From Mesorhizobium sp. B4-1-3 (lineage in GTDB: Bacteria; Pseudomonadota; Alphaproteobacteria; Rhizobiales; Rhizobiaceae): DNA of 64,000 nt. Of this stretch, positions 1-64,000 are shown one piece after another; within the stretch, counting starts at the first letter, position 1; every line of letters starts with the position of its first letter. The DNA lies in NCBI RefSeq assembly GCF_006439355.1, contig NZ_VFTG01000020.1:1-64000 (forward strand), given 5' to 3'. Both the position numbers and the translations under genes were made by a program. The notes beneath the pieces were generated by a model. The model was not told where the DNA came from. It did not search any database and saw nothing but the letters and a program-made list of their open reading frames with translations.

Positions 1-84
1 CTCCAGATTACCGAATCTGGAAACCCATGAATCACACATCACCGCAGAACTGAATCCTGAATGTCGATTGGTCCTAGGCGCCTG

Positions 85-1107
85 TCAATGGATCGCCACA
101 GGGGCGAGCGCGCGGGAAAGGCTTGCCTCGCCCTTGCCGTAGATGGACGGGTTGTAATTGGCCAGCGTGTCGGTGCGGGCCGTGTTGAGCAGGTCATTGG
201 TGATCTGCACCGGCGTTGCCTTGGTGAACTTGCTGCCGATGATCGCGGCATAGCCGGAGATGATCGGCGCGGCGAAAGACGTTCCGTAAAGGCCCGTCTT
301 GTCGCCTTCGACGCCGACCACCAGGAAATGGCTCTGCACAGCCGGGTTCGAGCCGGCATAGTCGGAATACCAGGCGAGCTGAGCCTTGTTGGCCGTGGTG
401 CCGTTCGTCGACAGCGCGCCGACGAAGATCGCCGTCGGTTTGCCGATCAGGGCAAGGTCGAGATAGTCCTGCTGGCCACCGGTGACCCCGCCGACAGCGA
501 CCGAATCGTTGCCGGCCGCCTTCGAGACGATGGCCGACCCCTTGCTGGCGTAGGAGATGATCGAGGACTCCTCTGGAGCCCACCAGATCTGGTTCGCGCC
601 GTAGCCGGCGGTGGTGTACATGCCGTAGCTCAGGTTGAGCACGTTGCGGCCGCTAGCCAGCGAGACGGACGTGCCGGTCGAGAAATCCTTGGAGCGTATG
701 GTTGCGGCGGGAGCGATCATGCTTGCTTCCTCGCGCGTCCATTCGCCGTGCCGCTGGGTCTGCACACCGATCCCGAAATTGCCGGAAAAACGCGACGTGC
801 TGCTGAAGTCGTCGACCATTGTGATGGTGACGCCCTTGCCCTTGTAGCCGGCCGCCCATGCGGCGCCGACGTCGGGGCTCATCCAGTTCTGCACCGTTTG
901 CGCAGTGCGCGCCACCGGGATCGTTGCGCTCACGCAGATGGAGCCGCCGCCATGGCATAGCGCAGCCGTCTCGTCCGCGCTGAGAACCTCCTGCGCCGAG
1001 GCGATCGGCGCCCAGAGGACGGCAAGGGCGGCTGCGACGCCCAACTTCGTTCCCCAGTTCAATGAGAAACGGGACGGGCGCGAATTCGGGCACGAGATGA
1101 TGTTCAT
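85..1107 (-). CDS. Secreted S8 family (subtilisin-like) serine protease
   Basis: A 340-residue protein with an N-terminal signal sequence ending near ASAQE (residue 40). The subtilase triad is visible: Asp99 in ITMVDD, His120 in QRHGEW, and Ser277 in GTSFAAP, with oxyanion-hole Asn200 in AAGND. It is therefore an exported peptidase cutting peptide bonds by the Asp-His-Ser mechanism. It is short, with no obvious propeptide or C-terminal domain after the catalytic Ser region. The start is the ATG with GGGAG upstream. It lies 15 bases after the stop of the gene at 1123-1701 and is probably co-transcribed with it. The surroundings of Asp99 and His120 are less canonical than the GTSFAAP block, so activity is likely but substrate is unknown. 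Confidence 0.85.
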   Translation of the reverse strand: MNIISCPNSRPSRFSLNWGTKLGVAAALAVLWAPIASAQEVLSADETAALCHGGGSICVSATIPVARTAQTVQNWMSPDVGAAWAAGYKGKGVTITMVDDFSSTSRFSGNFGIGVQTQRHGEWTREEASMIAPAATIRSKDFSTGTSVSLASGRNVLNLSYGMYTTAGYGANQIWWAPEESSIISYASKGSAIVSKAAGNDSVAVGGVTGGQQDYLDLALIGKPTAIFVGALSTNGTTANKAQLAWYSDYAGSNPAVQSHFLVVGVEGDKTGLYGTSFAAPIISGYAAIIGSKFTKATPVQITNDLLNTARTDTLANYNPSIYGKGEASLSRALAPVAIH

Positions 1108-1122
1108 TTGCGGCTCCCGCGA

Positions 1123-1701
1123 TCAGAAAGTGAGACGATAATTCAACCAGAGATGCATGGTCTCCGGCTTGGCGCTGACCAAGTATTTCAAGGTTTCCTC
1201 CGGCGCGGTGACGCCCGCCGCGAGCCGGCAATTGACGCTGTAGGTGCCCAGGTCGCCATAGTCGGCTTCGCAAGGCTTTTCAGTGAGGCCGCCGCCGATG
1301 GTCGAGGTGACCGCAAGCGACAGCGTGCTGTTCGGATTGGGATGGATCTGGGTGAGAAAGCCAAGCTTCAGGCTGGGCTCGATGCGGTATTTCTCGGCCT
1401 GCTCTCCGGTGCCGAACCCCCAGAGAAAGCCGGTATCGGGCGTGATCTGACTGAGGAAGTCGACATGCATATCGACCCAGCTCGCATGGTACCAACGGGT
1501 GAACGATATCCAGCTTCCGCTCTGCAACTCGTAGCCGCCATTGCCGAGGCCCCTGGCGCGATCGCTAAGTGGAGAACCCTGATGGATATCGACGAGCGAG
1601 GTCGTCCATTCCTGGGCCATTGCCGCGGACGCAAAGAGCAAGGCGCACGACAGGAGCGCCGCCGCGCAGAGACCTGCTCCGATGTTGGACCGCTCGCGCA
1701 T
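1123..1701 (-). CDS. Secreted protein of unknown function, possible small outer-membrane barrel
   Basis: I do not recognise the family. The 192-residue product starts with a basic N-terminus and a hydrophobic segment ending at SAAMAQE, a typical Sec signal peptide. The mature part of about 160 residues alternates polar and hydrophobic residues and ends in LWLNYRLTF; a C-terminal Phe after an alternating strand is the usual signature of outer-membrane beta-barrels. The ATG at 1701 is preferred over the one at 1725 because GAGGTG precedes it at good spacing. Two cysteines sit near the C-terminus (in KPCEADY and VNCRL). It is the first gene of a probable operon with the subtilase, which suggests a linked role at the cell envelope. 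Barrel topology is inference. Confidence 0.6.
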   Translation of the reverse strand: MRERSNIGAGLCAAALLSCALLFASAAMAQEWTTSLVDIHQGSPLSDRARGLGNGGYELQSGSWISFTRWYHASWVDMHVDFLSQITPDTGFLWGFGTGEQAEKYRIEPSLKLGFLTQIHPNPNSTLSLAVTSTIGGGLTEKPCEADYGDLGTYSVNCRLAAGVTAPEETLKYLVSAKPETMHLWLNYRLTF

Positions 1702-1974
1702 GCGCGAAGCACCTCGCCCCACCATTCCGGACAGCGCCTTGATGGCAAAGGCTCCTCTGGCAGCCCCTCTGGCCGGATCATGGGTTGGAGAATCGCACGC
1801 GCACCGTTACCGGAAGGTTATCCAAGCCGCTACGAATATAAGAATTGCTTGAATTATGCGGAAAATGTTTCTGCCGGCGACCCACACGATCACCGGCAGG
1901 AGGCTTTGGCATGGCACAGGAGGCGCTCGTTCTTGTGTGGGGCCCCTTGTGGTCGAATTCTGGACGTTGGCCGC

Positions 1975-2160
1975 TCAGGCGGCATCGCGAACCTTCTGGA
2001 TGCGCGAGCGGATCGCCTCGATCATCGTCTCGCGGATGATGGTTTCGCCATGCGTCTCGCGCATATGCTCGACGGCGCGGCGCATGACCTCAGCTTCCTC
2101 TTCGGCGCGCGTGTGCCAGTCGCAGCCAGGAACCAGCGATCCGCATTGAAATTCCTTCAT
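1975..2160 (-). CDS. DUF1059 domain protein
   Basis: A 61-residue protein beginning MKEFQCGSLVPGCDW, which is the characteristic opening of DUF1059 proteins (FxCGxxVPGCD), followed by a helical region with HMRETHGET. The function is unknown. The start at 2160 is chosen because it begins with the domain and has an AGGAAAGGAAA ribosome-binding region; the longer reading frame upstream adds unrelated residues. It appears to be a single-gene unit on the minus strand. Confidence 0.8.
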   Translation of the reverse strand: MKEFQCGSLVPGCDWHTRAEEEAEVMRRAVEHMRETHGETIIRETMIEAIRSRIQKVRDAA

Positions 2161-2348
2161 CGGGTTTTCCTTTCCTCGCTCCGGAGCCACCAAGCCGACC
2201 GCTCCGGCCATTTGTTTTTATGCAATCCCTCGGAAGCTGTTGCGGGCTTTTTCGGAGGACTGCCCGGATGGATAACAATAACACGTGCCGCCGTTTTCGG
2301 TTGCATGAAGAATAACCAAGGCGGATCCGCGCCGCAAAGATACGAAAC

Positions 2349-2380
2349 CGAAAGGCGGAGCACTGGTGCTCCGCCTTTCG
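2349..2380 (-). terminator. Strong hairpin, probable terminator of the DUF1344 gene
   Basis: Perfect inverted repeat with 15-base arms (2349-2363 and 2366-2380), followed on the minus strand by GTTTCG and a short T-rich stretch. It lies 35 bases past the stop of the minus-strand gene at 2415. Confidence 0.65.
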
Positions 2381-2414
2381 TGCTGCCTGAGCCTGCTCTG
2401 CCGGGGCCTAGCCG

Positions 2415-2675
2415 TTACTTCATGATCTTGACGGCCTCGGCAATCTTGTTCTTGCCGCTCGTGTCCCAGGACACGCGGACTTTCTCGCCGGCCTGAATGC
2501 CGGGATCCTTGAAGGCCTTGGACAGCTTGAACGTCGATCCATCATCCAGAACAAGGCTCATGGTCGTTTGGTCAAAGCTCTTCACGGTTCCCGTGGTGTG
2601 CTTGACCGCCGCGAACGCGGCGCCGCCCGAGGCGAGAAGGGCGGCCGTTGCTGCCGTCACGATAAGCTTACGCAT
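2415..2675 (-). CDS. DUF1344 family exported protein
   Basis: An 86-residue protein with a signal peptide (MRKLIVTAATAALLASG to AAFAA) and a compact mature domain of about 60 residues rich in beta strands: TGTVKSFDQTTMSLVLDDGS and EKVRVSWDTSG. This matches the DUF1344 family, which is common in Rhizobiales; its role is unknown, though the domain looks like a small OB-like fold. The ATG at 2675 is preceded by AGGAGAG. It is monocistronic, with a strong hairpin downstream. Confidence 0.8.
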   Translation of the reverse strand: MRKLIVTAATAALLASGGAAFAAVKHTTGTVKSFDQTTMSLVLDDGSTFKLSKAFKDPGIQAGEKVRVSWDTSGKNKIAEAVKIMK

Positions 2676-2930
2676 GGCGTGCTCTCCTGGAATGCGGGTG
2701 CCCATTTGGCGAGGCACCTCCGATGATCAGGGTCGTCAAGTCGCGTCGGGTCACGGCTGTGGGAGACGATGATCGCTATCTCTGCCGCCGGCGCTTCCCG
2801 ACCCGAAGACCTTGATATCTCGATTTTTTCAAAACGATATTAGACGATAAAGATATTGCCCCTGCCACATTGACCGCCAAGATTCGGCGAATGGGACAGC
2901 AATGCGGCCATCGCCGCGCTCACCCGATCG

Positions 2931-3845
2931 TTACGGCCATTTTACCTCGGGCGGCAGGCTGGACAGGATCGAGGAGACATTGCCGCCGGTCTTCAGGCCG
3001 AAGATGGTGCCGCGATCGTGAAGCAAATTGAATTCGACGTAGCGGCCGCGCCGGATGAGCTGTTCGTCGCGCTCGGCATCGGTCCAGTTCTGGTTGAAGT
3101 TGCCCCGCACCAGATGGGCGTACACGACGAGGAAGGAGCGGCCGACATCCTGGACGAAATTGAGATCGGCATTCCAGCCGCCCTTGTCCTCGTCCGAATG
3201 CAGCCAGTCGAAGAAGATGCCGCCGATGCCGCGCGGCTCGTTGCGGTGCGGCAGGAAGAAATATTCGTCGCACCAGGCCTTGAATTTGGGATAGTCGGCG
3301 ACGGCGGCGTTCTTCTCGCAAGCGAACTGCATGGCGCGATGGAAGGCGACCGTGTCGGGATCGTCTTGGGTGCGCCGACGGTCGAGCACCGGCGTCAGAT
3401 CGGCGCCGCCGCCGAACCACTGGCGCGTGGTGACGACCATGCGGGTGTTCATGTGCACGGCCGGCACGTTGGGGTTCCAGGGATGCGCAATCAGCGAGAT
3501 GCCGCTCGCCCAGAAGCGCGGGTCTTCCTCGGCGCCGGGAATCTGCTTCCTGAACTCGGGCGAGAATTCGCCATAGACGGTCGAGGTATGCACGCCGACC
3601 TTCTCGAAGACGCGGCCGCGCATCATCGACATGGTGCCGCCGCCGCCCTTGCCGTCGTCGCGTTCCCAGGGCGTCTTCTCGAAAAGACCGGGCGACCATG
3701 AGGACAGCGGTCCATGAAGCTCCTGCTCGAGCTGCTCGAAGGTGGCGCAGATGCGCTCGCGCAGCGCTTCAAACCAGAGGCGGGCCTTCATCTTCTTCTG
3801 CTCGATGTCGGCCGGCAGCCCCACCGGAAGGTCAGGTCGTTCCAA
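2931..3845 (-). CDS. hemF: Oxygen-dependent coproporphyrinogen III oxidase
   Basis: HemF catalyses the oxidative decarboxylation of coproporphyrinogen III to protoporphyrinogen IX with oxygen, in haem synthesis. The 304-residue length fits the family (about 300). Recognisable blocks are [56 protein letters not shown] and [18 protein letters not shown]. The start is TTG (3845) with GGAG just upstream; an ATG lies at 3791, but the extra residues [15 protein letters not shown] resemble the N-terminus of rhizobial HemF proteins. It has no co-directional close neighbour. Use of the aerobic enzyme indicates growth in oxygen. Confidence 0.95.
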
Positions 3846-3965
3846 ATCCGTCTCCAGTCGCAGGCCGCTTGCCTGACAAATGACTCGTTTTTTCTGCGCG
3901 CGATCCCTAATCTCTTAAAGGCAAGGGTCAAGTCCTGTCTGATCCAGGCGCAAAGGAGTTCCTTC

Positions 3966-4223
3966 GTGCGCACCCCGGCAAGACCGCCGCTGGATGGTTT
4001 GAAGAAGAGGCTGGAGCGCTCGCGGGCCGACCGTGCAGGCCAGCCGCGCGACGGTTTCCTGCGCGAGACCTTCGTGCTGCCGAGGCCAGCGGCCCGCCTC
4101 AAGGCGAAGGAGTGGTTCGAACGGTTCCCGAAGCAGGCCTACTGGACCGAGATCGAAAGCTGGTTCGAACGTCCGGGCGATGTCATCGAGTTCACCATGC
4201 GCCGGCTGCCGGCGGCGGATTGA
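3966..4223 (+). CDS. Small hypothetical protein (85 aa)
   Basis: I do not recognise this protein. It begins at GTG with AAAGGAG seven bases upstream and encodes about 85 residues: a basic N-terminus (LKKRLERSRADR) followed by AKEWFERFPKQAYWTEIESWF and a C-terminal FTMRRLPAAD. There is no signal peptide or membrane segment. The good ribosome-binding site and non-random composition support a real gene. It is divergent from hemF, 120 bases away. Confidence 0.6.
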   Translation: MRTPARPPLDGLKKRLERSRADRAGQPRDGFLRETFVLPRPAARLKAKEWFERFPKQAYWTEIESWFERPGDVIEFTMRRLPAAD

Positions 4224-4403
4224 GGTGCATTGATATTCAGGTGACGCCGGCCTGCAATGGCGGCTTCCTGCGCTTCCAGTGCTCACGTATTTTACGTACG
4301 CTCCGCTCCGGTTCTCGGAAGCCACCTAGTTTGGTCGCTTCGCGCCCGTCTTCGACTCCGGCTCGGCCTGACCTGAATCTCAATGCACCTTGGCGACAGA
4401 CTG

Positions 4404-4847
4404 TCAGCGCACCGCCAGCCTTCTCGCCCCCGTCCCCTCCCGGGCCAGCCGGTCTTCCTTGTTCCTCAGCGGGCATTTGTCGATCGACATGCAGCCGCAG
4501 CCGATGCAGTCGGTCAGGCCGTCGCGCAATTTCTTCAGCTGGCTAATCTTCTGGTCGAGCCCATCTCGCCAAGCCGTTGAAAGCAGATTCCAATCCTCGC
4601 GCGTCGGCGTGCGGCCCTCCGGCAAAGCTTGAAAGGCTGCTGCGATCTCGGCCAAGGAGATGCCGACTTCCTGGGCGACGCGGATGATCGCCACGCGGCG
4701 CAGCACGTCACGGCTGTAGCGCCGCTGATTGCCAGACGTGCGGTGGCTGCGGATCAGGCCGCGCGCCTCGTAGAAATGCAGCGCCGAAACCGCGACGCCG
4801 CTGCGCATCGCCACCTGGCCGACCGTCAATTCCCGCACCGGAACCAT
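4404..4847 (-). CDS. soxR: Redox-sensing transcriptional activator SoxR
   Basis: A MerR-family regulator of 147 residues. The N-terminus carries the winged-helix DNA-binding domain ([21 protein letters not shown]), then a dimerisation helix, then the iron-sulphur cluster ligands Cys114, Cys117, Cys119 and Cys125 in [12 protein letters not shown], the spacing that defines SoxR. In the known family the [2Fe-2S] cluster senses redox-cycling compounds. The start at 4847 is chosen because it gives the normal SoxR N-terminus; the open frame upstream crosses the operator. A near-perfect SoxR box lies 20 bases upstream of its start, so it is probably self-regulated. Confidence 0.95.
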
Positions 4848-4866
4848 TCTCAAATTCCTGCTTGAC

Positions 4867-4882
4867 CTCAAGTTAAGTTGAG
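4867..4882. promoter_or_regulatory. SoxR box
   Basis: The sequence CTCAAGTTAAGTTGAG is a 14-of-16 palindrome and nearly identical to the classical SoxR operator CCTCAAGTTAACTTGAGG. A TTGAC lies at its left edge. It sits directly upstream of soxR; no recognisable gene starts in the opposite direction within 600 bases except short open frames. Confidence 0.8.
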
Positions 4883-4998
4883 CTTGTAGCCAAGAAATGT
4901 CGGTGGGGCAATTGCAGGAGAAGGGTGATGTGCGCCTGGGCAGGAATGACGGCGGAAGGGGCGGCGGTTCGGGATAGCGCGGAAGCGCGAAAACTGGC

Positions 4999-5060
4999 TC
5001 GTTGTTTCGACGCAATTCCGGACGGAAAACCGTTTCACACTTTTCCTGGAATTGCTTTAG
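4999..5060. repeat. RIME-like palindromic element A1
   Basis: Contains GCAATTCCGGACGGAAAACCG (5012 onward) and the inverse GGAATTGC (5048-5055). The same unit recurs near 8309, 12670 and 22511. Its right edge, CTTTAG here and CTCTAG or CTAG elsewhere, holds the trmL stop codon (5057-5059 on the minus strand). Confidence 0.8.
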
Positions 5061-5515
5061 CCGATCTGACGGAGCGCTTCACCCGCGACCACGGCGACCG
5101 ACAGCGCGACATTGATGCTGCGCGCCCCCGGCCGCATCGGTATGGTCAGTCGCGCATCCGCCGCTTGATGGACTTCTTCCGTCACGCCGGCGGATTCGCG
5201 GCCGAACAGGAGAATGTCGCCGGCGGCGAAAGCAAAGTCGGTATAGGCGGTCGCCGCCTTGGTGGTGAGCAGCACCAGGCGGCGCGCATGCGCCTTTCGC
5301 CATTCCTCGAAGGCGTGCCAGTCGGCATGGCGGGAGAGCGTCGCCATTTCGAGGTAATCCATGCCGGCCCGTTTCAGCGCCCGGTCGGAGAGCGGGAAAC
5401 CAGCCGGCTCGATGATATCGACGCCGACGTCGAGGCAGGCGGCGAAGCGCAGGATCGTCCCGGTGTTGCCGGCGATATCCGGCTGGTAGAGCGCGATGCG
5501 GAGACGGTCGTTCAT
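5057..5515 (-). CDS. trmL: tRNA (cytidine(34)-2'-O)-methyltransferase TrmL
   Basis: A SPOUT methyltransferase of 152 residues that methylates the ribose of the wobble base in certain leucine tRNAs, using S-adenosylmethionine. The family's three motifs are present: [22 protein letters not shown], and [18 protein letters not shown], the last forming the knot that binds the cofactor. Length is as expected (E. coli about 157). It is transcribed away from the region at 5516-5981. The stop codon TAA lies within the edge of repeat A1. Confidence 0.93.
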
Positions 5516-5655
5516 TTTCGCATCCTGCTAATAAGTGGCAGATCGGCCACAGGCATCTCCGGCTTTCGGCGATTTCTGGACTGTCGGATGGCCATTTTCT
5601 GCGAAGTCGAGTATATGCCCGCAGTCGTCAACCCGAACCGAATGGAGGGGAACAC

Positions 5656-5733
5656 ATGATGACCATGCACATCCAGCTCCCATCCGGGGCTTACGTATGC
5701 CCGCCGGCGGTTTCGGTACGACGATTCTTCTGA
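5656..5733 (+). CDS. Possible 25-residue peptide or leader
   Basis: An ATGATGACCATG start cluster with GGAGGGG six bases upstream opens a 25-codon frame (MMTMHIQLPSGAYVCPPAV and so on, ending RRFF) before TGA. The ribosome-binding site is unusually good for a chance frame, but I know no homologue. It lies in the 466-base stretch between trmL and the gene at 5982, which otherwise shows no gene. It could be a leader peptide for the downstream gene. Confidence 0.3.
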   Translation: MMTMHIQLPSGAYVCPPAVSVRRFF

Positions 5734-5981
5734 CACTTTAAGTCCTCATCGCACCGATTCCCGCCGAACCAGTTTTCGGCCTTCGAAGGAATCTTGCGAT
5801 GTTTTTCAAACTGCCAAAGGGCGGCCGCGCCCCCGCTGAACGTGTCGAGGCCGACGCTTGTCGCGTCCCAATCGACGCTTGCCGTCCCGTTCCGGCCGAT
5901 TCGATCCGCGCCTTCGGTCGAATGCCGGTGATCGAGGCGGCGTCACCCTTTTTAACGCATTTGCATATGGAGGACGGACCA

Positions 5982-6398
5982 ATGTTCGATCCCTACAAAA
6001 TACCTGGTTCAAGAAGCCTGCACGAGCGCAAGGTGGCCACGTGGGCGCTGCTGATCGGCGAGACCTATTCGTCGGCGGTGCATGCCGAGGAACGGCGCAG
6101 GCCGCATCGCGGCATGCTGCCGGACGTCGATTTCTCGCGCGCGGTGCCCGACCACAGCCGACCCACGCTGGTGCGGCGGATCATCCGCCTGATCCGGCCG
6201 GGCGACAGGAACTGGGCAGGCTCAGGCTCTTTGTCGGCATTCTCGGGGCCGTCAGGATCGTCGAACGAGCCTGTCGGCGAAATGCCGGCGAAACCCTATA
6301 TTGCGAGCAGCAGGGCCGGCGACACGGATGATTCCGTGTCGCCGGCCCGCAATGCCGGGCGGCCGCAAAACCCACCGCATCAATCCCGCGCAGCGTAA
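5982..6398 (+). CDS. Hypothetical protein (138 aa)
   Basis: Unrecognised. ATG with GGAGG eight bases upstream. The first half (MFDPYKIPGSRSLHERKVATW, then GETYSSAVHAEERRRPHRG and SRPTLVRRIIRLI) looks like a real soluble protein, whereas the last third is low-complexity (SGSLSAFSGPSGSSNE) and is read through a large palindrome. The true end may therefore be a changed or decayed one. It precedes the ABC genes by 25 bases on the same strand. Confidence 0.45.
   Translation: MFDPYKIPGSRSLHERKVATWALLIGETYSSAVHAEERRRPHRGMLPDVDFSRAVPDHSRPTLVRRIIRLIRPGDRNWAGSGSLSAFSGPSGSSNEPVGEMPAKPYIASSRAGDTDDSVSPARNAGRPQNPPHQSRAA
6313..6348. repeat. Perfect 16-base inverted repeat
   Basis: Arms 6313-6328 and 6333-6348 (GGGCCGGCGACACGGA and its complement) with a TGAT loop. 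No T-tract follows on either strand, so it is not a classical terminator. It lies inside the 3' part of the open frame 5982-6398. Confidence 0.7.
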
Positions 6399-6423
6399 GC
6401 GCATAGCATCGTGAGTGCCCGGA

Positions 6424-8298
6424 ATGTTCCGCTGGTTTGAAAACAGGCTCAATCCCTTCCCGGCTGCGGAGCCGGTCGAGCCACCCAAGACGCTGATCGC
6501 GTTCTGCGTGCATTACACGCGCGGCGCCTGGCCCTACATCATCTTCGATGCGGTGCTGGTGACGGCGATCGCTTTCACCGAAGTCTGGATGTTCGGCTTT
6601 CTTGGCCGCATCGTCGACTGGCTGTCGGCGCAGAACCGCGAAACCTTCCTGCAGACGGAGCACTTGAAGCTCGCCGGCATGGCTTTCGTCGTGCTGTTCG
6701 CCCTGCCGGGCACGGTCTGGCTGCATTCGCTGCTCAACCAGCAGACGCTGATGGGCAACTATCCCATGCGCATCCGCTGGCAGGTGCATCGCTATCTGCT
6801 CAAGCAGTCGATGGCCTTCTATCAGGACGAGTTCGCCGGCCGCATCGCCACCAAGCTGATGCAGACGGCGCTCGCTGTGCGCGAATGCGTGATCAAGCTG
6901 ATCGACGTCTTGAACTACGTCATCGTCTATTTCCTCGGCATGTTGTTCATCGTCGGCTCGGCCGACTGGCGGCTGGCGGCGCCGCTTGCCGTATGGCTGG
7001 TCGGCTATGTCGGGCTCTTGCGCTTTTTCATCCCGCGGCTCGGCAAGGTCGGCGAGGAGCAGGCCAATGCGCGCTCGACCATGACCGGGCGCGTCGTCGA
7101 CAGCTACACCAACATTCAGACGGTGAAGCTGTTTTCGCATGCGCGGCGCGAGGCGACCTTCGCCAGGGAAGGCATGGCGAGCTTCCTCGACACCGTCTAC
7201 CGCTCGATGCGGCTGGTGACGGTGCTTTACGGACTGCTCTACATCCTGAACTCGCTGCTTTTGTTCTCGGTGACGGCGATCTCGCTCTGGCTGTGGTTGG
7301 GCGAGGCGGTGACGATCGGCGCGGTCGCCGTGGTCATCGGCCTGGTGCTGCGCATGTGGGGCATGTCGCAATGGATCATGTGGGAGATGTCCGGGCTGTT
7401 CGAGAATATCGGCACGGTGCAGGACGGCATCCAGTCGATCTCGCTGCCGCGCCTGGTCGAAGACAAGCCGGGCGCGAAGGACATCGCCGTCAGCCAGGGT
7501 GAAATCCGCTTCGAGGACATCGGCTTCCATTACGGCAAGCAGAAGGGCGTCATCGAGAACCTGTCGCTCACCGTGAAGCCCGGCGAGAAGGTCGGCATTG
7601 TCGGGCGTTCGGGCGCCGGCAAGTCGACGCTGGTCAATCTGCTGCTGCGTTTCTACGACCTGGAAAGCGGCAGGATCCTCGTCGACGGCCAGGAGATCGC
7701 GGCGGTGACGCAGGATTCGCTGCGCGCGCAGATCGGCATGGTGACGCAGGACACCTCGCTGCTGCACCGCTCGGTGAAGGAGAACATCCTTTACGGCCGG
7801 CCCGACGCGACCGACGAGATGCTGATCGAGGCGGCGCGCCGGGCGGAGGCGCTCGATTTCATCGGCGGGCTTTCGGACCACAACGGCCGTAAGGGATTCG
7901 ACGCCCATGTCGGCGACCGCGGCGTCAAACTGTCCGGCGGTCAGCGGCAGCGCATCGCGATCGCCCGCGTCATGCTGAAGGACGCGCCGATCCTGATCCT
8001 CGACGAGGCGACCTCGGCGCTCGATTCGGAAGCCGAGGCAGCGATCCAGGAGAATCTCTACAAACTGATGCAGGGCAAGACCGTGATTGCCATCGCGCAT
8101 CGGCTATCGACGATCGCGGCGATGGACAGGCTCGTCGTCATGGACAAGGGCCGCATCATCGAGGAAGGCTCGCATGAGGAACTCGTGGCCAAGGGCGAGC
8201 TTTACGCGCAGCTCTGGCAGCGCCAGTCGGGCGGCTTCCTGCTCGATGACGCGCCGGCTGACGCCAAAGCGCCTCAATCCGAGTGGGCGGCGGAGTGA
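6424..8298 (+). CDS. ABC exporter half-transporter 1 (fused permease-ATPase)
   Basis: A 624-residue fused membrane and ATPase subunit of the ABCB/MsbA-like exporter type. The N-terminal 310 residues hold about six membrane helices; the C-terminal ATPase has Walker A GRSGAGKS (394-401), signature LSGGQ (503-507), Walker B ILILDE, and the switch His in AIAHRLS. All catalytic residues are intact. The ATG at 6424 is preferred over GTG 6415 because the two paralogues downstream also start just before an (R/T)WFE motif. The exported substrate is unknown. It is the first of three tandem paralogues on one strand. Confidence 0.92.
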   Translation: MFRWFENRLNPFPAAEPVEPPKTLIAFCVHYTRGAWPYIIFDAVLVTAIAFTEVWMFGFLGRIVDWLSAQNRETFLQTEHLKLAGMAFVVLFALPGTVWLHSLLNQQTLMGNYPMRIRWQVHRYLLKQSMAFYQDEFAGRIATKLMQTALAVRECVIKLIDVLNYVIVYFLGMLFIVGSADWRLAAPLAVWLVGYVGLLRFFIPRLGKVGEEQANARSTMTGRVVDSYTNIQTVKLFSHARREATFAREGMASFLDTVYRSMRLVTVLYGLLYILNSLLLFSVTAISLWLWLGEAVTIGAVAVVIGLVLRMWGMSQWIMWEMSGLFENIGTVQDGIQSISLPRLVEDKPGAKDIAVSQGEIRFEDIGFHYGKQKGVIENLSLTVKPGEKVGIVGRSGAGKSTLVNLLLRFYDLESGRILVDGQEIAAVTQDSLRAQIGMVTQDTSLLHRSVKENILYGRPDATDEMLIEAARRAEALDFIGGLSDHNGRKGFDAHVGDRGVKLSGGQRQRIAIARVMLKDAPILILDEATSALDSEAEAAIQENLYKLMQGKTVIAIAHRLSTIAAMDRLVVMDKGRIIEEGSHEELVAKGELYAQLWQRQSGGFLLDDAPADAKAPQSEWAAE

Positions 8299-8308
8299 CG
8301 CGATCACA

Positions 8309-8405
8309 GCGATTCCAGGAAAAGTGCGTAGCGGTTTTCTGTCCGGAATTGCGCAAAACAAAGACTTGGAGCGCCCGACGGTTCTGTGAGCCGTCGAGCC
8401 GCTCC
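8309..8405. repeat. RIME-like palindromic element A2 (degenerate composite)
   Basis: GCGATTCCAGGAAAAGTG to CCGGAATTGC (8309-8352) is the same unit as A1, A3 and A4 with some changes; it is followed by a second inverted repeat GGAGCG(8369) to CCGCTCC(8405). It lies between the first and second ABC genes, so any joint transcript passes through it. Confidence 0.7.
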
Positions 8406-8522
8406 GGCATCAAGGTTACAGCGATTGCCGGGAATCGATCCCAGGCGTAACGACGACATGGTCAGAAGCCTGCCGGCGACCAAATCAGGCCCCGGCGGGT
8501 TCCGGCGCCTGTGAGAGAAAAA

Positions 8523-10415
8523 ATGTTCGACCGCATCTTCACCTGGTTCGAAAGCCGTTATTCGCCGGTGGCGCTGGCCGAAGACAGGCAGCCGCCAATG
8601 GGGCTTTGGCGCTTCTACTGGTATTTCATAAGGCAGTTTCGCACCGCCTATTGGCTGCGCGTCGTCATCGTTGCGGTCGCGGCAATCGTGGACGCGATGC
8701 TGCCGATTTTCGTCGGCCTGATCGTGGGCCTGCTTTCCAGCACCAAGCCGGGCGATTTCTTCGCCGCGCATGGGCAACTGCTCGTCATCATGGCGATCGT
8801 CGTGCTGCTGCGTCCGCTGTCGATGGTTATCGATGCGCTCATCCGCAACCATGCCATCGCGCCGAACCTCATCGACCTCATCCGCTGGCAGAGCCACTGG
8901 CATGTCGTGCGCCAGGACTGGTCGTTCTTCCAGAACGACTTCGCCGGCCGCATCGGAACCAAGGTCATGCAGAGCGGCGATTCGATGGAGATGAGCGTCA
9001 ACCTCACCGTCGATGCCGTATGGTATGCGCTGGTCTTCGTGGCGGTCGCCATCGTCGTGCTGGCCCGGCTCGACCCGCTTCTCCTGGCTGGCTTGGCGGT
9101 GTGGCTGGTGTTCTATTGCCTGATCTTCTGGTCAGCGATGCCCAGGATCACGCAACGCTCGTCCGAATTGTCGGAGCGGTGGTCACAGGTGAGCGGCCGG
9201 ATGGTCGATAGCTACACCAATATTTTGACGCTGAAGACGTTCTCGACCGGCGAGCATGAAGACAACTATGTCTCGCAGGCGGTCGTCGAGCACGCCGACA
9301 CGTTCTACCAGCTGATGCGCGTTTTCACGCTGATGTGGTCGGCCCTGTTCATCCTCAACGCGGCGCTGCTTGTGGCCGTGAGCTGGCTGGCGCTCGTTGG
9401 CTGGAACGCCGGCGCGATGACCACCGCGGCCGTGGCGACGGCGATACCGTTCGCGCTGCAGATCGCCAACATCTCCGGCAGGATCCTCGATGTCGGCGCC
9501 AACGTCTTCCGGCAGATCGGCGTCGCCAGCAATTCGATGACGACGATCGCGCGGCCGATCGTCATGCAAGACCAGCCCGACGCACCGGCCCTCGTCGTGA
9601 CCGCCGGCGCAATCGAGTTCGACCGGGTGAACTTCAACTACTGGCGCAAGGACGGCAAAGGCGGCGTCATCGACAATCTGTCGCTGAGGATCGCGCCGGG
9701 CGAGCGGGTTGGCCTGATCGGCCGTTCCGGGGCCGGTAAGTCGACGCTGGTCAATCTCGTGCTCAGGCTGTTCGACGTGCAGGACGGCAAGGTGCTGATC
9801 GACGGGCAGGACATCCGCAACGTCTCGCAGGAAAGCGTTCGGGCGGCGATCGGCTTCGTCAACCAGGACACCTCGCTCTTGCATCGGTCGGTTCGCGAGA
9901 ACCTCAAATATGGGCGCCAGTCGGCCAGCGACGAGGCGATGTTCAGGGCCGCCAAGGCCGCCCAGATCGACGATGTGATCGCCGGACTGACCGATCCGCA
10001 TGGGCAGAGCGGCTATGAGGCGCTTGTCGGCGAGCGCGGCGTGAAGCTGTCCGGCGGGCAGCGGCAACGCATCGCAATTGCCCGCGTTATGCTGAAGGAC
10101 GCGCCGATCCTCATTCTCGACGAGGCGACGTCCGCGCTCGATTCGGAGGTGGAGGCCGCCATCCAGGAGAACCTCTACAAGCTCATGCAGGGCAAGACCG
10201 TCATCGCCATCGCCCACCGGCTGTCGACCATCGCGGCGATGGACCGGCTCGTCGTCATGGACAAAGGCCGCATCGTCGAGGACGGCTCGCATGAAGCGCT
10301 GATCGCAAAGGGCGGGCTCTATGCCCAGCTCTGGCGGCGCCAGTCGGGCGGATTCCTGCTCGAGGAGAAGCCGGTCGCCGACGATCTGCCGACGAAAGGT
10401 GAAGCCGCCGAATGA
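8523..10415 (+). CDS. ABC exporter half-transporter 2 (fused permease-ATPase)
   Basis: A 630-residue paralogue of the preceding gene. Membrane domain with about six helices, then an ATPase with Walker A GRSGAGKS (400-407), signature LSGGQ (509-513), Walker B ILILDEATSALDSE and AIAHRLS. The C-terminal half is nearly identical to half-transporter 1 in long stretches (for example the block QENLYKLMQGKTVIAIAHRL). ATG 8523 is chosen over GTG 8511. Its TGA overlaps the next gene's ATG by four bases, which argues for coupled translation and a heterodimer with half-transporter 3. Confidence 0.92.
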   Translation: MFDRIFTWFESRYSPVALAEDRQPPMGLWRFYWYFIRQFRTAYWLRVVIVAVAAIVDAMLPIFVGLIVGLLSSTKPGDFFAAHGQLLVIMAIVVLLRPLSMVIDALIRNHAIAPNLIDLIRWQSHWHVVRQDWSFFQNDFAGRIGTKVMQSGDSMEMSVNLTVDAVWYALVFVAVAIVVLARLDPLLLAGLAVWLVFYCLIFWSAMPRITQRSSELSERWSQVSGRMVDSYTNILTLKTFSTGEHEDNYVSQAVVEHADTFYQLMRVFTLMWSALFILNAALLVAVSWLALVGWNAGAMTTAAVATAIPFALQIANISGRILDVGANVFRQIGVASNSMTTIARPIVMQDQPDAPALVVTAGAIEFDRVNFNYWRKDGKGGVIDNLSLRIAPGERVGLIGRSGAGKSTLVNLVLRLFDVQDGKVLIDGQDIRNVSQESVRAAIGFVNQDTSLLHRSVRENLKYGRQSASDEAMFRAAKAAQIDDVIAGLTDPHGQSGYEALVGERGVKLSGGQRQRIAIARVMLKDAPILILDEATSALDSEVEAAIQENLYKLMQGKTVIAIAHRLSTIAAMDRLVVMDKGRIVEDGSHEALIAKGGLYAQLWRRQSGGFLLEEKPVADDLPTKGEAAE

Positions 10416-12295
10416 TGCAGGCCATCTATCGCTGGTTCGAGCACTGGGTCTACCCGTTCCGCGAGCCTGCGAATCTGCGGCCGCCCGCCGGCGTCGGGGG
10501 CTTCCTCTGGCACTATGTCGGACAGGCGAAGCTTGCCTTCTTCGCCATGCTGATCATCGGCGGCATCGCCCCGCTGGTCGAGGCCGGCCTGTTCTATTTC
10601 GTCGGAAGGCTGGTCGATATCCTCGACCAGTTGCCCGGCGAGCGAAGCTGGCATGCGCTTTGGGCCGCCGCCGGTCCCGAGCTCCTGTTCATGGGCGCGG
10701 TGGTGCTCATCATCCGCACCGCCGTGGTCGGCCTGTCGGCGCTGGTCGACGAGCAGACGATCACGCCGGGCTTCTACAACCTAGTGCGCTGGCAGGCGCA
10801 CCGGCACGTCTCGCGCCAGTCCTACGCCTTCTTCCAGAACGATTTCGCCGGCCGCATCGCGACAAAAGTCTGGCAGGCGGGGCAGGCGACAGGCGACCTG
10901 ATGGAAAGCTTCATCGAGGTGGTCTGGTTCATGATCGTCTATACGGTCACCACACTAGCGCTGGTCGCGGGGCTGGATTTGCGGCTGGCGGTGATGGTGG
11001 TGGTGTGGATCGCGGCATTCGGCTGGCTGGCGAAACTTTATCTACCGGCGATCCGCAAGCATGCCGAAGCGACCGCCGAGGCCGGCTCGATGATCACCGG
11101 CCGCATCGTCGATTCCTATTCCAACGTTCAGACGCTGAAGCTGTTCGCTGCCGACGGCGACGACCGTTATATCCGCAACGGCTTCGATATCTATCTCGAC
11201 GCGCTGCGGCCCTTCACGCGGCGGCTGACCGGCGTGCGCATGGCGCTGACCATGCTCTCCGGCGTCATGATCACCGCGATCGCCGCCTTCGCCATCTATC
11301 TGTGGGTCGAAGGTTCGATCACCGTCGGTGCCGTCGCCTTCACGCTATCGCTGGTGCTGAGGCTCAACATGCTGCTGGGAAGGCTGATGATGCAGCTCAA
11401 CAGCATTCTGAGGAACCTCGGCGTGCTTGAGAACTCCAAGGCGCTGATCACGCAGCCGCTCGGCCTGACCGACGCGCCGGACGCCAAGGAACTGGTCGTC
11501 ACCGGCGGCCGCATCGACGTCAGCAATGTCACCTTCCATTACGGCAAGGGGGCAGGGGTGCTCGACGGCATCGACCTCATCGTGCGCCCGGGCGAGAAGG
11601 TCGGTCTGGTCGGCCCGTCGGGTGCCGGCAAGACCACCTTGGCCAACCTGATCCTACGTCTCTATGACCTGGAAGGCGGCCGGATCCTGATCGACGGCCA
11701 GGATATCGCGCATGTGACGCAGAACTCGCTGCGCGGCAATATTGGGGTCGTCAGCCAGGATACGGCGCTGTTCCACCGCTCGCTGCGCGACAACATCAAG
11801 CTCGGCATGCCGGATGCCACCGATGCGCAAGTGGTCGCGGCGGCGAAAAAGGCCGAAGCGCATGACTTCATCCTGGGACTGCGCGATACCAGAGGTCGCG
11901 CCGGCTACGAGGCCTATGTCGGCGAGCGCGGCGTGAAGCTCTCCGGCGGGCAGCGGCAGCGCGTGGCGATCGCGCGCGTCTTCCTCAAGGATGCGCCGAT
12001 TCTCATCCTCGACGAGGCGACCTCGGCGCTCGATTCGGACATCGAGGCGGCGATCCAGGAGAACCTGACCAGGCTGATGGAGAACAAGACGGTGATCGCG
12101 ATCGCGCACCGGCTCTCCACCATCGCGGCGCTCGACCGGCTGGTGGTGCTCGACGGCGGCCGCATCGTCGAACAGGGCACGCATGACGAACTGGTGGCGC
12201 TCGATGGGCTCTATGCGCGGCTCTGGAAACGGCAGTCCGGGGGCTTCCTGTTCAATGAGGAAAGCGCGCTGGAAGAGACGCGGCCGGCGGAGTAG
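10412..12295 (+). CDS. ABC exporter half-transporter 3 (fused permease-ATPase)
   Basis: A 627-residue paralogue. Walker A is GPSGAGKT (401-408), signature LSGGQ begins at 510, Walker B ILILDE and the His switch are intact, so all three tandem ATPases look competent. The start overlaps the stop of half-transporter 2 (ATGA). The shared N-terminal motif RWFEHWVYPF aligns with those of the other two. Membrane topology and organisation fit an exporter of unknown cargo; the pairings (2 with 3, 1 alone or with either) are inference. Confidence 0.92.
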   Translation: MMQAIYRWFEHWVYPFREPANLRPPAGVGGFLWHYVGQAKLAFFAMLIIGGIAPLVEAGLFYFVGRLVDILDQLPGERSWHALWAAAGPELLFMGAVVLIIRTAVVGLSALVDEQTITPGFYNLVRWQAHRHVSRQSYAFFQNDFAGRIATKVWQAGQATGDLMESFIEVVWFMIVYTVTTLALVAGLDLRLAVMVVVWIAAFGWLAKLYLPAIRKHAEATAEAGSMITGRIVDSYSNVQTLKLFAADGDDRYIRNGFDIYLDALRPFTRRLTGVRMALTMLSGVMITAIAAFAIYLWVEGSITVGAVAFTLSLVLRLNMLLGRLMMQLNSILRNLGVLENSKALITQPLGLTDAPDAKELVVTGGRIDVSNVTFHYGKGAGVLDGIDLIVRPGEKVGLVGPSGAGKTTLANLILRLYDLEGGRILIDGQDIAHVTQNSLRGNIGVVSQDTALFHRSLRDNIKLGMPDATDAQVVAAAKKAEAHDFILGLRDTRGRAGYEAYVGERGVKLSGGQRQRVAIARVFLKDAPILILDEATSALDSDIEAAIQENLTRLMENKTVIAIAHRLSTIAALDRLVVLDGGRIVEQGTHDELVALDGLYARLWKRQSGGFLFNEESALEETRPAE

Positions 12296-12304
12296 AACGG
12301 CGTC

Positions 12305-12616
12305 ATGTCGGTACGCATGCCCACCAATTTCGGACGGTCAGGCGCGCAGGAGAGCGCGCTCGACCTGCTCGGCCACGAAATCCTCGCCGAAAAGGCCGCA
12401 GCGCTCGGCCGCGCCGGCCAGCGTGTCGAGGAAAGCCTTGCCAAGTTGCGCGAGGGTGGCGAGGGCGAGCATCGTAACCGGTTGCTCAAGGAAGCGGCGG
12501 CGGCCGTCCACGCCTACTTCATCCAGCGCGAGCTTTGCGGCTTGCGCAAGCACGATGCCGTGATCCGCGAATACGACATCCCTCGGGCGGTTCTGGTCAG
12601 GCTGGGCGCCAGCTAG
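12305..12616 (+). CDS. Small helical protein, possibly DUF6665
   Basis: 103 residues, starting nine bases after the third ABC gene. It is predicted helical and soluble: LDLLGHEILAEKAAALGRAGQRVEESLAKLRE followed by EAAAAVHAYFIQRELCGLRKHDAVIREYDIP. It resembles the proteobacterial DUF6665 family as I remember it, but this is not certain. No known role. The TAG stop lies in the CTAG edge of repeat A3. Confidence 0.65.
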   Translation: MSVRMPTNFGRSGAQESALDLLGHEILAEKAAALGRAGQRVEESLAKLREGGEGEHRNRLLKEAAAAVHAYFIQRELCGLRKHDAVIREYDIPRAVLVRLGAS

Positions 12617-12718
12617 AGCGTTTCACCGTTTCACGGAAACGGCGAACCGCTCTATCCCTTTGTTTTGACGCAATTCCGCACGGAAAACCGCTCACACTTT
12701 TCCCGGAATTGCTCTAGG
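12613..12718. repeat. RIME-like composite element A3
   Basis: About 105 bases: CTAGAGCGTTTCACCGTTTC, GGAAACGGCGAACCGCTCTA, then GCAATTCCGCACGGAAAACC and CCGGAATTGCTCTAGG. The whole unit is matched, in the opposite orientation, by A4 at 22506-22611. The first CTAG contains the stop codon of the gene ending at 12616. Confidence 0.85.
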
Positions 12719-12729
12719 AACCGACAACG

Positions 12730-13074
12730 CTACTCCAGCCATTCCGTGATGAAGTGGCCGTTCTCATGGATGTCGGTGCTTTCGAGCGGACCGGGGCCGA
12801 GATTGGTGAATTTGTGCGGCGTGCCGGGCGGCACGATCAGGATCTGGCCGGCGGTGGCCTTGATCTCCTGGTCGCCGATCATGAACAGGCCGGTGCCGGA
12901 ACGGATGACGAAGATCTCCGCGTAGGGATGCTTGTGCAGGCGCGGCCCGCCCCCGATCTTCTCCTGATAATTGAAGATCAGGCAGGAATTGGCGCCGAAT
13001 TGGCCGCATTGCAGCTCGCCTTTCCAGCGGTCGGGGGCTTCGGCCCAGCTGTCGCGTTCGATGACATGCGCCAT
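12730..13074 (-). CDS. Cupin-domain protein
   Basis: 114 residues forming a single small cupin barrel. The two conserved motifs are present: HKHPYAEIFVIRSGTG with His47, His49 and Glu53, and PPGTPHKF with His87, the usual metal ligands. Single-domain cupins may be isomerases, dioxygenases or sugar-binding proteins; nothing here decides. The start at 13074 is the ATG giving a normal cupin N-terminus; no strong ribosome-binding site is seen. Divergent from petA. Confidence 0.8.
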   Translation of the reverse strand: MAHVIERDSWAEAPDRWKGELQCGQFGANSCLIFNYQEKIGGGPRLHKHPYAEIFVIRSGTGLFMIGDQEIKATAGQILIVPPGTPHKFTNLGPGPLESTDIHENGHFITEWLE

Positions 13075-13383
13075 GGCGGCAGAATAGACCGTGCCAGGAG
13101 CCGATGTCGAGGCAAACACGGCCTCGACTTCGCCCCGGATTCCCGTTGTTCGCCCTGCAAGCCGGCCTCGCAAGGACGCATCGGCCACGGTCGCTGCCCA
13201 TCCCCGCGACAATCTGCCCTTGTGGCCTCACCCCGCTGGACAAAAACGGGCCGCCCGCATAAACCGAAAATCCAAATGCCGGAGGAATTCGCTAGCCTGT
13301 TCGCCATGCGCTGTCGGGCAGGTGCGATGAGCGGGGACAAGGCTCGGCCTCCGGTTAGGAAGAGGCGAAAGGATCAGGCACCC
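13075..13383. other. Divergent intergenic region between cupin gene and petABC
   Basis: 309 bases presumably carrying the petABC promoter. In frame with petA there are further starts at ATG 13306 and ATG 13327, but neither gives a better match to the family. I see no clear promoter boxes beyond the A/T-rich GCATAAACCG near 13259. Confidence 0.4.
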
Positions 13384-13944
13384 GTGAGCGCAACCGACAT
13401 CCACGATCCCAACCGTCGCGATTTTCTCTACGTAGCCACCGGCATGGCCGCCGTTGTCGGCGCCGGAGCCGTCGCGTGGCCGTTCATTGACCAGATGCGC
13501 CCCGACGCCTCGACGCTGGCGCTGGCCTCGGTCGAGGTCGATGTCTCCTCGCTGCAGCCGGGCAGCTCGCTGATCGTCAAATGGCGCGGCAAGCCGGTGG
13601 TGGTGCGCAACCGCACCGAGAAGGAAATGAAGGACGGCGAAGCCGTCAACCTCGCCGATCTCAAGGACCCGATCGCGCGCAACGCCAACCTGCCGGCCGA
13701 CGCGCCGGCGACCGACGCCAACCGCACCACGCCCGGCAAGGAAGCCTGGATGGTGATGGTGCAGGTCTGCACCCATCTCGGCTGCATCCCGCTGGGCCAG
13801 GAAGGCGACTTCGGCGGCTGGTTCTGCCCGTGCCATGGTTCGCAATACGACACCGCCGGCCGCATCCGCAAAGGCCCGGCGCCGGAGAACATGGCGATCC
13901 CGGTATTCAAGTTCATTTCCGATACCAAGATCCTTATCGGTTGA
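13384..13944 (+). CDS. petA: Ubiquinol-cytochrome c reductase Rieske iron-sulphur subunit
   Basis: The Rieske protein of the bc1 complex, which passes electrons from ubiquinol to cytochrome c1 at the periplasmic side of the inner membrane. 186 residues with a twin-arginine [10 protein letters not shown] signal anchor, one membrane helix, and the cluster ligands in CTHLGC (Cys129, His131, Cys134) and CPCHGS (Cys148, His151). The start is GTG 13384 with AAAGGA upstream, matching family length. It leads the petABC operon; petB begins 16 bases after its stop. Confidence 0.95.
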
Positions 13945-13960
13945 GGCAGGGGACATTTCG

Positions 13961-15262
13961 ATGAGCGAGGGACACTCGACCTATACGCCCAAGACCGGTA
14001 TCGAGCGCTGGTTCGACGCCCGCATGCCGTTGCCGCGGCTGATCTATGACAGTTTCGTCGCCTATCCGGTGCCGCGCAACCTGAACTACATGTGGACGTT
14101 CGGCGGCATCCTGTCGATCATGCTGGTCTCGCAGATCCTGACCGGCATCGTGCTGGCGATGCACTACACGTCCGACACCAATCTCGCCTTCGATTCGGTC
14201 GAGAAGATCATGCGCGACGTGAATTCGGGATGGCTGTTGCGCTATCTCCATTCCAACGGCGCCTCGTTCTTCTTCGTCGCCGTCTACATCCACATCTTCC
14301 GCGGCCTGTTTTATGGTTCCTACAAGGCGCCGCGCGAGCTGCTGTGGATCCTAGGCTGCATCATCTACCTGCTGATGATGGCCACCGGCTTCATGGGCTA
14401 TGTGCTGCCTTGGGGGCAGATGAGCTTCTGGGGCGCCACCGTCATCACCGGCTTCTTCAGCGCCATCCCGCTGGTCGGCAACTGGATCCAGCAGCTTTTG
14501 CTCGGCGGCTTCGCCGTCGACGACCCGACACTGAACCGCTTCTTCGCGCTGCATTACCTGCTGCCGTTCATGATCGCCGGCGTTGTCGTCCTGCACATCT
14601 GGGCGTTGCATGTCGTGGGCCAGTCGAATCCGACCGGCATCGAGGTCAAGTCGAAGACCGACACCGTCGCCTTCACGCCCTATGCGACCATCAAGGACGC
14701 GTTCGGCATGATCGTGTTCCTGTTCGTCTTCGCCTATTTCGTCTTCTATCTGCCGAACTATCTCGGCCACCCGGACAACTACACGGTCGCCAATCCGCTG
14801 AAGACGCCGGCCCATATCGTTCCGGAATGGTACTTCCTGCCGTTCTACGCGATCCTGCGCGCCATCACCTTCAACATCGGCCCGATCAACTCCAAGCTCG
14901 GCGGCGTGCTGTGCATGTTCGGCGCTATCGCCATGCTGTTCCTGGTGCCGTGGCTCGACACCTCCAAGGTCCGCTCGGCGGTCTACCGTCCGTGGTACAA
15001 GCTGTTCTTCTGGCTGTTCGTCGCCGACGCCATCCTGCTCGGATGGCTGGGCTCGCAGCCGGCGGAAGGCTCTTACGTCTTCATGGCGCAGATGGCGACT
15101 TTGTTCTACTTCGCCTTCTTCCTGATCATCATGCCGGTGCTCGGCCTGATCGAGACGCCGCGGAGGCTGCCGAACTCGATCACCGAGGCGGTGCTGGAAA
15201 AGAACAAGGGCGGCAGCGGACATCCGGCAGGCGCGACCGCCGCGCCGGAAACCAAAGGCTGA
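13961..15262 (+). CDS. petB: Cytochrome b of the bc1 complex
   Basis: A 433-residue polytopic membrane protein carrying the two b haems and both quinone sites of the bc1 complex. Visible features: haem-ligand histidine regions [13 protein letters not shown] and [10 protein letters not shown], the hallmark PEWY in [12 protein letters not shown], and eight or so hydrophobic helices. The ATG at 13961 is preceded by CAGGGGA. The open frame further upstream only runs through the end of petA and is not used. It is centrally placed in the operon, followed 21 bases later by petC. Confidence 0.97.
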
Positions 15263-15283
15263 GGATCTGAGGGGATTTTGGGT

Positions 15284-16153
15284 ATGAAGAAGATTCTCAC
15301 CTCGCTGGCGCTGCTCGGCCTGGTGGTCGCGGGCACTTGGATGTCAAGTGCTGGGGCCATCGCCGCGGAAGAACAGAACCCGGCTGCTCCGACGCATTTC
15401 CCGATCAACGAGCCGAAGGAAATGAGCTGGAGCTTCGCCGGCCCGTTCGGCACCTACGACAAGGCGCAGCTGCAGCGCGGCCTCAAGGTCTACAAGGAAG
15501 TCTGCTCGGCCTGCCATTCGATGAACCTGGTGGCCTTCCGCACGCTGGAAGGGCTCGGCTATTCGGACGCGCAGATCAAGACGCTGGCCGCCGGATACAC
15601 CATTCATGACGGCCCGAACGATGCCGGCGACATGTTCGACCGCCCCGGCAAGCCGTCGGACCACTTCCCGGCGCCGTTCCCGAACGAGCAGGCCGCGGCC
15701 TCCGCCAATGGCGGCGCCGCCCCGCCGGACATGTCGCTGCTTGCCAAGGCGCGCGGCGTCGAGCGCGGCTTCCCGCGCTTCATCTTCGATATCTTCACCC
15801 AGTATGCGCAGGGCGGCCCGGATTACATCCACTCGCTGCTCACCGGCTACGACCAGACGCCGCCGGCTGGCATGGTTATCCCGGAAGGCACGCACTACAA
15901 TCCGTACTTCCTGTCCGGCGTGTCGCTGAAGATGCCGAAGCCGCTCTCGGACGGCCAGGTGACCTATGACGACGGCTCGCCGCAGACCGTCGACCAGTAT
16001 GCCCGCGACGTCTCGGCCTTCCTGATGTTTGTCGCCGAGCCGCATCTGGAGGACCGCAAGAAGACCGGCTTCCGCGTCATGGTCTTCCTGCTGCTCTTCG
16101 GCGCGCTGGTCTACATGACCAAGCGCAGGGTGTGGGCAGACGTCGCGCATTGA
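15284..16153 (+). CDS. petC: Cytochrome c1 of the bc1 complex
   Basis: 289 residues. A signal peptide ends near GAIAAEE, the haem-binding motif CSACH is at residues 74-78, and a C-terminal anchor helix (VMVFLLLFGALVYM) is followed by a basic tail. The haem c accepts electrons from the Rieske protein and donates them to soluble cytochrome c. ATG 15284 is preferred to TTG 15278. A hairpin terminator lies 24 bases beyond the stop, closing the operon. Confidence 0.95.
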   Translation: MKKILTSLALLGLVVAGTWMSSAGAIAAEEQNPAAPTHFPINEPKEMSWSFAGPFGTYDKAQLQRGLKVYKEVCSACHSMNLVAFRTLEGLGYSDAQIKTLAAGYTIHDGPNDAGDMFDRPGKPSDHFPAPFPNEQAAASANGGAAPPDMSLLAKARGVERGFPRFIFDIFTQYAQGGPDYIHSLLTGYDQTPPAGMVIPEGTHYNPYFLSGVSLKMPKPLSDGQVTYDDGSPQTVDQYARDVSAFLMFVAEPHLEDRKKTGFRVMVFLLLFGALVYMTKRRVWADVAH

Positions 16154-16176
16154 GGCGCGATAAAGCGGAAAGCTCG

Positions 16177-16202
16177 AAGGGCGCCCCTGAGGCGCCCTTT
16201 TC
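16177..16202 (+). terminator. Terminator of petABC
   Basis: AAGGGCGCC (16177-16185), 5-base loop, GGCGCCCTT (16191-16199), then TTT. Confidence 0.85.
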
Positions 16203-16293
16203 GCATTTCGAGACCGCGTTGATCCGGCCATGTCACATGGCCGTCATTGCGCGTGGCGATCCTGTCTTGCCCCTACTTCAAAGGATCCTACCC

Positions 16294-16989
16294 ATGAAAA
16301 GATTCGCATCGCTCGCGGCAGGTTTCCTGCTGCTTGTCACCGGACATGTCGCCCATGCCGAGGAGGCGCAGCCCTTCGTCACCAGCAAGGACATCGATCT
16401 GACGATGATCCTGCCTCCGCCGCCCGCCAACGATTCGGCTGAGACCAAGGCTGAACTCGGCGAGGTGCTAACCCTTCAGGTGACGCGCACGCCGGAAATG
16501 GAAAAGCGCGCCATCGCCGATGCCGAAGAGAATGTGTGGCGATTCGCGGATGTCATGGGACCGAAGTTCAGCAAGGAAACGCTGCCAAAATTCAGCGCCT
16601 TCTTCGATCGCGTCGTGGCGACCGAAGGCGCCGTGGTCGATCCTGCCAAGGATGTCTGGAAGCGTCCTCGCCCGCATCAGCTCAGCGATCTCGTCAAGCC
16701 GGTCGTGAAGCTGTCGAACTCCGGCTCGTGGCCGTCTGGCCACGCGACGGTCGGCACGATGATGGGCATCATTCTTGCCGACATGGTGCCGGAGAAGCGG
16801 GCAGAGATCATGGCGCGTGCGGCCGAATTCGCCCATAATCGCGTGGTCGGCGGCATCCACTATCCCTCCGATATCGAGATGGGCAAGATTTCCGGCAGCG
16901 TGATCGCCGCGGTCCTACTCAACCGTCCCGATTTCAAGGCCGAGTACGAAGTGGCGCGCTCCGAACTGCGCTCGGACCTCGGCATGTAG
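16294..16989 (+). CDS. Periplasmic PAP2-type acid phosphatase (class A)
   Basis: 231 residues with a signal peptide (MKRFASLAAGFLLLVTG to HAEE). It has the three-part PAP2 signature: Lys119-x6-Arg126-Pro (in KDVWKRPRP), PSGH at 147-150, and Arg183 to His189 to Asp193 (RVVGGIHYPSD). Members hydrolyse phosphate monoesters in the periplasm through a phospho-histidine. AAAGGA precedes the ATG. It stands alone between two terminators. Confidence 0.88.
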   Translation: MKRFASLAAGFLLLVTGHVAHAEEAQPFVTSKDIDLTMILPPPPANDSAETKAELGEVLTLQVTRTPEMEKRAIADAEENVWRFADVMGPKFSKETLPKFSAFFDRVVATEGAVVDPAKDVWKRPRPHQLSDLVKPVVKLSNSGSWPSGHATVGTMMGIILADMVPEKRAEIMARAAEFAHNRVVGGIHYPSDIEMGKISGSVIAAVLLNRPDFKAEYEVARSELRSDLGM

Positions 16990-17011
16990 CCGCACGGCAG
17001 CGCCTGCTTTC

Positions 17012-17042
17012 GAAGGGCGCCTTCGCGGGCGCCCTTCCTTTT
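17012..17042 (+). terminator. Terminator of the acid phosphatase gene
   Basis: GAAGGGCGCC (17012-17021) and its complement (17028-17037), followed by CTTTT. Confidence 0.85.
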
Positions 17043-17178
17043 GGCCGCGGCCGGTCGGCGCCGATCCTTGCCGGATGTGCTTGTCTCCGGCGCGACATCG
17101 CGGTAGCCCTTGTCGGTCGCGTCGGGCAGCAATGGCCGGCGCCGTCAAATCCGACAGCCGGACATGCGGAAAGCCTCG

Positions 17179-17724
17179 ATGAAATCCTCCCTCGAAGACA
17201 CGCTGCTTGCAGCTATCCGCACCATCCCGGACTATCCGAAGCCCGGTATCCTGTTTCGCGACATCACCACGCTGCTTGGCGACGCGCGTGCCTTCCGCCG
17301 CGCCATCGACGAGCTGGTGCATCCCTATGCCGGGCTGAAGATCGACAAGATCGCGGGCATCGAGGCACGCGGCTTCATCCTCGGCGGCGCCGTTGCGCAC
17401 CAGTTGTCGGCGGGCTTCGTGCCGATCCGCAAGAAGGGCAAGCTGCCTTACGAGACGGTGCGCGTGGCCTACAGCCTCGAATACGGGCTGGACGAGATGG
17501 AGATGCACAAGGATGGCGTCTCGCCGGGCGAGAAGGTGATCGTGGTCGACGACCTGATCGCCACCGGCGGCACGGCGGAAGCGGCGGTGAAGTTGCTCAG
17601 GCAAATCGGCGCCGACATCGTCGCCGCCTGCTTCGTCATCGACCTGCCGGACCTCGGCGGTCGCCAGAAGCTGGAAGCGCTCGGCGTGCCGGTCAGGACG
17701 CTGATCGGGTATGAGGGGCATTAG
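17179..17724 (+). CDS. apt: Adenine phosphoribosyltransferase
   Basis: Salvages adenine by transfer to PRPP, giving AMP. 181 residues, the family length. Recognisable: [18 protein letters not shown] at the N-terminus, [18 protein letters not shown], and the PRPP loop [14 protein letters not shown]. The ATG at 17179 gives the common rhizobial N-terminus [10 protein letters not shown]; an in-frame ATG lies at 17164. Transcribed alone; convergent with the MaoC pair. Confidence 0.95.
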
Positions 17725-17801
17725 TCAGTGGTGAATAGTGAATAGCGAATAGCGAATACGTTCGAGCACGAAATTTATGCGCCTTTACTACACACCACTC
17801 G

Positions 17802-18272
17802 CTACTCCACCTTCACCAGAACGGCGCTGTCGAACTCAATCACCTTGTCGCCGGTCGAATCGAAGCCTTCCGAGCGCAGCGTAAGCAGGTTCCAGCCAGG
17901 GCGCCCGGCGAGCGGGCGGTGCGCCAGCGCGGTGCGCGTGAAGGTCACCGTCTCGCCGGCATAGACCGGCTTCAGCCACTTCAAATTGCGGAAGCCGGGC
18001 GAGGGGCCGAATTCGGGCTGCGGGCCGGGGCCGGTCCAGCGTACGCCCTCGGTTTCCATGCGCTTTTCGAGATTGTATTTCATCCAGGTGGCGGCGGTGT
18101 GCCATCCCGAGGCGCAGAGCCCGCCGAGCACGCTCTTCCTCGCCGCCTCTTCATCGACATGGAAGATCTGCGGATCGTATTTCCTGGCGAACGCCTTGAT
18201 CTCGTCGGCCTCGAACTTGTGCGAGCCGAGCGTGACCGTCTGGCCGATCAGGAAGAATTCGTCGAGGCTCAT
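17802..18272 (-). CDS. MaoC-like hot-dog dehydratase (second of a pair)
   Basis: 156 residues of the MaoC / R-specific hydratase fold. The hydratase-type motif is seen in FARKYDPQIFHVDEEAA (Asp and His of the catalytic pair) followed by GLCASGWHTAATWMK. Such enzymes add water to enoyl-CoA or related thioesters. Its ATG overlaps the stop of the neighbour by four bases. A heterodimer with that gene product is likely but inferred. Confidence 0.85.
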   Translation of the reverse strand: MSLDEFFLIGQTVTLGSHKFEADEIKAFARKYDPQIFHVDEEAARKSVLGGLCASGWHTAATWMKYNLEKRMETEGVRWTGPGPQPEFGPSPGFRNLKWLKPVYAGETVTFTRTALAHRPLAGRPGWNLLTLRSEGFDSTGDKVIEFDSAVLVKVE

Positions 18273-18730
18273 GCCGCGGCCTCGCGGGTCAGAAACATGC
18301 CGGTGTTCTCCAGCTCGAAGACGCTTTCGCCGCGCTGGTTGACCAGTTCGCTATGCATGGTGATCAAGCCGAGCTGGGGCCGCGATTTGGATTGGCGCTT
18401 GGACAGGATCGTGACCGTGCCGCGCAGGGTGTCGCCGGCCAGAACCGGCTTCTTCCATTTCACATGCTCGATGCCGGGCGACCCTTGAGAAGTCGAATCG
18501 AGCAGGAAGGCGTCGCACAGCATGCGCATGAACATCGCGCAGGTGTGCCAGCCCGAAGCCGAAAGCCCGCCGAGGATGCTGGCTCTGCCGGCTTCCTCGT
18601 CGAGATGCATCGGCTGAGCATCGAATTCCGAGGCGAATTCGATGATCTCGGCAGCGCTTACGGTCTTGCTGCCGATGTCCAGCGAGGCGCCCTCGACGAA
18701 ATCCTCATAAGCCCAGGTCTTTCCGGTCAT
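18269..18730 (-). CDS. MaoC-like hot-dog dehydratase (first of a pair)
   Basis: 153 residues beginning MTGKTWAYEDFVEG. It resembles the next gene: FASEFDAQPMHLDEEAG and GLSASGWHTCAMFMR carry the Asp/His hydratase motif. The start at 18730 is taken because DFVEGAS is the typical MaoC beginning; an upstream ATG (18763) adds only eleven residues. Probably two paralogous subunits from a tandem duplication. Confidence 0.85.
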   Translation of the reverse strand: MTGKTWAYEDFVEGASLDIGSKTVSAAEIIEFASEFDAQPMHLDEEAGRASILGGLSASGWHTCAMFMRMLCDAFLLDSTSQGSPGIEHVKWKKPVLAGDTLRGTVTILSKRQSKSRPQLGLITMHSELVNQRGESVFELENTGMFLTREAAA

Positions 18731-18821
18731 GTCGGCAATCCGGTTATCCCAAAGATCGGGCAACCCGGATGCAGGCCTAGGACGGTTTGGTCAAGTGATT
18801 TCTGGTAAGCCAGTCAGGCCA

Positions 18822-19925
18822 TCAGGTATTGAACTTGAACAGCATGATGTCGCCGTCCTGGACGACATATTCCTTGCCTTCGTCGCGCGCCTTGCCGGCT
18901 TCCTTGGCCGCCACTTCGCCGCCCAGCGTGACGAAGTCGTTGTAGGAGATCGTCTGGGCGCGGATGAAGCCGCGTTCGAAGTCGGTATGGATGACGCCGG
19001 CCGCCTGCGGCGCCTTATCGCCCTTGTGGATAGTCCAGGCGCGCGTCTCCTTCGGCCCGACGGTGAAATAGGTGATCAGGTGCAGGAGCTCGTAGCCGGC
19101 GCGGATCACCTTGTTGAGGCCAGGCTCGTCGAGGCCGATCGAGGCCAGGAACTCCATTTCCTCCTCGTCGGAAAGCTGGGCGACTTCCGCTTCGATCGCC
19201 GCCGAGATCACCACCGTGCCGGCGCCTTGCGCGGCGGCCATCTTCTCCACCGCGCGGGTGTGCTCGTTGCCGGTGGCGGCATCCGCCTCGGCGACGTTGC
19301 AGACATAGAGAACGGGATGCGAGGTGAGCAGGTTCAGCCCCTGCAGGATGCGCAAATCCTCCGGCGCGATGCCGTTGAGCAGGAAGCGCGTCGGCTTGCC
19401 GGCCTGCAGCAATTCGAGGGCGGCTTCCATCATCGGCAGCACGGCCATGGCTTCCTTGTCCTTGCCGGCGGCGCGCTTGCGGAACTGGACGATGCGGCGC
19501 TCGAGGCTTTCGAGGTCGGCGAGCATCAGCTCGGTCTCGACCGTCTCGGCGTCGGCCACCGGGTCGATGCGGCCTTCGACATGGGTGATGTCGTCATCCT
19601 CGAAGCAGCGCAGCACATGCACGATGGCGTCGACCTCGCGGATGTTGGCGAGGAATTGGTTGCCCAGCCCTTCGCCCTTGGAGGCGCCGCGTACCAGGCC
19701 GGCGATGTCGACAAAGGAGATGCGGGTCGGGATGATCTCCTTCGACTTGCCGATCGCCGCGATCTTCTGCAGGCGTGGATCAGGCACCGCCACCTCGCCG
19801 GTGTTCGGCTCGATGGTGCAGAAAGGATAGTTGGCGGCCTGCGCGGCGGCCGTCCTGGTCAGCGCGTTGAACAGCGTCGACTTGCCGACGTTGGGCAAGC
19901 CAACGATGCCACATTTGAAACCCAT
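18822..19925 (-). CDS. ychF: Redox-regulated ATPase YchF (Obg-like)
   Basis: 367 residues with an N-terminal P-loop (GLPNVGKST, residues 9-17), the Obg-type switch region and a C-terminal TGS-like domain (FTVGPKETRAWTIHKGDKAPQAAG). YchF binds ATP rather than GTP and associates with ribosomes. The start at 19925 has AGGAC upstream; frame extends further without a better start. It follows pth and rplY on the same strand, with a 175-base gap. Confidence 0.95.
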   Translation of the reverse strand: MGFKCGIVGLPNVGKSTLFNALTRTAAAQAANYPFCTIEPNTGEVAVPDPRLQKIAAIGKSKEIIPTRISFVDIAGLVRGASKGEGLGNQFLANIREVDAIVHVLRCFEDDDITHVEGRIDPVADAETVETELMLADLESLERRIVQFRKRAAGKDKEAMAVLPMMEAALELLQAGKPTRFLLNGIAPEDLRILQGLNLLTSHPVLYVCNVAEADAATGNEHTRAVEKMAAAQGAGTVVISAAIEAEVAQLSDEEEMEFLASIGLDEPGLNKVIRAGYELLHLITYFTVGPKETRAWTIHKGDKAPQAAGVIHTDFERGFIRAQTISYNDFVTLGGEVAAKEAGKARDEGKEYVVQDGDIMLFKFNT

Positions 19926-20100
19926 GTTCGTCCAGTCCTGTGGGAATTCGATTTGGTGAGGGCTATGGGCGATAGGGGTGACGAACGTCAAGCCCCGATC
20001 GGCCGGGCCGCCTCATGGCGGCTAATCTGGTTATCGCGGGATCATCGTGCAAGCCGGCGAAGTCTGGCGGGACGTCGGGCGGTGCGGGCGGTACCGCCTC

Positions 20101-20823
20101 TTAGTCCTTTCCGAACAGCTTCTTCAGCATGGCGGCCATCGGGCCGCTTTCGGGAATTTTTGTCGCCGGCTGCTGCGGGCGCGCCTGGCGGATATGGCTT
20201 TGCTGTTTCGGCGGCTTGGGCGGCGGGCGGTCGTCGTTGCCGGTCGGCACGAGCTTGTCGCGCAGAGTGAGCGTGACGCGGTTCATGAACGAGCTGTCGT
20301 CGCCCTTGGCGAGCAGCGCAGCGTCGTCGGCGATTGCGTCCAGCAGGACATCGAGCCACTCGTAGTCCGCCTTGGCGAAATCGCCGAGCACGTGGCCGTG
20401 CACCATCTCCTTGACGCCGGGATGGCCGACGCCGATGCGCACCCGGCGATAGGCGTTGCCGACATGCTGGTCGATCGAGCGGATGCCGTTGTGGCCGCCG
20501 GAGCCGCCGCCCACCTTGACCCTGAGCTTGCCGGCGGCAAGGTCGATCTCGTCGTAGAAAACGGTGAGCGCGGCGGGTTCGAGCTTATAGAAGCGCAGCG
20601 CCTCGCCGACCGACTGTCCGGACAGGTTCATGAAGGTTTGCGGCTTGATCAGCAGGATTTTCTCGCCGCCGAGCGTGCCTTCTGAGATCAGGCCCTGGAA
20701 TTTTCTCGACCAGGGCGAAAAGGAATGGCGGCGGGCTATCGCGTCCGCCGCCATGAAGCCGACATTGTGCCGGTTGTTCTCGTATTTCGCGCCCGGATTG
20801 CCGAGGCCTGCAAAGACAAGCAT
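20101..20823 (-). CDS. pth: Peptidyl-tRNA hydrolase
   Basis: Releases tRNA from peptidyl-tRNA that has dropped off the ribosome. 240 residues; the catalytic domain (about 1-185) holds GLGNPG with Asn9, NNRHNVGF with His19, and FYDEIDL. A proline- and glutamine-rich tail ([12 protein letters not shown] and so on) of about 50 residues extends beyond the usual 190-residue length, ending in [10 protein letters not shown]. The tail is common in rhizobia. It is 22 bases after rplY. Confidence 0.95.
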
Positions 20824-20845
20824 CGTCGCCTCCAAGCGTGGAGAA

Positions 20846-21487
20846 TTACTTCTCTTCGGCCGCCGGGGCCGCCGTCTCGGTGGCCGTCTCGGTGGTGGCT
20901 TCAGCCTCCGGCTTCATCGCCGACGAGCCGGCAATGGTCGCGATGGTGAAGTCGCGATCGGAGATGACCGGCTTGACGCCGGCCGGCAGCTTGACGGCCG
21001 AGATGTGGATCGAGTCGCCGATGTCGGTGCCGGCGAGATCGACGGTGATGAATTCCGGGATCGCGTTGGCCGGGCAGTGGAACTCGACTTCGTGGCGAAC
21101 GATGTTGAGCACGCCGCCGCGCTTGATGCCGGGCGACTTGTCCTCATTGATGAAGTGGACAGGCACGTCGACATTGACTTCGGTGTCCTTGCCGATGCGC
21201 AGGAAGTCGACATGGACAGGGAAATCCTTGACCGGGTCGAGCTGGAAATCCTTCGGCAGGACCTGGATCTTCTTGCCGTCGACATCGATCGTGGCGACCG
21301 TTGTCAGGAACCCGCCGCCATGGATCTTGTAGAAGATGTCCTTGTAGTTCAGCGCAATCGCCAGGGGAGGCTGCTTGTCGCCGTAAATAACTGCAGGCAC
21401 TTTACCGTTGCGGCGAACTGCACGGGCGGACCCCTTACCGACCTGTTCGCGCGCTTCGGCCTTGAGCTCGTAAGCATCGTGGCTCAT
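20846..21487 (-). CDS. rplY: Ribosomal protein bL25 (Ctc/TL5 type)
   Basis: 213 residues. The N-terminal L25 domain ([20 protein letters not shown], then PAVIYG) binds 5S rRNA; a C-terminal TL5-type beta domain follows, then an Ala/Thr/Glu-rich tail. This long form (Ctc) is typical of Alphaproteobacteria. It leads the rplY-pth operon. A 347-base region upstream presumably holds its promoter. Confidence 0.95.
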
Positions 21488-21834
21488 GGCATTTCCTTTC
21501 GCGTGTTATGGAGCGCTTGCGGCAAGCACGAAGCCAACCGTAAACGTCGAAAGCCGTCGCGGCCTTGCACGACCTGTCCGATGCGTTTGGCGATCCAAAT
21601 GCGTCTGGGGATCATGCGAGGCCTGGGCGGCCTTCCTCCGCGTTGCCTCCAAGGGTGTCTACGCGGATGGCGGCTCTATAGCGGAAGGCGGGCAAGGGTG
21701 CAAGCGGTTGGGCTGAAAGGCCTGCAGGGTGGTTCCGGTGCCGAGCATAAACCGGAAATCCCGTTTGCGACAAATGTAGGATCGGGCGGTTCCCGAACGT
21801 CCTGCGGCGCGTGACCAGATCCGTGGGGACCACT
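21488..21834. other. Divergent region between rplY and glutathione S-transferase
   Basis: 347 bases without a supportable gene. It contains a small hairpin GCTTGCGGCAAGC near 21513 and otherwise no clear motif. Confidence 0.4.
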
Positions 21835-22479
21835 ATGAAACTCCTGTTCAGCCGCAATCCCAATCCTCGCCTCGCTGTCGCGACGGCGCGCTATCTCAAA
21901 GCGGAGATCGCGTTCGAGTTCGCATCGCCGATGGCGCCGGGGCAGGCCGAGCGTTACCGCGCGCTCAATCCCAATCTGACCTTGCCGATATTGGTCGGCG
22001 CGGGATGGACCCTGTGGGAGGCCGACGCGATCGCCTGCCGGCTTTCGCGCGAGACGCGTTCGGATTTCTGGCACGGCGGGGACGACGAGCCGGACATGAT
22101 CCGTTGGATCAGCTGGGGCAAGGAACGCTTCGCCTTCGCTTGCGACATGGTGCATTTCGAGCGCGGCACCAAGCAGCGCTATGGCCTGGGTCCGATCGAT
22201 CAGGCGCTGGTCGAGGAAGGGCTGAGGCAGTTCCATGGAGCCGCGGCGGTCCTTGAGCCTGAGCTTTCCGCGCGGGAATGGCTGGTCGGCAATTCGATCT
22301 CCTATGCGGATTTCCGCATGGCGACGTTCCTGCCGTTCAACGACGTCGCCGGATTGCCGCTCGACGACTATCCCTCGGTCCGCCGCTGGTATGGCCGGCT
22401 GGAAGCGATCGATGCCTGGCGCGACCCGTTCCAGGGGTTGGAGGCGCCGCCGCTGCCGCCGGTGCAGATCGAGGCATGA
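21835..22479 (+). CDS. Glutathione S-transferase family protein
   Basis: 214 residues with an N-terminal thioredoxin-like half (MKLLFSRNPNPRLAVATARYL, then NLTLPIL and the WEADAIACRLS SNAIL/TRAIL-like turn) and an all-helical C-terminal half with SARE WLVGNSISYADFRMATF. This is the general GST fold; whether it uses glutathione and on what is not visible. Start at the ATG 21835 with GTGGGG upstream. Confidence 0.85.
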   Translation: MKLLFSRNPNPRLAVATARYLKAEIAFEFASPMAPGQAERYRALNPNLTLPILVGAGWTLWEADAIACRLSRETRSDFWHGGDDEPDMIRWISWGKERFAFACDMVHFERGTKQRYGLGPIDQALVEEGLRQFHGAAAVLEPELSAREWLVGNSISYADFRMATFLPFNDVAGLPLDDYPSVRRWYGRLEAIDAWRDPFQGLEAPPLPPVQIEA

Positions 22480-22505
22480 CCGCAGCTTTTGCGCGATTCC
22501 GGACG

Positions 22506-22611
22506 CTAGAGCAATTCCAGGAAAAGTGTGAGCGGTTTTCCGTCCGGAATTGCGCTAAATCAAAGAGATAGGGCGTTCGCCGTTTCCATGAAACGGTGAA
22601 ACGCATTAGGC
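22506..22611. repeat. RIME-like composite element A4
   Basis: Reverse complement of A3 with few changes: CTAGAGCAATTCCAGGAAAA, CCGGAATTGC, then GCGTTCGCCGTTTCC and CGGTGAAACGCATTAG. Its right edge CATTAG contains the stop codon of the MarR gene (22606-22608, minus strand). Confidence 0.85.
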
Positions 22612-23076
22612 GTCGTCGTTCGCTTGGCCGCCGTTCAGCGCATCGCGCAATGTCTGGATTTGCCGGTTCAAGACATCGAGTTCAGCCAATTTCATGCCTG
22701 AGCGTTCGATCAGCGTCTCGTTCAGGCAGCTGCACTGGACGAGCAGGGCTCGTCCGCTGGGGGTCAGGTCGACCTGCACCTGGCGCTCGTCGGTCCGGCT
22801 GCGCTGCCGGGTGACAAGGCCAGCCTGCTCCATTCGCTTCACCAGCGGCGTGATGGTGCTCGATTCCAAGGCGAGCCGATGCGCGATGCTGCCAACCGAC
22901 ATGCCGTCCGCCTCTCCCAGCGCGTTGAGCACGAGATATTGCGGATAGGTGATGCCCATCTCGTCCAGCATCGGCTTGTAGGCGCGGTTGATCGCCATCG
23001 AGGTGGCATAGAGCGTGAAGCAGAGCTGATTATCCAACGGGAGAGGCACTGCGCATTCCTTTTGCCGACTGAGCAT
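22606..23076 (-). CDS. MarR-family regulator of the OhrR type
   Basis: 156 residues with a winged helix and the OhrR peroxide-sensing segment [16 protein letters not shown], where Cys19 corresponds to the reactive cysteine of OhrR. It should repress its targets until oxidised. The start at 23076 keeps both operator palindromes upstream; longer frames would run through them. It is divergent from a haloperoxidase-like hydrolase, the likely target; the classic partner ohr is not in this window. Confidence 0.85.
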
Positions 23077-23099
23077 CTGGTGTGTACCACGAAAAACGA

Positions 23100-23164
23100 T
23101 ATCGCGATACATATTTTCATGGACAAGGCTTCCAGTCTCCGTTACCAAATTATTTATCGCGATA
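23100..23164. promoter_or_regulatory. Paired operator-like palindromes TATCGCGATA
   Basis: Two perfect copies of the 10-base palindrome at 23100-23109 and 23155-23164, 55 bases apart, in the 122-base region between the OhrR-type gene and the hydrolase. A degraded third copy (TTGCGGTAT) follows near 23172. Symmetry and position suggest MarR binding sites. Confidence 0.7.
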
Positions 23165-23198
23165 TTGTTTATTGCGGTATCAACCAAAGGAGATTGAG

Positions 23199-24056
23199 AT
23201 GACCTCGCAAACCAAGCCGGGCTCGGGCAGCGACACGATCACCACCAAGGACGGAACGCAGATCTTCTATAAGGATTGGGGGACGGGCCAGCCGATCGTC
23301 TTCCATCATGGCTGGCCGCTGAGCAGCGACGACTGGGACGCCCAGATGCTGTTCTTCCTGGCCCAAGGCTACCGCGTCATCGCGCATGACCGGCGCGGCC
23401 ATGGCCGTTCCAGCCAGACCGACATCGGCAATGAGATGGACACCTATGCCGCCGACGTGGCGGCGCTCGCCGCGCATCTCGACCTCAAGGACGCCATCCA
23501 TGTCGGTCATTCGACGGGTGGCGGCGAGGTGGCGCGCTATGTCGCGCAATATGGCGGCGCAGGCCGCGTCGCCAAGGCCGTACTGATCGGTGCGGTGCCG
23601 CCGATCATGGTGAAGACGCCGGCAAATCCAGGTGGTCTGCCGATCGAGGTGTTCGACGATTTCCGGGCGGCGCTGTCCGCCAACCGCGCCCAGTTCTTCC
23701 ACGACGTGCCGGCCGGACCGTTCTACGGCTTCAACCGCCCGGGCGCGCAGGTTTCCGAAGGCGTCATCGACAATTGGTGGCGCCAGGGCATGATGGGCGG
23801 CGCCAAGGCGCATTACGACTGTATCAAGGCCTTCTCGGAAACGGACTTCACCGAAGACCTGAAAACAATCGACGTGCCGGTCCTGGTCATGCATGGCGAC
23901 GAAGACCAGATCGTGCCGATCGCCGACTCCGCGCTGCTTGCTATCAAGCTGCTCAAGAAGGGCGAGCTCAAGGTCTACAAGGGCTTTCCGCACGGCATGG
24001 CGACGACCCATGCAGACGTCATCAACGCGGACCTGCTGGCCTTCTTCAAGGCCTGA
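23199..24056 (+). CDS. Alpha/beta hydrolase, non-heme haloperoxidase type
   Basis: 285 residues with the haloperoxidase/arylesterase branch of the alpha/beta fold. Nucleophile Ser105 in GHSTGG, acid Asp236 in GDEDQIVP, base His265 in FPHGM; oxyanion region FHHGWPLS. In this family perhydrolase activity and halide oxidation are side reactions of an esterase. ATG preceded by AAAGGAGA. It is read divergently from the OhrR-type regulator, which implies induction by organic peroxide; inferred. Confidence 0.9.
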
Positions 24057-24079
24057 GCTTGCCTGCTGAAACCGTGAAA

Positions 24080-24103
24080 GCACCCGCCCAAGGGCGGGTG
24101 CTC
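24080..24103 (+). terminator. Hairpin after the hydrolase gene
   Basis: AGCACCCGCCC (24080-24090), AA, GGGCGGGTGCT (24093-24103). A strong stem 24 bases after the stop, but without a T-tract. Confidence 0.5.
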
Positions 24104-24318
24104 GAAGAGGGAAGGACCATCGTGCAAGGTTGAGCAGGATGGCCGACCCCCTGCCGTTCTCTTCGACATCGGTGAGAAGCCAGCACCCACCCGCCAATAT
24201 CTCATGTCCGGACTCGACGCCGAAAATGGTAGTATCCCCTCCGAAGAGGGGGCAACAGAATGGGTGTCGGCTTGGGACCGCTGCCTGATGCCAGCGGCTG
24301 TAGCATCAGGTCGATCCG

Positions 24319-25599
24319 ATGAGGTATGTTTCGCTGGGAACGTTTCCGATCTGGCGGCCGGTCCATGGCGGTCAATTGAGGGCAAATGCCATTCACAAGG
24401 TCCTGCGGGATTGTGGATGGGAAACACGTCATGTGGTCGTTACCCCCCACCGCGGTGCCAGGCGGGAAATGGAGACCGGCGATCTTTTCATCGAGATGCC
24501 GCGCCGCTTTCGCAAGAAGATGGCCAGGCGCAAATGGCGTTCCGATGTCGCCAGCGCCGAATTCGTGGCGCGCAGCAAATCCAGTCGCCGCGCAATCGCA
24601 AAATTCCTCGATGACTTCAGGCCGGATGTCATCGCCCTCGAGCAATGCTGGCTTTGGCCGGCTTTGCATGAGTATGTCGAGACGGGCTCGCCGGAGGCAC
24701 GCTTTTCGATCGTGTACAGTTCGCACAACGTCGAACAGCAATTGCTGGCGCAAGAGGCCGCGATAGCCGGCGCGGGGACGGACCTGTGGAGCGCGCAACG
24801 CGCGGCGGACATCGAATCCGATCTTGCCGCAAAGGCAGACCTGGTCGTCACCGTCAGCGAGCAGGACGCAGCCTTTTTCCGCAAGCTCAATCCAAGCGTG
24901 GTGGTCGCCGCCAACGGCATATGGCCGCGCGAAACGTCCGCCGCCTTCGATCATTGGGCGTCGCGCTTCGCCGGCCTGCGCACCGCGCTGTTCGTCGGGT
25001 CGGGCCATCCGCCCAACATCCGCGGTTTTCTCCGGATGACGGGACCGGACCTCGGTTTTCTCTCACCCACCGAGCGGATCGTCGTGGTGGGCGGCGTTGC
25101 CGACCAGATCCGGAACGATCCCCGATACCTGCGGCACCATGGTGCTGACAATGCCCGGATCGAGCTGCTCGGCGTGCAGGACGGTGCGACCCTCGGCGCG
25201 CTGATCGAGCTTGCCGATGCCGTGATGCTTCCGATCGTCGAAGGCGGCGGCACCAACATCAAGACCGCGGAAGCGCTGTACAGCCGCAAGCCGGTCGTGG
25301 CGACGAGCTTCGCGTTTCGTGGCTACGAGCAATTCAAGCATTGGCGAAATGTCCGGCTGGCGGACAGGCCGGAAGATTTTCGGGATTTGCTCGCGCAGGC
25401 CCTCAGAAGCGAACCGGAAGCATTGACGCAGGCAGACATCGCACAGCTCGACACGCTGCTTTGGACCGCGACGCTCCAAAAGCTTCCTGGGCAATTCGCA
25501 GCGCTGCCGAGGCGGCTGCCCCAGGCGACTGCTGTCGATGGTCCCGGCGGCTTTCTGCCCGGCCTGCTGCGGCGCATGGGCTTGTGGAGAAGAAGCTGA
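24319..25599 (+). CDS. Glycosyltransferase, GT-B fold (family 4-like)
   Basis: 426 residues. The N-terminal domain begins RYVSLGTFPIWRPVHGGQLRA, and the C-terminal half carries the nucleotide-sugar site: FVGSGHPPNIRGF, then LLGVQDGATLGALIELADAVMLPIVEGGGTNIKTAEA, where the Glu/Gly motif is usual for retaining GT-B enzymes. Donor and acceptor are unknown. No neighbouring polysaccharide cluster; the gene seems isolated. Confidence 0.8.
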   Translation: MRYVSLGTFPIWRPVHGGQLRANAIHKVLRDCGWETRHVVVTPHRGARREMETGDLFIEMPRRFRKKMARRKWRSDVASAEFVARSKSSRRAIAKFLDDFRPDVIALEQCWLWPALHEYVETGSPEARFSIVYSSHNVEQQLLAQEAAIAGAGTDLWSAQRAADIESDLAAKADLVVTVSEQDAAFFRKLNPSVVVAANGIWPRETSAAFDHWASRFAGLRTALFVGSGHPPNIRGFLRMTGPDLGFLSPTERIVVVGGVADQIRNDPRYLRHHGADNARIELLGVQDGATLGALIELADAVMLPIVEGGGTNIKTAEALYSRKPVVATSFAFRGYEQFKHWRNVRLADRPEDFRDLLAQALRSEPEALTQADIAQLDTLLWTATLQKLPGQFAALPRRLPQATAVDGPGGFLPGLLRRMGLWRRS

Positions 25600-25661
25600 T
25601 TTCGCGTACCGGCGGGCGTTGAGGAAAGAACCTGCGTTTTGGGACGTTGCGCTATGGAGAT

Positions 25662-25702
25662 GCCGCCGGATCCGGAACCGTCAAGGTTCCGAACCCGGCG
25701 GC
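25662..25702. terminator. Hairpin between convergent genes
   Basis: Arms 25662-25679 and 25685-25702 pair over 18 bases with two changes that allow G-U pairs in RNA. Placed between the stop of the glycosyltransferase gene and that of the MFS gene, so it could serve both. Confidence 0.55.
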
Positions 25703-25730
25703 GATCGTTGTCAGCCGCTGATCCGGCAGT

Positions 25731-26960
25731 TCAGGCCTTCCGCGCTTCCTTCATGTTGGGCAGGAACACCGTCAGCAGGCCGAGGAAGGGCAGGTACGAG
25801 CAGATCTGGTAGACGAAGTCGATGCCCTTCATGTCGGCGACGACGCCGAGCACCGCGGCGGCGATGCCGCCCATGCCGAAGGCAAAGCCGAAGAAGATGC
25901 CGGCGATCATGCCGACGCGGCCGGGAACCAGCTCCTGCGCGAAGACGACGATGTTGGAGAAGGCCGACGACAGGATCAAGCCGATCAGCACTGTAAGAAC
26001 CATCGTCCATTCCATATTGGCGTAGGGCAGCGCGAGCGTGAAGGGCAGCACGCCGACGATCGAGAACCAGATCATCGCCTTCTGGCCGTAGCGATCGCCG
26101 AACGGGCCGCCGAGCAGGATGCCGAGCGCCGAGGCGCCGAGGAACAGGAACAGCATCACCTGGCTCATTTGCACCGAAACGCCGAACTTATGGATGGCGT
26201 AGAAGGTGTAGTAGCTGGAGAGCGACGCGATATAGGCGTTCTTGGTCAGCACCAGCAGAGTCAGCACGGCCAGCGCCCACATGACCTTCTTGCGCGCGAA
26301 AGGCGAAACGTGGGCAGCCTGCTTGCGGCTGGCCATCGAGGCGCGCAGCCGGCTGTACCAGCCGCCGACCTGCCACAGCACCACGATGCCGATCAGCGAG
26401 CCGACGGCGAACCAGGAAATACTGGTCTGACCGAACGGCACGACGATGAAGGCGGCGAGCAACGGTCCCATGGCCTGGCCGAAATTGCCGCCGACCTGGA
26501 ACAGCGACTGCGCGAGGCCGAAGCGGCCGCCCGAGGCGAAGCGGGCGATACGCGAGGATTCCGGATGGAAGATCGCCGAGCCGATGCCGATCAGCGAGGC
26601 GCCGATCAAAAGCAGCCAGTAATGGCCTGCATGAGCGAGCACCACCAGGCCGACCAGCGAGGAAGCCATGCCCCAGGGCAAGGAGTAGGGCATCGGCTTC
26701 TTGTCGGTGATCATGCCGATCACCGGCTGCAGCAACGAGGCCGTAACCTGAAAGGTAAAGGTCAGAAGGCCGATCTGCCAGAAATCGAGACCGTAATTGT
26801 CCTTGAGCAGCGGATAGATCGCCGAAAGCAGCGACTGCATGATGTCATTGACGCAGTGGCAGAAGCTCACCGCAAGGATGACGGTAAAGGCCGTCGCTTG
26901 CGCCGAGATGTTGCTTGCCGGCGCCGGTGCGGCGACGGAGGTGGCGGTCGTGTCAGTCAA
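25731..26960 (-). CDS. MFS transporter, fosmidomycin-resistance (Fsr) type
   Basis: About 409 residues, twelve predicted membrane helices, with MITDKK between helices 2-3 and PFGDRYGQK at the equivalent site in the second half. The sequence FCHCVNDIMQSLLSAIYPLLK matches the N-terminus of Fsr-type exporters. The start is taken as TTG 26960 with GGAG upstream, since the ATG at 27026 lies inside a palindromic repeat. Divergent from an AraC regulator, which probably controls it. The exported compound is unknown. Confidence 0.85.
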   Translation of the reverse strand: MTDTTATSVAAPAPASNISAQATAFTVILAVSFCHCVNDIMQSLLSAIYPLLKDNYGLDFWQIGLLTFTFQVTASLLQPVIGMITDKKPMPYSLPWGMASSLVGLVVLAHAGHYWLLLIGASLIGIGSAIFHPESSRIARFASGGRFGLAQSLFQVGGNFGQAMGPLLAAFIVVPFGQTSISWFAVGSLIGIVVLWQVGGWYSRLRASMASRKQAAHVSPFARKKVMWALAVLTLLVLTKNAYIASLSSYYTFYAIHKFGVSVQMSQVMLFLFLGASALGILLGGPFGDRYGQKAMIWFSIVGVLPFTLALPYANMEWTMVLTVLIGLILSSAFSNIVVFAQELVPGRVGMIAGIFFGFAFGMGGIAAAVLGVVADMKGIDFVYQICSYLPFLGLLTVFLPNMKEARKA

Positions 26961-26982
26961 GGCAATGCTCCGTAGTCTGTTG

Positions 26983-27032
26983 GAGCATGATCTTGTCCGA
27001 AAACCGGTTCCCACTTTCGGGATCATGCTCTA
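26983..27032. repeat. RIME-like element B1
   Basis: GAGCATGATC (26983-26992) to GATCATGCTC (27021-27030) with CCGAAAACCGGTTCCCACTT between. It belongs to a second repeat family also found at 37991. It occupies the promoter region of the MFS and AraC genes. Confidence 0.85.
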
Positions 27033-27121
27033 GGCGGCGAACCGCAGCCAGCCTTATAGGCCCGTTGCCAAGCGACTTCTTTCGTGGTTTGGTCCAATAG
27101 TTTCGCAAGCGGGCCACATCG

Positions 27122-27991
27122 ATGCCGCATGGCAAGGAGATATTCAAGGGCAATGCCGCCGAGCTCGGCAGGTTGCATGAAAGCCGCTGGCAATGGCTGG
27201 AACAGGCCGTCGGGCCGGCCGTGGCGCTGCCGACGGAATATCCGGACGGGTACCACGTGCCGCGGCATCGCCATAGCCGCAGCCAGTTGCTGCATGCGCT
27301 GGTCGGCGTCGTCCTGGTGACGACCAGGCATGGACGCTGGATGGTGCCGCCCGACCACGCGATGTGGATACCGGCCGGCACCGAGCATTCCGTAGAGATG
27401 CTGGGCGACATCTCGATGCGCTCGGTCTATGTCGTGCCGGATGCGGTCGCTGGCCTGCCGGAAGGCCTGCGGGTCGTCGGCATCACCGAATTGATGCACA
27501 GCCTGATCGTGGAATCCGAGAAGCTGCCGCAGGGCGGCGAACTCGAAGGGCGCGCCGCGCTCATCATGGGACTTCTGCTGCACGAAATCCCGAACCTGCC
27601 GGAACGGCCGCTCGGCCTGCCCTTCCCGTCCGATCCGAAACTTGCAGCACTTTGCCGGCGCTTCGTGGCGGCCCCGTCGCCGCATGCGACGATCGACGAA
27701 TGGGCGGATGCCGCGGGCATGAGCCGCCGCACCTTCACCCGCGCTTTCCACCGCCAGACCGGGCTGTCGCTGTCGACCTGGCGCCAGCAGGCGTGCCTAT
27801 TCGCGGCGCTGCCCAAGCTCGCCGACGGCGAGCCGATCACCAGGGTGGCGCTCGATCTCGGCTATGACAGCGTGCCGGCCTTCACGACCATGTTCAAGCG
27901 CATGCTCGGCACCTCGCCGCGCGGCTATATGCGCGGCGCGCGCGATGTCGGTGAAAGCCCGCGCCGCACAGGCGGTCCGATCGCCGCGTGA
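27122..27991 (+). CDS. AraC-family transcriptional regulator
   Basis: 289 residues: N-terminal cupin sensor (HVPRHRHSRSQLLHALVG, GRWMVPPDHAMWIPAGTEH) and a C-terminal double HTH (IDEWADAAGMSRRTFTRAFH and the GYDSVPAFTTMFKRMLGTSPRGY box). The layout resembles NimR-type regulators that govern a divergent MFS exporter, which fits its position. The start codon is the ATG 27122. Confidence 0.88.
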   Translation: MPHGKEIFKGNAAELGRLHESRWQWLEQAVGPAVALPTEYPDGYHVPRHRHSRSQLLHALVGVVLVTTRHGRWMVPPDHAMWIPAGTEHSVEMLGDISMRSVYVVPDAVAGLPEGLRVVGITELMHSLIVESEKLPQGGELEGRAALIMGLLLHEIPNLPERPLGLPFPSDPKLAALCRRFVAAPSPHATIDEWADAAGMSRRTFTRAFHRQTGLSLSTWRQQACLFAALPKLADGEPITRVALDLGYDSVPAFTTMFKRMLGTSPRGYMRGARDVGESPRRTGGPIAA

Positions 27992-28115
27992 GACGGCCTC
28001 GTCAGCATTGAGTTGACGTGTCGGTTCTCAGTCGGGTTCCGTTTGCCAAATACCGATTGCAAATTGCAATCAGTTATGTTCCTCTTTGTGGGGAGGCAAA
28101 ATCGGAGGAACGCTG

Positions 28116-28685
28116 GTGGCAACGATCGTCTATGCAATGCTGACATCGCTGGACTGCTACATCGCCGGGCCGGGTGGCGACATCGGCCTGCCGGTTCCCG
28201 AAGAAGAATTGCATCGGCATTTCAACGACGAGATGCGGCGGACTTCAATCGCGCTGTGCGGACGCAGGATGTATGAAACCATGCGCTTCTGGGACAGTCC
28301 GGAGCGGGAGATCTGCGCTGAAGACGTCGAGCGTGATTTCGCCCGCGCCTGGCGGGAGACGCCGAAGGTCGTGTTTTCGACCACGCTTCGGGAGGTCGGG
28401 CCGAATGCCCGTCTGATGAAGAGTGATGTCGAGGCGGTGGCGAGATCGCTCAAGGCGGATACGGACGGCGAAATTTCCGTCTCCGGCGCCGAGCTTGCCG
28501 GGCAGCTTGCGCGCGCGGGCCTGATCGACGAGTACCGGCTCTACATGCATCCAGTCGTGCTGGGCGGCGGCAAGCCGTATTTCCAGTCCGGTCTGTCGTT
28601 AGCGTTGAAGCCGCTCGGAACACGGCGCCTTGCGCAAGGGGTGACGCTGCTGCGCTATGCGCCGGAGGCCACCCGTTCCGACTAA
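28116..28685 (+). CDS. RibD/DHFR-like reductase
   Basis: 189 residues of the dihydrofolate-reductase-like (RibD C-terminal) fold. Blocks: [16 protein letters not shown] near the N-terminus, [13 protein letters not shown], and the C-terminal [18 protein letters not shown] that is typical of the group. These proteins bind NADPH; the substrate is unknown. Start at GTG 28116 with CGGAGG six bases before. Its stop overlaps the stop of prs by four bases, tail to tail. Confidence 0.85.
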
Positions 28686-29617
28686 TCGAACAGGCTCGAC
28701 ACCGATTCTTCCGTCGCCGTGCGCGAGATCGCTTCGCCCATCAGGTCGGCGATCGAAATGACGCGGATGTTCGGGGCGTCGAGCACGCCCTGCGTCGGCT
28801 GGATGGAATCGGTGATCACCAGCTCTTGCAGCTTCGAGCCGGCGATACGGACGACGGCGCCGCCGGAGAGCACGCCATGGGTGATATAGGCGGTGACCGA
28901 GGTCGCGCCGTTGGCGAGCAGCGCGTCGGCCGCGTTGCAAAGCGTGCCGCCGGAATCGACGATGTCGTCGATCAAGAGGCAATCCTTGCCGGCGACGGCG
29001 CCGATGATGTTCATGACTTCCGATTCGCCCGGGCGCTCGCGGCGTTTGTCGACGATGGCGAGCTGTGCATCGAAACGTTTGGCCAGCGCGCGCGCCCGCA
29101 CCACGCCGCCGATGTCGGGCGATACGACGACGACATTGCCGAGCTGCTTGTACTTGGCCTTCACGTCGCGCGCCATCACCGGCACCGAGAACAGATTGTC
29201 GGTCGGGATGTCGAAGAAACCCTGGATCTGGCCGGCATGCAGGTCGAGCGTCAGCACGCGGTTGGCGCCGGCGCGGGTGATCATGTTGGCGACCAGCTTG
29301 GCCGAGATCGGCGTGCGGCCGGAGGCGCGGCGGTCCTGCCTCGCATAGCCGAAATAGGGGATGACCGCCGTGATGCGCCGGGCCGAAGAGCGCATGAAGG
29401 CGTCCATCATGATGAGCAGCTCCATCAGATGGTCGTTGGTCGGATAAGAGGTCGACTGCAGGATGAACACATCCTCGCCGCGCACGTTTTCCTGGATCTC
29501 GACAAAGATTTCCTGGTCGGCGAAGCGCCTGACGCTGGCCTTCCCTAACGGGATGTTGAGATAGCGAGCGACCGCTTCGGCCAGCACCCGGTTGGAATTG
29601 CCCGCGAAAAGCTTCAT
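28682..29617 (-). CDS. prs: Ribose-phosphate pyrophosphokinase
   Basis: Makes PRPP from ribose 5-phosphate and ATP, feeding nucleotide, histidine and NAD synthesis. 311 residues, usual length. The catalytic loop ([13 protein letters not shown]), the first Prs motif ([19 protein letters not shown]) and the PRPP loop [14 protein letters not shown] are all intact. Monocistronic. A 184-base region separates it from the lipoprotein gene downstream of its start. Confidence 0.97.
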
Positions 29618-29801
29618 GCACCGTTCCTGGTGAAGGATGGAGAGGCCGGAGAGACTCTCATGAGCCTTTTATGCGGGCTTTTAGCGGCCCGCGCCGGTAT
29701 TGCAAGCCTCGTTGTGGGGAATCCTTCCGGCGAGCGCAACAAACAGGGAAAACATCGTAAGCCAGCAACAGTTTTGGCCGGCAACAGTTCGGCCGGTCCG
29801 G

Positions 29802-30422
29802 TCAACCGGCGCCGCTGCCGAGCCAGGCGGCGAATTGGTCGATTGTCTGGTCGGCGATGGCCTGCATGGTGGCGGGCGCCACCGTGGGCCAGCCTTCGCC
29901 GCTGCCGGCGGCGGGCGCCTTCTGCTGGCCGTTGATGCGATGCAGGCGGTTGCCGGACGGATCGTAAATGTCCCAGACATAGATGACGGTCGTGTCCTTG
30001 CCCTCGGACATCGTCGAGAAATAGCCCTTCAGCACATGCGTCGCCGTCTGGTCCGTGCTGCCGACAAGCGTCAGGCCGCGCTGTTTGGCACGGGCCTGCA
30101 GTTCCGCCGTCAACGGTGCCGCCGCGTCCACCGACGCGCCAACGATCGGCGCCACCTGCAGCCGCGTCTTGGCCAGGGCGGCGGTCTGGGCCGGCGTTGC
30201 GGGTTTTGCCGATGCCGTCGTCGCGGTGGCGGTCGAAGGAGCCGGCGCGGTCGTGGTCGGTGAGATGGCTGTCGTCGATGTGCCCTGAGGGGCGGCCGAA
30301 GACTGGGCCGAACTTGCGGGCGGGGTGATCGCCGAAGGTTCCAGGACATCCTTGGCGTTGGTGCAGGCGCCGAGAGCCAACGCCGCAAGCAATGACACGG
30401 TCGTCACCCGCGATCGTCTCAT
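29802..30422 (-). CDS. Putative lipoprotein
   Basis: 206 residues. A signal peptide ends in the lipobox LGAC. A Ser/Thr/Pro/Ala linker of about 60 residues follows, then a C-terminal domain (LQVAPIVGASVDAAAPLTAELQA, IYVWDIYDPSGNRLHRINGQQ and WLGSGAG). GGGAG precedes the ATG. No known role; a membrane-tethered periplasmic protein is implied. The linker is consistent with passing through the peptidoglycan. Confidence 0.75.
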   Translation of the reverse strand: MRRSRVTTVSLLAALALGACTNAKDVLEPSAITPPASSAQSSAAPQGTSTTAISPTTTAPAPSTATATTASAKPATPAQTAALAKTRLQVAPIVGASVDAAAPLTAELQARAKQRGLTLVGSTDQTATHVLKGYFSTMSEGKDTTVIYVWDIYDPSGNRLHRINGQQKAPAAGSGEGWPTVAPATMQAIADQTIDQFAAWLGSGAG

Positions 30423-30477
30423 TTGCCTGAAAACTCCCTAGTGGCGAACGCCCCCGCGTGAATCAACCATTATGGAT

Positions 30478-31629
30478 TCACTGCACGATCAAGTCGAGAT
30501 CATGGCGCGACAGCGGCTTCGGCGCCGATTCCGTGGTGAGGTAGGTGCGGCCAAGGGTCATCGCGGTCTCGGTCTCGGAGTCCATGATGATCATATGCGC
30601 AAACAACGTCATATTGGGTGCGATCGGCTCCGGATTGCCCTGGTAGAACATCGGCATGTCCATCCAGGACGGCGTGAAACGGGCGCCGACCGAATAGCCG
30701 CAGGCGTTCAGCCGGTGCTTGGTCAGATTGTGCGCCTCGAGCGTGCGGGCATGCGCGTCGAAGACATCGCCGAAGGTGTTGCCCGGCGTCATCGCCTTCT
30801 CGACCGCGAGCAGGGCGGCACGGGAAGCGTCGAACAATTCCTGGTGACGTTTCGACACCTTGCCGGTCAGAACGGTGCGCATCATGGGGGCATGGTAGTG
30901 GTGGAAGACGCCGGCCCATTCGAGCGTCAGCTGGTCGTTCTTGGTGAGCTTGCGGCGGCCGGCCTTGTAGCGGCAGAGCAAGGCATCGGCGCCGGAGCCG
31001 ATGATATACTCGTTGGCGGGATAGTCGCCGCCGCCGGCAAAGACCGCGCCCTGCATGGCTGCGAGGATGAGCCCTTCGTCGCCGCCTTGCTTGATCAGCG
31101 GCAGCGCCGCGTCCAGCGCGTCGTCGGAAAGATTGGCGGCCTTTTCCGCCTTGGCGATCTCGGCCGGGCTCTTGAACAGGCGCAGCCGGCCGACGATGCC
31201 GGAAGCATCGGCGATCTGGCCGAAGGTCTGCAGCTGCTCGTCCAGGCGGCGGCCATTATAGGCGGTCAGGCCATGGGTGTCGTATTCGACGCCGATGCGG
31301 GCGCCGAGCAGGTCGAGGTCGTTGAGCAGGTTGCGCAGGTCGATCGCCGGATTGGCATCCTGGCGGTCGGTCCACAACACGATGTTGTCGATGGTCGAGG
31401 TGTGGCGCGCTTGTCTCAGATCAGCGGAGCGGGTGAGCAGCACCATCGAGCCGTCGGCCTTCACCACCAGGCACTGGAAAAAGCAGAAGCCGAACGTGTC
31501 GTAGCCTGTCAGCCAGTACATGCTCTCCTGCGCAAACAAAAGCACGGCGTCGAGCTTCTTTTCGGCCATCTCGATCAGCAGCCGGTCGCGCCGCGCATCG
31601 AATTCCGATCGTTCGAAATGCAACGCCAT
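30478..31629 (-). CDS. M24-family (creatinase / Xaa-Pro peptidase-like) hydrolase
   Basis: 383 residues with a creatinase N-terminal domain and a pita-bread C-terminal domain. In M24 peptidases the metal ligands are two Asp, one His, two Glu. Here the first-Asp site reads LTLEWAGVF and the second reads HAPMMRT, so both positions are not Asp, and the GHG motif is GYSVG. The protein therefore more likely resembles ectoine hydrolase (DoeA) or creatinase, which do not follow the peptidase pattern. It overlaps pgeF by one base (TAATG). Confidence 0.75.
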   Translation of the reverse strand: MALHFERSEFDARRDRLLIEMAEKKLDAVLLFAQESMYWLTGYDTFGFCFFQCLVVKADGSMVLLTRSADLRQARHTSTIDNIVLWTDRQDANPAIDLRNLLNDLDLLGARIGVEYDTHGLTAYNGRRLDEQLQTFGQIADASGIVGRLRLFKSPAEIAKAEKAANLSDDALDAALPLIKQGGDEGLILAAMQGAVFAGGGDYPANEYIIGSGADALLCRYKAGRRKLTKNDQLTLEWAGVFHHYHAPMMRTVLTGKVSKRHQELFDASRAALLAVEKAMTPGNTFGDVFDAHARTLEAHNLTKHRLNACGYSVGARFTPSWMDMPMFYQGNPEPIAPNMTLFAHMIIMDSETETAMTLGRTYLTTESAPKPLSRHDLDLIVQ

Positions 31630-32417
31630 TATTCTTTCTCCAAAACGATTGCCGAGACCTGTCGTCCATAATCCGCTTCCTTGCGGTGGGTGGTGCGTCG
31701 GTAGGAATAGAAAAGATCTTCTTCCGCGTAAGTGCAGCGGCCGAGTCCTTCGGCCGTCACTCCGGCCTTGCGCAGCCGGTCGATCGTATATCGGTTGAGG
31801 TCGAACATCGAGTGGCCGGGATTCGCCGACGGTCTGAAATAGCCGATATTTTCGCCATCGGCCTCGACGAAGCGGGCAACGAATTCCGGGCCGACCTCGT
31901 AATTGTCAGGTCCGATCGAGGGGCCGAGCACGGCGACGATGCGATCGCGGCGGGCGCCGAGGCCTTCCATGGCCAGGATGGTGTTTTCGAGCACGCCGGT
32001 GAAGGCGCCCTTCCAGCCGGCATGCGCGGCGCCGATGATGCGCGCCTCGGCGTCGGCGAACAGCACCGGTCCGCAATCGGCTGTAGAGGCGCCGACGGCA
32101 ATGCCGGGCCGGTCGGTGACGATGGCATCGGCCTTCGGGCGAGGACCGGCGAAGGGTTGCCTGGCGACAACGACATCCGGCGAATGGACCTGGTGCGCGG
32201 TCAACAGATGATCCGCCGGCACGCCCATCCAGTCGGCAACGCGCCGCCGGTTCTCGGCGACCAGTGTCTGATCGTCGCTGGAGCCCATGCCGATGTTGAG
32301 CCCCCGATAGATGCCGTCGGAGACGCCGCCGACGCGGGTGAAGTAGCCGTGGCGCATGCCTGGCGCCCTTTCAAGCAGCGGCGAGCGCACTGGATCGGGT
32401 CTGGTCTGATTCAGCAT
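31629..32417 (-). CDS. pgeF: Polyphenol-oxidase-like peptidoglycan editing factor PgeF
   Basis: 262 residues of the YfiH/laccase-domain family. The zinc ligands are His75 or His78 (AHQVHS), Cys115 (STADCGP) and His132 (AAHAGWKG). In the known family it removes L-Ser that is wrongly incorporated into peptidoglycan muropeptides. It lies between a MidA-like methyltransferase and the M24 gene, all on one strand and closely spaced. Confidence 0.9.
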   Translation of the reverse strand: MLNQTRPDPVRSPLLERAPGMRHGYFTRVGGVSDGIYRGLNIGMGSSDDQTLVAENRRRVADWMGVPADHLLTAHQVHSPDVVVARQPFAGPRPKADAIVTDRPGIAVGASTADCGPVLFADAEARIIGAAHAGWKGAFTGVLENTILAMEGLGARRDRIVAVLGPSIGPDNYEVGPEFVARFVEADGENIGYFRPSANPGHSMFDLNRYTIDRLRKAGVTAEGLGRCTYAEEDLFYSYRRTTHRKEADYGRQVSAIVLEKE

Positions 32418-32505
32418 GGCTGGGTTTGTCGTCCGTGCAGGGCGGGTTCGTCAAGGCGAAGTTCGGAGAACGAAGCGGGCCAGACGGCGACGCCGCTCGC
32501 CGATC

Positions 32506-33573
32506 TCACGCGGATTTCGCCGCCGGCAGGATCTTCATGACCTTGAACAGCTCCCCCATCGCATCGGGGCCGGCCAGGCGTTCGACCGCGTCGGAAATGG
32601 CTTGACGTGTCTCGGTATCGGCATCGGCGCCGAGCGTGCCGGCGCGCTCGAGCAGGCCCATGCCGAGCAGGAATTCGCCCTGGGTCGACAATTCCACCTC
32701 GAGACCACGAGCCCGCGCCGTGTCGGCAAGAGCGGCGAAATCGACATGGGCGGTGAGGTCGGCTTCGCCAGGATTGGCCAAAACGTCCTCGCGTTGGTGC
32801 CGGCGCAGCGCCTGGAAAGTGTCGCCGATCCCTGCCTGCAGATGGCCGTAATCGATGAAGAGGCCGGCGCCGCCGTAGCCGGCTATGCGTTCGGCGATCC
32901 GCGACATCAGCGCCGAACGGGCAGGCGCCACTTCGACGATGGCGCCTTGCGGCGGATCGGCAGCGGCTGCCGGCAGCAGCGCCGGGTCGATGGACCCCGC
33001 GCCGGCGAAGAAATGCAGTTCATCGGCGCCGTCGAGGCCGACAACGCGCTCGCGCCATCCCGTACCGACATAGACGAACTGCCGGATCGGCACCGCGTCG
33101 AACAATTCGTTGCCGACGATGAAGAGCGGCTGCGGCGGCAGCGTGTCGATGGCCTGGTGCCAGGCAAACGCCACGCCCTGACCGGCGAGCGTTTGCTTCT
33201 GGATCTCGGCCAGGCGCTGGCTGGTCTCGATCATGGCGAAGGAAGCGCCGGCGACGAGCGCCGGGTCGAGCCGCGACCAGGTGCGCAGCATGTCCTTCAT
33301 CAGGGTGCCGCGGCCGGGACCGATCTCGGCAAAGGTTACGGGCAGAGGCCTGCCGGCACCCTGCCAGGCCTGGTAGAGCCAGACGGCGACGAGCTCGCCG
33401 AATATCTGGCTGATCTCGGGCGCGGTGATGAAGTCGCCGGCGGCGCCGAAGGGCTCGCGCGTCGTGTAATAGCCCTCGTCGGGATCGAACAGGCAAAGCG
33501 CCATATATTCGCTGACCGGGATCGGCCCCGTGGCGCCCATCAGGCCTACGATGCGCTCCCTCAGCCGTGTCAT
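32506..33573 (-). CDS. SAM-dependent methyltransferase, MidA type
   Basis: 355 residues. The SAM-binding motif [14 protein letters not shown], and blocks [37 protein letters not shown] and FIDYGH, match the MidA/NDUFAF7 group, which methylates a complex I subunit in mitochondria. The bacterial substrate is not established. The ATG overlaps the lgt stop (ATGA). The long upstream frame to 33933 is lgt in another frame. Confidence 0.85.
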
Positions 33574-34424
33574 GCCGTCCGCGGTTCGGGCGCCGGCTTC
33601 GCTGTCGCCATGGCCCAGATGCCGGCCAGCACCATCGGCGTGGACAGGATCATGCCCATGGTCAGCCAGCTGGTGCCGAGCAGGTAGCCGAGCTGCTGGT
33701 CGGGCTCGCGGAAGAACTCGACGAAAATGCGCGACAGGCCGTAGCCGCAGATGAAGGCGCCGCCGACGAAGCGCGGCGTCTTCAGTTTCAGGCGCGAATG
33801 GGTGAGGAAGCGCAGCACCAGGAACAGCGCGAGGCCTTCGAGCAGAGCCTCGTAGAGCTGGCTGGGATGGCGGGTGAACGGCCCGCCATTGGGGAATTCG
33901 ATCGCCCAGGGCACGTCCGACGGCCGCCCCCACAGCTCCGAATTGATGAAGTTGGCGACGCGCACAAGGCCGAGCCCGACCGGCACGCCGGCTGACACCA
34001 CGTCGAACAGTGTCCAGGTGTGGATGCGGCGATTGATCGAGAACAGCGTCATGGCGAGGATGACGCCGAGCAGGCCGCCGTGGAACGACATGCCGCCCTG
34101 CCAGACCGCGAAGATGTCGAGCGGATGCGCGATGTAGCGCGGCAGGTCATAAAACAGTACGTAGCCGGTGCGCCCACCCAGCACGACGCCGATCGCCGCC
34201 CAGACGATGAAGTCGTCGAGATCCTCGGGCTTCATCGGCAGCTTGCCGTCTGGCCACAGGCGCGGGTTGGTGACAAGGCGCTTCGCGTACCACCAGGCAA
34301 AGAGGATGCCGACAATGTAGCCGACGCCGTACCAATGCACCGCCAGCGGCCCGATATGGACGATGACCGGATCGATGTTGGGGAAGGGCAGGGAGGCCAG
34401 CGGCAACAGGAAATATTCGCTCAA
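33570..34424 (-). CDS. lgt: Phosphatidylglycerol-prolipoprotein diacylglyceryl transferase
   Basis: Transfers a diacylglyceryl group from phosphatidylglycerol to the lipobox Cys of prolipoproteins, in the inner membrane. 284 residues, seven helices. Typical motifs: [21 protein letters not shown] with the essential His, [13 protein letters not shown]. The start is TTG 34424, giving [15 protein letters not shown]; other rhizobial Lgt proteins begin similarly. It leads the lgt, midA-like, pgeF, M24 unit. Confidence 0.93.
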
Positions 34425-34521
34425 GACGGGATCCCCGGAGACGGTCACGATTGGGCGCGGACCATGCGGCAGGGTTTTGGCGCGGTCAAGGCAAGGTCGA
34501 TGTCGTGAGTAAGCGAGCTTA

Positions 34522-34827
34522 CTATAAGGCTCCTGGGAACAAAATCTGTTCATAGTCCATCGCGCCATGCAGGACGTGCAGGATCTCAACGGTGTCAGTG
34601 CCGACGTGGAAGAAAATCAGATAGTGATCGTGGACGCGACGCCGAATCCCTGAAGATTGATGGCGCGGAATCAGGGAATAACGCTCAGGCATCGCGCGCA
34701 GTTCGACGCAAGCACTGCGCAGTTCCTGAAGAAAGGTCACGGCCCGGAACGGGTTGTCCCTGGCAATGTGTTCTGCGATGGCCTCGAGGTCCGTCTCGGC
34801 CTGCGCGGCAAAGATCAGCCGCCTCAC
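34522..34827 (-). CDS. ParE/RelE-family toxin
   Basis: 101 residues of the ParE fold: [21 protein letters not shown] at the N-terminus, [23 protein letters not shown] and the C-terminal HVLHGAMDY. It overlaps the antitoxin stop by four bases. ParE toxins poison DNA gyrase; RelE members cleave mRNA; the sequence is closest to ParE. Confidence 0.85.
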
Positions 34828-35084
34828 CTGCTCCTCGCGGCCATCGCCTTGTATTTGGCCTCCAGGCGGTCAAACACCTCCTCGGCTGGCTTTATGCGCC
34901 CCTCGGCAACGTCGGCCATGCCTTTCGAGAGCGCAGCATCCAGTACGGCGAGTCGCTTCTCCCGCTCCTCAACGAGGCGAACGCCTTCGCGCAAAACCTC
35001 GCTTTTCGAATTGTAGCGGCCATCGCTGACGAGTCGGTTCACGACATCCTCCAGGCGATGACCCAGATCTGCGCTGATGGCCAT
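34824..35084 (-). CDS. ParD-family antitoxin
   Basis: 86 residues starting MAISADLGHRLEDVVNRLVSD. A ribbon-helix-helix DNA-binding part is followed by a helical part (LREGVRLVEEREKRLAVL) that should hold the toxin. Overlap ATGA with the toxin gene is typical of the type II pair. It normally also represses its own promoter, which should lie in 35085-35221. Confidence 0.85.
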   Translation of the reverse strand: MAISADLGHRLEDVVNRLVSDGRYNSKSEVLREGVRLVEEREKRLAVLDAALSKGMADVAEGRIKPAEEVFDRLEAKYKAMAARSR

Positions 35085-35221
35085 GGTGTGCTCCCTTGCG
35101 ATCTTCACTCGGAATAATAATAGTTATTGGCCGTGCAATCCAGTGGCGATTGCTCGCTTGAGACATGCTTGCATTCCGCGCCGCGCGCCACTACGTCAAA
35201 ACGACAAAGCGAGGATCTGCC

Positions 35222-35524
35222 ATGGCGACCGGACCGAACCGCATTCTCGACGAATTCGCGAAGATCATGACCGACGCCGCGGGCGCCGCACAGGGCGTGC
35301 GGCGCGAGGTGGAGACGGCGTTCCGGGCGCAGGCCGAGCGCATGCTGAACTCCATGGACGTGGTGCAGCGCGAGGAATTCGAGGCCATGCGCGAGATGGC
35401 GGTCAAGGCGCGGGAAGACAACATCCAGCTGGCGACGCGCGTCGAGGCGCTCGAGGCCAAGCTCGCCGAACTGACCGGGCAGGCCGCACCTGCGGGTGCC
35501 GCAAAGCCCCGCGCAAAAAAATAA
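35222..35524 (+). CDS. Accessory factor UbiK-family protein (BMFP domain)
   Basis: 100 residues, with a long central coiled coil (ILDEFAKIMTDAAGAAQG, LNSMDVVQREEFEAMREM) and an Ala/Lys tail (AGAAKPRAKK). This is the BMFP/UbiK group, which in E. coli binds lipids and supports ubiquinone synthesis. The ATG has GAGGA upstream. No ubiquinone gene is near. Confidence 0.85.
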   Translation: MATGPNRILDEFAKIMTDAAGAAQGVRREVETAFRAQAERMLNSMDVVQREEFEAMREMAVKAREDNIQLATRVEALEAKLAELTGQAAPAGAAKPRAKK

Positions 35525-35836
35525 TCGTTAAACTTTTCCACATAGCGCGATCCGAAAAATCGCTTTGCCGTGAATCGCTTACCGGCATTGCATGAATCTT
35601 CGTGACAGCCACCTTTCCACATGCGGATGACGCAGTGCGAAAAATTGGGCTGTTCACGCGACTCCCGATCAATAGACTGAATTTGTTGCATGATTCGAGC
35701 AGGGTCATGCGCCGGGCGGTGGGGTCCGGTTGGGTCTTTGCGTTGGAAAGTCCTGACCGTCCGAGTTCTAGACAAGATTGTTCGTCGTGTGTGCCCCGCG
35801 GAGCGTGTGGCGCTCCCCTGAACACAGGAAGCATTC
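35525..35836. other. Region between UbiK-family and YbjN genes
   Basis: 312 bases with no gene I can support. A weak hairpin (GCGAT to ATCGC, 35547-35563) just after the UbiK-family stop may terminate it; the rest presumably carries the YbjN promoter. Confidence 0.4.
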
Positions 35837-36337
35837 ATGGAACTCCTCGAACTCGAATTCTCCCGCGAAATCCACCCGGTGGATGTCATCGAGCAGGTGG
35901 CCCACAACAACGACTGGTCCTTCGAACGCGCCGGTGACGACGAGATTTCGATTTCGGTCGCCGGCAGTTGGACCGACTACCACGTCTCCTTCTCCTGGAT
36001 GGAGGATTTCGAGGCGCTGCATCTGGCCTGCGCCTTCGACATCAAGGTGCCGGAGACGCGCGCGCTGGAAGTGATGCGGCTGTTGTCGCTCATCAACGAG
36101 CAGATGCTGTTCGGGCATTTCGATCTGTGGGAGCAGGAAGGCGCGATTATGTTCCGGCAGTCGCTGCTGCTTGCCGGCGGGGTCGAGCCTTCGAGCCAGC
36201 AGGTCGAGGTGCTTCTGTCGTCGGCGCTCGAGGCCTGCGAATGCTATTTCCAGGCCTTCCAGTTCGTCGTCTGGTCGGGTACATCGGCCAAGGACGCGCT
36301 CTCCAGCGTGCTCTTCGAGACGCACGGAAACGCCTGA
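35837..36337 (+). CDS. YbjN-domain protein
   Basis: 166 residues: MELLELEFSREIHPVDVIEQV, then SISVAGSWTDYHVSFSWMEDFEALHLACAFD, a tract typical of YbjN proteins, which resemble type III secretion chaperones in fold. Function unknown. AGGAAG lies upstream of the ATG. The tRNA-binding gene begins 18 bases after its stop. Confidence 0.85.
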   Translation: MELLELEFSREIHPVDVIEQVAHNNDWSFERAGDDEISISVAGSWTDYHVSFSWMEDFEALHLACAFDIKVPETRALEVMRLLSLINEQMLFGHFDLWEQEGAIMFRQSLLLAGGVEPSSQQVEVLLSSALEACECYFQAFQFVVWSGTSAKDALSSVLFETHGNA

Positions 36338-36355
36338 ACCAAACCAATATCGCCG

Positions 36356-36715
36356 ATGAGTTCCAGCAGCGAGCGCAAGCCCGAGATCAGTTTTGCCGAT
36401 TTCGACCGGGTCGACATCCGTGCCGGCACGATCGTCGAGGCTGAGCCGTTTCCGGAGGCGCGCAAGCCGGCCATCAAGCTGAAGATCGATTTCGGTCCGG
36501 CGATCGGGGTGAAGAAGTCGTCGGCGCAGATCACCAAATACTACGCGCCGGAGACGCTGATCGGCCGCCAGGTCTTCGCGGTGGTCAACTTCCCGCCGCG
36601 CCAGATCGGCCCGTTCATGTCGGAAGTGCTGACGCTCGGCTTTCCCGACGAGCAGGGCGCCGTCGTGCTCGGCGCTATCGAGCGCAAGGTTCCGGACGGC
36701 GGGCGCCTATTCTAG
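36356..36715 (+). CDS. CsaA-like tRNA-binding protein
   Basis: 119 residues. The OB-fold tRNA-binding domain of the EMAPII/CsaA group is plain: [28 protein letters not shown], then [24 protein letters not shown] and [28 protein letters not shown]. It is probably a dimeric RNA-binding chaperone. No ribosome-binding site is evident, so coupling to YbjN translation is possible. It overlaps the convergent glycosyltransferase gene by nine bases. Confidence 0.85.
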
Positions 36716-37771
36716 GACGAGCCTGGGGCGACCCGGAGCCACCCTGTCCTGGTCGGCGCGCTTACTTGGCATGCCCAGTGCTTCCTCGACCGCATCGAGG
36801 AACATTTCGGCGCAGGCCTGCCAACTGTAGCGCATGGCGCGCTGGCGCGCTTCGGCGCGATCGACGTGAAGCGCCTTCATCGCCGCCTCGCCGAGGTTGT
36901 TCGACACGGCCCCGCCGACGCCATCGCCGACGATGTCGATCGGTCCGGTCACCGGATAGGCGGCGACGGGCGTTCCGCTGGCCAGCGCCTCGATGATGAC
37001 GTTGCCGAAGGTATCGGTGCGACTCGGAAAGACGAAGACGTCGGCCGACGCGTAGATCTCGGCCAACTCGTCGTTCGGGCGATGACCGAGGAAATGCGCG
37101 TTGGGATAGCGCGCCTTGAGCTTTGCCAGTTCCGGCCCTTCGCCGACGATCACCTTGCTGCCGGGCAGGTCGAGATCGAGGAAGGCGGTCAGGTTCTTCT
37201 CGATCGCGACGCGGCCGACGCACAGGAAAACCGGACGGGGGAATCCGGTTTCCTTGCGCTTGTCGGGCCGGAAATGGTCGATGTCGACGCCGCGCGTCCA
37301 GGGCCTCAGCTTGTTGAAGCCGCGCGCCGCGAGATCGTCCGCCAGCGATTGCGTGGCGACAAGCGTGCCCTGTCCGGAATTGTGGAAGTCGCGCAGCCAG
37401 TTGTAGGCCCAGCTTTCCGGCACCGGCAGGCGGGCCCTGAGATATTCGGGAAAGCGCGTGTGGTAGCTGGTGGTGAAGGGGCGGCCCACCTTTCGGCAAT
37501 GGCGGCGCGCCATGATGCCGAGCGGACCCTCGGTGACGATATGGACGTGGTCGGCCCTGGCGACCTCTATCAGGCGCGCGACACGGCCAGGCGTCGTCAG
37601 CGCCAGGCGGATGTCGGGATAGGTCGGCATCGGCAAGGTGCGAAAGAGGTTCGGCGTCAGGAAATCGAGCTCGACGTCGAACGGTTTCAGCGCCTCGGTC
37701 AGGCGTTCCAGCGTGTGCACCACGCCATTGACCTGCGGCCGCCATGCGTCGGTGACCATCAGGATACGCAT
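36707..37771 (-). CDS. GT4-family glycosyltransferase, mannosyltransferase-like
   Basis: 354 residues of GT-B fold: [22 protein letters not shown] at the N-terminus; [15 protein letters not shown]; the [29 protein letters not shown] donor region; and [23 protein letters not shown]. The sequence is like those of GDP-mannose-dependent alpha-mannosyltransferases (MgtA type). The ATG 37771 is chosen over two upstream in-frame ATGs because of the GGGAT spacing and normal N-terminus. Confidence 0.85.
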
Positions 37772-37990
37772 GGCGATCCCGATGCGCATGGCGATCGTCT
37801 GCAATAGTTCCTGGGCACGCCGGCGTGGTGCCGGAACGGCAGCCAGGCGGCAGCCCGCGCCTCGCTCCAGCGCACCCGGGCGGGCACGGGATCGAAGCGG
37901 GGCGGCAGGGCCGAATCAACGAAGGTCACGCGCTTCATGCGCGCTCTTGACCATGATTTCATGACGGGCGGATGAAGCCGTTTTCTGACT

Positions 37991-38031
37991 GAGCATGATC
38001 CCGAACCGAAGGTCGGTTCGGGATCATGCTC
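37991..38031. repeat. RIME-like element B2, 19-base perfect inverted repeat
   Basis: GAGCATGATCCCGAACCGA (37991-38009), AGG, and the complement (38013-38031). It starts four bases after the histidine-kinase stop and may terminate that operon's transcript. Confidence 0.85.
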
Positions 38032-38034
38032 TGT

Positions 38035-39450
38035 TTAGGCGGGCACCTTGATGACGGCGCGCAGGCCGCCGAGCGGGCTGTCCTCGAGGCTGATGTCGCC
38101 GCCGTGGCTGCGGGCGATGTCGCGGGCGATCGACAGGCCAAGTCCCGTGCCGCTGGCGTCGAGGTTGCGCGCCTCGTCGAGCCGCAGGAAAGGCTTGAAC
38201 ACCTCTTCGCGCTTGTCGGGCGCGATGCCGGGACCGTCGTCGTCGATAGTGACGGTGAGCGAGCCGCGACCGTGATTAGCGTGGACCTCGACGGTCTTGG
38301 CATAGCGGAACGCATTGCCGATGACGTTCGAAAGCAAACGGGCAAAGGCGTTCGGCCGCACATGCACGGCCGGATCGCCTGTCAGCGTCGTCGTGAGCTT
38401 GCAGCGACGCAGTTGCGCTTCCTCGCCGAGCTTATGGAAATAGGCGTTGAGGTCGAAACGGCCGGTGTCCTCCGCAGCCTCGCCACGGGCAAAGGAGAGA
38501 TAGCCCTCCAGCATCGACTGCATGTCGTCGATGTCCTGGTTGAGCGCGGCCTTGGTCTCCGACTTGCCGCCGGCCAGCGCCAGCTGCAGCTTGAATCGGG
38601 TGAGGATGGTCCTGAGGTCGTGGCTGACGCCGGTCAGCATGGCGGTGCGCTGCTCGATCTGGCGCTCGATGCGCTCACGCATCTGGATGAAGGCGAAACC
38701 CGCGCGGCGAACTTCCTCGGCGCCGCGCGGTCGGAAATCGCGAGGCATCGGCCGACCCTTGCCGAAACTCTCGGCGGCCTCGGCGAGCGTCAGGATCGGC
38801 CTGATCTGATTGCGCAGGAAGGGAATGGCGATCATCAACAGGACCAGCGAGGTGCCGACCATCCACATCAGGAAGATATGGGTGTTCGAGGCATAGGCCT
38901 GGCTGCGCCGCACGAAGACGCGCAGCACCTTGCCTTCAAGCTGGACGCGGACTTCGACAACGTTCGAGTTGCCGACCGTGTCGATCCAGAACGGGCGGTT
39001 GATCTGCCTGGTGATCTCCGACGACAGCGCCTCGTCGAGGATCGAGAAGAACGGCTTCGGGCCTGGCGGCGGCAGCGGATCGGGCGGCAGCAGGTCCACC
39101 TTCAGCTGCATGCGGTCCTGGGCGATGCGGATGATGTTGGCGTAGTCGGCGTCGTGCGGATAGGTCTCCATCATGTCGATGACGGCCGCAATGTCCGAGA
39201 TCGTCGCCTGCGACAGACGCTGGGTGACCGTCTGCCAATGGCGTTCCATGAAGACGAAGGCGACGACCGACTGCAAAAGGATCATCGGCGCTATGACGAT
39301 GATCAGCGAGCGGGCGTAGAGCCGCTTCGGCATGTAGAGCGCGACCAGTCGCCAGAACCGGTTCCAGGCGCGCGGCATCGCCCTCAGCATCCGCAGCGCG
39401 AGATCGCCGGGGCCGCCTCCTTTCGGCTCGTCCAGTTGCGTGGTCGCCAT
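38035..39450 (-). CDS. EnvZ-type sensor histidine kinase
   Basis: 471 residues: two membrane helices (about 48-69 and 192-213) around a periplasmic domain, a HAMP linker, phospho-acceptor His277 in GVSHDLRTILTRFK, and an ATPase domain with N (LSNVIGNAFRYA), G1 (DDDGPGIA) and G2 (GTGLGLSIARDI) boxes. The start at 39450 has GGAAGGG upstream. It follows the response regulator, so the pair should phosphorylate one another. The signal is unknown. Confidence 0.92.
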   Translation of the reverse strand: MATTQLDEPKGGGPGDLALRMLRAMPRAWNRFWRLVALYMPKRLYARSLIIVIAPMILLQSVVAFVFMERHWQTVTQRLSQATISDIAAVIDMMETYPHDADYANIIRIAQDRMQLKVDLLPPDPLPPPGPKPFFSILDEALSSEITRQINRPFWIDTVGNSNVVEVRVQLEGKVLRVFVRRSQAYASNTHIFLMWMVGTSLVLLMIAIPFLRNQIRPILTLAEAAESFGKGRPMPRDFRPRGAEEVRRAGFAFIQMRERIERQIEQRTAMLTGVSHDLRTILTRFKLQLALAGGKSETKAALNQDIDDMQSMLEGYLSFARGEAAEDTGRFDLNAYFHKLGEEAQLRRCKLTTTLTGDPAVHVRPNAFARLLSNVIGNAFRYAKTVEVHANHGRGSLTVTIDDDGPGIAPDKREEVFKPFLRLDEARNLDASGTGLGLSIARDIARSHGGDISLEDSPLGGLRAVIKVPA

Positions 39451-39501
39451 TCGCCCTTCCGCTCGTCGATGGCCGTTCAGCAAAGGGCCTTCGACGGTAG
39501 T

Positions 39502-40221
39502 TTATTCGACGCTGAGCCGATACCCAATACCGCGCACCGTCTGCAGCCACACCGGATTGGACGGATCGCGCTCGATCTTGCGGCGCAGCCGGTTGATCTG
39601 CACGTCGATGGTGCGCTCGCCGACATCCGATTCATCGCCCACCAGTTCATGGCGCGGTATCGTCTCGCCCGCCCGCCCGGCGAAGATCGCGAGGATCTCC
39701 TGCTCGCGGTCGGTCAGCTTGAGCGCCTCGCCGCCGCGCTTCAATTCGCGCTTGGCGATCTGGAACGTGTAGGGTCCGAACACCAGCTGTTCGACCTTCG
39801 GCGTCGCCGCCGGGCCGCCACGGCGCAGGATGTTGTTGATGCGCAGGATGAGCTCGCGCGGATCGAACGGCTTCGGCAGATAATCATCGGCGCCGGCCTC
39901 CAGCCCGGTAATGCGGCTGTCGGTCTCGGACAGCGCCGTCAGCATCAGGATCGGCACGTTCTTCTCGGCCCGCAGCGCCTTGGTGAGATCGACGCCGGTC
40001 TCGCCCGGCATCATCACGTCGAGCACCAACAGGTCGAAGTCGAGGCCGGCGAGCTTGCGCCTGGCCTCGCCGGAATTGCCGGCGACGGTGACGCGAAAAC
40101 CGTTCTCGGACAGATACTGCTTGAGCAGGTTGCGGATACGCGTGTCGTCATCGACAACCAAGAGGTGCGGCGCGTCATCGTCGGGCGCGGCCGGATGATC
40201 AACCTTCTCAATGGTCTCCAT
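39502..40221 (-). CDS. OmpR-family response regulator (PetR-like)
   Basis: 239 residues: receiver with Asp68 in LLVLDVMMPG, Thr in LTALSETDS, Lys in PKPFDPREL, and an OmpR winged helix ending VGERTIDVQINRLRRKIE and VRGIGYRL. It resembles PetR of Rhodobacter, as far as I can judge. The start at 40221 overlaps the MarR stop by 14 bases, so the two genes are co-translated. The kinase follows by 51 bases. Confidence 0.92.
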   Translation of the reverse strand: METIEKVDHPAAPDDDAPHLLVVDDDTRIRNLLKQYLSENGFRVTVAGNSGEARRKLAGLDFDLLVLDVMMPGETGVDLTKALRAEKNVPILMLTALSETDSRITGLEAGADDYLPKPFDPRELILRINNILRRGGPAATPKVEQLVFGPYTFQIAKRELKRGGEALKLTDREQEILAIFAGRAGETIPRHELVGDESDVGERTIDVQINRLRRKIERDPSNPVWLQTVRGIGYRLSVE

Positions 40222-40741
40222 GGTTCTTCCCCGATGTTTGCGCAGGCACAATGTCGATCTGCGCTCTTAGTTCCGGATTGACCATCGCTTCCAGGAATCG
40301 CTCGATCGTGGCGCGTTCCGCGGCTCCGGAATCCTCCAATGCCGCACGGATGCGGCGCGACTGTGGCCGCGCCAGCGCCAGGGCCAGCGCGCGACCCTTG
40401 GCGGTCGGGTAGAGCTCGCGCTGCCGGCGGTCGCGCGGACCCTGAACCTGGACGATATGATCGGTATCGATCAACTGCTTCAAGACCCGCGCCAGGCTCT
40501 GTTTGGTGATCTTCAGCACATCGAGCAGTTCGGCGACGGTGAGCCCGGGCCTGCGGTTGACGAAATGCAGCACACGATGATGGGCGCGGCCGAAGCCGTA
40601 TTCGGCGAGGATCTGGTCGGGGTCGGAGGTGAAATCGCGGTAGGCGAAGAAAAATAGTTCGATGATGGCGAAGTCGATGCCGTCCTCGTTTGCGATCGCC
40701 GTCCTGATCGGTTTTCCGGCTGCGGGGCTTGGATCCGTCAT
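40208..40741 (-). CDS. MarR-family regulator
   Basis: 177 residues with a winged helix: FGRAHHRVLHFVNRRPGLTVAELLDVLKITKQSLARVLKQL and GPRDRRQRELYPTAKGRALA. It is the first gene of the MarR, response regulator, kinase operon, and starts at the second of two adjacent ATGs because GGAGAA lies at better spacing. Effector unknown. Divergent from ilvE across 260 bases that hold a palindrome. Confidence 0.9.
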   Translation of the reverse strand: MTDPSPAAGKPIRTAIANEDGIDFAIIELFFFAYRDFTSDPDQILAEYGFGRAHHRVLHFVNRRPGLTVAELLDVLKITKQSLARVLKQLIDTDHIVQVQGPRDRRQRELYPTAKGRALALALARPQSRRIRAALEDSGAAERATIERFLEAMVNPELRAQIDIVPAQTSGKNHGDH

Positions 40742-40768
40742 CATTTCTCCATGCGAGGCGGGAATTAT

Positions 40769-40783
40769 GTCAGTACTATTGAC
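40769..40783. promoter_or_regulatory. Possible MarR operator
   Basis: GTCAGTACTATTGAC matches its own complement at 12 of 15 positions, with perfect GTCA and TGAC ends. It is 28 bases upstream of the MarR start, next to CATAAT on the minus strand, a plausible -10 box. Confidence 0.45.
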
Positions 40784-41001
40784 GTAATTTCCGGGCAATG
40801 ATAATTTTTGACAAGCTTTTCGGCGGATTGCGAACGAAAAGGCAAGCGGAACCCGTTTTTCCGGAACTTCCTGAGTTTGCCACGAATTGAATATCCGCCT
40901 ACGCTTTCAAGCATTGGCCAGCGTTTCGGATCCCGTGGCGGGGCCGATACGAAAGGCTCTAAAAGACAACGATTGCGGGCGCCCGCCCGCGGGAGGTTTC
41001 C

Positions 41002-41895
41002 ATGGCATCCGTTCCTTTCGACCAATTGGACGGCTTCATCTGGATGAACGGCGAGTTCGTCAAATGGGCCGACGCCAAGATCCATGTGCTGACCCATGGC
41101 CTGCACTATGCCAGCGCCGTCTTCGAGGGCGAGCGCGCTTATGGCGGCCAGATCTTCAAGTTGACCGAGCACAATGGGCGCCTGCATGAATCGGCGCGCC
41201 TGCTCGGCTTCAAGATTCCCTATCCGGTCGCCGAGATCGACGAGGCCTGCCGTACGCTTTTGAAGAAACAGGGTTTCCAGGACGCCTATGTGCGTCCGAT
41301 CGCCTGGCGCGGCAGCGAGCAGATGGGCGTCTCGGCGCAGAACAACCGCATCAACTGCGCCATCGCCATCTGGCAGTGGCCGAGCTATTTCGACCCCGCG
41401 CAGAAGCTCAAGGGCATCCGCCTCGACATCGCCGAGTGGCGCCGGCCCGATCCGCGCACCGCGCCGTCAAAGTCGAAGGCCGCCGGCCTTTACATGATCT
41501 GCACGCTGTCCAAGCACGCCGCCGAAGCCAAGGGTTACGCCGACGCCATGATGCTCGATTGGCGCGGCCAGGTGGCGGAAGCCACCGGCGCCAACATCTT
41601 CTTCGTCAAGGACGGCAAGATCCATACGCCCACGCCCGACTGCTTCCTCGACGGCATAACCCGCCGCACGGTGATCGGCCTGGCGAAGGATCGCGGTTTC
41701 GACCTGGTCGAGCGTGCCATCATGCCTGAGGAGCTCGAAGGTTTCGAGCAGTGCTTCCTCACCGGGACGGCGGCCGAGGTCACACCGGTTTCGGAGATCG
41801 GCCCGTACCGATTCGAGGTCGGCGAGATCGCCAAGACGTTGATGAATGACTATTCGGCTGCGGTGCAGCCAAAGCATGCGATTGCCGCAGAATAG
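41002..41895 (+). CDS. ilvE: Branched-chain amino acid aminotransferase
   Basis: 297 residues of the class IV PLP aminotransferase fold. It transfers the amino group between glutamate and branched-chain keto acids. Visible: HGLHYASAVFEGERAYGG, the lysine region APSKSKAAGLYMICTL, EATGANIFFVKDGKI, and CFLTGTAAEVTPV. AGGT lies upstream of the ATG. It has its own terminator downstream. Confidence 0.95.
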   Translation: MASVPFDQLDGFIWMNGEFVKWADAKIHVLTHGLHYASAVFEGERAYGGQIFKLTEHNGRLHESARLLGFKIPYPVAEIDEACRTLLKKQGFQDAYVRPIAWRGSEQMGVSAQNNRINCAIAIWQWPSYFDPAQKLKGIRLDIAEWRRPDPRTAPSKSKAAGLYMICTLSKHAAEAKGYADAMMLDWRGQVAEATGANIFFVKDGKIHTPTPDCFLDGITRRTVIGLAKDRGFDLVERAIMPEELEGFEQCFLTGTAAEVTPVSEIGPYRFEVGEIAKTLMNDYSAAVQPKHAIAAE

Positions 41896-41921
41896 CGATA
41901 GTCACAACTTTTTTGCGCAAT

Positions 41922-41949
41922 AGGGGCGGTTTTCGGGCCGCCCCTTTTA
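41922..41949 (+). terminator. Terminator of ilvE
   Basis: AGGGGCGG (41922-41929), 8-base loop, CCGCCCCT (41938-41945), then TTTAT. Confidence 0.85.
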
Positions 41950-42040
41950 TTTAAGCTTTCACGCATTTGACTTTCGAACGGTTCGGCGTCTCATGATGGT
42001 GTCGCCCTTGGAGGCAGGCAGCTATGGAGGGACTAGTTAC

Positions 42041-42349
42041 ATGGACAGCAACACGATTATTCAGATCGTTGTACAGGTAATTGCCGGCGTTATCGGTGGC
42101 CAGGCGGTTGGCGCGGCGCTGAAGCAGGCAGCGATGGGCCAGCTTACCAGGATTCTCGGCGGCGCGATCGGCGGCGTCGGCGGTGCGGCTATCCTTGGCA
42201 GTCTGCTCGGAGGCGGTGGAGTCGACGCAGCGGCAGCGGCGGGCGGAATCGGCAGCGCGCTCGACCTGAAGAACCTTCTCGGCGGCGTGGGTGGCGGCGC
42301 CATCCTGACCGGCATTATCGGCGCGGTCATGAACGCGATGAAGAAGTAA
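42041..42349 (+). CDS. Glycine-zipper membrane protein
   Basis: 102 residues dominated by glycine, alanine and hydrophobic residues: IIQIVVQVIAGVIGGQAVGAAL, then GGAIGGVGGAAILGSLLGGGG and LLGGVGGGAILTGIIGAV, ending in a short basic MKK. Such patterns form closely packed membrane helices. Start at 42041 has GGAGGG upstream. The family is not recognised. A stable hairpin with a TTCG loop follows. Confidence 0.75.
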   Translation: MDSNTIIQIVVQVIAGVIGGQAVGAALKQAAMGQLTRILGGAIGGVGGAAILGSLLGGGGVDAAAAAGGIGSALDLKNLLGGVGGGAILTGIIGAVMNAMKK

Positions 42350-42370
42350 GGTCTGTCGTTTCAAGTTTGC

Positions 42371-42400
42371 AAATGGGCGGCTTCGGCCGCCCATTTTCGT
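42371..42400 (+). terminator. Terminator with TTCG tetraloop
   Basis: AAATGGGCGGC (42371-42381), loop TTCG, complement GCCGCCCATTT (42386-42396), followed by TCGTTT. Confidence 0.85.
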
Positions 42401-42478
42401 TTCCGGGATATTTGTGCCCAACGGTGGACGGCGTTTGCCCACCTGTCTACATCAGGGCGAAACTTGGAAAGGAACGTT

Positions 42479-43120
42479 ATGGGTCAGCTCAATGCCGGCA
42501 TCGTGCCGGTCACGCCATTCCAGCAGAACTGCACCATCCTCTTCGACATGGACGACAAGACGGGCGTCGTCGTCGACCCCGGCGGCGATGTCGACAAGAT
42601 ACTGTCGGTGCTGAAGGACAATGCCATCACCGCCGGCGCGATCTGGATCACCCATGGCCATATCGACCATGCCGGCGGCGCCATGGAATTGAAGGACGCG
42701 CTGGGCATCGATATTATCGGCCCGCACGAGGCCGACCAGCCGCTGCTTGCCAATCTCGAGAACCAGGCCAAGCGTTTTGGCCTTACCGATCCGGTGCGCA
42801 ATTGCGTGCCGGACCGTTTTCTGACCGAAGGCGAGGTCGTGTCCTTCGGCGAGCATCAGTTCGAGGTGCTGCATTGCCCGGGGCATGCGCCGGGCCACGT
42901 GGTCTACTACAACCGCGCGGCCAAGTTCGCGCATGTCGGCGACGTGCTGTTTCGCGGCTCGATCGGGCGCACCGATCTGCCCGGCGGCGACCACGCCGCC
43001 CTGATCGCCTCGATCAAGCAAAAGCTTCTGCCGCTCGGCGACGATATCGGCTTCATCTGCGGTCACGGTCCGGGCAGCCGTTTTGGCGATGAGCGGCGGA
43101 CCAATCCGTTCCTGATCTGA
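42479..43120 (+). CDS. Metallo-beta-lactamase-fold hydrolase, YcbL/glyoxalase II type
   Basis: 213 residues. The metal motif is THGHIDHAGG (His59, His61, Asp63, His64), with HCPGHAPGH and GDVLFRGSIGRTDLPGGD as the second ligand blocks. Its short length and lack of the substrate domain point to the YcbL subgroup, which hydrolyses thioesters. ATG 42479 with AAAGGAAC upstream. Confidence 0.9.
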   Translation: MGQLNAGIVPVTPFQQNCTILFDMDDKTGVVVDPGGDVDKILSVLKDNAITAGAIWITHGHIDHAGGAMELKDALGIDIIGPHEADQPLLANLENQAKRFGLTDPVRNCVPDRFLTEGEVVSFGEHQFEVLHCPGHAPGHVVYYNRAAKFAHVGDVLFRGSIGRTDLPGGDHAALIASIKQKLLPLGDDIGFICGHGPGSRFGDERRTNPFLI

Positions 43121-43137
43121 CCTTGCCGGCAAAAGAA

Positions 43138-43166
43138 AAGCGCCGCCCGAGGGCGGCACTTTCTTG
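43138..43166. terminator. Shared terminator
   Basis: AAGCGCCGCCC (43138-43148), then GGGCGGCACTTTCTT. One mismatch in the stem; T-rich on the plus strand, A-rich on the other side. Lies between two convergent genes and can serve both. Confidence 0.75.
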
Positions 43167-43188
43167 AGGGCAGGGACCCCAGCTTGGC

Positions 43189-43605
43189 TTAGTTGGCGAC
43201 GCAGAAATGCTGGGCGCCGTCATTGCCGGTGAAGGTGCCGGTGCGCGAGTTGAAGGTGCGGTAGCGGTCCGAGCAATATTCGTACCAGCCGCGGGTCCAT
43301 GGTTCGGCATAGCGGTCGGCATAGACGACGCGAGGCTGCTGCACATAGTAGCGGCGCACCACCGGCCGGTCGACATAATAACCGTCATCATAGGCGGGAT
43401 CGTAATAGCGCGGGCCGGGGTTGCTTAGCGCGCTGCCGATGAGGGCGCCTGCGGCGAGGCCGACAACACCGGCGGCGAGGGCGTCGCCACCGTGACTGCG
43501 ATGATGGTGCCAGCGCCAGTCGTCGGCACTGGCCGCCGAGAAGGTGGCCAAGGTGGACGCGGCAATGCCAACGCTCAGGATGGCGGTCTTGAGAAAATGG
43601 TTCAT
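43189..43605 (-). CDS. BA14K-family secreted protein
   Basis: 138 residues: signal peptide to SAASADD, a Gly/Ala-rich hydrophobic stretch, a Tyr/Arg/Pro-rich middle (RPVVRRYYVQQPRVVYADRY) and the C-terminal BA14K signature WYEYCSDRYRTFNSRTGTFTG ending QHFCVAN with two Cys. The family is a rhizobial/Brucella envelope protein with lectin-like claims. GGAG precedes the ATG. Confidence 0.85.
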   Translation of the reverse strand: MNHFLKTAILSVGIAASTLATFSAASADDWRWHHHRSHGGDALAAGVVGLAAGALIGSALSNPGPRYYDPAYDDGYYVDRPVVRRYYVQQPRVVYADRYAEPWTRGWYEYCSDRYRTFNSRTGTFTGNDGAQHFCVAN

Positions 43606-43755
43606 TTTCGGTCTCCTTCGCGCCGGCCCGCGCATTTTCAGGGGATACGGACCGGCTTTAGCAAAGGTTAATAGAAGACCGTGGCTGAACGGAGGCTGAA
43701 CGGAACTCGGCCCAAGCGATTTTTTGAGGCGGGCGATTTTCGGGCTGGGGCGACT

Positions 43756-43803
43756 TCGAGGCCTGGGCACAGCCCGGTTTCGAGGCTTGGGCACAGCCCG
43801 GTA
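43756..43803. repeat. 24-base tandem duplication
   Basis: Two copies (43756-43779 and 43780-43803) identical at 22 of 24 bases, containing GGGCACAGCCCGGT. Lies in the intergenic space between the BA14K gene and the first csp gene. Confidence 0.85.
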
Positions 43804-43858
43804 CCGGCGGGAGCGGTCCCGCCTGACGTAGCCTCCGTCGGATCCGTCGCGAGTCGGC

Positions 43859-44071
43859 TTAGCCGATCGACAGATTGACGGCCTTCGGACCCTTGCCGCG
43901 CTTGTCCGGCTCGGTGTCGAATGTTACTTTCTGCCCATCCTCAAGACCGGGAAGGCCCGACGCCTGCACGGCCGAAATATGGACGAAGACATCCTTCGCG
44001 CCATCATCGGGCGTGATGAAGCCGAAGCCCTTGGCATGGTTGAAGAATTTGACGGTGCCGGTCTGCGGCAT
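43859..44071 (-). CDS. Cold-shock protein CspA type, copy 1
   Basis: 70 residues, one OB-fold cold-shock domain. RNP1 (KGFGFIT) and RNP2 (VFVHIS) are intact, so single-stranded nucleic acid binding is expected. AAGGAG lies before the ATG. It is a close paralogue of the gene at 44307. Confidence 0.93.
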
Positions 44072-44197
44072 GGGAAACTCCTTTGATCCCATCAAGTCAA
44101 GTCTCGGGCCGGCAAACTGCCCGAGAGGAAATTTGTCCTTTATTTTAGCGCTATCGGCAAGAGAAAGTTTTCACTGCCGACCCGGGCATTTGCGCGC

Positions 44198-44226
44198 GAA
44201 AAAGGCGCGACGGTTCCGTCGCGCCT
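44198..44226 (-). terminator. Terminator of csp copy 2
   Basis: AAGGCGCGACG (44201-44211), GTTC, complement (44216-44226); on the minus strand it is followed by a run of five T. Confidence 0.85.
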
Positions 44227-44306
44227 TCGCAATTTCGAGCCTGCCCGCAAGCCGATTTATGAACCCGCCGCACCATCGCGTCCGCAAGGACAGGCTGTTC
44301 CGGCGA

Positions 44307-44519
44307 TCACGCGGCGCGCAGGTTGACCGCCTTCGGGCCTTTGCCCATGCGGTCGGGCTCGACGTCGAAGGTGACCTTCTGGCCGTCGACCAACGTGCGC
44401 AAGCCGGAAGCCTCGATCGCGGAGATGTGGACGAACACGTCCTTGGCGCCACCATCCGGCGTGATGAAGCCGAAGCCTTTGGTGGCATTGAAGAACTTTA
44501 CGGTACCGGTCTGGGCCAT
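44307..44519 (-). CDS. Cold-shock protein CspA type, copy 2
   Basis: 70 residues, RNP1 KGFGFIT and RNP2 VFVHIS present. It shares about 80 percent of residues with copy 1. The ATG at 44519 is preceded by AAGGAG; the extended frame upstream is a non-coding leader, as expected of cold-shock genes. The two copies are separated by a terminator, hence independently transcribed. Confidence 0.93.
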
Positions 44520-44972
44520 TGGGGAAAACTCCTTCACCCGTGTCAGTCTTGTGGTTTGCCCGCTGCCTCGCGCCTTGGGCAAATCCCGGTGGTTGCTTCG
44601 GCGGTCATGCATTCGCGCATGGTCAAACCCCCCGCCGAAAAACGGGGCTGTCAGAGATTCACACTTGTCGGGGAAAGGTCGTCCAAAACGTTCCGCTCTC
44701 CGGGTCGCAAATGCCCGAACGGCGAAATTTATTACACGGAAACGTGATGGTTGCAAGACGACGCTCGCGGGCGGCCCTCGGCGCGTCCAACGCTGCGGCC
44801 TCGATAGACTCGGCCTCATCACCGGTCATCGGCCAGAGACGGACCAAGCATAGGCCAGAATGAGGGTGGCGACCGCGGGTCCCGCTGCTCCATAACCGGT
44901 GGTTGCGTTTGCCGCGCGGGATGCGAGGATGCCGCGAGCCGGCGTCACTGGGCCGGGCAGGAGGAGGGCCAT
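44520..44972. other. Long divergent region between csp copy 2 and the Kazal-like gene
   Basis: 453 bases. It probably holds the long 5' leader of csp copy 2 and the promoter of the Kazal-like gene. I see no gene or strong motif. Confidence 0.4.
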
Positions 44973-45368
44973 ATGCGATTTCTTGCGGTCTCGCGTCTGG
45001 GCGTTGTCGTTTTCATCCTGTCGGCGCTGCTGGCGGCCTGTACCGTGGTCGTCGATGACGGGCCTCGGCCGCGCCCGCCCGGGCCGCATCCGCAGTTCTG
45101 CACCATGCAGTACCAACCAGTTTGCGCCCGGCGCGGCGGCGACCGCCAGACCTTCGCCAATGCCTGCCTAGCCGAAAGGGAAGGCTACCGCATCCTGCAG
45201 GAAGGTGCTTGCCGTGATGGCGGCGGCGGTGGTGGTGGGGAGCAGACGTTCTGCACGCGCGAATATGCTCCGGTCTGCGCGAGGCGCCACGGGCAAATGC
45301 GCACCTTCCCGAACGCATGCGAGGCCCGCGCGGCGGACTATCGCATCGTCGGCGACGGGCCCTGCTGA
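44973..45368 (+). CDS. Kazal-like double-domain lipoprotein
   Basis: 131 residues: signal peptide with lipobox LLAAC (Cys23), a short Pro-rich linker, and two similar domains. Each has four Cys at equal spacing (43, 51, 65, 80 and 94, 102, 116, 131: x7, x13, x14) and the Kazal phrase PVCARR then NACxA, separated by a Gly7 run. The family are protease inhibitors; the classical domain has six Cys, so this is a reduced form. Membrane-anchored. Confidence 0.82.
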   Translation: MRFLAVSRLGVVVFILSALLAACTVVVDDGPRPRPPGPHPQFCTMQYQPVCARRGGDRQTFANACLAEREGYRILQEGACRDGGGGGGGEQTFCTREYAPVCARRHGQMRTFPNACEARAADYRIVGDGPC

Positions 45369-45375
45369 AAAGACG

Positions 45376-45404
45376 GCGGTGTCCATCCGCGCAATGGACA
45401 CCGC
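45376..45404 (+). terminator. Hairpin after the Kazal-like gene
   Basis: GCGGTGTCCAT (45376-45386), 7-base loop, ATGGACACCGC (45394-45404). T-poor downstream. Confidence 0.5.
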
Positions 45405-45559
45405 GACGCGCGCTGATGCTTTGTCTTGAATCTGTTGCCCGTATGGCTTAGGTCCGGCGGACCAACAAATACGGCAGGTTTCCCATTAGCAAAGATCACA
45501 GAAGAGCGGCAAACGCTGGCGGCAGGCCTGGTGGCTCGCCCAGCCCGCTCGATCCGTAT

Positions 45560-47200
45560 GTGCAAAAGGCGTTGCAATTCCACCAGGCGGGGCGCCGCCA
45601 GGAGGCCGAGGCGCTTTACCGGCAAGTCCTGGGGCAGCAGCCGAACCATGCCGCGGCGCTGCATTTCCTCGGATTGCTGCTGCACCAGACCGGCAGGAGC
45701 GAGGAAGGGCTCGATCTCATCGAGCAGTCGGTGACGCTGCAGCCCGAGAATGCCGACTTCCTCAACAATATGGGCACGGTCATGCGCGATCTCGGGCGTG
45801 TCGCCGCCGCGATCGATTTCTTCCGTGGCGCGGTGGATATCCGGCCCGACCAATTGGCCGCGCGCGACAATCTCGGTTCGTCGCTGACGCAGCTCGGCCA
45901 GTTCGAAGCCGCCGAGGAGATCTATCGCGGCACGATCGGCCGCAACCCGTTCCATGTCCGTGCGCGCATCGGCCTTGCCGAGACGCTGCAGGAAGCCGGA
46001 CGGCTGGACGAGGCGATCAAGCTGTTCCGCGAGGCGCTGTCGATCCGGCCGAAGGATGCCGAGCTCCTCTACGGGCTGGGCGTCGCTATGATGGAGAATG
46101 GCAAGCTCGACGAGGCGGCCGATCTCGCCCGCCAGGCGCTGGCGATCGCCCCGAACATGGCCAGGGCCTGGCTGCTGCTCACGCAGGTCAAGCGCCAGAC
46201 CGAGCGCGACAAGGAGCTTGCCGGCATGGAGGCCGAGCACGCCAAGGCGCCGCAGGGCAGCCTCGCGCGCATGCAGCTCTCCTTCGGCCTGGGCAAGGTC
46301 AATGACGATCTCAAGGACTATGGCCGCGCCTTCGACTATTTCGCGGAGGGCAATGCCATCCGCCGCAAGGCGATCGCCTACGATCCCGCGCGCACGCGCA
46401 GTGAATTCGAGGCGATGAAGGCGGCCTTCGACACCGCCTTTTTCGAGAAGCATCGGACAAGCGACATTTCAGACGACACGCCGATCTTCGTCGTCGGCAT
46501 GCCGCGTTCCGGCACCACACTGGTCGAGCAGATCATCGCCAGCCACCCCCAGGTCCTTGGCGCCGGCGAGTTGAACATCCTCAAGGCGGCCGTCGGCAAG
46601 CAGTTTCCGATGAGCATGCCGGGCGGCTTCCCCGGTGGTATCGCCGACATGCCCGACAAGGCCTTCGCCGAAGCGGGCCAAGCCTATCTCGACATGCTGC
46701 ATGCCCGCTATCGTGGGTACCGCCATGTCACCGACAAGATGCCGGGCAACTTCCTGCTGGTCGGCTTGCTGCACATGATGCTGCCGAAGGCCAAGATCGT
46801 GCATTGCGCGCGCGATGCGGCGGCGACGTGCCTGTCGATCTTCAAGGTGCATTTCCGCGGCGACAGTCACCGCTACGGCTACGACCTCGGCGAGCTCGCC
46901 GATTTCCACAACCTGTACGCCGACATCATGGCGCATTGGCACAAGGTGCTGCCGGGCGTCGTGCACGATGTGCGCTATGAGGATTTCGTCGCCGACCAGG
47001 AAGGGCAGACGCGGGCGCTGATGGCATATCTCGGCCTACCCTGGGACGACAAGGTGCTGTCCTTCCACGAGACGGATCGTCCGGTGCGCACCGCTTCGGC
47101 CGCGCAGGTGCGCCAGCCGATGTATCAGGGCTCCGTCGACCTGTGGAAGCGGTATGGGGACCGGCTGAGACCGCTGTTGGACAAGCTTCAGAACGGATAG
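45560..47200 (+). CDS. TPR-repeat sulfotransferase
   Basis: About 546 residues. The first 240 or so hold six TPR-like helical pairs (for example NMGTVMRDLGRVAAAIDFFRGAVDIRPD); the C-terminal half is a sulfotransferase with PAPS loop FVVGMPRSGTTLVEQ (310 on) and the 3'-phosphate block HCARDAAATCLSIFKVHF. This combination is found in rhizobia with unknown acceptor. GTG 45560 is the first standard start, but it lacks a ribosome-binding site and the frame is open to 45452, so the true N-terminus may lie further upstream. Confidence 0.85.
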   Translation: MQKALQFHQAGRRQEAEALYRQVLGQQPNHAAALHFLGLLLHQTGRSEEGLDLIEQSVTLQPENADFLNNMGTVMRDLGRVAAAIDFFRGAVDIRPDQLAARDNLGSSLTQLGQFEAAEEIYRGTIGRNPFHVRARIGLAETLQEAGRLDEAIKLFREALSIRPKDAELLYGLGVAMMENGKLDEAADLARQALAIAPNMARAWLLLTQVKRQTERDKELAGMEAEHAKAPQGSLARMQLSFGLGKVNDDLKDYGRAFDYFAEGNAIRRKAIAYDPARTRSEFEAMKAAFDTAFFEKHRTSDISDDTPIFVVGMPRSGTTLVEQIIASHPQVLGAGELNILKAAVGKQFPMSMPGGFPGGIADMPDKAFAEAGQAYLDMLHARYRGYRHVTDKMPGNFLLVGLLHMMLPKAKIVHCARDAAATCLSIFKVHFRGDSHRYGYDLGELADFHNLYADIMAHWHKVLPGVVHDVRYEDFVADQEGQTRALMAYLGLPWDDKVLSFHETDRPVRTASAAQVRQPMYQGSVDLWKRYGDRLRPLLDKLQNG

Positions 47201-47346
47201 AGCAGCATTGAACTGGTAGGCCGCTTGCTCTGAATCATCGGAGGGCTTCGCGATTAGCGGCGCCGCTATGTCACGGCATGACCCTCGGGTCTGCGCAGGA
47301 GCTCCGCTCCTGCTCCGCCCGTGGATGACGACCGATAGGCTGTGCC

Positions 47347-47700
47347 CTACAACTCGATGAATGGCTGGAAGCCGCCGAAGATCATGCGTTTGCCGTCGAA
47401 CGGCATGGCGGACCAGTCCATCTTGAGACGCTCATCGGCCATCACCTTGGTCATGACCGCATCGCGGCTTTGCCTGGACTCGTAGACGACCCAGGCGAAG
47501 ATGACGAACTCGTCGTCCTTGGCCTGAACGGCGCGCGGGAACGAGGTCAGCTCGCCATAGGGCACGTCGTCGCCGATGCATTCGACATAGGAGAGCGCGC
47601 CGTGCTCCATCCATATCGGGCCTGCGGTGTTGGCCAGCTTCTTATAGTCATCGAGATTTGCCTTCGGCACGGCGATCACGAAACCATCGACATAGGACAT
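47347..47700 (-). CDS. DUF1428 protein
   Basis: 117 residues of ferredoxin-like (dimeric alpha-beta barrel) type: MSYVDGFVIAVPKANLDDYKK, GPIWMEHGALSYVECIGDDV, VIFAWVVYESRQSRDAV, PFDGKRMIFGGFQPFIEL. GGAG precedes the ATG 47700. Function unknown; often near VOC proteins, as here. Confidence 0.9.
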   Translation of the reverse strand: MSYVDGFVIAVPKANLDDYKKLANTAGPIWMEHGALSYVECIGDDVPYGELTSFPRAVQAKDDEFVIFAWVVYESRQSRDAVMTKVMADERLKMDWSAMPFDGKRMIFGGFQPFIEL

Positions 47701-47727
47701 GATGAAACTCCTTTGGAGGCATCTTCT

Positions 47728-47884
47728 TTCTCCCCTTGCTTGCGGGAGAAGGTGGATCGGCGCGCAGCGCCGAGACGGGTGAGGGGTGCTCCAGCTTGGC
47801 GCCAAGCTACCCCTCACCCGGATTGCCAGCCGATTTGCGAAGGGCAAATCGGGCAATCCGACCTCTCCCACAGGGGAGAGGTGG
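47728..47884. repeat. Palindromic intergenic element C1
   Basis: CTCCCCTTGCTTGCGGGAGA, then inverted AGGGGTGCTCCAGCTTGGCG and CCAAGCTACCCCT, CGATTTGCGAAGGGCAAATCG, and CCTCTCCCACAGGGGAGAGG. A nest of several hairpins typical of rhizobial intergenic repeats. Similar words recur at 51057 and 56588. Confidence 0.7.
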
Positions 47885-47889
47885 ACGGC

Positions 47890-48306
47890 TCACTTCACCG
47901 GCGCGTTCATCGCCCAGGCGACGCCAAAGGGGTCTTTCACCTGGCCCCAGCGGTCGCCCCAGAACATCACCTGAAGCGGGGTAACGACTTCGCAGCCGGC
48001 ACCGACCGCACGCTTCCACCAGGCATCGATGTCGTCGCTGCCGAGATGGAGCTGCAGCGTGTAGCCCTGTGCCGCCTGATGCGGATGGCCGTGTTCGGGA
48101 TAGGCATCGCCCAGCATCAGCGTCGAGCCGTTTACATAGAGATGGATGTGCATGGTGCGGCCCTTGTCGTCCGGCGGGTAGGCGAACACTTCCTCCGCGC
48201 CGAAAGCCTTCTTGTAGAACTCGGCGGCCTTGATGGCGCCGTCAACCTGCAGGTAGGGGGTCAATCCGCCAAGGACCTTGGCGCGGGGCGGGGTCTGGTC
48301 GTTCAT
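47890..48306 (-). CDS. VOC-family protein, PhnB-like
   Basis: 138 residues: LTPYLQVDGAIKAAEFYKKAFGAEEVFAY, HIHLYVNGSTLMLGDAYPEHG, LHLGSDDIDAWWKRAVGAGCEV and the C-terminal WGDRWGQVKDPFGVAWAMN. The DRWGQVKDPFG tail is typical of PhnB/glyoxalase-like proteins of unknown substrate. GAGGAAC precedes the ATG. Confidence 0.88.
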   Translation of the reverse strand: MNDQTPPRAKVLGGLTPYLQVDGAIKAAEFYKKAFGAEEVFAYPPDDKGRTMHIHLYVNGSTLMLGDAYPEHGHPHQAAQGYTLQLHLGSDDIDAWWKRAVGAGCEVVTPLQVMFWGDRWGQVKDPFGVAWAMNAPVK

Positions 48307-48451
48307 TCTCGTGTTCCTCTTCACGGGGTTGATCTGGCCATCCAAGGACGGACGAACCGGCGGCGATCCTACATGCCTCCCGAAAATTTCTTAAAGGGCC
48401 GGTTCCCGGCAGCCCGGGCGACCGGAGAACAATCGCATTGGATATGTCACT

Positions 48452-48634
48452 TTATATGACTTTCGCCGAGAAGGTGGCGGCACGGCGGCTTTCCCGCGTT
48501 TCGAAAATCTCCGGAAAGCCGATGTCCTTGCGCAACTCAGCGGGCAGCGAAAGCAGGATGCGCTCGCTCCGATGACGGGCACGCGCCGCGGCATACCGGT
48601 TGGCGAGGCGGCCGATGGATGACAGTACCGACAT
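48452..48634 (-). CDS. DUF1127 small protein
   Basis: 60 residues with the Arg-rich helical motif: LANRYAAARARHRSERILLSLPAELRKDIGFPE, the standard DUF1127 (YjiS) arrangement. Such proteins affect small-RNA turnover and phosphate uptake in some Alphaproteobacteria. AGGGAGA upstream of the ATG. Monocistronic. Confidence 0.88.
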   Translation of the reverse strand: MSVLSSIGRLANRYAAARARHRSERILLSLPAELRKDIGFPEIFETRESRRAATFSAKVI

Positions 48635-48726
48635 GTTGGTTCTCCCTGGTTGATGCCGGCATCACCATGTCGGCATCCCAAGGACGAGGAGGCAACAGGC
48701 GATCCGACAGATCGCCTCAATCTTTT

Positions 48727-49116
48727 TCAGAACACCGACGCCGCCAGCGCGGTGTCGTAATATTCCACCATCTCGATGATCTCGCCGTCGCGCACCGTCC
48801 AGAAATTGGCGGTGCGCATGATGAACTCCTGCCCGGTGGCGCGGCGTGTCATGTAGATCTCGACCTGCGCAGCGACCTTGTCGCCGCCGTCGATGATCTC
48901 GACCGGGACGAAGTGCCGGTATTCGAAGTCATCGTCGAGCACCAGGAGCCTGGCGAGGAATTCCTGCTTGCCATGCGCGGTGCCGGCATGACGCGATTGC
49001 CGGGGATCGGCAATCCAGCGGAATACGACATCCTCGGCGCAATAGGCGAGGGCGCCCTCGATGTCGCGGTCCGCATAGGCTTTGTAGAGATTGCTGACGA
49101 TTTCCACTGCACGCAT
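48727..49116 (-). CDS. SnoaL/NTF2-like protein
   Basis: 129 residues, cone-shaped alpha+beta barrel. IVSNLYKAYADRDIEGALAYCAEDVVFRW at the N-terminus and FIMRTANFWTVRDGEIIEMVEYYD at the C-terminus are typical. May be an isomerase, a hydratase or a binding protein. GGAGGG before the ATG. Confidence 0.88.
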   Translation of the reverse strand: MRAVEIVSNLYKAYADRDIEGALAYCAEDVVFRWIADPRQSRHAGTAHGKQEFLARLLVLDDDFEYRHFVPVEIIDGGDKVAAQVEIYMTRRATGQEFIMRTANFWTVRDGEIIEMVEYYDTALAASVF

Positions 49117-49248
49117 GGCCCGTTCCCTCCATGGCTGAGCAATTCAAGATGCTCCTTTTTTAGCAGATGGAAAAGTATTGCCGGACGGGCAGCAGAGCCT
49201 GTCGGGCCGGTGTTGCTTCGAATTCTGGCCCGGCAGATATATCGTCTC

Positions 49249-50775
49249 TCAGTTCGGCGTTTCGGCGACGGAGCGGAAGAACGCTTCCGGGTCGTCGACT
49301 TCGGTCAACCGCCGCCTGTCGATCAGCCAGAAGCGGTTGCCGACGGCGCGGATGAAGGAGCGGTCATGCGAGGCAAGCAGGCAGCTCGCCTGATGCTTCA
49401 GCAACTCGTCCTCGAGCGCTTCCTGGCCATCGATGTCGAGATGGTTGGTCGGCTCGTCGAGCAGATAGAAATTGGGATGGATGAGTCTCAGCACCAGCAT
49501 CATCAGCCTTGACTTCTGTCCGCCGGACAGAACGCCGATCCTCCTCTCCTGCATCTCGATCGCCACGCCGGCGCCGGCGAGCAGCGAGCGGGCGCGCTGC
49601 TCGCCGACCTCGAAGCGGCGCGAGACCATCGCCAGCGGCGTGTCGTCGCCATCGATGCCCGACAGCGCCTGGTCGCTGTAGCCGAGCACGGTCGACGGAG
49701 TCACCTTGACGTTCGCGACCGACCCCGGCTCGGCGATGGCGTCGCGGATCATCGCTATGAAGCGCGTCTTGCCGACGCCGTTGCGGCCAAGCAGCACGAT
49801 GCGATCGCCCTGGCAGATGTGGCGCTTGCCGGTCCTGAACAGCAGCGTGCCGTCAGGCGTTTCGACCGCCGCGTCTTCCAGCGTGATCAGCACCTTGGCG
49901 TGAGTGCCGCGGTTCGCCAGCCTGATCGCGCCGGCCGAGCGCTCGCGATGCGCCGCCACCGCGGCATCTTCCAGCTTCTCGGCCCGTTCCTTCAACTGCT
50001 TGGTCTTCACCGTCAACAGGTCGCTGCCGGAATTGATGCCGATGTTGTTCAGCTTGGCGGCCTGCTTGCGCAACTGCTGGGCGATCTTCATGTCGCGCTC
50101 GAACTTGCGCGCCATGGAGGAGTCGAGCTCGTCGAGTGCCTGCCTGGCGCGCGAATAAGGCAGCGCGAACACCGGTGATTCTTCGGGACGCAGGAACAGG
50201 GTGCGGTTGGTCGTGGCGTCGAGGAAGGCGCGGTCGTGGCTGGCGATGATGACCGGCACGTCGCGCGGCAGCGCGTTGAGCCATGTCTCGAGTTGGCCGA
50301 TCCTGGCAAGGTCGAGATGATTGGTCGGCTCGTCGAGCAGCAGCACGTCCGGATCGGTGACCCAGACGCGGGCGATCAACGCCAGGCGCTGCCAGCCGCC
50401 GCTCAGCGCGCGCATCGGCCGGCCGCGCAGTTCTTCCCGCACGTCGAGCGAATCCAGCACCACATCGACGCGCCAGAGTTCGTTGTCGAGCTGTTCGCGC
50501 GGTAAGGCGTCGGCGACGACGTCATGGAAGCCGCGATCGAGCAGCGCGTCGGGAACGGATTGTTCGACATGGCCGACGCGCAGGCCGCGCGACCGGGTGA
50601 TGTCGCCGGCGGTGGGTTCGAATTCGCCGGCCAGGCATTTGAGAAGCGTGGATTTGCCACGGCCATTGGCGGCAACGATGCCCAGCCGGTCGCCGGCGCC
50701 GATGATGAGGTCGAGGTTGGAGAAGAGCGGCGCACTCATGCTGACGCCGAGGGATTTGAGGCTGATCAGGGCCAT
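49249..50775 (-). CDS. ABC-F family ATPase
   Basis: 508 residues with two ATPase domains and no membrane helices. Walker A motifs AANGRGKST and GRNGVGKT, signatures LSGGW and LSGGQKS, Walker B VLLLDEPTNHLD and FYLLDEPTNHLD, with the linker between. ABC-F proteins act on the ribosome, in translation control or antibiotic protection. The first signature ends LSGGW, a common ABC-F variant. Confidence 0.92.
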   Translation of the reverse strand: MALISLKSLGVSMSAPLFSNLDLIIGAGDRLGIVAANGRGKSTLLKCLAGEFEPTAGDITRSRGLRVGHVEQSVPDALLDRGFHDVVADALPREQLDNELWRVDVVLDSLDVREELRGRPMRALSGGWQRLALIARVWVTDPDVLLLDEPTNHLDLARIGQLETWLNALPRDVPVIIASHDRAFLDATTNRTLFLRPEESPVFALPYSRARQALDELDSSMARKFERDMKIAQQLRKQAAKLNNIGINSGSDLLTVKTKQLKERAEKLEDAAVAAHRERSAGAIRLANRGTHAKVLITLEDAAVETPDGTLLFRTGKRHICQGDRIVLLGRNGVGKTRFIAMIRDAIAEPGSVANVKVTPSTVLGYSDQALSGIDGDDTPLAMVSRRFEVGEQRARSLLAGAGVAIEMQERRIGVLSGGQKSRLMMLVLRLIHPNFYLLDEPTNHLDIDGQEALEDELLKHQASCLLASHDRSFIRAVGNRFWLIDRRRLTEVDDPEAFFRSVAETPN

Positions 50776-51089
50776 GTCGATTTCTCTGGTCTTGCCGGAA
50801 AGTCCAGCTGATGCACTTTGACGGTGCGCTGGCTGATCAACGGATCAGCTTAGCGGCACCACGAAGGGCAGACCAAAAATCGAAACGGGAAAACCCGGAC
50901 CGTCCCGGTCAGCCCTGCAAGCAAGCTCGCAGGGCACAAATCGGGCCACGCTGACGATGGTGATCGATAGACACGCAGCCCTCCTTTCCAGATGTTCGAG
51001 TTGGGAGATTGGGTACACCGGGGGAGGACAGGAGGGAAGGGGGCGGCAGAGCACTTCCCTTCTCCCGCAAGAGGAGAAGGGAGAAGGCG
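50776..51089. other. Intergenic region with repeat C3
   Basis: 314 bases without a gene. It contains hairpin CCCTTCTCC (51057-51065) to GGAGAAGGG (51073-51081), nine bases past the uvrB stop, and GCCCTGC (50912) to GCAGGGC (50929). The first hairpin may terminate uvrB. Confidence 0.5.
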
Positions 51090-54000
51090 CTACTGCCCCG
51101 GCCGTCCCGTCTTGCTCGGACGCCGGTTTTGGCGGCGCTCGTCGGCCGGGTCTTCGTAGGAGCCGATTCCGGCGCGTTGACGAACAACTGGCTTGTCGTC
51201 CTTCGCGCCACGCTCAGTCTCGCCAGTTCCCGAGGTTGGCTGCGGCTTCACCGGCCTCTTTCCTTCGACCGGTTTCTCCGTTCGGCGCACCGTCATCTCG
51301 TCGAGCGAGTTCTTGCGGAACAGCGGCTTGGTGCGGTCGCCGGGAATGCCGAAGTCGGAGCCGTGCGCTTCCTGCGCCGTCTGTTTCTTGAACAGCGAGC
51401 GCGACACCGCGCCGGCCGGCGTCGTCATGTCGGTACCGGGTCCCATGTCGTCGATAGACGGCTTGGCGAAGAGCGGCTTCCTCACCGGAACGGCGCCGTC
51501 GGCGCCCATCTCGTCGAGATGCGGCTTGCGGAAGAGGTTGGGCCGGGCGGCGTTGGCCGCCTCCTCGGCGGCGCGCGCTTCATCGAGCCTGCGGAAACGC
51601 TCCTGCTCCTCGGCGGTACGATGCCTGGCCACGCCCTTGTTGTGCTTGCCCTTCTCGCGGCCCGACGCGGGGCTTTGGCTTTCCACCTCGCGTGCCAGCG
51701 GATCGTCGGAAATGGCGAGTTCCATCTCGCGCAGCCGCTTGATCTCGTCGCGGATGCGGGCGGCCTTCTCGAAGTCTAGATTGGCGGCTGCGTCGCGCAT
51801 CTGCTTGTCCAGCGCCTCGAGATGGGTCTTGAGATTGTTGCCGATCATGGCGCCGGCGTCGTCGGTGAACTGCGAAATGTCGGCGCGCACGTGGTCCTTC
51901 TCGTAGACCGAGTCGAGGATGTCGGCGATGCGCGACTTCACCGATTCCGGCGTGATGCCGTTGGCCGCGTTCCACTCCATCTGCTTCTCGCGGCGGCGAT
52001 TGGTCTCGGCCATCGCCCGCTCCATCGAGCCGGTGATCTGGTCGGCGTAGAGGATGACCTTGCCGTCAACATTGCGGGCGGCGCGGCCGATGGTTTGGAT
52101 CAGCGAGGTCTCCGAACGCAGGAACCCTTCCTTGTCGGCGTCGAGGATGGCGACGAAGCCGCATTCGGGAATGTCGAGGCCTTCGCGCAACAGATTGATG
52201 CCGACCAGCACGTCGAAGGCGCCGAGACGCAGGTCGCGCAGGATCTCGATGCGTTCCAGCGTGTCGATGTCGGAGTGCATGTAGCGGACGCGGATGCCGT
52301 TCTCATGCAGATATTCGGTAAGGTCCTCGGCCATGCGCTTGGTCAGCACGGTCACCAGCGTGCGGTAGCCGAGCTTCGTCGTCTCGCGGATCTCGCCGAC
52401 GACGTCGTCGACCTGGCTCTTGGCCGGGCGCACCTCGACCGGCGGATCGATCAGCCCGGTCGGGCGGATGACCTGCTCGGCGAAGACGCCGCCGGACTGC
52501 TCGAGTTCCCAAGCGCCGGGCGTCGCCGAAACCGCCACCGACAGCGGGCGCATGGCGTCCCATTCCTCGAAGCGCAGCGGCCGGTTGTCCATGCAGGAGG
52601 GCAGGCGGAAACCATATTCGGCCAGCGTCGCCTTGCGGCGGAAGTCGCCGCGATACATGCCGCCGATCTGCGGCACGGTGACATGGCTTTCGTCGATGAA
52701 GATCAGCGCATTGTCGGGCACATATTCGAACAAGGTCGGCGGCGGATCGCCCGGCCGGCGTCCGGTGAGATAGCGCGAATAATTCTCGATGCCGGCGCAG
52801 GAGCCGGTCGCCTCCAGCATCTCCAGGTCGAAGCGGGTGCGCTGCTCCAGCCGCTGCGCTTCCAGCAAACGGCCAGCCTTTTCAAGCTCTTGCAGGCGAT
52901 GCTGCAGCTCTTCCTTGATCGACTTGATGGCTTGATTCAAGGTAGGGCGCGGCGTCACATAGTGCGAATTGGCGTAGATCTTGACGCTTTTCAGCTCGCC
53001 GGTCTTCTGGCCGGTGAGCGGATCGAATTCGGTGATCTGTTCGATCTCGTCGCCGAACATCGAGATGCGCCAGGCGCGGTCTTCCAGGTGGGCGGGGAAG
53101 ATCTCGATCGTGTCGCCGCGAACGCGAAACGAGCCGCGCACGAAGTTGATGTCCTGGCGCTTGTATTGCTGGGCGACGAGATCGGCGAGAAGCGAGCGCT
53201 GGTCGAGCCGGTCGCCGACCTGCATCTGGAAGGTCATTGCCGTATAGGTCTCGACCGAACCGATACCGTAGATGCAGGACACCGAGGCGACGATGATCAC
53301 GTCGTCGCGCTCGAGCAGCGAGCGCGTCGCCGAGTGGCGCATGCGGTCGATCTGCTCGTTGATCGAGGATTCCTTCTCGATATAGGTGTCGGTGCGCGGG
53401 ACGTAGGCTTCCGGCTGGTAATAGTCGTAGTAGGAGACGAAATACTCGACCGCGTTCTCCGGGAAGAATTTCTTGAACTCGGCATAGAGCTGCGCGGCAA
53501 GCGTCTTGTTGGGCGCCAGGATCAGGGCAGGGCGCTGCGTCTCCTCGATCACCTTGGCCATGGTGAAGGTCTTGCCCGAGCCGGTGACGCCGAGCAGCAC
53601 CTGGGTGCGGTCGTTCCGCTCGACGCCTTCGACGAGGTCCTTGATCGCTGTCGGCTGGTCGCCGGCGGGTTCGAAATCCGACACCATCTTGATGGCGATG
53701 CCGCCTTCCGACTTTTCCGGCCGGGCCGGGCGGTGCGGCGTCCAGAGCTGGCCGTCCTTGTGCAGCGGATTGCCGGATTCGATCAGCGCCGACAGTGCCG
53801 CTACCGTTGCGGTGACGCCGCTGGAGGAAACCGACTCGGCATCCTCCAGGCTGATGTCGAGGCCGGCCACAGGGTTGAGGCCGGCGGCCGCGCGCTCCTT
53901 GGCCGACGCGGCGCCGCCCATCGAGGTGCCGCGCGCGGTGCGCCCGGGCGCCGAGGAGCGTTCGGGAATCTTCTTCGGAGCTTTCGCCTTCGGCTGCTTT

Positions 54001-54197
54001 TCCGCTTCGCGCTCGATCTGCCCGGCCCAATCGGAGATCGAGCCGGTCAGCGGCGCGCCGGCAAAGTCGGCCTGCGGCGCTTCCGCGAAGCCGCCAGGCT
54101 CCAGCGGTTCGGCGGCGTCGAGGAATTCGGTCAGCGGGCTGCGCCGCTTCGGCGCGCCGTCTTGCGAAGGCGTCTTCTTGTCAGGATGTCTGGCCAT
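51090..54197 (-). CDS. uvrB: Excinuclease ABC subunit B with long extensions
   Basis: The damage-verifying helicase-like subunit of nucleotide excision repair. 1035 residues against about 670 in E. coli. The core has Walker A GVTGSGKT (202-209), the beta-hairpin [34 protein letters not shown], and a UVR motif [16 protein letters not shown]. An N-terminal extension of about 170 residues and a C-terminal tail of about 165 residues are unique to the group. The tail repeats a motif like (N/P/S)LF(R/A/K)KPxLDEM at 887, 908, 934 and 958. The start at 54197 gives [12 protein letters not shown]. Confidence 0.95.
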
Positions 54198-54297
54198 GGC
54201 CCGAATATGGGTGGACTCGGCCGAAATGGAAAGAGCCGAGTGAAAAGGCTCCGGCAGCGCTTTGGACGCTGCTGACAGAAGGCTGTCAGGAGAGGCG

Positions 54298-55222
54298 TCA
54301 TGATCCGATGGGCCTGGGATCGTCCGCCTCCGATTTGGCAAGCGCCGCGGCGACTGCGGCGGCGCGGCGGGCCTTCGGTCCGTCCACCGGCCAGACCAGG
54401 CGGCGCTTGATGGTCAATGCCGGAACCTTACGGGCGATCTCGACGAGCTGGCCGGAGCGGAAATGCTCCCTCAATACCAGTTCGCTGGCAAGCAGGGCGC
54501 CCATGCCGGAAATCGCGGCCTGCGCGGCCAGCACCGTCAACGGGAAGCGCGGTCCATGGTCTATGTGATTGCGCTCGCGGCCGGCGGTGAACCAGTTTGC
54601 CCATGTGGGATAAACGTCGTCGCCCATCGTCTGGTCGATGTGGAGGAGGGGCAGGCGGTCGAGCACTTCGGCGCTGTGCTGGTCGGCACGCTTGCGGATC
54701 AGCGCCGGGGCGCAAGCCGGGATCACTCTTTCGATGAAGAGGTCGGCCGATGCGAGGTGGCTTGCCGTGCTGTTCCGATAGCTGATGGCGAGGTCGACGC
54801 CTTCCTCCAGCATCGAATCCAATGCGATCGACACGACGATGCGCACGTCCAGCCTGCCGAGAGCCGCGCGGACGCGGTCAAGGCGGGGCGCCAGCCAAAG
54901 TGAGGAAAAGGAGGGATCGGCCGCGATGGTGAACGTATCGGCACGGCGCTCGAAACGCAGCCGCCGCAAGCCGGAGGCCAGCGCGTCGAAGCCGCGGTCG
55001 ATGTCGGGCAGCGCCGCCTCGGCAATGCGCGTGAGCGCAATGCCGTTGCCCTCGCGCCTGACCAGCTTGACCCCAAAGCCGATCCTCCAACTGCCGCAAC
55101 TGATGGCCGACGGCGCCGGGCGTGACGCCGAGCTCGTCGGCTGCGCGGGTGAGACTGCCGGTGCGCGCTGCGGCGACCAGCGCACGCAAAGCGGATAGAG
55201 GAAGGTCGCGAAGAAGCATCAT
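54298..55222 (-). pseudogene. LysR-family regulator broken by a one-base frameshift
   Basis: The HTH part reads from 55222 (MMLLRDLPLSALRALVAAA, then GSLTRAADELGVTPGAVGHQLRQLEDRL) and stops matching after LEDRL. The effector-binding part is in the next frame, from GVKLVRREGNGIALT to the stop at 54298. Joined, they give a normal GcvA-like protein of about 308 residues. The shift lies at the AAA at 55075-55077 (CTTTGGGG on the coding strand; one T too many). It may be real decay or a sequencing error. It is divergent from the dioxygenase gene, a plausible former target. Confidence 0.85.
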
Positions 55223-55325
55223 GGATTGAGCTTATCTCAAAAGTTGCGAAAACAAACTCGTTTGGAGAAAAAGCCGGCTGCGACCTAGCTTGTTGAAGGC
55301 AACTCAATCCAGGAAAGCCGTCGCA

Positions 55326-56549
55326 ATGCTCGACATGCAAACTCAGTCTGCCCCCGCCGGCCGGGCTCCCGAGGCCCCACGCTCGTTGCGGTCGATGCGC
55401 AATGAAGGACCGCGCATCGCCGTGGAATTCGATGACGGCAGCGCCGGCCGCCTATCGATGCGCTGGCTGCGGCTTGCCTGCGAATGCGAGATATGCGGCG
55501 ACACCGCTTCCGGGAAGCGCTGGCTGACACCGGCCGAAATTCCCGCCGATGTCCAGGCAATTTCGATCGAGATCTCGTCGGGCGCGACGATGGACGTAGT
55601 CTGGCAGGATGGCCATGTCTCGCGCTTCGCGGCGGGCTTCCTCGCGGCTCATGCCGGGCAGGCCGCCGGCCTTGGCGCGCCACGCTTTCGGCCGGACCTG
55701 TGGAACAGCGATCTCGCGACTAGGCTCCGCCGTTTTGCCTTCGACGCCGTGGTCGAGAACGACGAGGCGCTTTTCCAGTCGCTGCGCGCCTTGAGCGACC
55801 ACGGCATAGCCATGCTGACCGGCGTCCCGGCCGAGCCCGAGGCGACGCTGCGCGTCGCCGGCCGCTACGGCCCGGTGCGCGAGACCAGCTACGGCAAGGT
55901 GTTCGATCTCATCTCACGACCCGATGCGCGGGTGGCAGGGGAGACGGCGCGCGCGCAGATCCCGCACAACGACGAGCCATTCCGCTATTCGCCGCCAGGC
56001 TTCATCTTCTTCCATGCGATCAGGACCGGCGCCGGCAGCGGCGGCACATCGCTGATGGTCGATGGTTTCCAGGTCGCCGAACAGACGCGCAGGAACAGAC
56101 CGGAGCTCTTCGACCTGCTGACCCGTCATGGCGTCACCTTCCATCGCGAGCATGCCGGCGAAGTGTTCTTCAGCGCCGAGGCGCATGTCATCAGCCTCGA
56201 CGCGAGCGGCGCCGTCACCGGCATACGCTACAACGACCGCTGCCTGGCGCCGCAGACTGGCTCGACCGATGAGATCGACGGGCTGATCGAAGCGCTTGCC
56301 GAACTGACGCGACTGATCTGCGATCCGGCGAACCAGTTCCAGCACCAGCTGCAGCCCGGCGAGGTGCTGGTCTTCGACAATCAGCGGGTCCTGCACGGGC
56401 GCACCGAATTCGATCCGACATTGGCCGTCCGCCACCTCAGGAGCTGCAACCTCGATCGCGACGGCGTCCACAGCGCCTTCCGCACTTTGGCGCGGCGCTT
56501 CGCGCCGGAAGAGGCCGAAGCTGTGCTTTATCAGGGAGCTATTTTCTGA
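55326..56549 (+). CDS. GBBH-like Fe(II)/2-oxoglutarate dioxygenase with DUF971 domain
   Basis: 407 residues. The N-terminal DUF971 (GBBH-N) domain carries Cys52, Cys54 and Cys57 of a zinc-binding loop (ACECEICGD); the C-terminal TauD-type barrel has the iron ligands His and Asp in QIPHNDEP and the distal His in VLHGRTEFDP. This is the layout of gamma-butyrobetaine hydroxylase, the last step of carnitine synthesis, but relatives act on other trimethyl-ammonium substrates. The ATG 55326 has AGGAAAG upstream. Confidence 0.85.
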   Translation: MLDMQTQSAPAGRAPEAPRSLRSMRNEGPRIAVEFDDGSAGRLSMRWLRLACECEICGDTASGKRWLTPAEIPADVQAISIEISSGATMDVVWQDGHVSRFAAGFLAAHAGQAAGLGAPRFRPDLWNSDLATRLRRFAFDAVVENDEALFQSLRALSDHGIAMLTGVPAEPEATLRVAGRYGPVRETSYGKVFDLISRPDARVAGETARAQIPHNDEPFRYSPPGFIFFHAIRTGAGSGGTSLMVDGFQVAEQTRRNRPELFDLLTRHGVTFHREHAGEVFFSAEAHVISLDASGAVTGIRYNDRCLAPQTGSTDEIDGLIEALAELTRLICDPANQFQHQLQPGEVLVFDNQRVLHGRTEFDPTLAVRHLRSCNLDRDGVHSAFRTLARRFAPEEAEAVLYQGAIF

Positions 56550-56587
56550 CAATAGCTATGGTTGGCGCCAACCTCGAAGGTTCGCTT

Positions 56588-56750
56588 CCTCTCCCCCGCC
56601 AGAGGCGGGGGAGAGGTGTCCGCGAAGCGGACGGAGAGGGGGCTTCGTAAGGCGAAAGCCCTTCTCTTCGAGGCGCATTCGCCGTCCGAACCGGCGCTCC
56701 CCTCTCCGTCTCGGCTTCGCCGAGCCACCTCTCCCCATTTCATGGGGGCG
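56588..56750. repeat. Palindromic intergenic element C2
   Basis: A perfect 13-base stem CCTCTCCCCCGCC (56588-56600) with its complement (56604-56616), then ACGGAGAGGGG, and its inverse CCCCTCTCCGT with CCACCTCTCCCC. Same class as C1. Lies between the dioxygenase gene and the EF-hand gene. Confidence 0.75.
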
Positions 56751-56763
56751 AGGAACCCAAGAC

Positions 56764-58014
56764 TCAGTTGAACCACAGCGCGAAGGTCAAAAATCCGGCG
56801 CCGCCGAACTCGCGCTGGATCTGGTCGAAATCGTCGCTGGTGAGAATCTTGCCGCTTTCGAGATAGGGCGCGATGCCGGGGCCGGTGATGGACAGGACGA
56901 GGTCGAAAGGTTTCGGCTCGTCGAAAAAGCGCTTCATGTTGATGCCCTTGCCGGTGATGCGGAAATGCGGCAGCAGCACGCGGCCTTCGAGAAGATCCTC
57001 CGCCACCGTCAGCGTGGCGAGCCAGGCCTGCACCTGCTCCTCGCCGACCTCGAGGCCGGTCAGCGGGTTGACGCCTTTCTGCTGCGGTCCCGGCAGCCAT
57101 TCGCGGTCATTGTCGGTCTCGGCCAGGATCGCCTTCCAGTCCTCGCGCGACAGCCGGATCATCTCCAGCAGGTGGCGGCGCGCGGCCTGCCGGCGTTGCG
57201 GCTCGATCACCGGCCAGTTGACCAGATGCACCAGCGAGATGAAGTCGGCGAAGCGCCATTCCGAGGCGAACATGTTGCCACTCATGCCACCGTCCAGCGG
57301 CACCAGCGCGTCCTGCAGCGGCAGTTTGGCGCGCGGGAACAGCATGTGGAACGAGCCGTCGAAGGCGTTGCGGAAATCATGCGCCAGCCAGAAATCGGCC
57401 TGCGCCATCAGGAACTCGGCATAGCCTTGCAGCCAGAAACCGTCGGCGCGGTCGAAGCGGAAGGTGAGCGAAGGCGCGGCGTTGCTCGTGTCGATGCCGC
57501 CTCGCGAGAGCGACGCCATGATGGCGGCGAAGCTTTCGTCCGGCGCAATCGTGCCGTCCTCGTTGAGATCGATACCGGCGCGGGTGAGATCGACCACCAT
57601 GCCGATGTCGGCGTTGGCGGGGACTGAGCCCAGCATGGCGGCGGATTTCTCCAGCCGGTCGCGGAAGGCGACAAGGATGGCGCGGAATTCTTCGTAAGTC
57701 AGCGGCTGCGGGTTGGGATTGTCGGGCACGGGCAGCTGCATCAGCGGCAGCATAAAGGATTTCGGGCTCTCGAAACCGTGGCGATGCAGGCCGCCGGCGA
57801 GAAGCTCGAGCGCGGTGAAGAATTCGCCGGCGCCGGCCGCATAGGCCGAGGCCGGGTCCTTCGCCGCAGCCGCCTCCAATGTCGACAGCGCCGTGTTCCG
57901 CTCGGCCACGCTCTTCGCCTCGAACATGGACTTGGCCGCGTCCGGCATTTCCGCCCGGGCAAAAGACGCCGGCAGGACTGCAAACAAGGCTGCTGCAAGG
58001 ATCGCTCTAAGCAT
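56764..58014 (-). CDS. Exported protein with an EF-hand loop
   Basis: 416 residues; I do not recognise the family. Signal peptide MLRAILAAALFAVLPASFARA. A single perfect EF-hand calcium loop is at residues 149-160 (DLNEDGTIAPDE: Asp, Asn, Asp, Gly, Ile, Glu at the proper places). The rest has long helical segments and a C-terminal TGPGIAPYLESGKILTSDDF. ATG 58014 is preferred over 58020 because GGAGG is at good spacing. Conserved in rhizobia, I believe. Confidence 0.7.
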   Translation of the reverse strand: MLRAILAAALFAVLPASFARAEMPDAAKSMFEAKSVAERNTALSTLEAAAAKDPASAYAAGAGEFFTALELLAGGLHRHGFESPKSFMLPLMQLPVPDNPNPQPLTYEEFRAILVAFRDRLEKSAAMLGSVPANADIGMVVDLTRAGIDLNEDGTIAPDESFAAIMASLSRGGIDTSNAAPSLTFRFDRADGFWLQGYAEFLMAQADFWLAHDFRNAFDGSFHMLFPRAKLPLQDALVPLDGGMSGNMFASEWRFADFISLVHLVNWPVIEPQRRQAARRHLLEMIRLSREDWKAILAETDNDREWLPGPQQKGVNPLTGLEVGEEQVQAWLATLTVAEDLLEGRVLLPHFRITGKGINMKRFFDEPKPFDLVLSITGPGIAPYLESGKILTSDDFDQIQREFGGAGFLTFALWFN

Positions 58015-58124
58015 CGTCATCGCCCTCCGCTGCAGGCGAGCATACACGCATTTCGGTCCGCCCGGGATGACCCGCTTCAACCGGCCCGTCAGACAGTCTA
58101 CACAGGGCGAAACTGGATGGGCCC

Positions 58125-59168
58125 GTGTCGAACTATCCGCTTGCCTATAAACTGTCGTGGCTGCCGCGCCTGCTGAGACCGTCGCTTGCGGGCGACAGCA
58201 ACGGTTTCGCGGCACCTGCGGCGATGTTGCTCGATCCGCAGCCCACGCGGAAGGTCCGGCTGGCGTTCGTCGGCGACATCTCGGCGGTTGCTAATCGCGA
58301 TGCGCCGGAATGCGATCCGGCGATCGCCGCGCTGCTTTCGTCCGCCGATCTCGTGGTCGGCAATTGCGAAAGCCCGATCGTCGAGCGCGCACATGCGGTG
58401 ATCGGCACACGGCTCGGCACGCATCACGCGATGAGCGAGCGTTTCCTGGCCGATGCGCTCGCAGCCGCCGGCATCGCGCGCGACAGGCTGGTGCTGTCCC
58501 TGGCCAACAACCATGTGCTCGATCAGGGCATCGCCGGTTTCGAGGAAACGCTCGCCGCGTTGAAACGGCTCGGGATCCGGACCATCGGCACGGTTGCCGG
58601 CGGACCTGTACAGCGTCATGCGGCCGGTTCGCTGACGATCGGCTTTGCGGCTTTCACGCTCTGGCGCAACACGGACGCCGCGCCGTTCGAAGAACGTATC
58701 TCGATGCGTGCCGCCGAATGGCCGAGTGACACCGTTTCCGGCATCGACCTCACTTGCGCGGTGCCGCATTGGGACTGGGAGTTCCGACATTTTCCACGGC
58801 CTGCGACCCGGGCGCTGGCGAGGCGGCTGGCGGATCACGGTGTCCGGCTGGTCGTCGGGCATCACGCACATGTCGTGCAGCCCATCGAGCGCATCGGCGG
58901 CAGCGCGATCGCCTACGGTCTTGGCGATTTTCTCGGCACAGCCTTTGCCAGGCTGCCATGGCCGGCACGTGTCGGCTCCATTTTCGTTGTCGATGCCAGC
59001 GCCGATCCGGCCACGCGCGGCATGATCGCCGCCTACCGGCAGTATTTTTTCATGCGCCTCGCCGATAAAGGCCATGAGCGGCTGGTGCCGGTCGAGGCTC
59101 TGGATGGCGCGCTCAAGCAGCGGGTCGCGTCCCGGCTGGAAGCGATCTTTCCCGCGTCGGGGACGTAG
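58125..59168 (+). CDS. CapA-family protein (PGA-cap type metallophosphatase fold)
   Basis: 347 residues of the PGA_cap fold. Metal-site motifs: AFVGDISAV, VVGNCESPIV and LANNHVLDQG near residues 47-155, and VVGHHAHVVQPIE. The family includes CapA of poly-gamma-glutamate systems, but no other cap genes are near. No signal peptide is clear. The start is GTG 58125 with a weak ribosome-binding site. Divergent from the EF-hand gene. Confidence 0.85.
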   Translation: MSNYPLAYKLSWLPRLLRPSLAGDSNGFAAPAAMLLDPQPTRKVRLAFVGDISAVANRDAPECDPAIAALLSSADLVVGNCESPIVERAHAVIGTRLGTHHAMSERFLADALAAAGIARDRLVLSLANNHVLDQGIAGFEETLAALKRLGIRTIGTVAGGPVQRHAAGSLTIGFAAFTLWRNTDAAPFEERISMRAAEWPSDTVSGIDLTCAVPHWDWEFRHFPRPATRALARRLADHGVRLVVGHHAHVVQPIERIGGSAIAYGLGDFLGTAFARLPWPARVGSIFVVDASADPATRGMIAAYRQYFFMRLADKGHERLVPVEALDGALKQRVASRLEAIFPASGT

Positions 59169-59205
59169 CCGCCGATCGTCGCAAGCGCAGGCGACTTTCG
59201 CGTGA

Positions 59206-59397
59206 AAAGCGCTATCATGGGGCAGCGACGGCTTTCTGTTGATGCCGCGGTCGAAGAACTTCTTCGAGCTTCCGGATATTGCGCAGCCGATCGATTACAA
59301 CGCGCATGTCGCGCCGATGATCGCCGATCTCGGCGCGATGCTGGCAACGGCAGCGCTGGTGCGCAAGATCGGCGCGACGGACGAGGTTGCCAGATAG
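59206..59397 (+). pseudogene. C-terminal gene remnant (about 63 codons)
   Basis: Directly after the TGA at 59203 the frame runs KALSWGSDGFLLMPRSKNFFELPDIAQPIDYNAHVAPMIADL and so on to TAG at 59397. The composition is protein-like and there is no start codon with a ribosome-binding site; ATG 59242 is the only internal one. It looks like the tail of a longer protein whose body is absent. I cannot name the family. Confidence 0.4.
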
Positions 59398-59400
59398 GCT

Positions 59401-59883
59401 TCAGCAGTCGAAGCCGTGTTGGGTGCGCATGTACTCGGCCTCTTCCTTCGACATCTTCTTGAGCATCACGCAGACGGTGAAGCTGCCGACCTGACGGCCG
59501 TTCCTGGTGTAGCCCCAGTCGGAAATATCGTCCCTGGTGAATTCGATGTTCTGGCCGAGGACGACGTTGCGGACGATTTCCGGCTCGTTTGCCAATATGC
59601 CGACAAAGCCCGTCTCGGTCCGCTTGAAAGGGATGACCCAGAAATGCTCCGTCGCATCCCCATCGGCGATCATCACCTTGAGCTTGAACTTGCCGGTACC
59701 CGGCGGCGGAGTGTCGGACAAAGCCAGGAATTCATCGAGGCTCGACCGCGCCTTCTCGATCGCCGCCGCCATCTCGGCGTCGTCGGAGGCGATCATCATC
59801 GCCTTGTCTTCGCTTTGCGCGCGAGCGTGCAAGGGAACGAGCGCCAGCAGCAGGCATAGCGCGATACGAACGGCACTTGTCAT
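59401..59883 (-). CDS. DUF2314 exported protein
   Basis: 160 residues: signal peptide (LCLLLALVPLHARAQ) then a DUF2314 domain with FKLKVMIADGDATEHFWVIPF, FVGILANEPEIVRNVVLGQNIEF, and DISDWGYTRNGRQVGSFTVCVMLKKM. Function unknown. GGGGG lies upstream of the ATG. Confidence 0.85.
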   Translation of the reverse strand: MTSAVRIALCLLLALVPLHARAQSEDKAMMIASDDAEMAAAIEKARSSLDEFLALSDTPPPGTGKFKLKVMIADGDATEHFWVIPFKRTETGFVGILANEPEIVRNVVLGQNIEFTRDDISDWGYTRNGRQVGSFTVCVMLKKMSKEEAEYMRTQHGFDC

Positions 59884-59942
59884 GATCCCCCCGGTCAAGG
59901 CCAATATCCTCGCGCATTATCTTCGGGTAATGTGTCGGCTTT

Positions 59943-59978
59943 ATCAATCCGATCTGCAGCATCAATCCGATCTGCAGC
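59943..59978. repeat. Perfect 18-base tandem duplication
   Basis: ATCAATCCGATCTGCAGC occurs twice in a row (59943-59960, 59961-59978). It lies just upstream of the DUF2314 gene. Confidence 0.9.
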
Positions 59979-60061
59979 TGCGAAGCGGCCCCACGCCCAT
60001 TGTCATCGGGCAACGATAAGGGAATGGCTTCAGCTCGGGCCGACCTGAATCTTGAGCAGTC

Positions 60062-60577
60062 TTACAGCCCGGTCAGACCGGCCAGCCAGCTTGCCGACCG
60101 CTTCGCCGCGTCCACCGTCGCGCCGGCGGCGCGGCTGAGATCGGTCTGGACCACGGCATAGCCGGCCTTGGTGCGGTAAAGCACAGCGCGGCCGCCATCG
60201 ACCGATCTGTCGAAGGCGACCGGCTTCGCCGATTCCGTTTCGCCGGCGGTTACCGTTCCGCCGACCGGAACGCTCGGGCGATGGTCCAACTCGGGTGGCA
60301 GCGGGGCAATGGTTTCGACGACGCGGCTCCTGGGTTTCAGATCCGGCCTGGAGGCTTTCGCGGCAAGCTCGGAGGAAGAGGCAGAGCCCTTGACGCGGCA
60401 GATGCCTGAAACCAGCGGATAGTTGAAATTGCGCTGGCGCAGCATCTGGCTCTTCATCGCCGCTTCGCAGTCGGCGATCGTCGCCCATTTGGCCGGCGTC
60501 TCGCCGATATATTCGCAGAGCTTGGCGTCGCAGTCGCAGCCGACGATGGTCATGGCGACAAGGGCGGTCTTGATCAC
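60062..60577 (-). CDS. Hypothetical exported or cytosolic protein
   Basis: 171 residues; unrecognised. The N-terminus MIKTALVAMTIVGCDC suggests a signal with a lipobox-like VGC, followed by LCEYIGETPAKWATIADCEAAMKSQM and a C-terminal RAVLYRTKAGYAVVQTDL. The start codon is GTG, with AAGGGAC upstream. Good coding character; function unknown. Confidence 0.6.
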   Translation of the reverse strand: MIKTALVAMTIVGCDCDAKLCEYIGETPAKWATIADCEAAMKSQMLRQRNFNYPLVSGICRVKGSASSSELAAKASRPDLKPRSRVVETIAPLPPELDHRPSVPVGGTVTAGETESAKPVAFDRSVDGGRAVLYRTKAGYAVVQTDLSRAAGATVDAAKRSASWLAGLTGL

Positions 60578-60739
60578 GGTCTTGTCCCTTCGAAATCGCT
60601 CCCATTCCCCACTTGCATCAATCCATGCCGAACAAGGCGGGATTTGGCCGCGATTGTGAAATATGGATGACGGGACATTTCCGAAGGTTGCTCAGCCCGC
60701 GACTGTGACCGAAATGCCTCAGGCAGGCTTGGCTACCCC

Positions 60740-60776
60740 CAAAAAGACAGTCGGCGCTGGGATTTCTCCCAGCGCC
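60740..60776 (-). terminator. Terminator on the minus strand
   Basis: GGCGCTGGGA (60753-60762), TTTC, TCCCAGCGCC (60767-60776); on the minus strand it is followed by GACTGTCTTTTTGG. It lies just past the 50-codon frame. Confidence 0.8.
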
Positions 60777-60782
60777 TCCCTG

Positions 60783-60935
60783 TCAGATCAGGAACCGGTC
60801 AAGGCAGCAACTTCCGTAAAGTCGTCGCGCCAGGCCGGCCTTGATTTTGACGGTCCTGCCAGTCGCCACCCGAAGGCAGCGCCCGTTCCAGACCACGTCG
60901 ATCTCCATCCTGGCGGGCTTCACCCAGCGTGCCAT
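60783..60935 (-). CDS. Possible small protein (50 aa)
   Basis: MARWVKPARMEIDVVWNGRC, then LRVATGRTVKIKAGLARRLY and a C-terminal GSCCLDRFLI. It ends seven bases before a strong terminator on the same strand, which supports a transcript here. The ribosome-binding site is poor. No homologue recognised. Confidence 0.4.
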   Translation of the reverse strand: MARWVKPARMEIDVVWNGRCLRVATGRTVKIKAGLARRLYGSCCLDRFLI

Positions 60936-61402
60936 CAAAGGTTTTTCCCGGCCTTTATGGCAGCATCGGTCCGCCGTCGGCGTTGCACGCTTTCCGCGGC
61001 ACCCGTAGGTCTCGGCATCCGTCCATCCAGCGGGCGAACCTGCTTTCGTTTTCGGGCCGTACGGGCCTCAGGAATCCGCCTTGCGCTTTTGCCTTTCGGC
61101 TGGGGCGTTCAGTGGCCGCCTGAGATGGGTTGAACCTACGCCGGGCAAGGGGTTCAGGGAATGCCCGCCCGCCTGTGGATAGCGGGATTATCGGGGACCA
61201 ACGGCAAAAGCCCCGGAATTCGGCGGCCGAACCCCTTAGACAGCCTGCCCCGCTTTTTAGCGATCTTGGATGTTTGAAGTCTTGCTCCGCCGACCCGTCC
61301 GCGTTTCAATGCCGGCAAAAGAGTTTGGGCCGGCAAAAGACTTTGGGTGCCCGCACAGGTGCCGCCGCGCATTTTGCGCGACTTGCCTCGGGGGAGGTCG
61401 AC
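60936..61402. other. Intergenic region before the lipid kinase gene
   Basis: 467 bases without a gene I can support. It contains an 18-base tandem duplication at 61311-61346 (GCCGGCAAAAGAGTTTGG, one base differing between copies). Open frames crossing it lack coding character. Confidence 0.5.
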
Positions 61403-62341
61403 TTGAAAGTCGGAGTGGTTCTCAATCCGATAGCCGGCGGCGGCAGGCTCAAGCGGCATTGGGCGGAGGCGGCTGCGTCGCTCAAGGCGAATTTCGGCGG
61501 TTTCGACCTGCGTGAGACGCAAGCCGCCGGCGACGCCGAGCGGCTGGCGATCGACCTCGCCGCCGGTGGATGCGAACTGGTGATCGCGGCTGGCGGCGAC
61601 GGCACTGCCAGCGAGGTGGCCGACGGGCTGCTGCAGGCGCAGGACGAGATCGGAAGGACGAGCGAGCTCGGGTTTCTGCCATGCGGCACCGGCATCGATT
61701 TCGCGCGCGGGCTCGGCTTGCCGCGCGGCATCGATGCCACGCTGAAGCGGATCGCCGGTGCCAAGGCGCGAAAAGTCGACGCCGGGCGGGTCTGCTACGT
61801 CGACGATCATGGCAAGCTGGCCAGCCGCCACTTCATCAACATCGCCAGCCTCGGCCTGTCCGGCGCGACGGATCGCGCCGTCAATGCCGACAAGCGCAAG
61901 GGCAGGGTCTCGACCAAGGCGCTGTTCTTCTGGCGCACGGTGCTCGAATTCGTCCGCTACCGCTTCCAGGACGTGAGGATCACCATCGACGATGGCGAGC
62001 CGGTCGAGGCGCGCATGGCGCTGGTGGCGGTCGCCAACGGCAAATTCTTCGGCGGCGGCATGATGATCGCGCCGGACGCCGAGCTATCGGACGGACAGTT
62101 CGACATCGTCATCGTGCGGGCGGCGAACAAGCTCGGGCTGGTAAGAGACATCCGGCTGCTCTATGGCGGCCGCCACCGCAACCATCCGGCGATCACCATC
62201 CTGCGTGGGCGCAAGGTGCTGGTCGAGCCGCTGGGCGATATCGAGAAGAATGGCGCGCTGGTCGACATAGACGGCGAGTCGCCTGGCCGGATTCCGGCGA
62301 CGTTCGAGATCCTGCCCGGCGCGCTGACGCTGAGGTGTTGA
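61403..62341 (+). CDS. YegS-type lipid kinase (diacylglycerol kinase family)
   Basis: 312 residues. Nucleotide-binding GGDGT is at residues 64-68 in IAAGGDGTASEV; LPCGTGIDFARGLGLP and the C-terminal GRHRNHPAITILRGRKVLV fit the family. It phosphorylates a lipid alcohol, substrate unknown. The TTG 61403 has a strong GGGGGAGG before it; the long frame upstream is not coding-like. Confidence 0.88.
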   Translation: MKVGVVLNPIAGGGRLKRHWAEAAASLKANFGGFDLRETQAAGDAERLAIDLAAGGCELVIAAGGDGTASEVADGLLQAQDEIGRTSELGFLPCGTGIDFARGLGLPRGIDATLKRIAGAKARKVDAGRVCYVDDHGKLASRHFINIASLGLSGATDRAVNADKRKGRVSTKALFFWRTVLEFVRYRFQDVRITIDDGEPVEARMALVAVANGKFFGGGMMIAPDAELSDGQFDIVIVRAANKLGLVRDIRLLYGGRHRNHPAITILRGRKVLVEPLGDIEKNGALVDIDGESPGRIPATFEILPGALTLRC

Positions 62342-62418
62342 ATCAATTGGCTGAGGGCTTGATTCAGCTGGTAACGCCAGCTGATTGAAATTGCTGGCTA
62401 ATTTTTGCCGGAGCACGG

Positions 62419-63330
62419 CTAGAGCCTGGCCGGAAAGCCCGGCGCGCGAAGCTCCGTGCCGACCGCATCCTCGAGCAGCTTGACGATCTGCGTCGACGAG
62501 GCATCGCCGCCATAGGCGCGCTTGCCCTCCTCGAAGATCGCGTTGACGCGTGTCGCCAGATCGAGCGGCGCGCCGAAATCCCTGCCCATGGCGAGCGCGA
62601 AGCCAAGGTCCTTCAGCGCTAGGTCCATGGTGAAGCCGATGTCGTAGGAGCCGTTGAGCACGAGCTGGCTTTCGGTCTCATGGACGAAGCTGTTGCCGGA
62701 AGAGGCAACGATGGCGTGATAGGCCTGTGCGAGGTCGAGCCCGCCCTGCTTGGCCAGCATCAGCGCCTCGCCGGCGGCAACCAGGTGGATAAAGGCCAGC
62801 ATGTTGGTGATGACCTTGATCACCGCCGCCGCGCCGACGGGACCCATCAGAAAGGACTTCGCGCACATCGCCTCTATGGCCGGGCGGTGCCGCTCATAGA
62901 GCGCGGCGTCGCCGCCGACGAGCGCGGTGATCTTGCCCACCGCGGCCAGATGCACGCCGCCGGTCACCGGGCATTCGAGCGTCTCGATGCCTTTGGCCGA
63001 GGCAAGGGCGGCCAGCCGCAGGATCTCGTCGCGGCCATTGGTCGACATCTCGATCCAGGCGCCGCCCGCGGGCAGGCCCTGGAGCAGTCCGTCGGGGGCG
63101 GCGAGCACCGCCTCGCTGACCTTCGGCGAGGGCAGGCAGGTGATGGCATTGCCCGCCCGGGCGGCGGCCTCGGCGGGGCTCGCCGCCGCCGTGGCGCCGA
63201 GCGCGACAAGGCGCTCGACCGCCGCCGGATCGCGGTCGAAGACGCTGACGGCAAAGCCGTTGCGCAGCAGGCTGGCGGCGAGGTTGCCACCAAGATTGCC
63301 AAGGCCGATGAAGGCGTAAGCGAGGGTCAC
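62419..63330 (-). CDS. 3-hydroxyisobutyrate dehydrogenase-type NAD(P) reductase
   Basis: 303 residues. Rossmann motif FIGLGNLGGNLAASLL near the N-terminus; the CPVTGG substrate motif; and the catalytic Lys in IKVITNMLAFIHL. The family oxidises beta-hydroxyacids, such as 3-hydroxyisobutyrate or tartronate semialdehyde reduction. The start overlaps the preceding gene's stop by four bases. With its neighbour it suggests sugar-acid breakdown. Confidence 0.88.
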   Translation of the reverse strand: MTLAYAFIGLGNLGGNLAASLLRNGFAVSVFDRDPAAVERLVALGATAAASPAEAAARAGNAITCLPSPKVSEAVLAAPDGLLQGLPAGGAWIEMSTNGRDEILRLAALASAKGIETLECPVTGGVHLAAVGKITALVGGDAALYERHRPAIEAMCAKSFLMGPVGAAAVIKVITNMLAFIHLVAAGEALMLAKQGGLDLAQAYHAIVASSGNSFVHETESQLVLNGSYDIGFTMDLALKDLGFALAMGRDFGAPLDLATRVNAIFEEGKRAYGGDASSTQIVKLLEDAVGTELRAPGFPARL

Positions 63331-64000
63331 GGCATCAGCGGCGTCTGCATCATCTGCAGATGCAGGTCCTTGCCGCTATAGGGATGCGCGTCGCAGACGT
63401 CCTCGTTGAGCTCGACGCCGAGGCCAGGCTCTTTCGACGGGATGACGTTGCCGTCCTGCCATTCGATCTTCTTCTTGAGCAGGGTGGCGTGGAAACCGTC
63501 CCACTGCTTCAGCGATTCCAAGATGAGGAAGTTGGGCAGCGTCACCGCCAGCTGGATGTTGGCGGCGCCCACGATCGGGCCGCAATAGCAGTGCGGCGCC
63601 ACCTGGATGTGATAGGCCTCGGCCATGGCGGCGATCTTCTTGGTTTCGAGAATGCCGCCGGAGCGGCCGAGATCCGGCTGCAGGATGGTCGCGGCGCGGT
63701 TCTCGATGATGCGGGCGAACTCGAATTTCGTCGTCAGCCGCTCGCCGGTGGCGATCGGGATCGAGGTACCGCGTGCAACCTGCGCCATGACTTCCGGCAT
63801 ATCCGGCGGCACCGGCTCCTCGAACCACAGCGGATCGTATGGCTCGATGGCGCGCGCCATGCGCAGGGCGCCCGATGCGGTGAACTGGCCATGCGTGCCA
63901 AACAGGATGTCCGCCCTGTTGCCGACTGCTTCGCGGATCGCCTTGATCATGCGCGCCGACAGGTCGATGTCGATCAGGCGCGGCTGGTGGCCGTCATAGG
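63327..64000 (-). CDS. Enolase-superfamily dehydratase, mandelate racemase subgroup (partial)
   Basis: Runs past the window end; 224 codons are seen. Acid motifs WFEEPVPP, TGERLTTKFEF and ILQPDLGRSGG (metal ligands and base) and the C-terminal VAPHCYCGPIV with His. GTHGQ in place of the usual first ligand motif resembles galactonate/mannonate dehydratases. It ends overlapping the reductase gene (ATGA), so both belong to one operon. Confidence 0.85.
   Translation of the reverse strand, partial: YDGHQPRLIDIDLSARMIKAIREAVGNRADILFGTHGQFTASGALRMARAIEPYDPLWFEEPVPPDMPEVMAQVARGTSIPIATGERLTTKFEFARIIENRAATILQPDLGRSGGILETKKIAAMAEAYHIQVAPHCYCGPIVGAANIQLAVTLPNFLILESLKQWDGFHATLLKKKIEWQDGNVIPSKEPGLGVELNEDVCDAHPYSGKDLHLQMMQTPLMP

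Follow-up and report, generated by a model that had tools for sequence, protein, structure and literature searches.

Organisation of the locus

Within the window, a 64,000-nucleotide stretch of the Mesorhizobium sp. B4-1-3 genome, a regulator gene (P0001; 22606–23076, minus strand; 156 amino acids from an ATG at 23076), assigned here to the EstR/SydR type of the OhrR family (MarR), diverges from a gene (P0002; 23199–24056, plus strand; 285 amino acids) for a predicted alpha/beta hydrolase of the cofactor-free chloroperoxidase/perhydrolase/arylesterase type. Between them lie two exact copies of the palindrome TATCGCGATA, at 23100–23109 on the regulator side and 23155–23164 on the hydrolase side, 55 bp apart start-to-start, just as the original prediction had described. 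That description of the operators missed two weaker boxes, each 15 bp outward of its core: TACCACGAAA at 23085–23094 on the regulator side (7/10 matches when read outward) and TATTGCGGTA at 23170–23179 on the hydrolase side (8/10 matches).

A putative −35 element of the hydrolase promoter, TGGACA (23120–23125, plus strand), was assigned by its position, which, measured from the core, is close to where the mapped estC −35 lies in a by-eye comparison with the Agrobacterium estR–estC locus (L150), and its GACA is conserved in the promoter alignment; a Shine–Dalgarno sequence for the hydrolase, AAAGGAG, is found at 23186–23192 (plus strand). For the regulator, an alternative GTG start at 23049 (22606–23049, minus strand; 147 amino acids) has a better-placed Shine–Dalgarno sequence than the ATG, with AAAGGA (the complement of 23057–23062) 7 nt before the GTG, and the TCCTTT/TTCCTT box at this position is kept in the Mesorhizobium relatives aligned; the GTG may be the true start, and residue numbers would then be nine lower than those of the 156-residue form used here. 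Downstream of the regulator gene is a glutathione S-transferase-like gene (21811–22479, plus strand), and between the two a dispersed inverted-repeat element (22487–22559) that begins GAGCAATTCCAGGAAAAGTG; a 20-mer within it (22509–22528) has 89 genome copies at one mismatch or fewer (control, 0), one of which adjoins the genome's ohrR.

The regulator and its published relatives

The best solved relative of P0001 is Xanthomonas campestris OhrR (PDB accession: 2pfb; E = 4.8e-34), and residues Cys19, Tyr33 (+14) and Tyr44 (+25) align with the sensing residues of OhrR, EstR and SydR, in keeping with the Cys-based sensor first proposed for this gene. The second cysteine, Cys117 (+98), occupies the position of the second cysteine in EstR and SydR, the spacing being that of EstR Cys16/Cys114; X. 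campestris OhrR and the genome's own OhrR have a cysteine seven alignment columns further on. P0001 is 53% identical to EstR and 53% to SydR, with Cys/Tyr/Tyr, Ser73 and Cys117 common to all three. The NCBIfam OhrR name was rejected for P0001, which scores 125 against a cut-off of 200, below it as is the genome's own OhrR (134). The OhrR family likeness of the original prediction thus stands; from these comparisons and the published operator, however, the protein is best placed in the EstR/SydR class and not with OhrR proper.

EstR of Agrobacterium tumefaciens represses its own gene and the divergent estC and is released by cumene hydroperoxide via Cys16, induction having needed 1 mM of the compound; DNase I footprints cover two sites, OI (−18 to +16) and OII (−46 to −82), containing GTTATCGCGATAAC and AATATCGCGATAAG, and organic hydroperoxide resistance goes up slightly on loss of estC and down on its overexpression (PMC5201249, in excerpt). 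SydR of Sinorhizobium meliloti binds two perfect TATCGCGATA copies between sydR and SMa2023 in gel shifts that are abolished by NruI cutting of both cores, and loses activity when C16 is oxidised, with NaOCl as the best inducer, the target rising 137-fold with NaOCl and twofold with peroxides (PMC11633110, in excerpt). Both operators were found again in deposited plasmids (L150, L151): estR–estC of Agrobacterium fabrum C58 pAt (Atu5211–Atu5212) has, like the window's locus, a divergent arrangement with two TATCGCGATA cores, there 53 bp apart, and 15-bp outer boxes, and sydR–SMa2023 of S. meliloti pSymA has two perfect cores in its divergent promoter, likewise 53 bp apart. The targets are unlike the hydrolase of the window, being the esterase EstC in the first case, where the neighbouring genes differ too, and in the second SMa2023, a putative periplasmic lipase (PMC11633110) that is EstC-like by tblastn.

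A quick tree of 106 regulators (the 110 rows of the survey below, less eight left out, plus four references; SH-aLRT support, without bootstrap) placed P0001 in a clade with EstR and SydR. Nearly all operator-bearing rows (64/65, EstR and SydR included) fall in one branch of 66 (SH-aLRT 95), together with two rows without an operator (L096 and L112), the operator-bearing L068 lying outside, the tree being weak at many forks, with 45 of its 103 inner branches drawn open and extra weight from near-copies. On it the operator label requires four changes and the partner label eight. Serine at the Ser73 column is found in 64/65 operator rows and in 0/29 canonical ohr rows, where G, N or A stands in all 29; as a specificity residue it was rejected as not sufficient, since seven rows without the operator carry it as well (L063, L064, L067, L096, L112, L115 and L128), and it may be a clade mark only. 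Five of these (L063, L064, L067, L115 and L128) form a separate OhrR-like branch without TATCGCGATA, two members of which adjoin chloroperoxidase-type genes. A regulator from a Phenylobacterium metagenome-assembled genome (L103, near 1023–1445), with two exact cores and an EstC-like partner, has Gly where the sensing cysteine would stand and Thr at the site of the second, so that sensing through those cysteines is impossible there, which does not sit easily with reading the class as purely cysteine-based.

Conservation of the core palindrome

The count of TATCGCGATA across the window is by itself unremarkable: three places at one mismatch or fewer against 1.27 expected, a number reached by 12 of 100 shuffles. 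Scanning the 6.13-Mb genome for the 10-mer, as had been suggested at the outset, gave eight exact places (control pattern, 0), and 162 at one mismatch or fewer (control, 68), among which distant targets may lie. Six of the eight lie outside the locus and look coding, because each reads Tyr-Arg-Asp in a locally open frame, leaving the two locus cores as the only exact copies in the genome that look intergenic.

Stronger evidence for the core comes from comparison with relatives. In all, 110 loci were gathered, comprising the window, the 29 best matches from 151 family genomes (56 of which had a match at E ≤ 1e-30; loci capped at 30) and the best 80 of at least 593 relatives; both sets were selected for resemblance to P0001 or to its alignment, the alignment for the relatives' search having been picked by identity and not by operator, and two loci without upstream sequence left 108 usable. 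Among these best-matching loci, an exact core was found within 200 nt upstream of 56/67 regulators with a cysteine at the Cys117 position, as against 3/41 others, and a core at one mismatch or fewer upstream of 62/67 as against 5/41, the five Cys117-type regulators without one being L096, L116, L134, L135 and L141. Two control stretches, one following the regulator gene and one within it, gave 0/67 and 0/41; none of 59 other palindromes of the same composition occurred upstream of the 67, and among all 1024 ten-base palindromes the runner-up reached 3/67. These locus counts are not independent, because twelve loci (L009, L041, L070–L078 and L081) are close copies, with regulators 86–95% identical to P0001. 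Further plasmid loci had one core in Variovorax paradoxus (L164), two in Rhizobium tumorigenes (L165) and one in Paracoccus aminovorans (L166), at one mismatch or fewer; a fourth (L167) starts at its record's start, so only three had upstream sequence.

In the aligned promoters of the chloroperoxidase-type hydrolases the two cores are kept along with the outer boxes and GACA, though not without exceptions: a single mismatch is present in the regulator-side core of L071 and of L085 and in each core of L072, and two in the regulator-side core of L082.

A proposed composite operator with a 15-bp step

Cores could be paired in 62 of 69 operator-bearing loci (the 67 surveyed plus those of EstR and SydR), 43 of which were left after removal of regulators at least 85% identical. 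In this reduced set a second box of at least 6/10 matches lies 15 bp outward of the core, toward the gene, on the target (hydrolase) side in 35/43 and on the regulator side in 27/43, whereas 29 other offsets gave maxima of 4 and 6 of 43, respectively; the mean match observed at 15 bp was never reached in 2000 shuffles of the flanks.

The published EstR footprints were mapped by hand onto the C58 sequence (L150; estC ATG at 14160, +1 at 14126), where OI corresponds to 14108–14141 and OII to 14044–14080. Core plus outer box occupy 14118–14142 and 14050–14074, so that the OII footprint spans both boxes and that of OI both except one base; a core with a copy 15 bp outward thus fits footprints of 34–37 bp, and such a composite operator would account for protection exceeding a single palindrome.

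Canonical OhrR–ohr systems (X. campestris, S. meliloti, A. tumefaciens and the genome's own C29 locus) resemble the window's locus in fold, sensing Cys and Tyr pair, but have an operator of the CAATT-N-AATTG type, unlike TATCGCGATA. The best match to TACAATT-N-AATTGTA in 23077–23198 is 8/14, and 25/28 canonical ohr loci reach 9 to 12. As a group, these 28 loci show the 15-bp step too: next to the best TACAATT-N-AATTGTA-like site, a neighbouring site lies most often at that distance (28 counts over both sides; elsewhere at most 12), and adjacent OhrR motifs have been described (PMC3107159, in excerpt). Occurring in EstR/SydR-type and canonical loci alike, the 15-bp step looks like a family trait that was kept while the letters of the operator changed. 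An operator form intermediate between CAATT-N-AATTG and ATCGCGAT, namely CGATT-N-AATCG, is present at five OhrR–ohr loci (L116, L121, L124, L140 and L142).

The hydrolase and other divergent partners

P0002 matches chloroperoxidase L (PDB accession: 1a88; E = 6.9e-134), chloroperoxidase F (1a8s; 1.6e-121) and an arylesterase (1va4; 2.3e-87), which upholds the haloperoxidase-like neighbour of the original prediction. It has, in common with those enzymes, a GHSTGG serine motif (GxSxG) with Ser105, and His265, Asp236 being by family convention what we take to be the catalytic acid. These matches place it with the cofactor-free chloroperoxidases, perhydrolases and esterases of the CPO-L/CPO-F kind, its activity being predicted.

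By tblastn, the divergent partners at the 67 operator-bearing loci, themselves among the best-matching ones, are ohr in 24, an EstC-like hydrolase in 22, a chloroperoxidase-type hydrolase in 19 and none of these in two, and the survey thus indicates that the same switch is joined to at least three enzyme types. Duplicated operators between a regulator of this kind and a chloroperoxidase-type gene accordingly recur: the 19 loci include ten of the 11 named Mesorhizobium ones (all but L099, where the partner is EstC-like), the rest being the window and eight others. In the tree, 14 of the 15 rows of this type form one branch (SH-aLRT 90), L117 standing apart; a chloroperoxidase-type partner without the operator is found at L064, L128 and L134. 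By eye, a twin-arginine-like N-terminus is present in the hydrolases of L042, L043, L079, L082 and L083, and no such leader was seen in those of the window or the ten Mesorhizobium loci. At L044, where the operator-bearing regulator lacks a partner of any of the three kinds, the open reading frame picked automatically on its upstream side encodes 166 amino acids, membrane-like and with no Pfam match, possibly a fourth kind of target.

A probable redox switch and its alternatives

Taken together, the locus is best read as a redox switch of the EstR/SydR type, for which we estimate a probability of about 87%. By analogy with the published relatives, dimers of the reduced regulator would sit on the two composite operators, each a TATCGCGATA core with its weaker copy 15 bp outward, and so cover the divergent promoters and repress both regulator and hydrolase. 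An organic hydroperoxide or hypochlorite would oxidise the N-terminal Cys19, which would then form a disulphide with Cys117′ of the partner subunit and release the dimers, hydrolase and regulator being made until reduction restored repression. That P0001 acts in this way on the hydrolase, and the part the enzyme plays, are inferred, and the inducer at this locus is uncertain because EstR needed 1 mM cumene hydroperoxide and SydR responded best to NaOCl. Such a switch appears real and well conserved, and its target undescribed for the class, since the literature searched, where subscription papers are sparse, yielded no account of a chloroperoxidase target for an EstR/SydR-class regulator.

The pairing as such is already on record in S. 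meliloti, where the OhrR-like SMc01945 adjoins the chloroperoxidase gene SMc01944 (cpo), cited as encoding a secreted peroxidase (Barloy-Hubler 2004, as cited in PMC3107159; also a reference title in PMC3557214) and called a heme-chloroperoxidase in a review (PMC8226930), all three sources being in excerpt. A pair so alike in kind raises the possibility that the window's locus is simply its orthologue. Its likely counterpart among the genomes surveyed is L156 of G302, probably S. meliloti or a near relative (98% identity over 1401 bases of pSymA). The hydrolase and regulator of L156 are, however, 57% and 48% identical to those of the window, the hydrolase has a twin-arginine-like leader, and neither this promoter nor that of the similar L064, from the same genus group, has TATCGCGATA at one mismatch or fewer; the L064 regulator lacks the Cys117-position cysteine and stands on another branch of the tree. 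Given leader, regulator identity and lack of a core, orthology was judged unlikely. On pSymA itself (L151:23869–24356), a chloroperoxidase homologue some 5 kb away from sydR aligns with P0002 as three pieces in three frames and may therefore be broken.

A reading slightly less probable still makes P0001 an ordinary OhrR that governs resistance to organic peroxides by way of ohr, and the hydrolase a bystander. OhrR is the best named match of P0001, and 24 of the 67 operator-bearing relatives adjoin ohr, so that the original claim of a target other than ohr holds at this locus and not for the operator at large, ohr too often being under TATCGCGATA. P0001, however, has the hydrolase and not ohr as its divergent neighbour. 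A separate ohr–ohrR pair (C29, L010) is present elsewhere in the genome, with an Ohr above the cut-off of NCBIfam TIGR03561 and an OhrR 43% identical to P0001; no other exact TATCGCGATA in the genome looks intergenic, and both cores remain recognisable across the aligned hydrolase-bearing promoters. Many MarR proteins sense small ligands and the neighbouring gene encodes a hydrolase, but that P0001 responds to such a ligand (the hydrolase's own ester or phenolic substrate, for instance) and not to an oxidant seems just as improbable, with Cys19, Tyr33 and Tyr44 kept as in OhrR, EstR and SydR. The EstR authors, in the excerpted text, also conclude that its inducers must carry a hydroperoxide group (PMC5201249).

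On the EstR/SydR-type reading, a chloroperoxidase-type enzyme not yet characterised comes under an oxidant switch whose operator is known. A search for TATCGCGATA cores ahead of OhrR-like genes, in many cases accompanied by an outer copy at 15 bp, would be a simple rule for locating more such switches and what they control; what specialists may find new is the composite operator, together with the spread over three enzymes. A more speculative extension, to which we give little credence, is a feed-forward loop in which the perhydrolase/haloperoxidase would make a peracid or hypohalite, the best kind of oxidant for the class to judge by SydR and NaOCl, so that the switch latched on, and, more broadly, a single sensor–operator cassette with 15-bp composite operators fitted to Ohr, EstC-like and chloroperoxidase enzymes. 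In Burkholderia cenocepacia, a non-heme chloroperoxidase rises 38-fold with H2O2 (PMC2830190, in excerpt).
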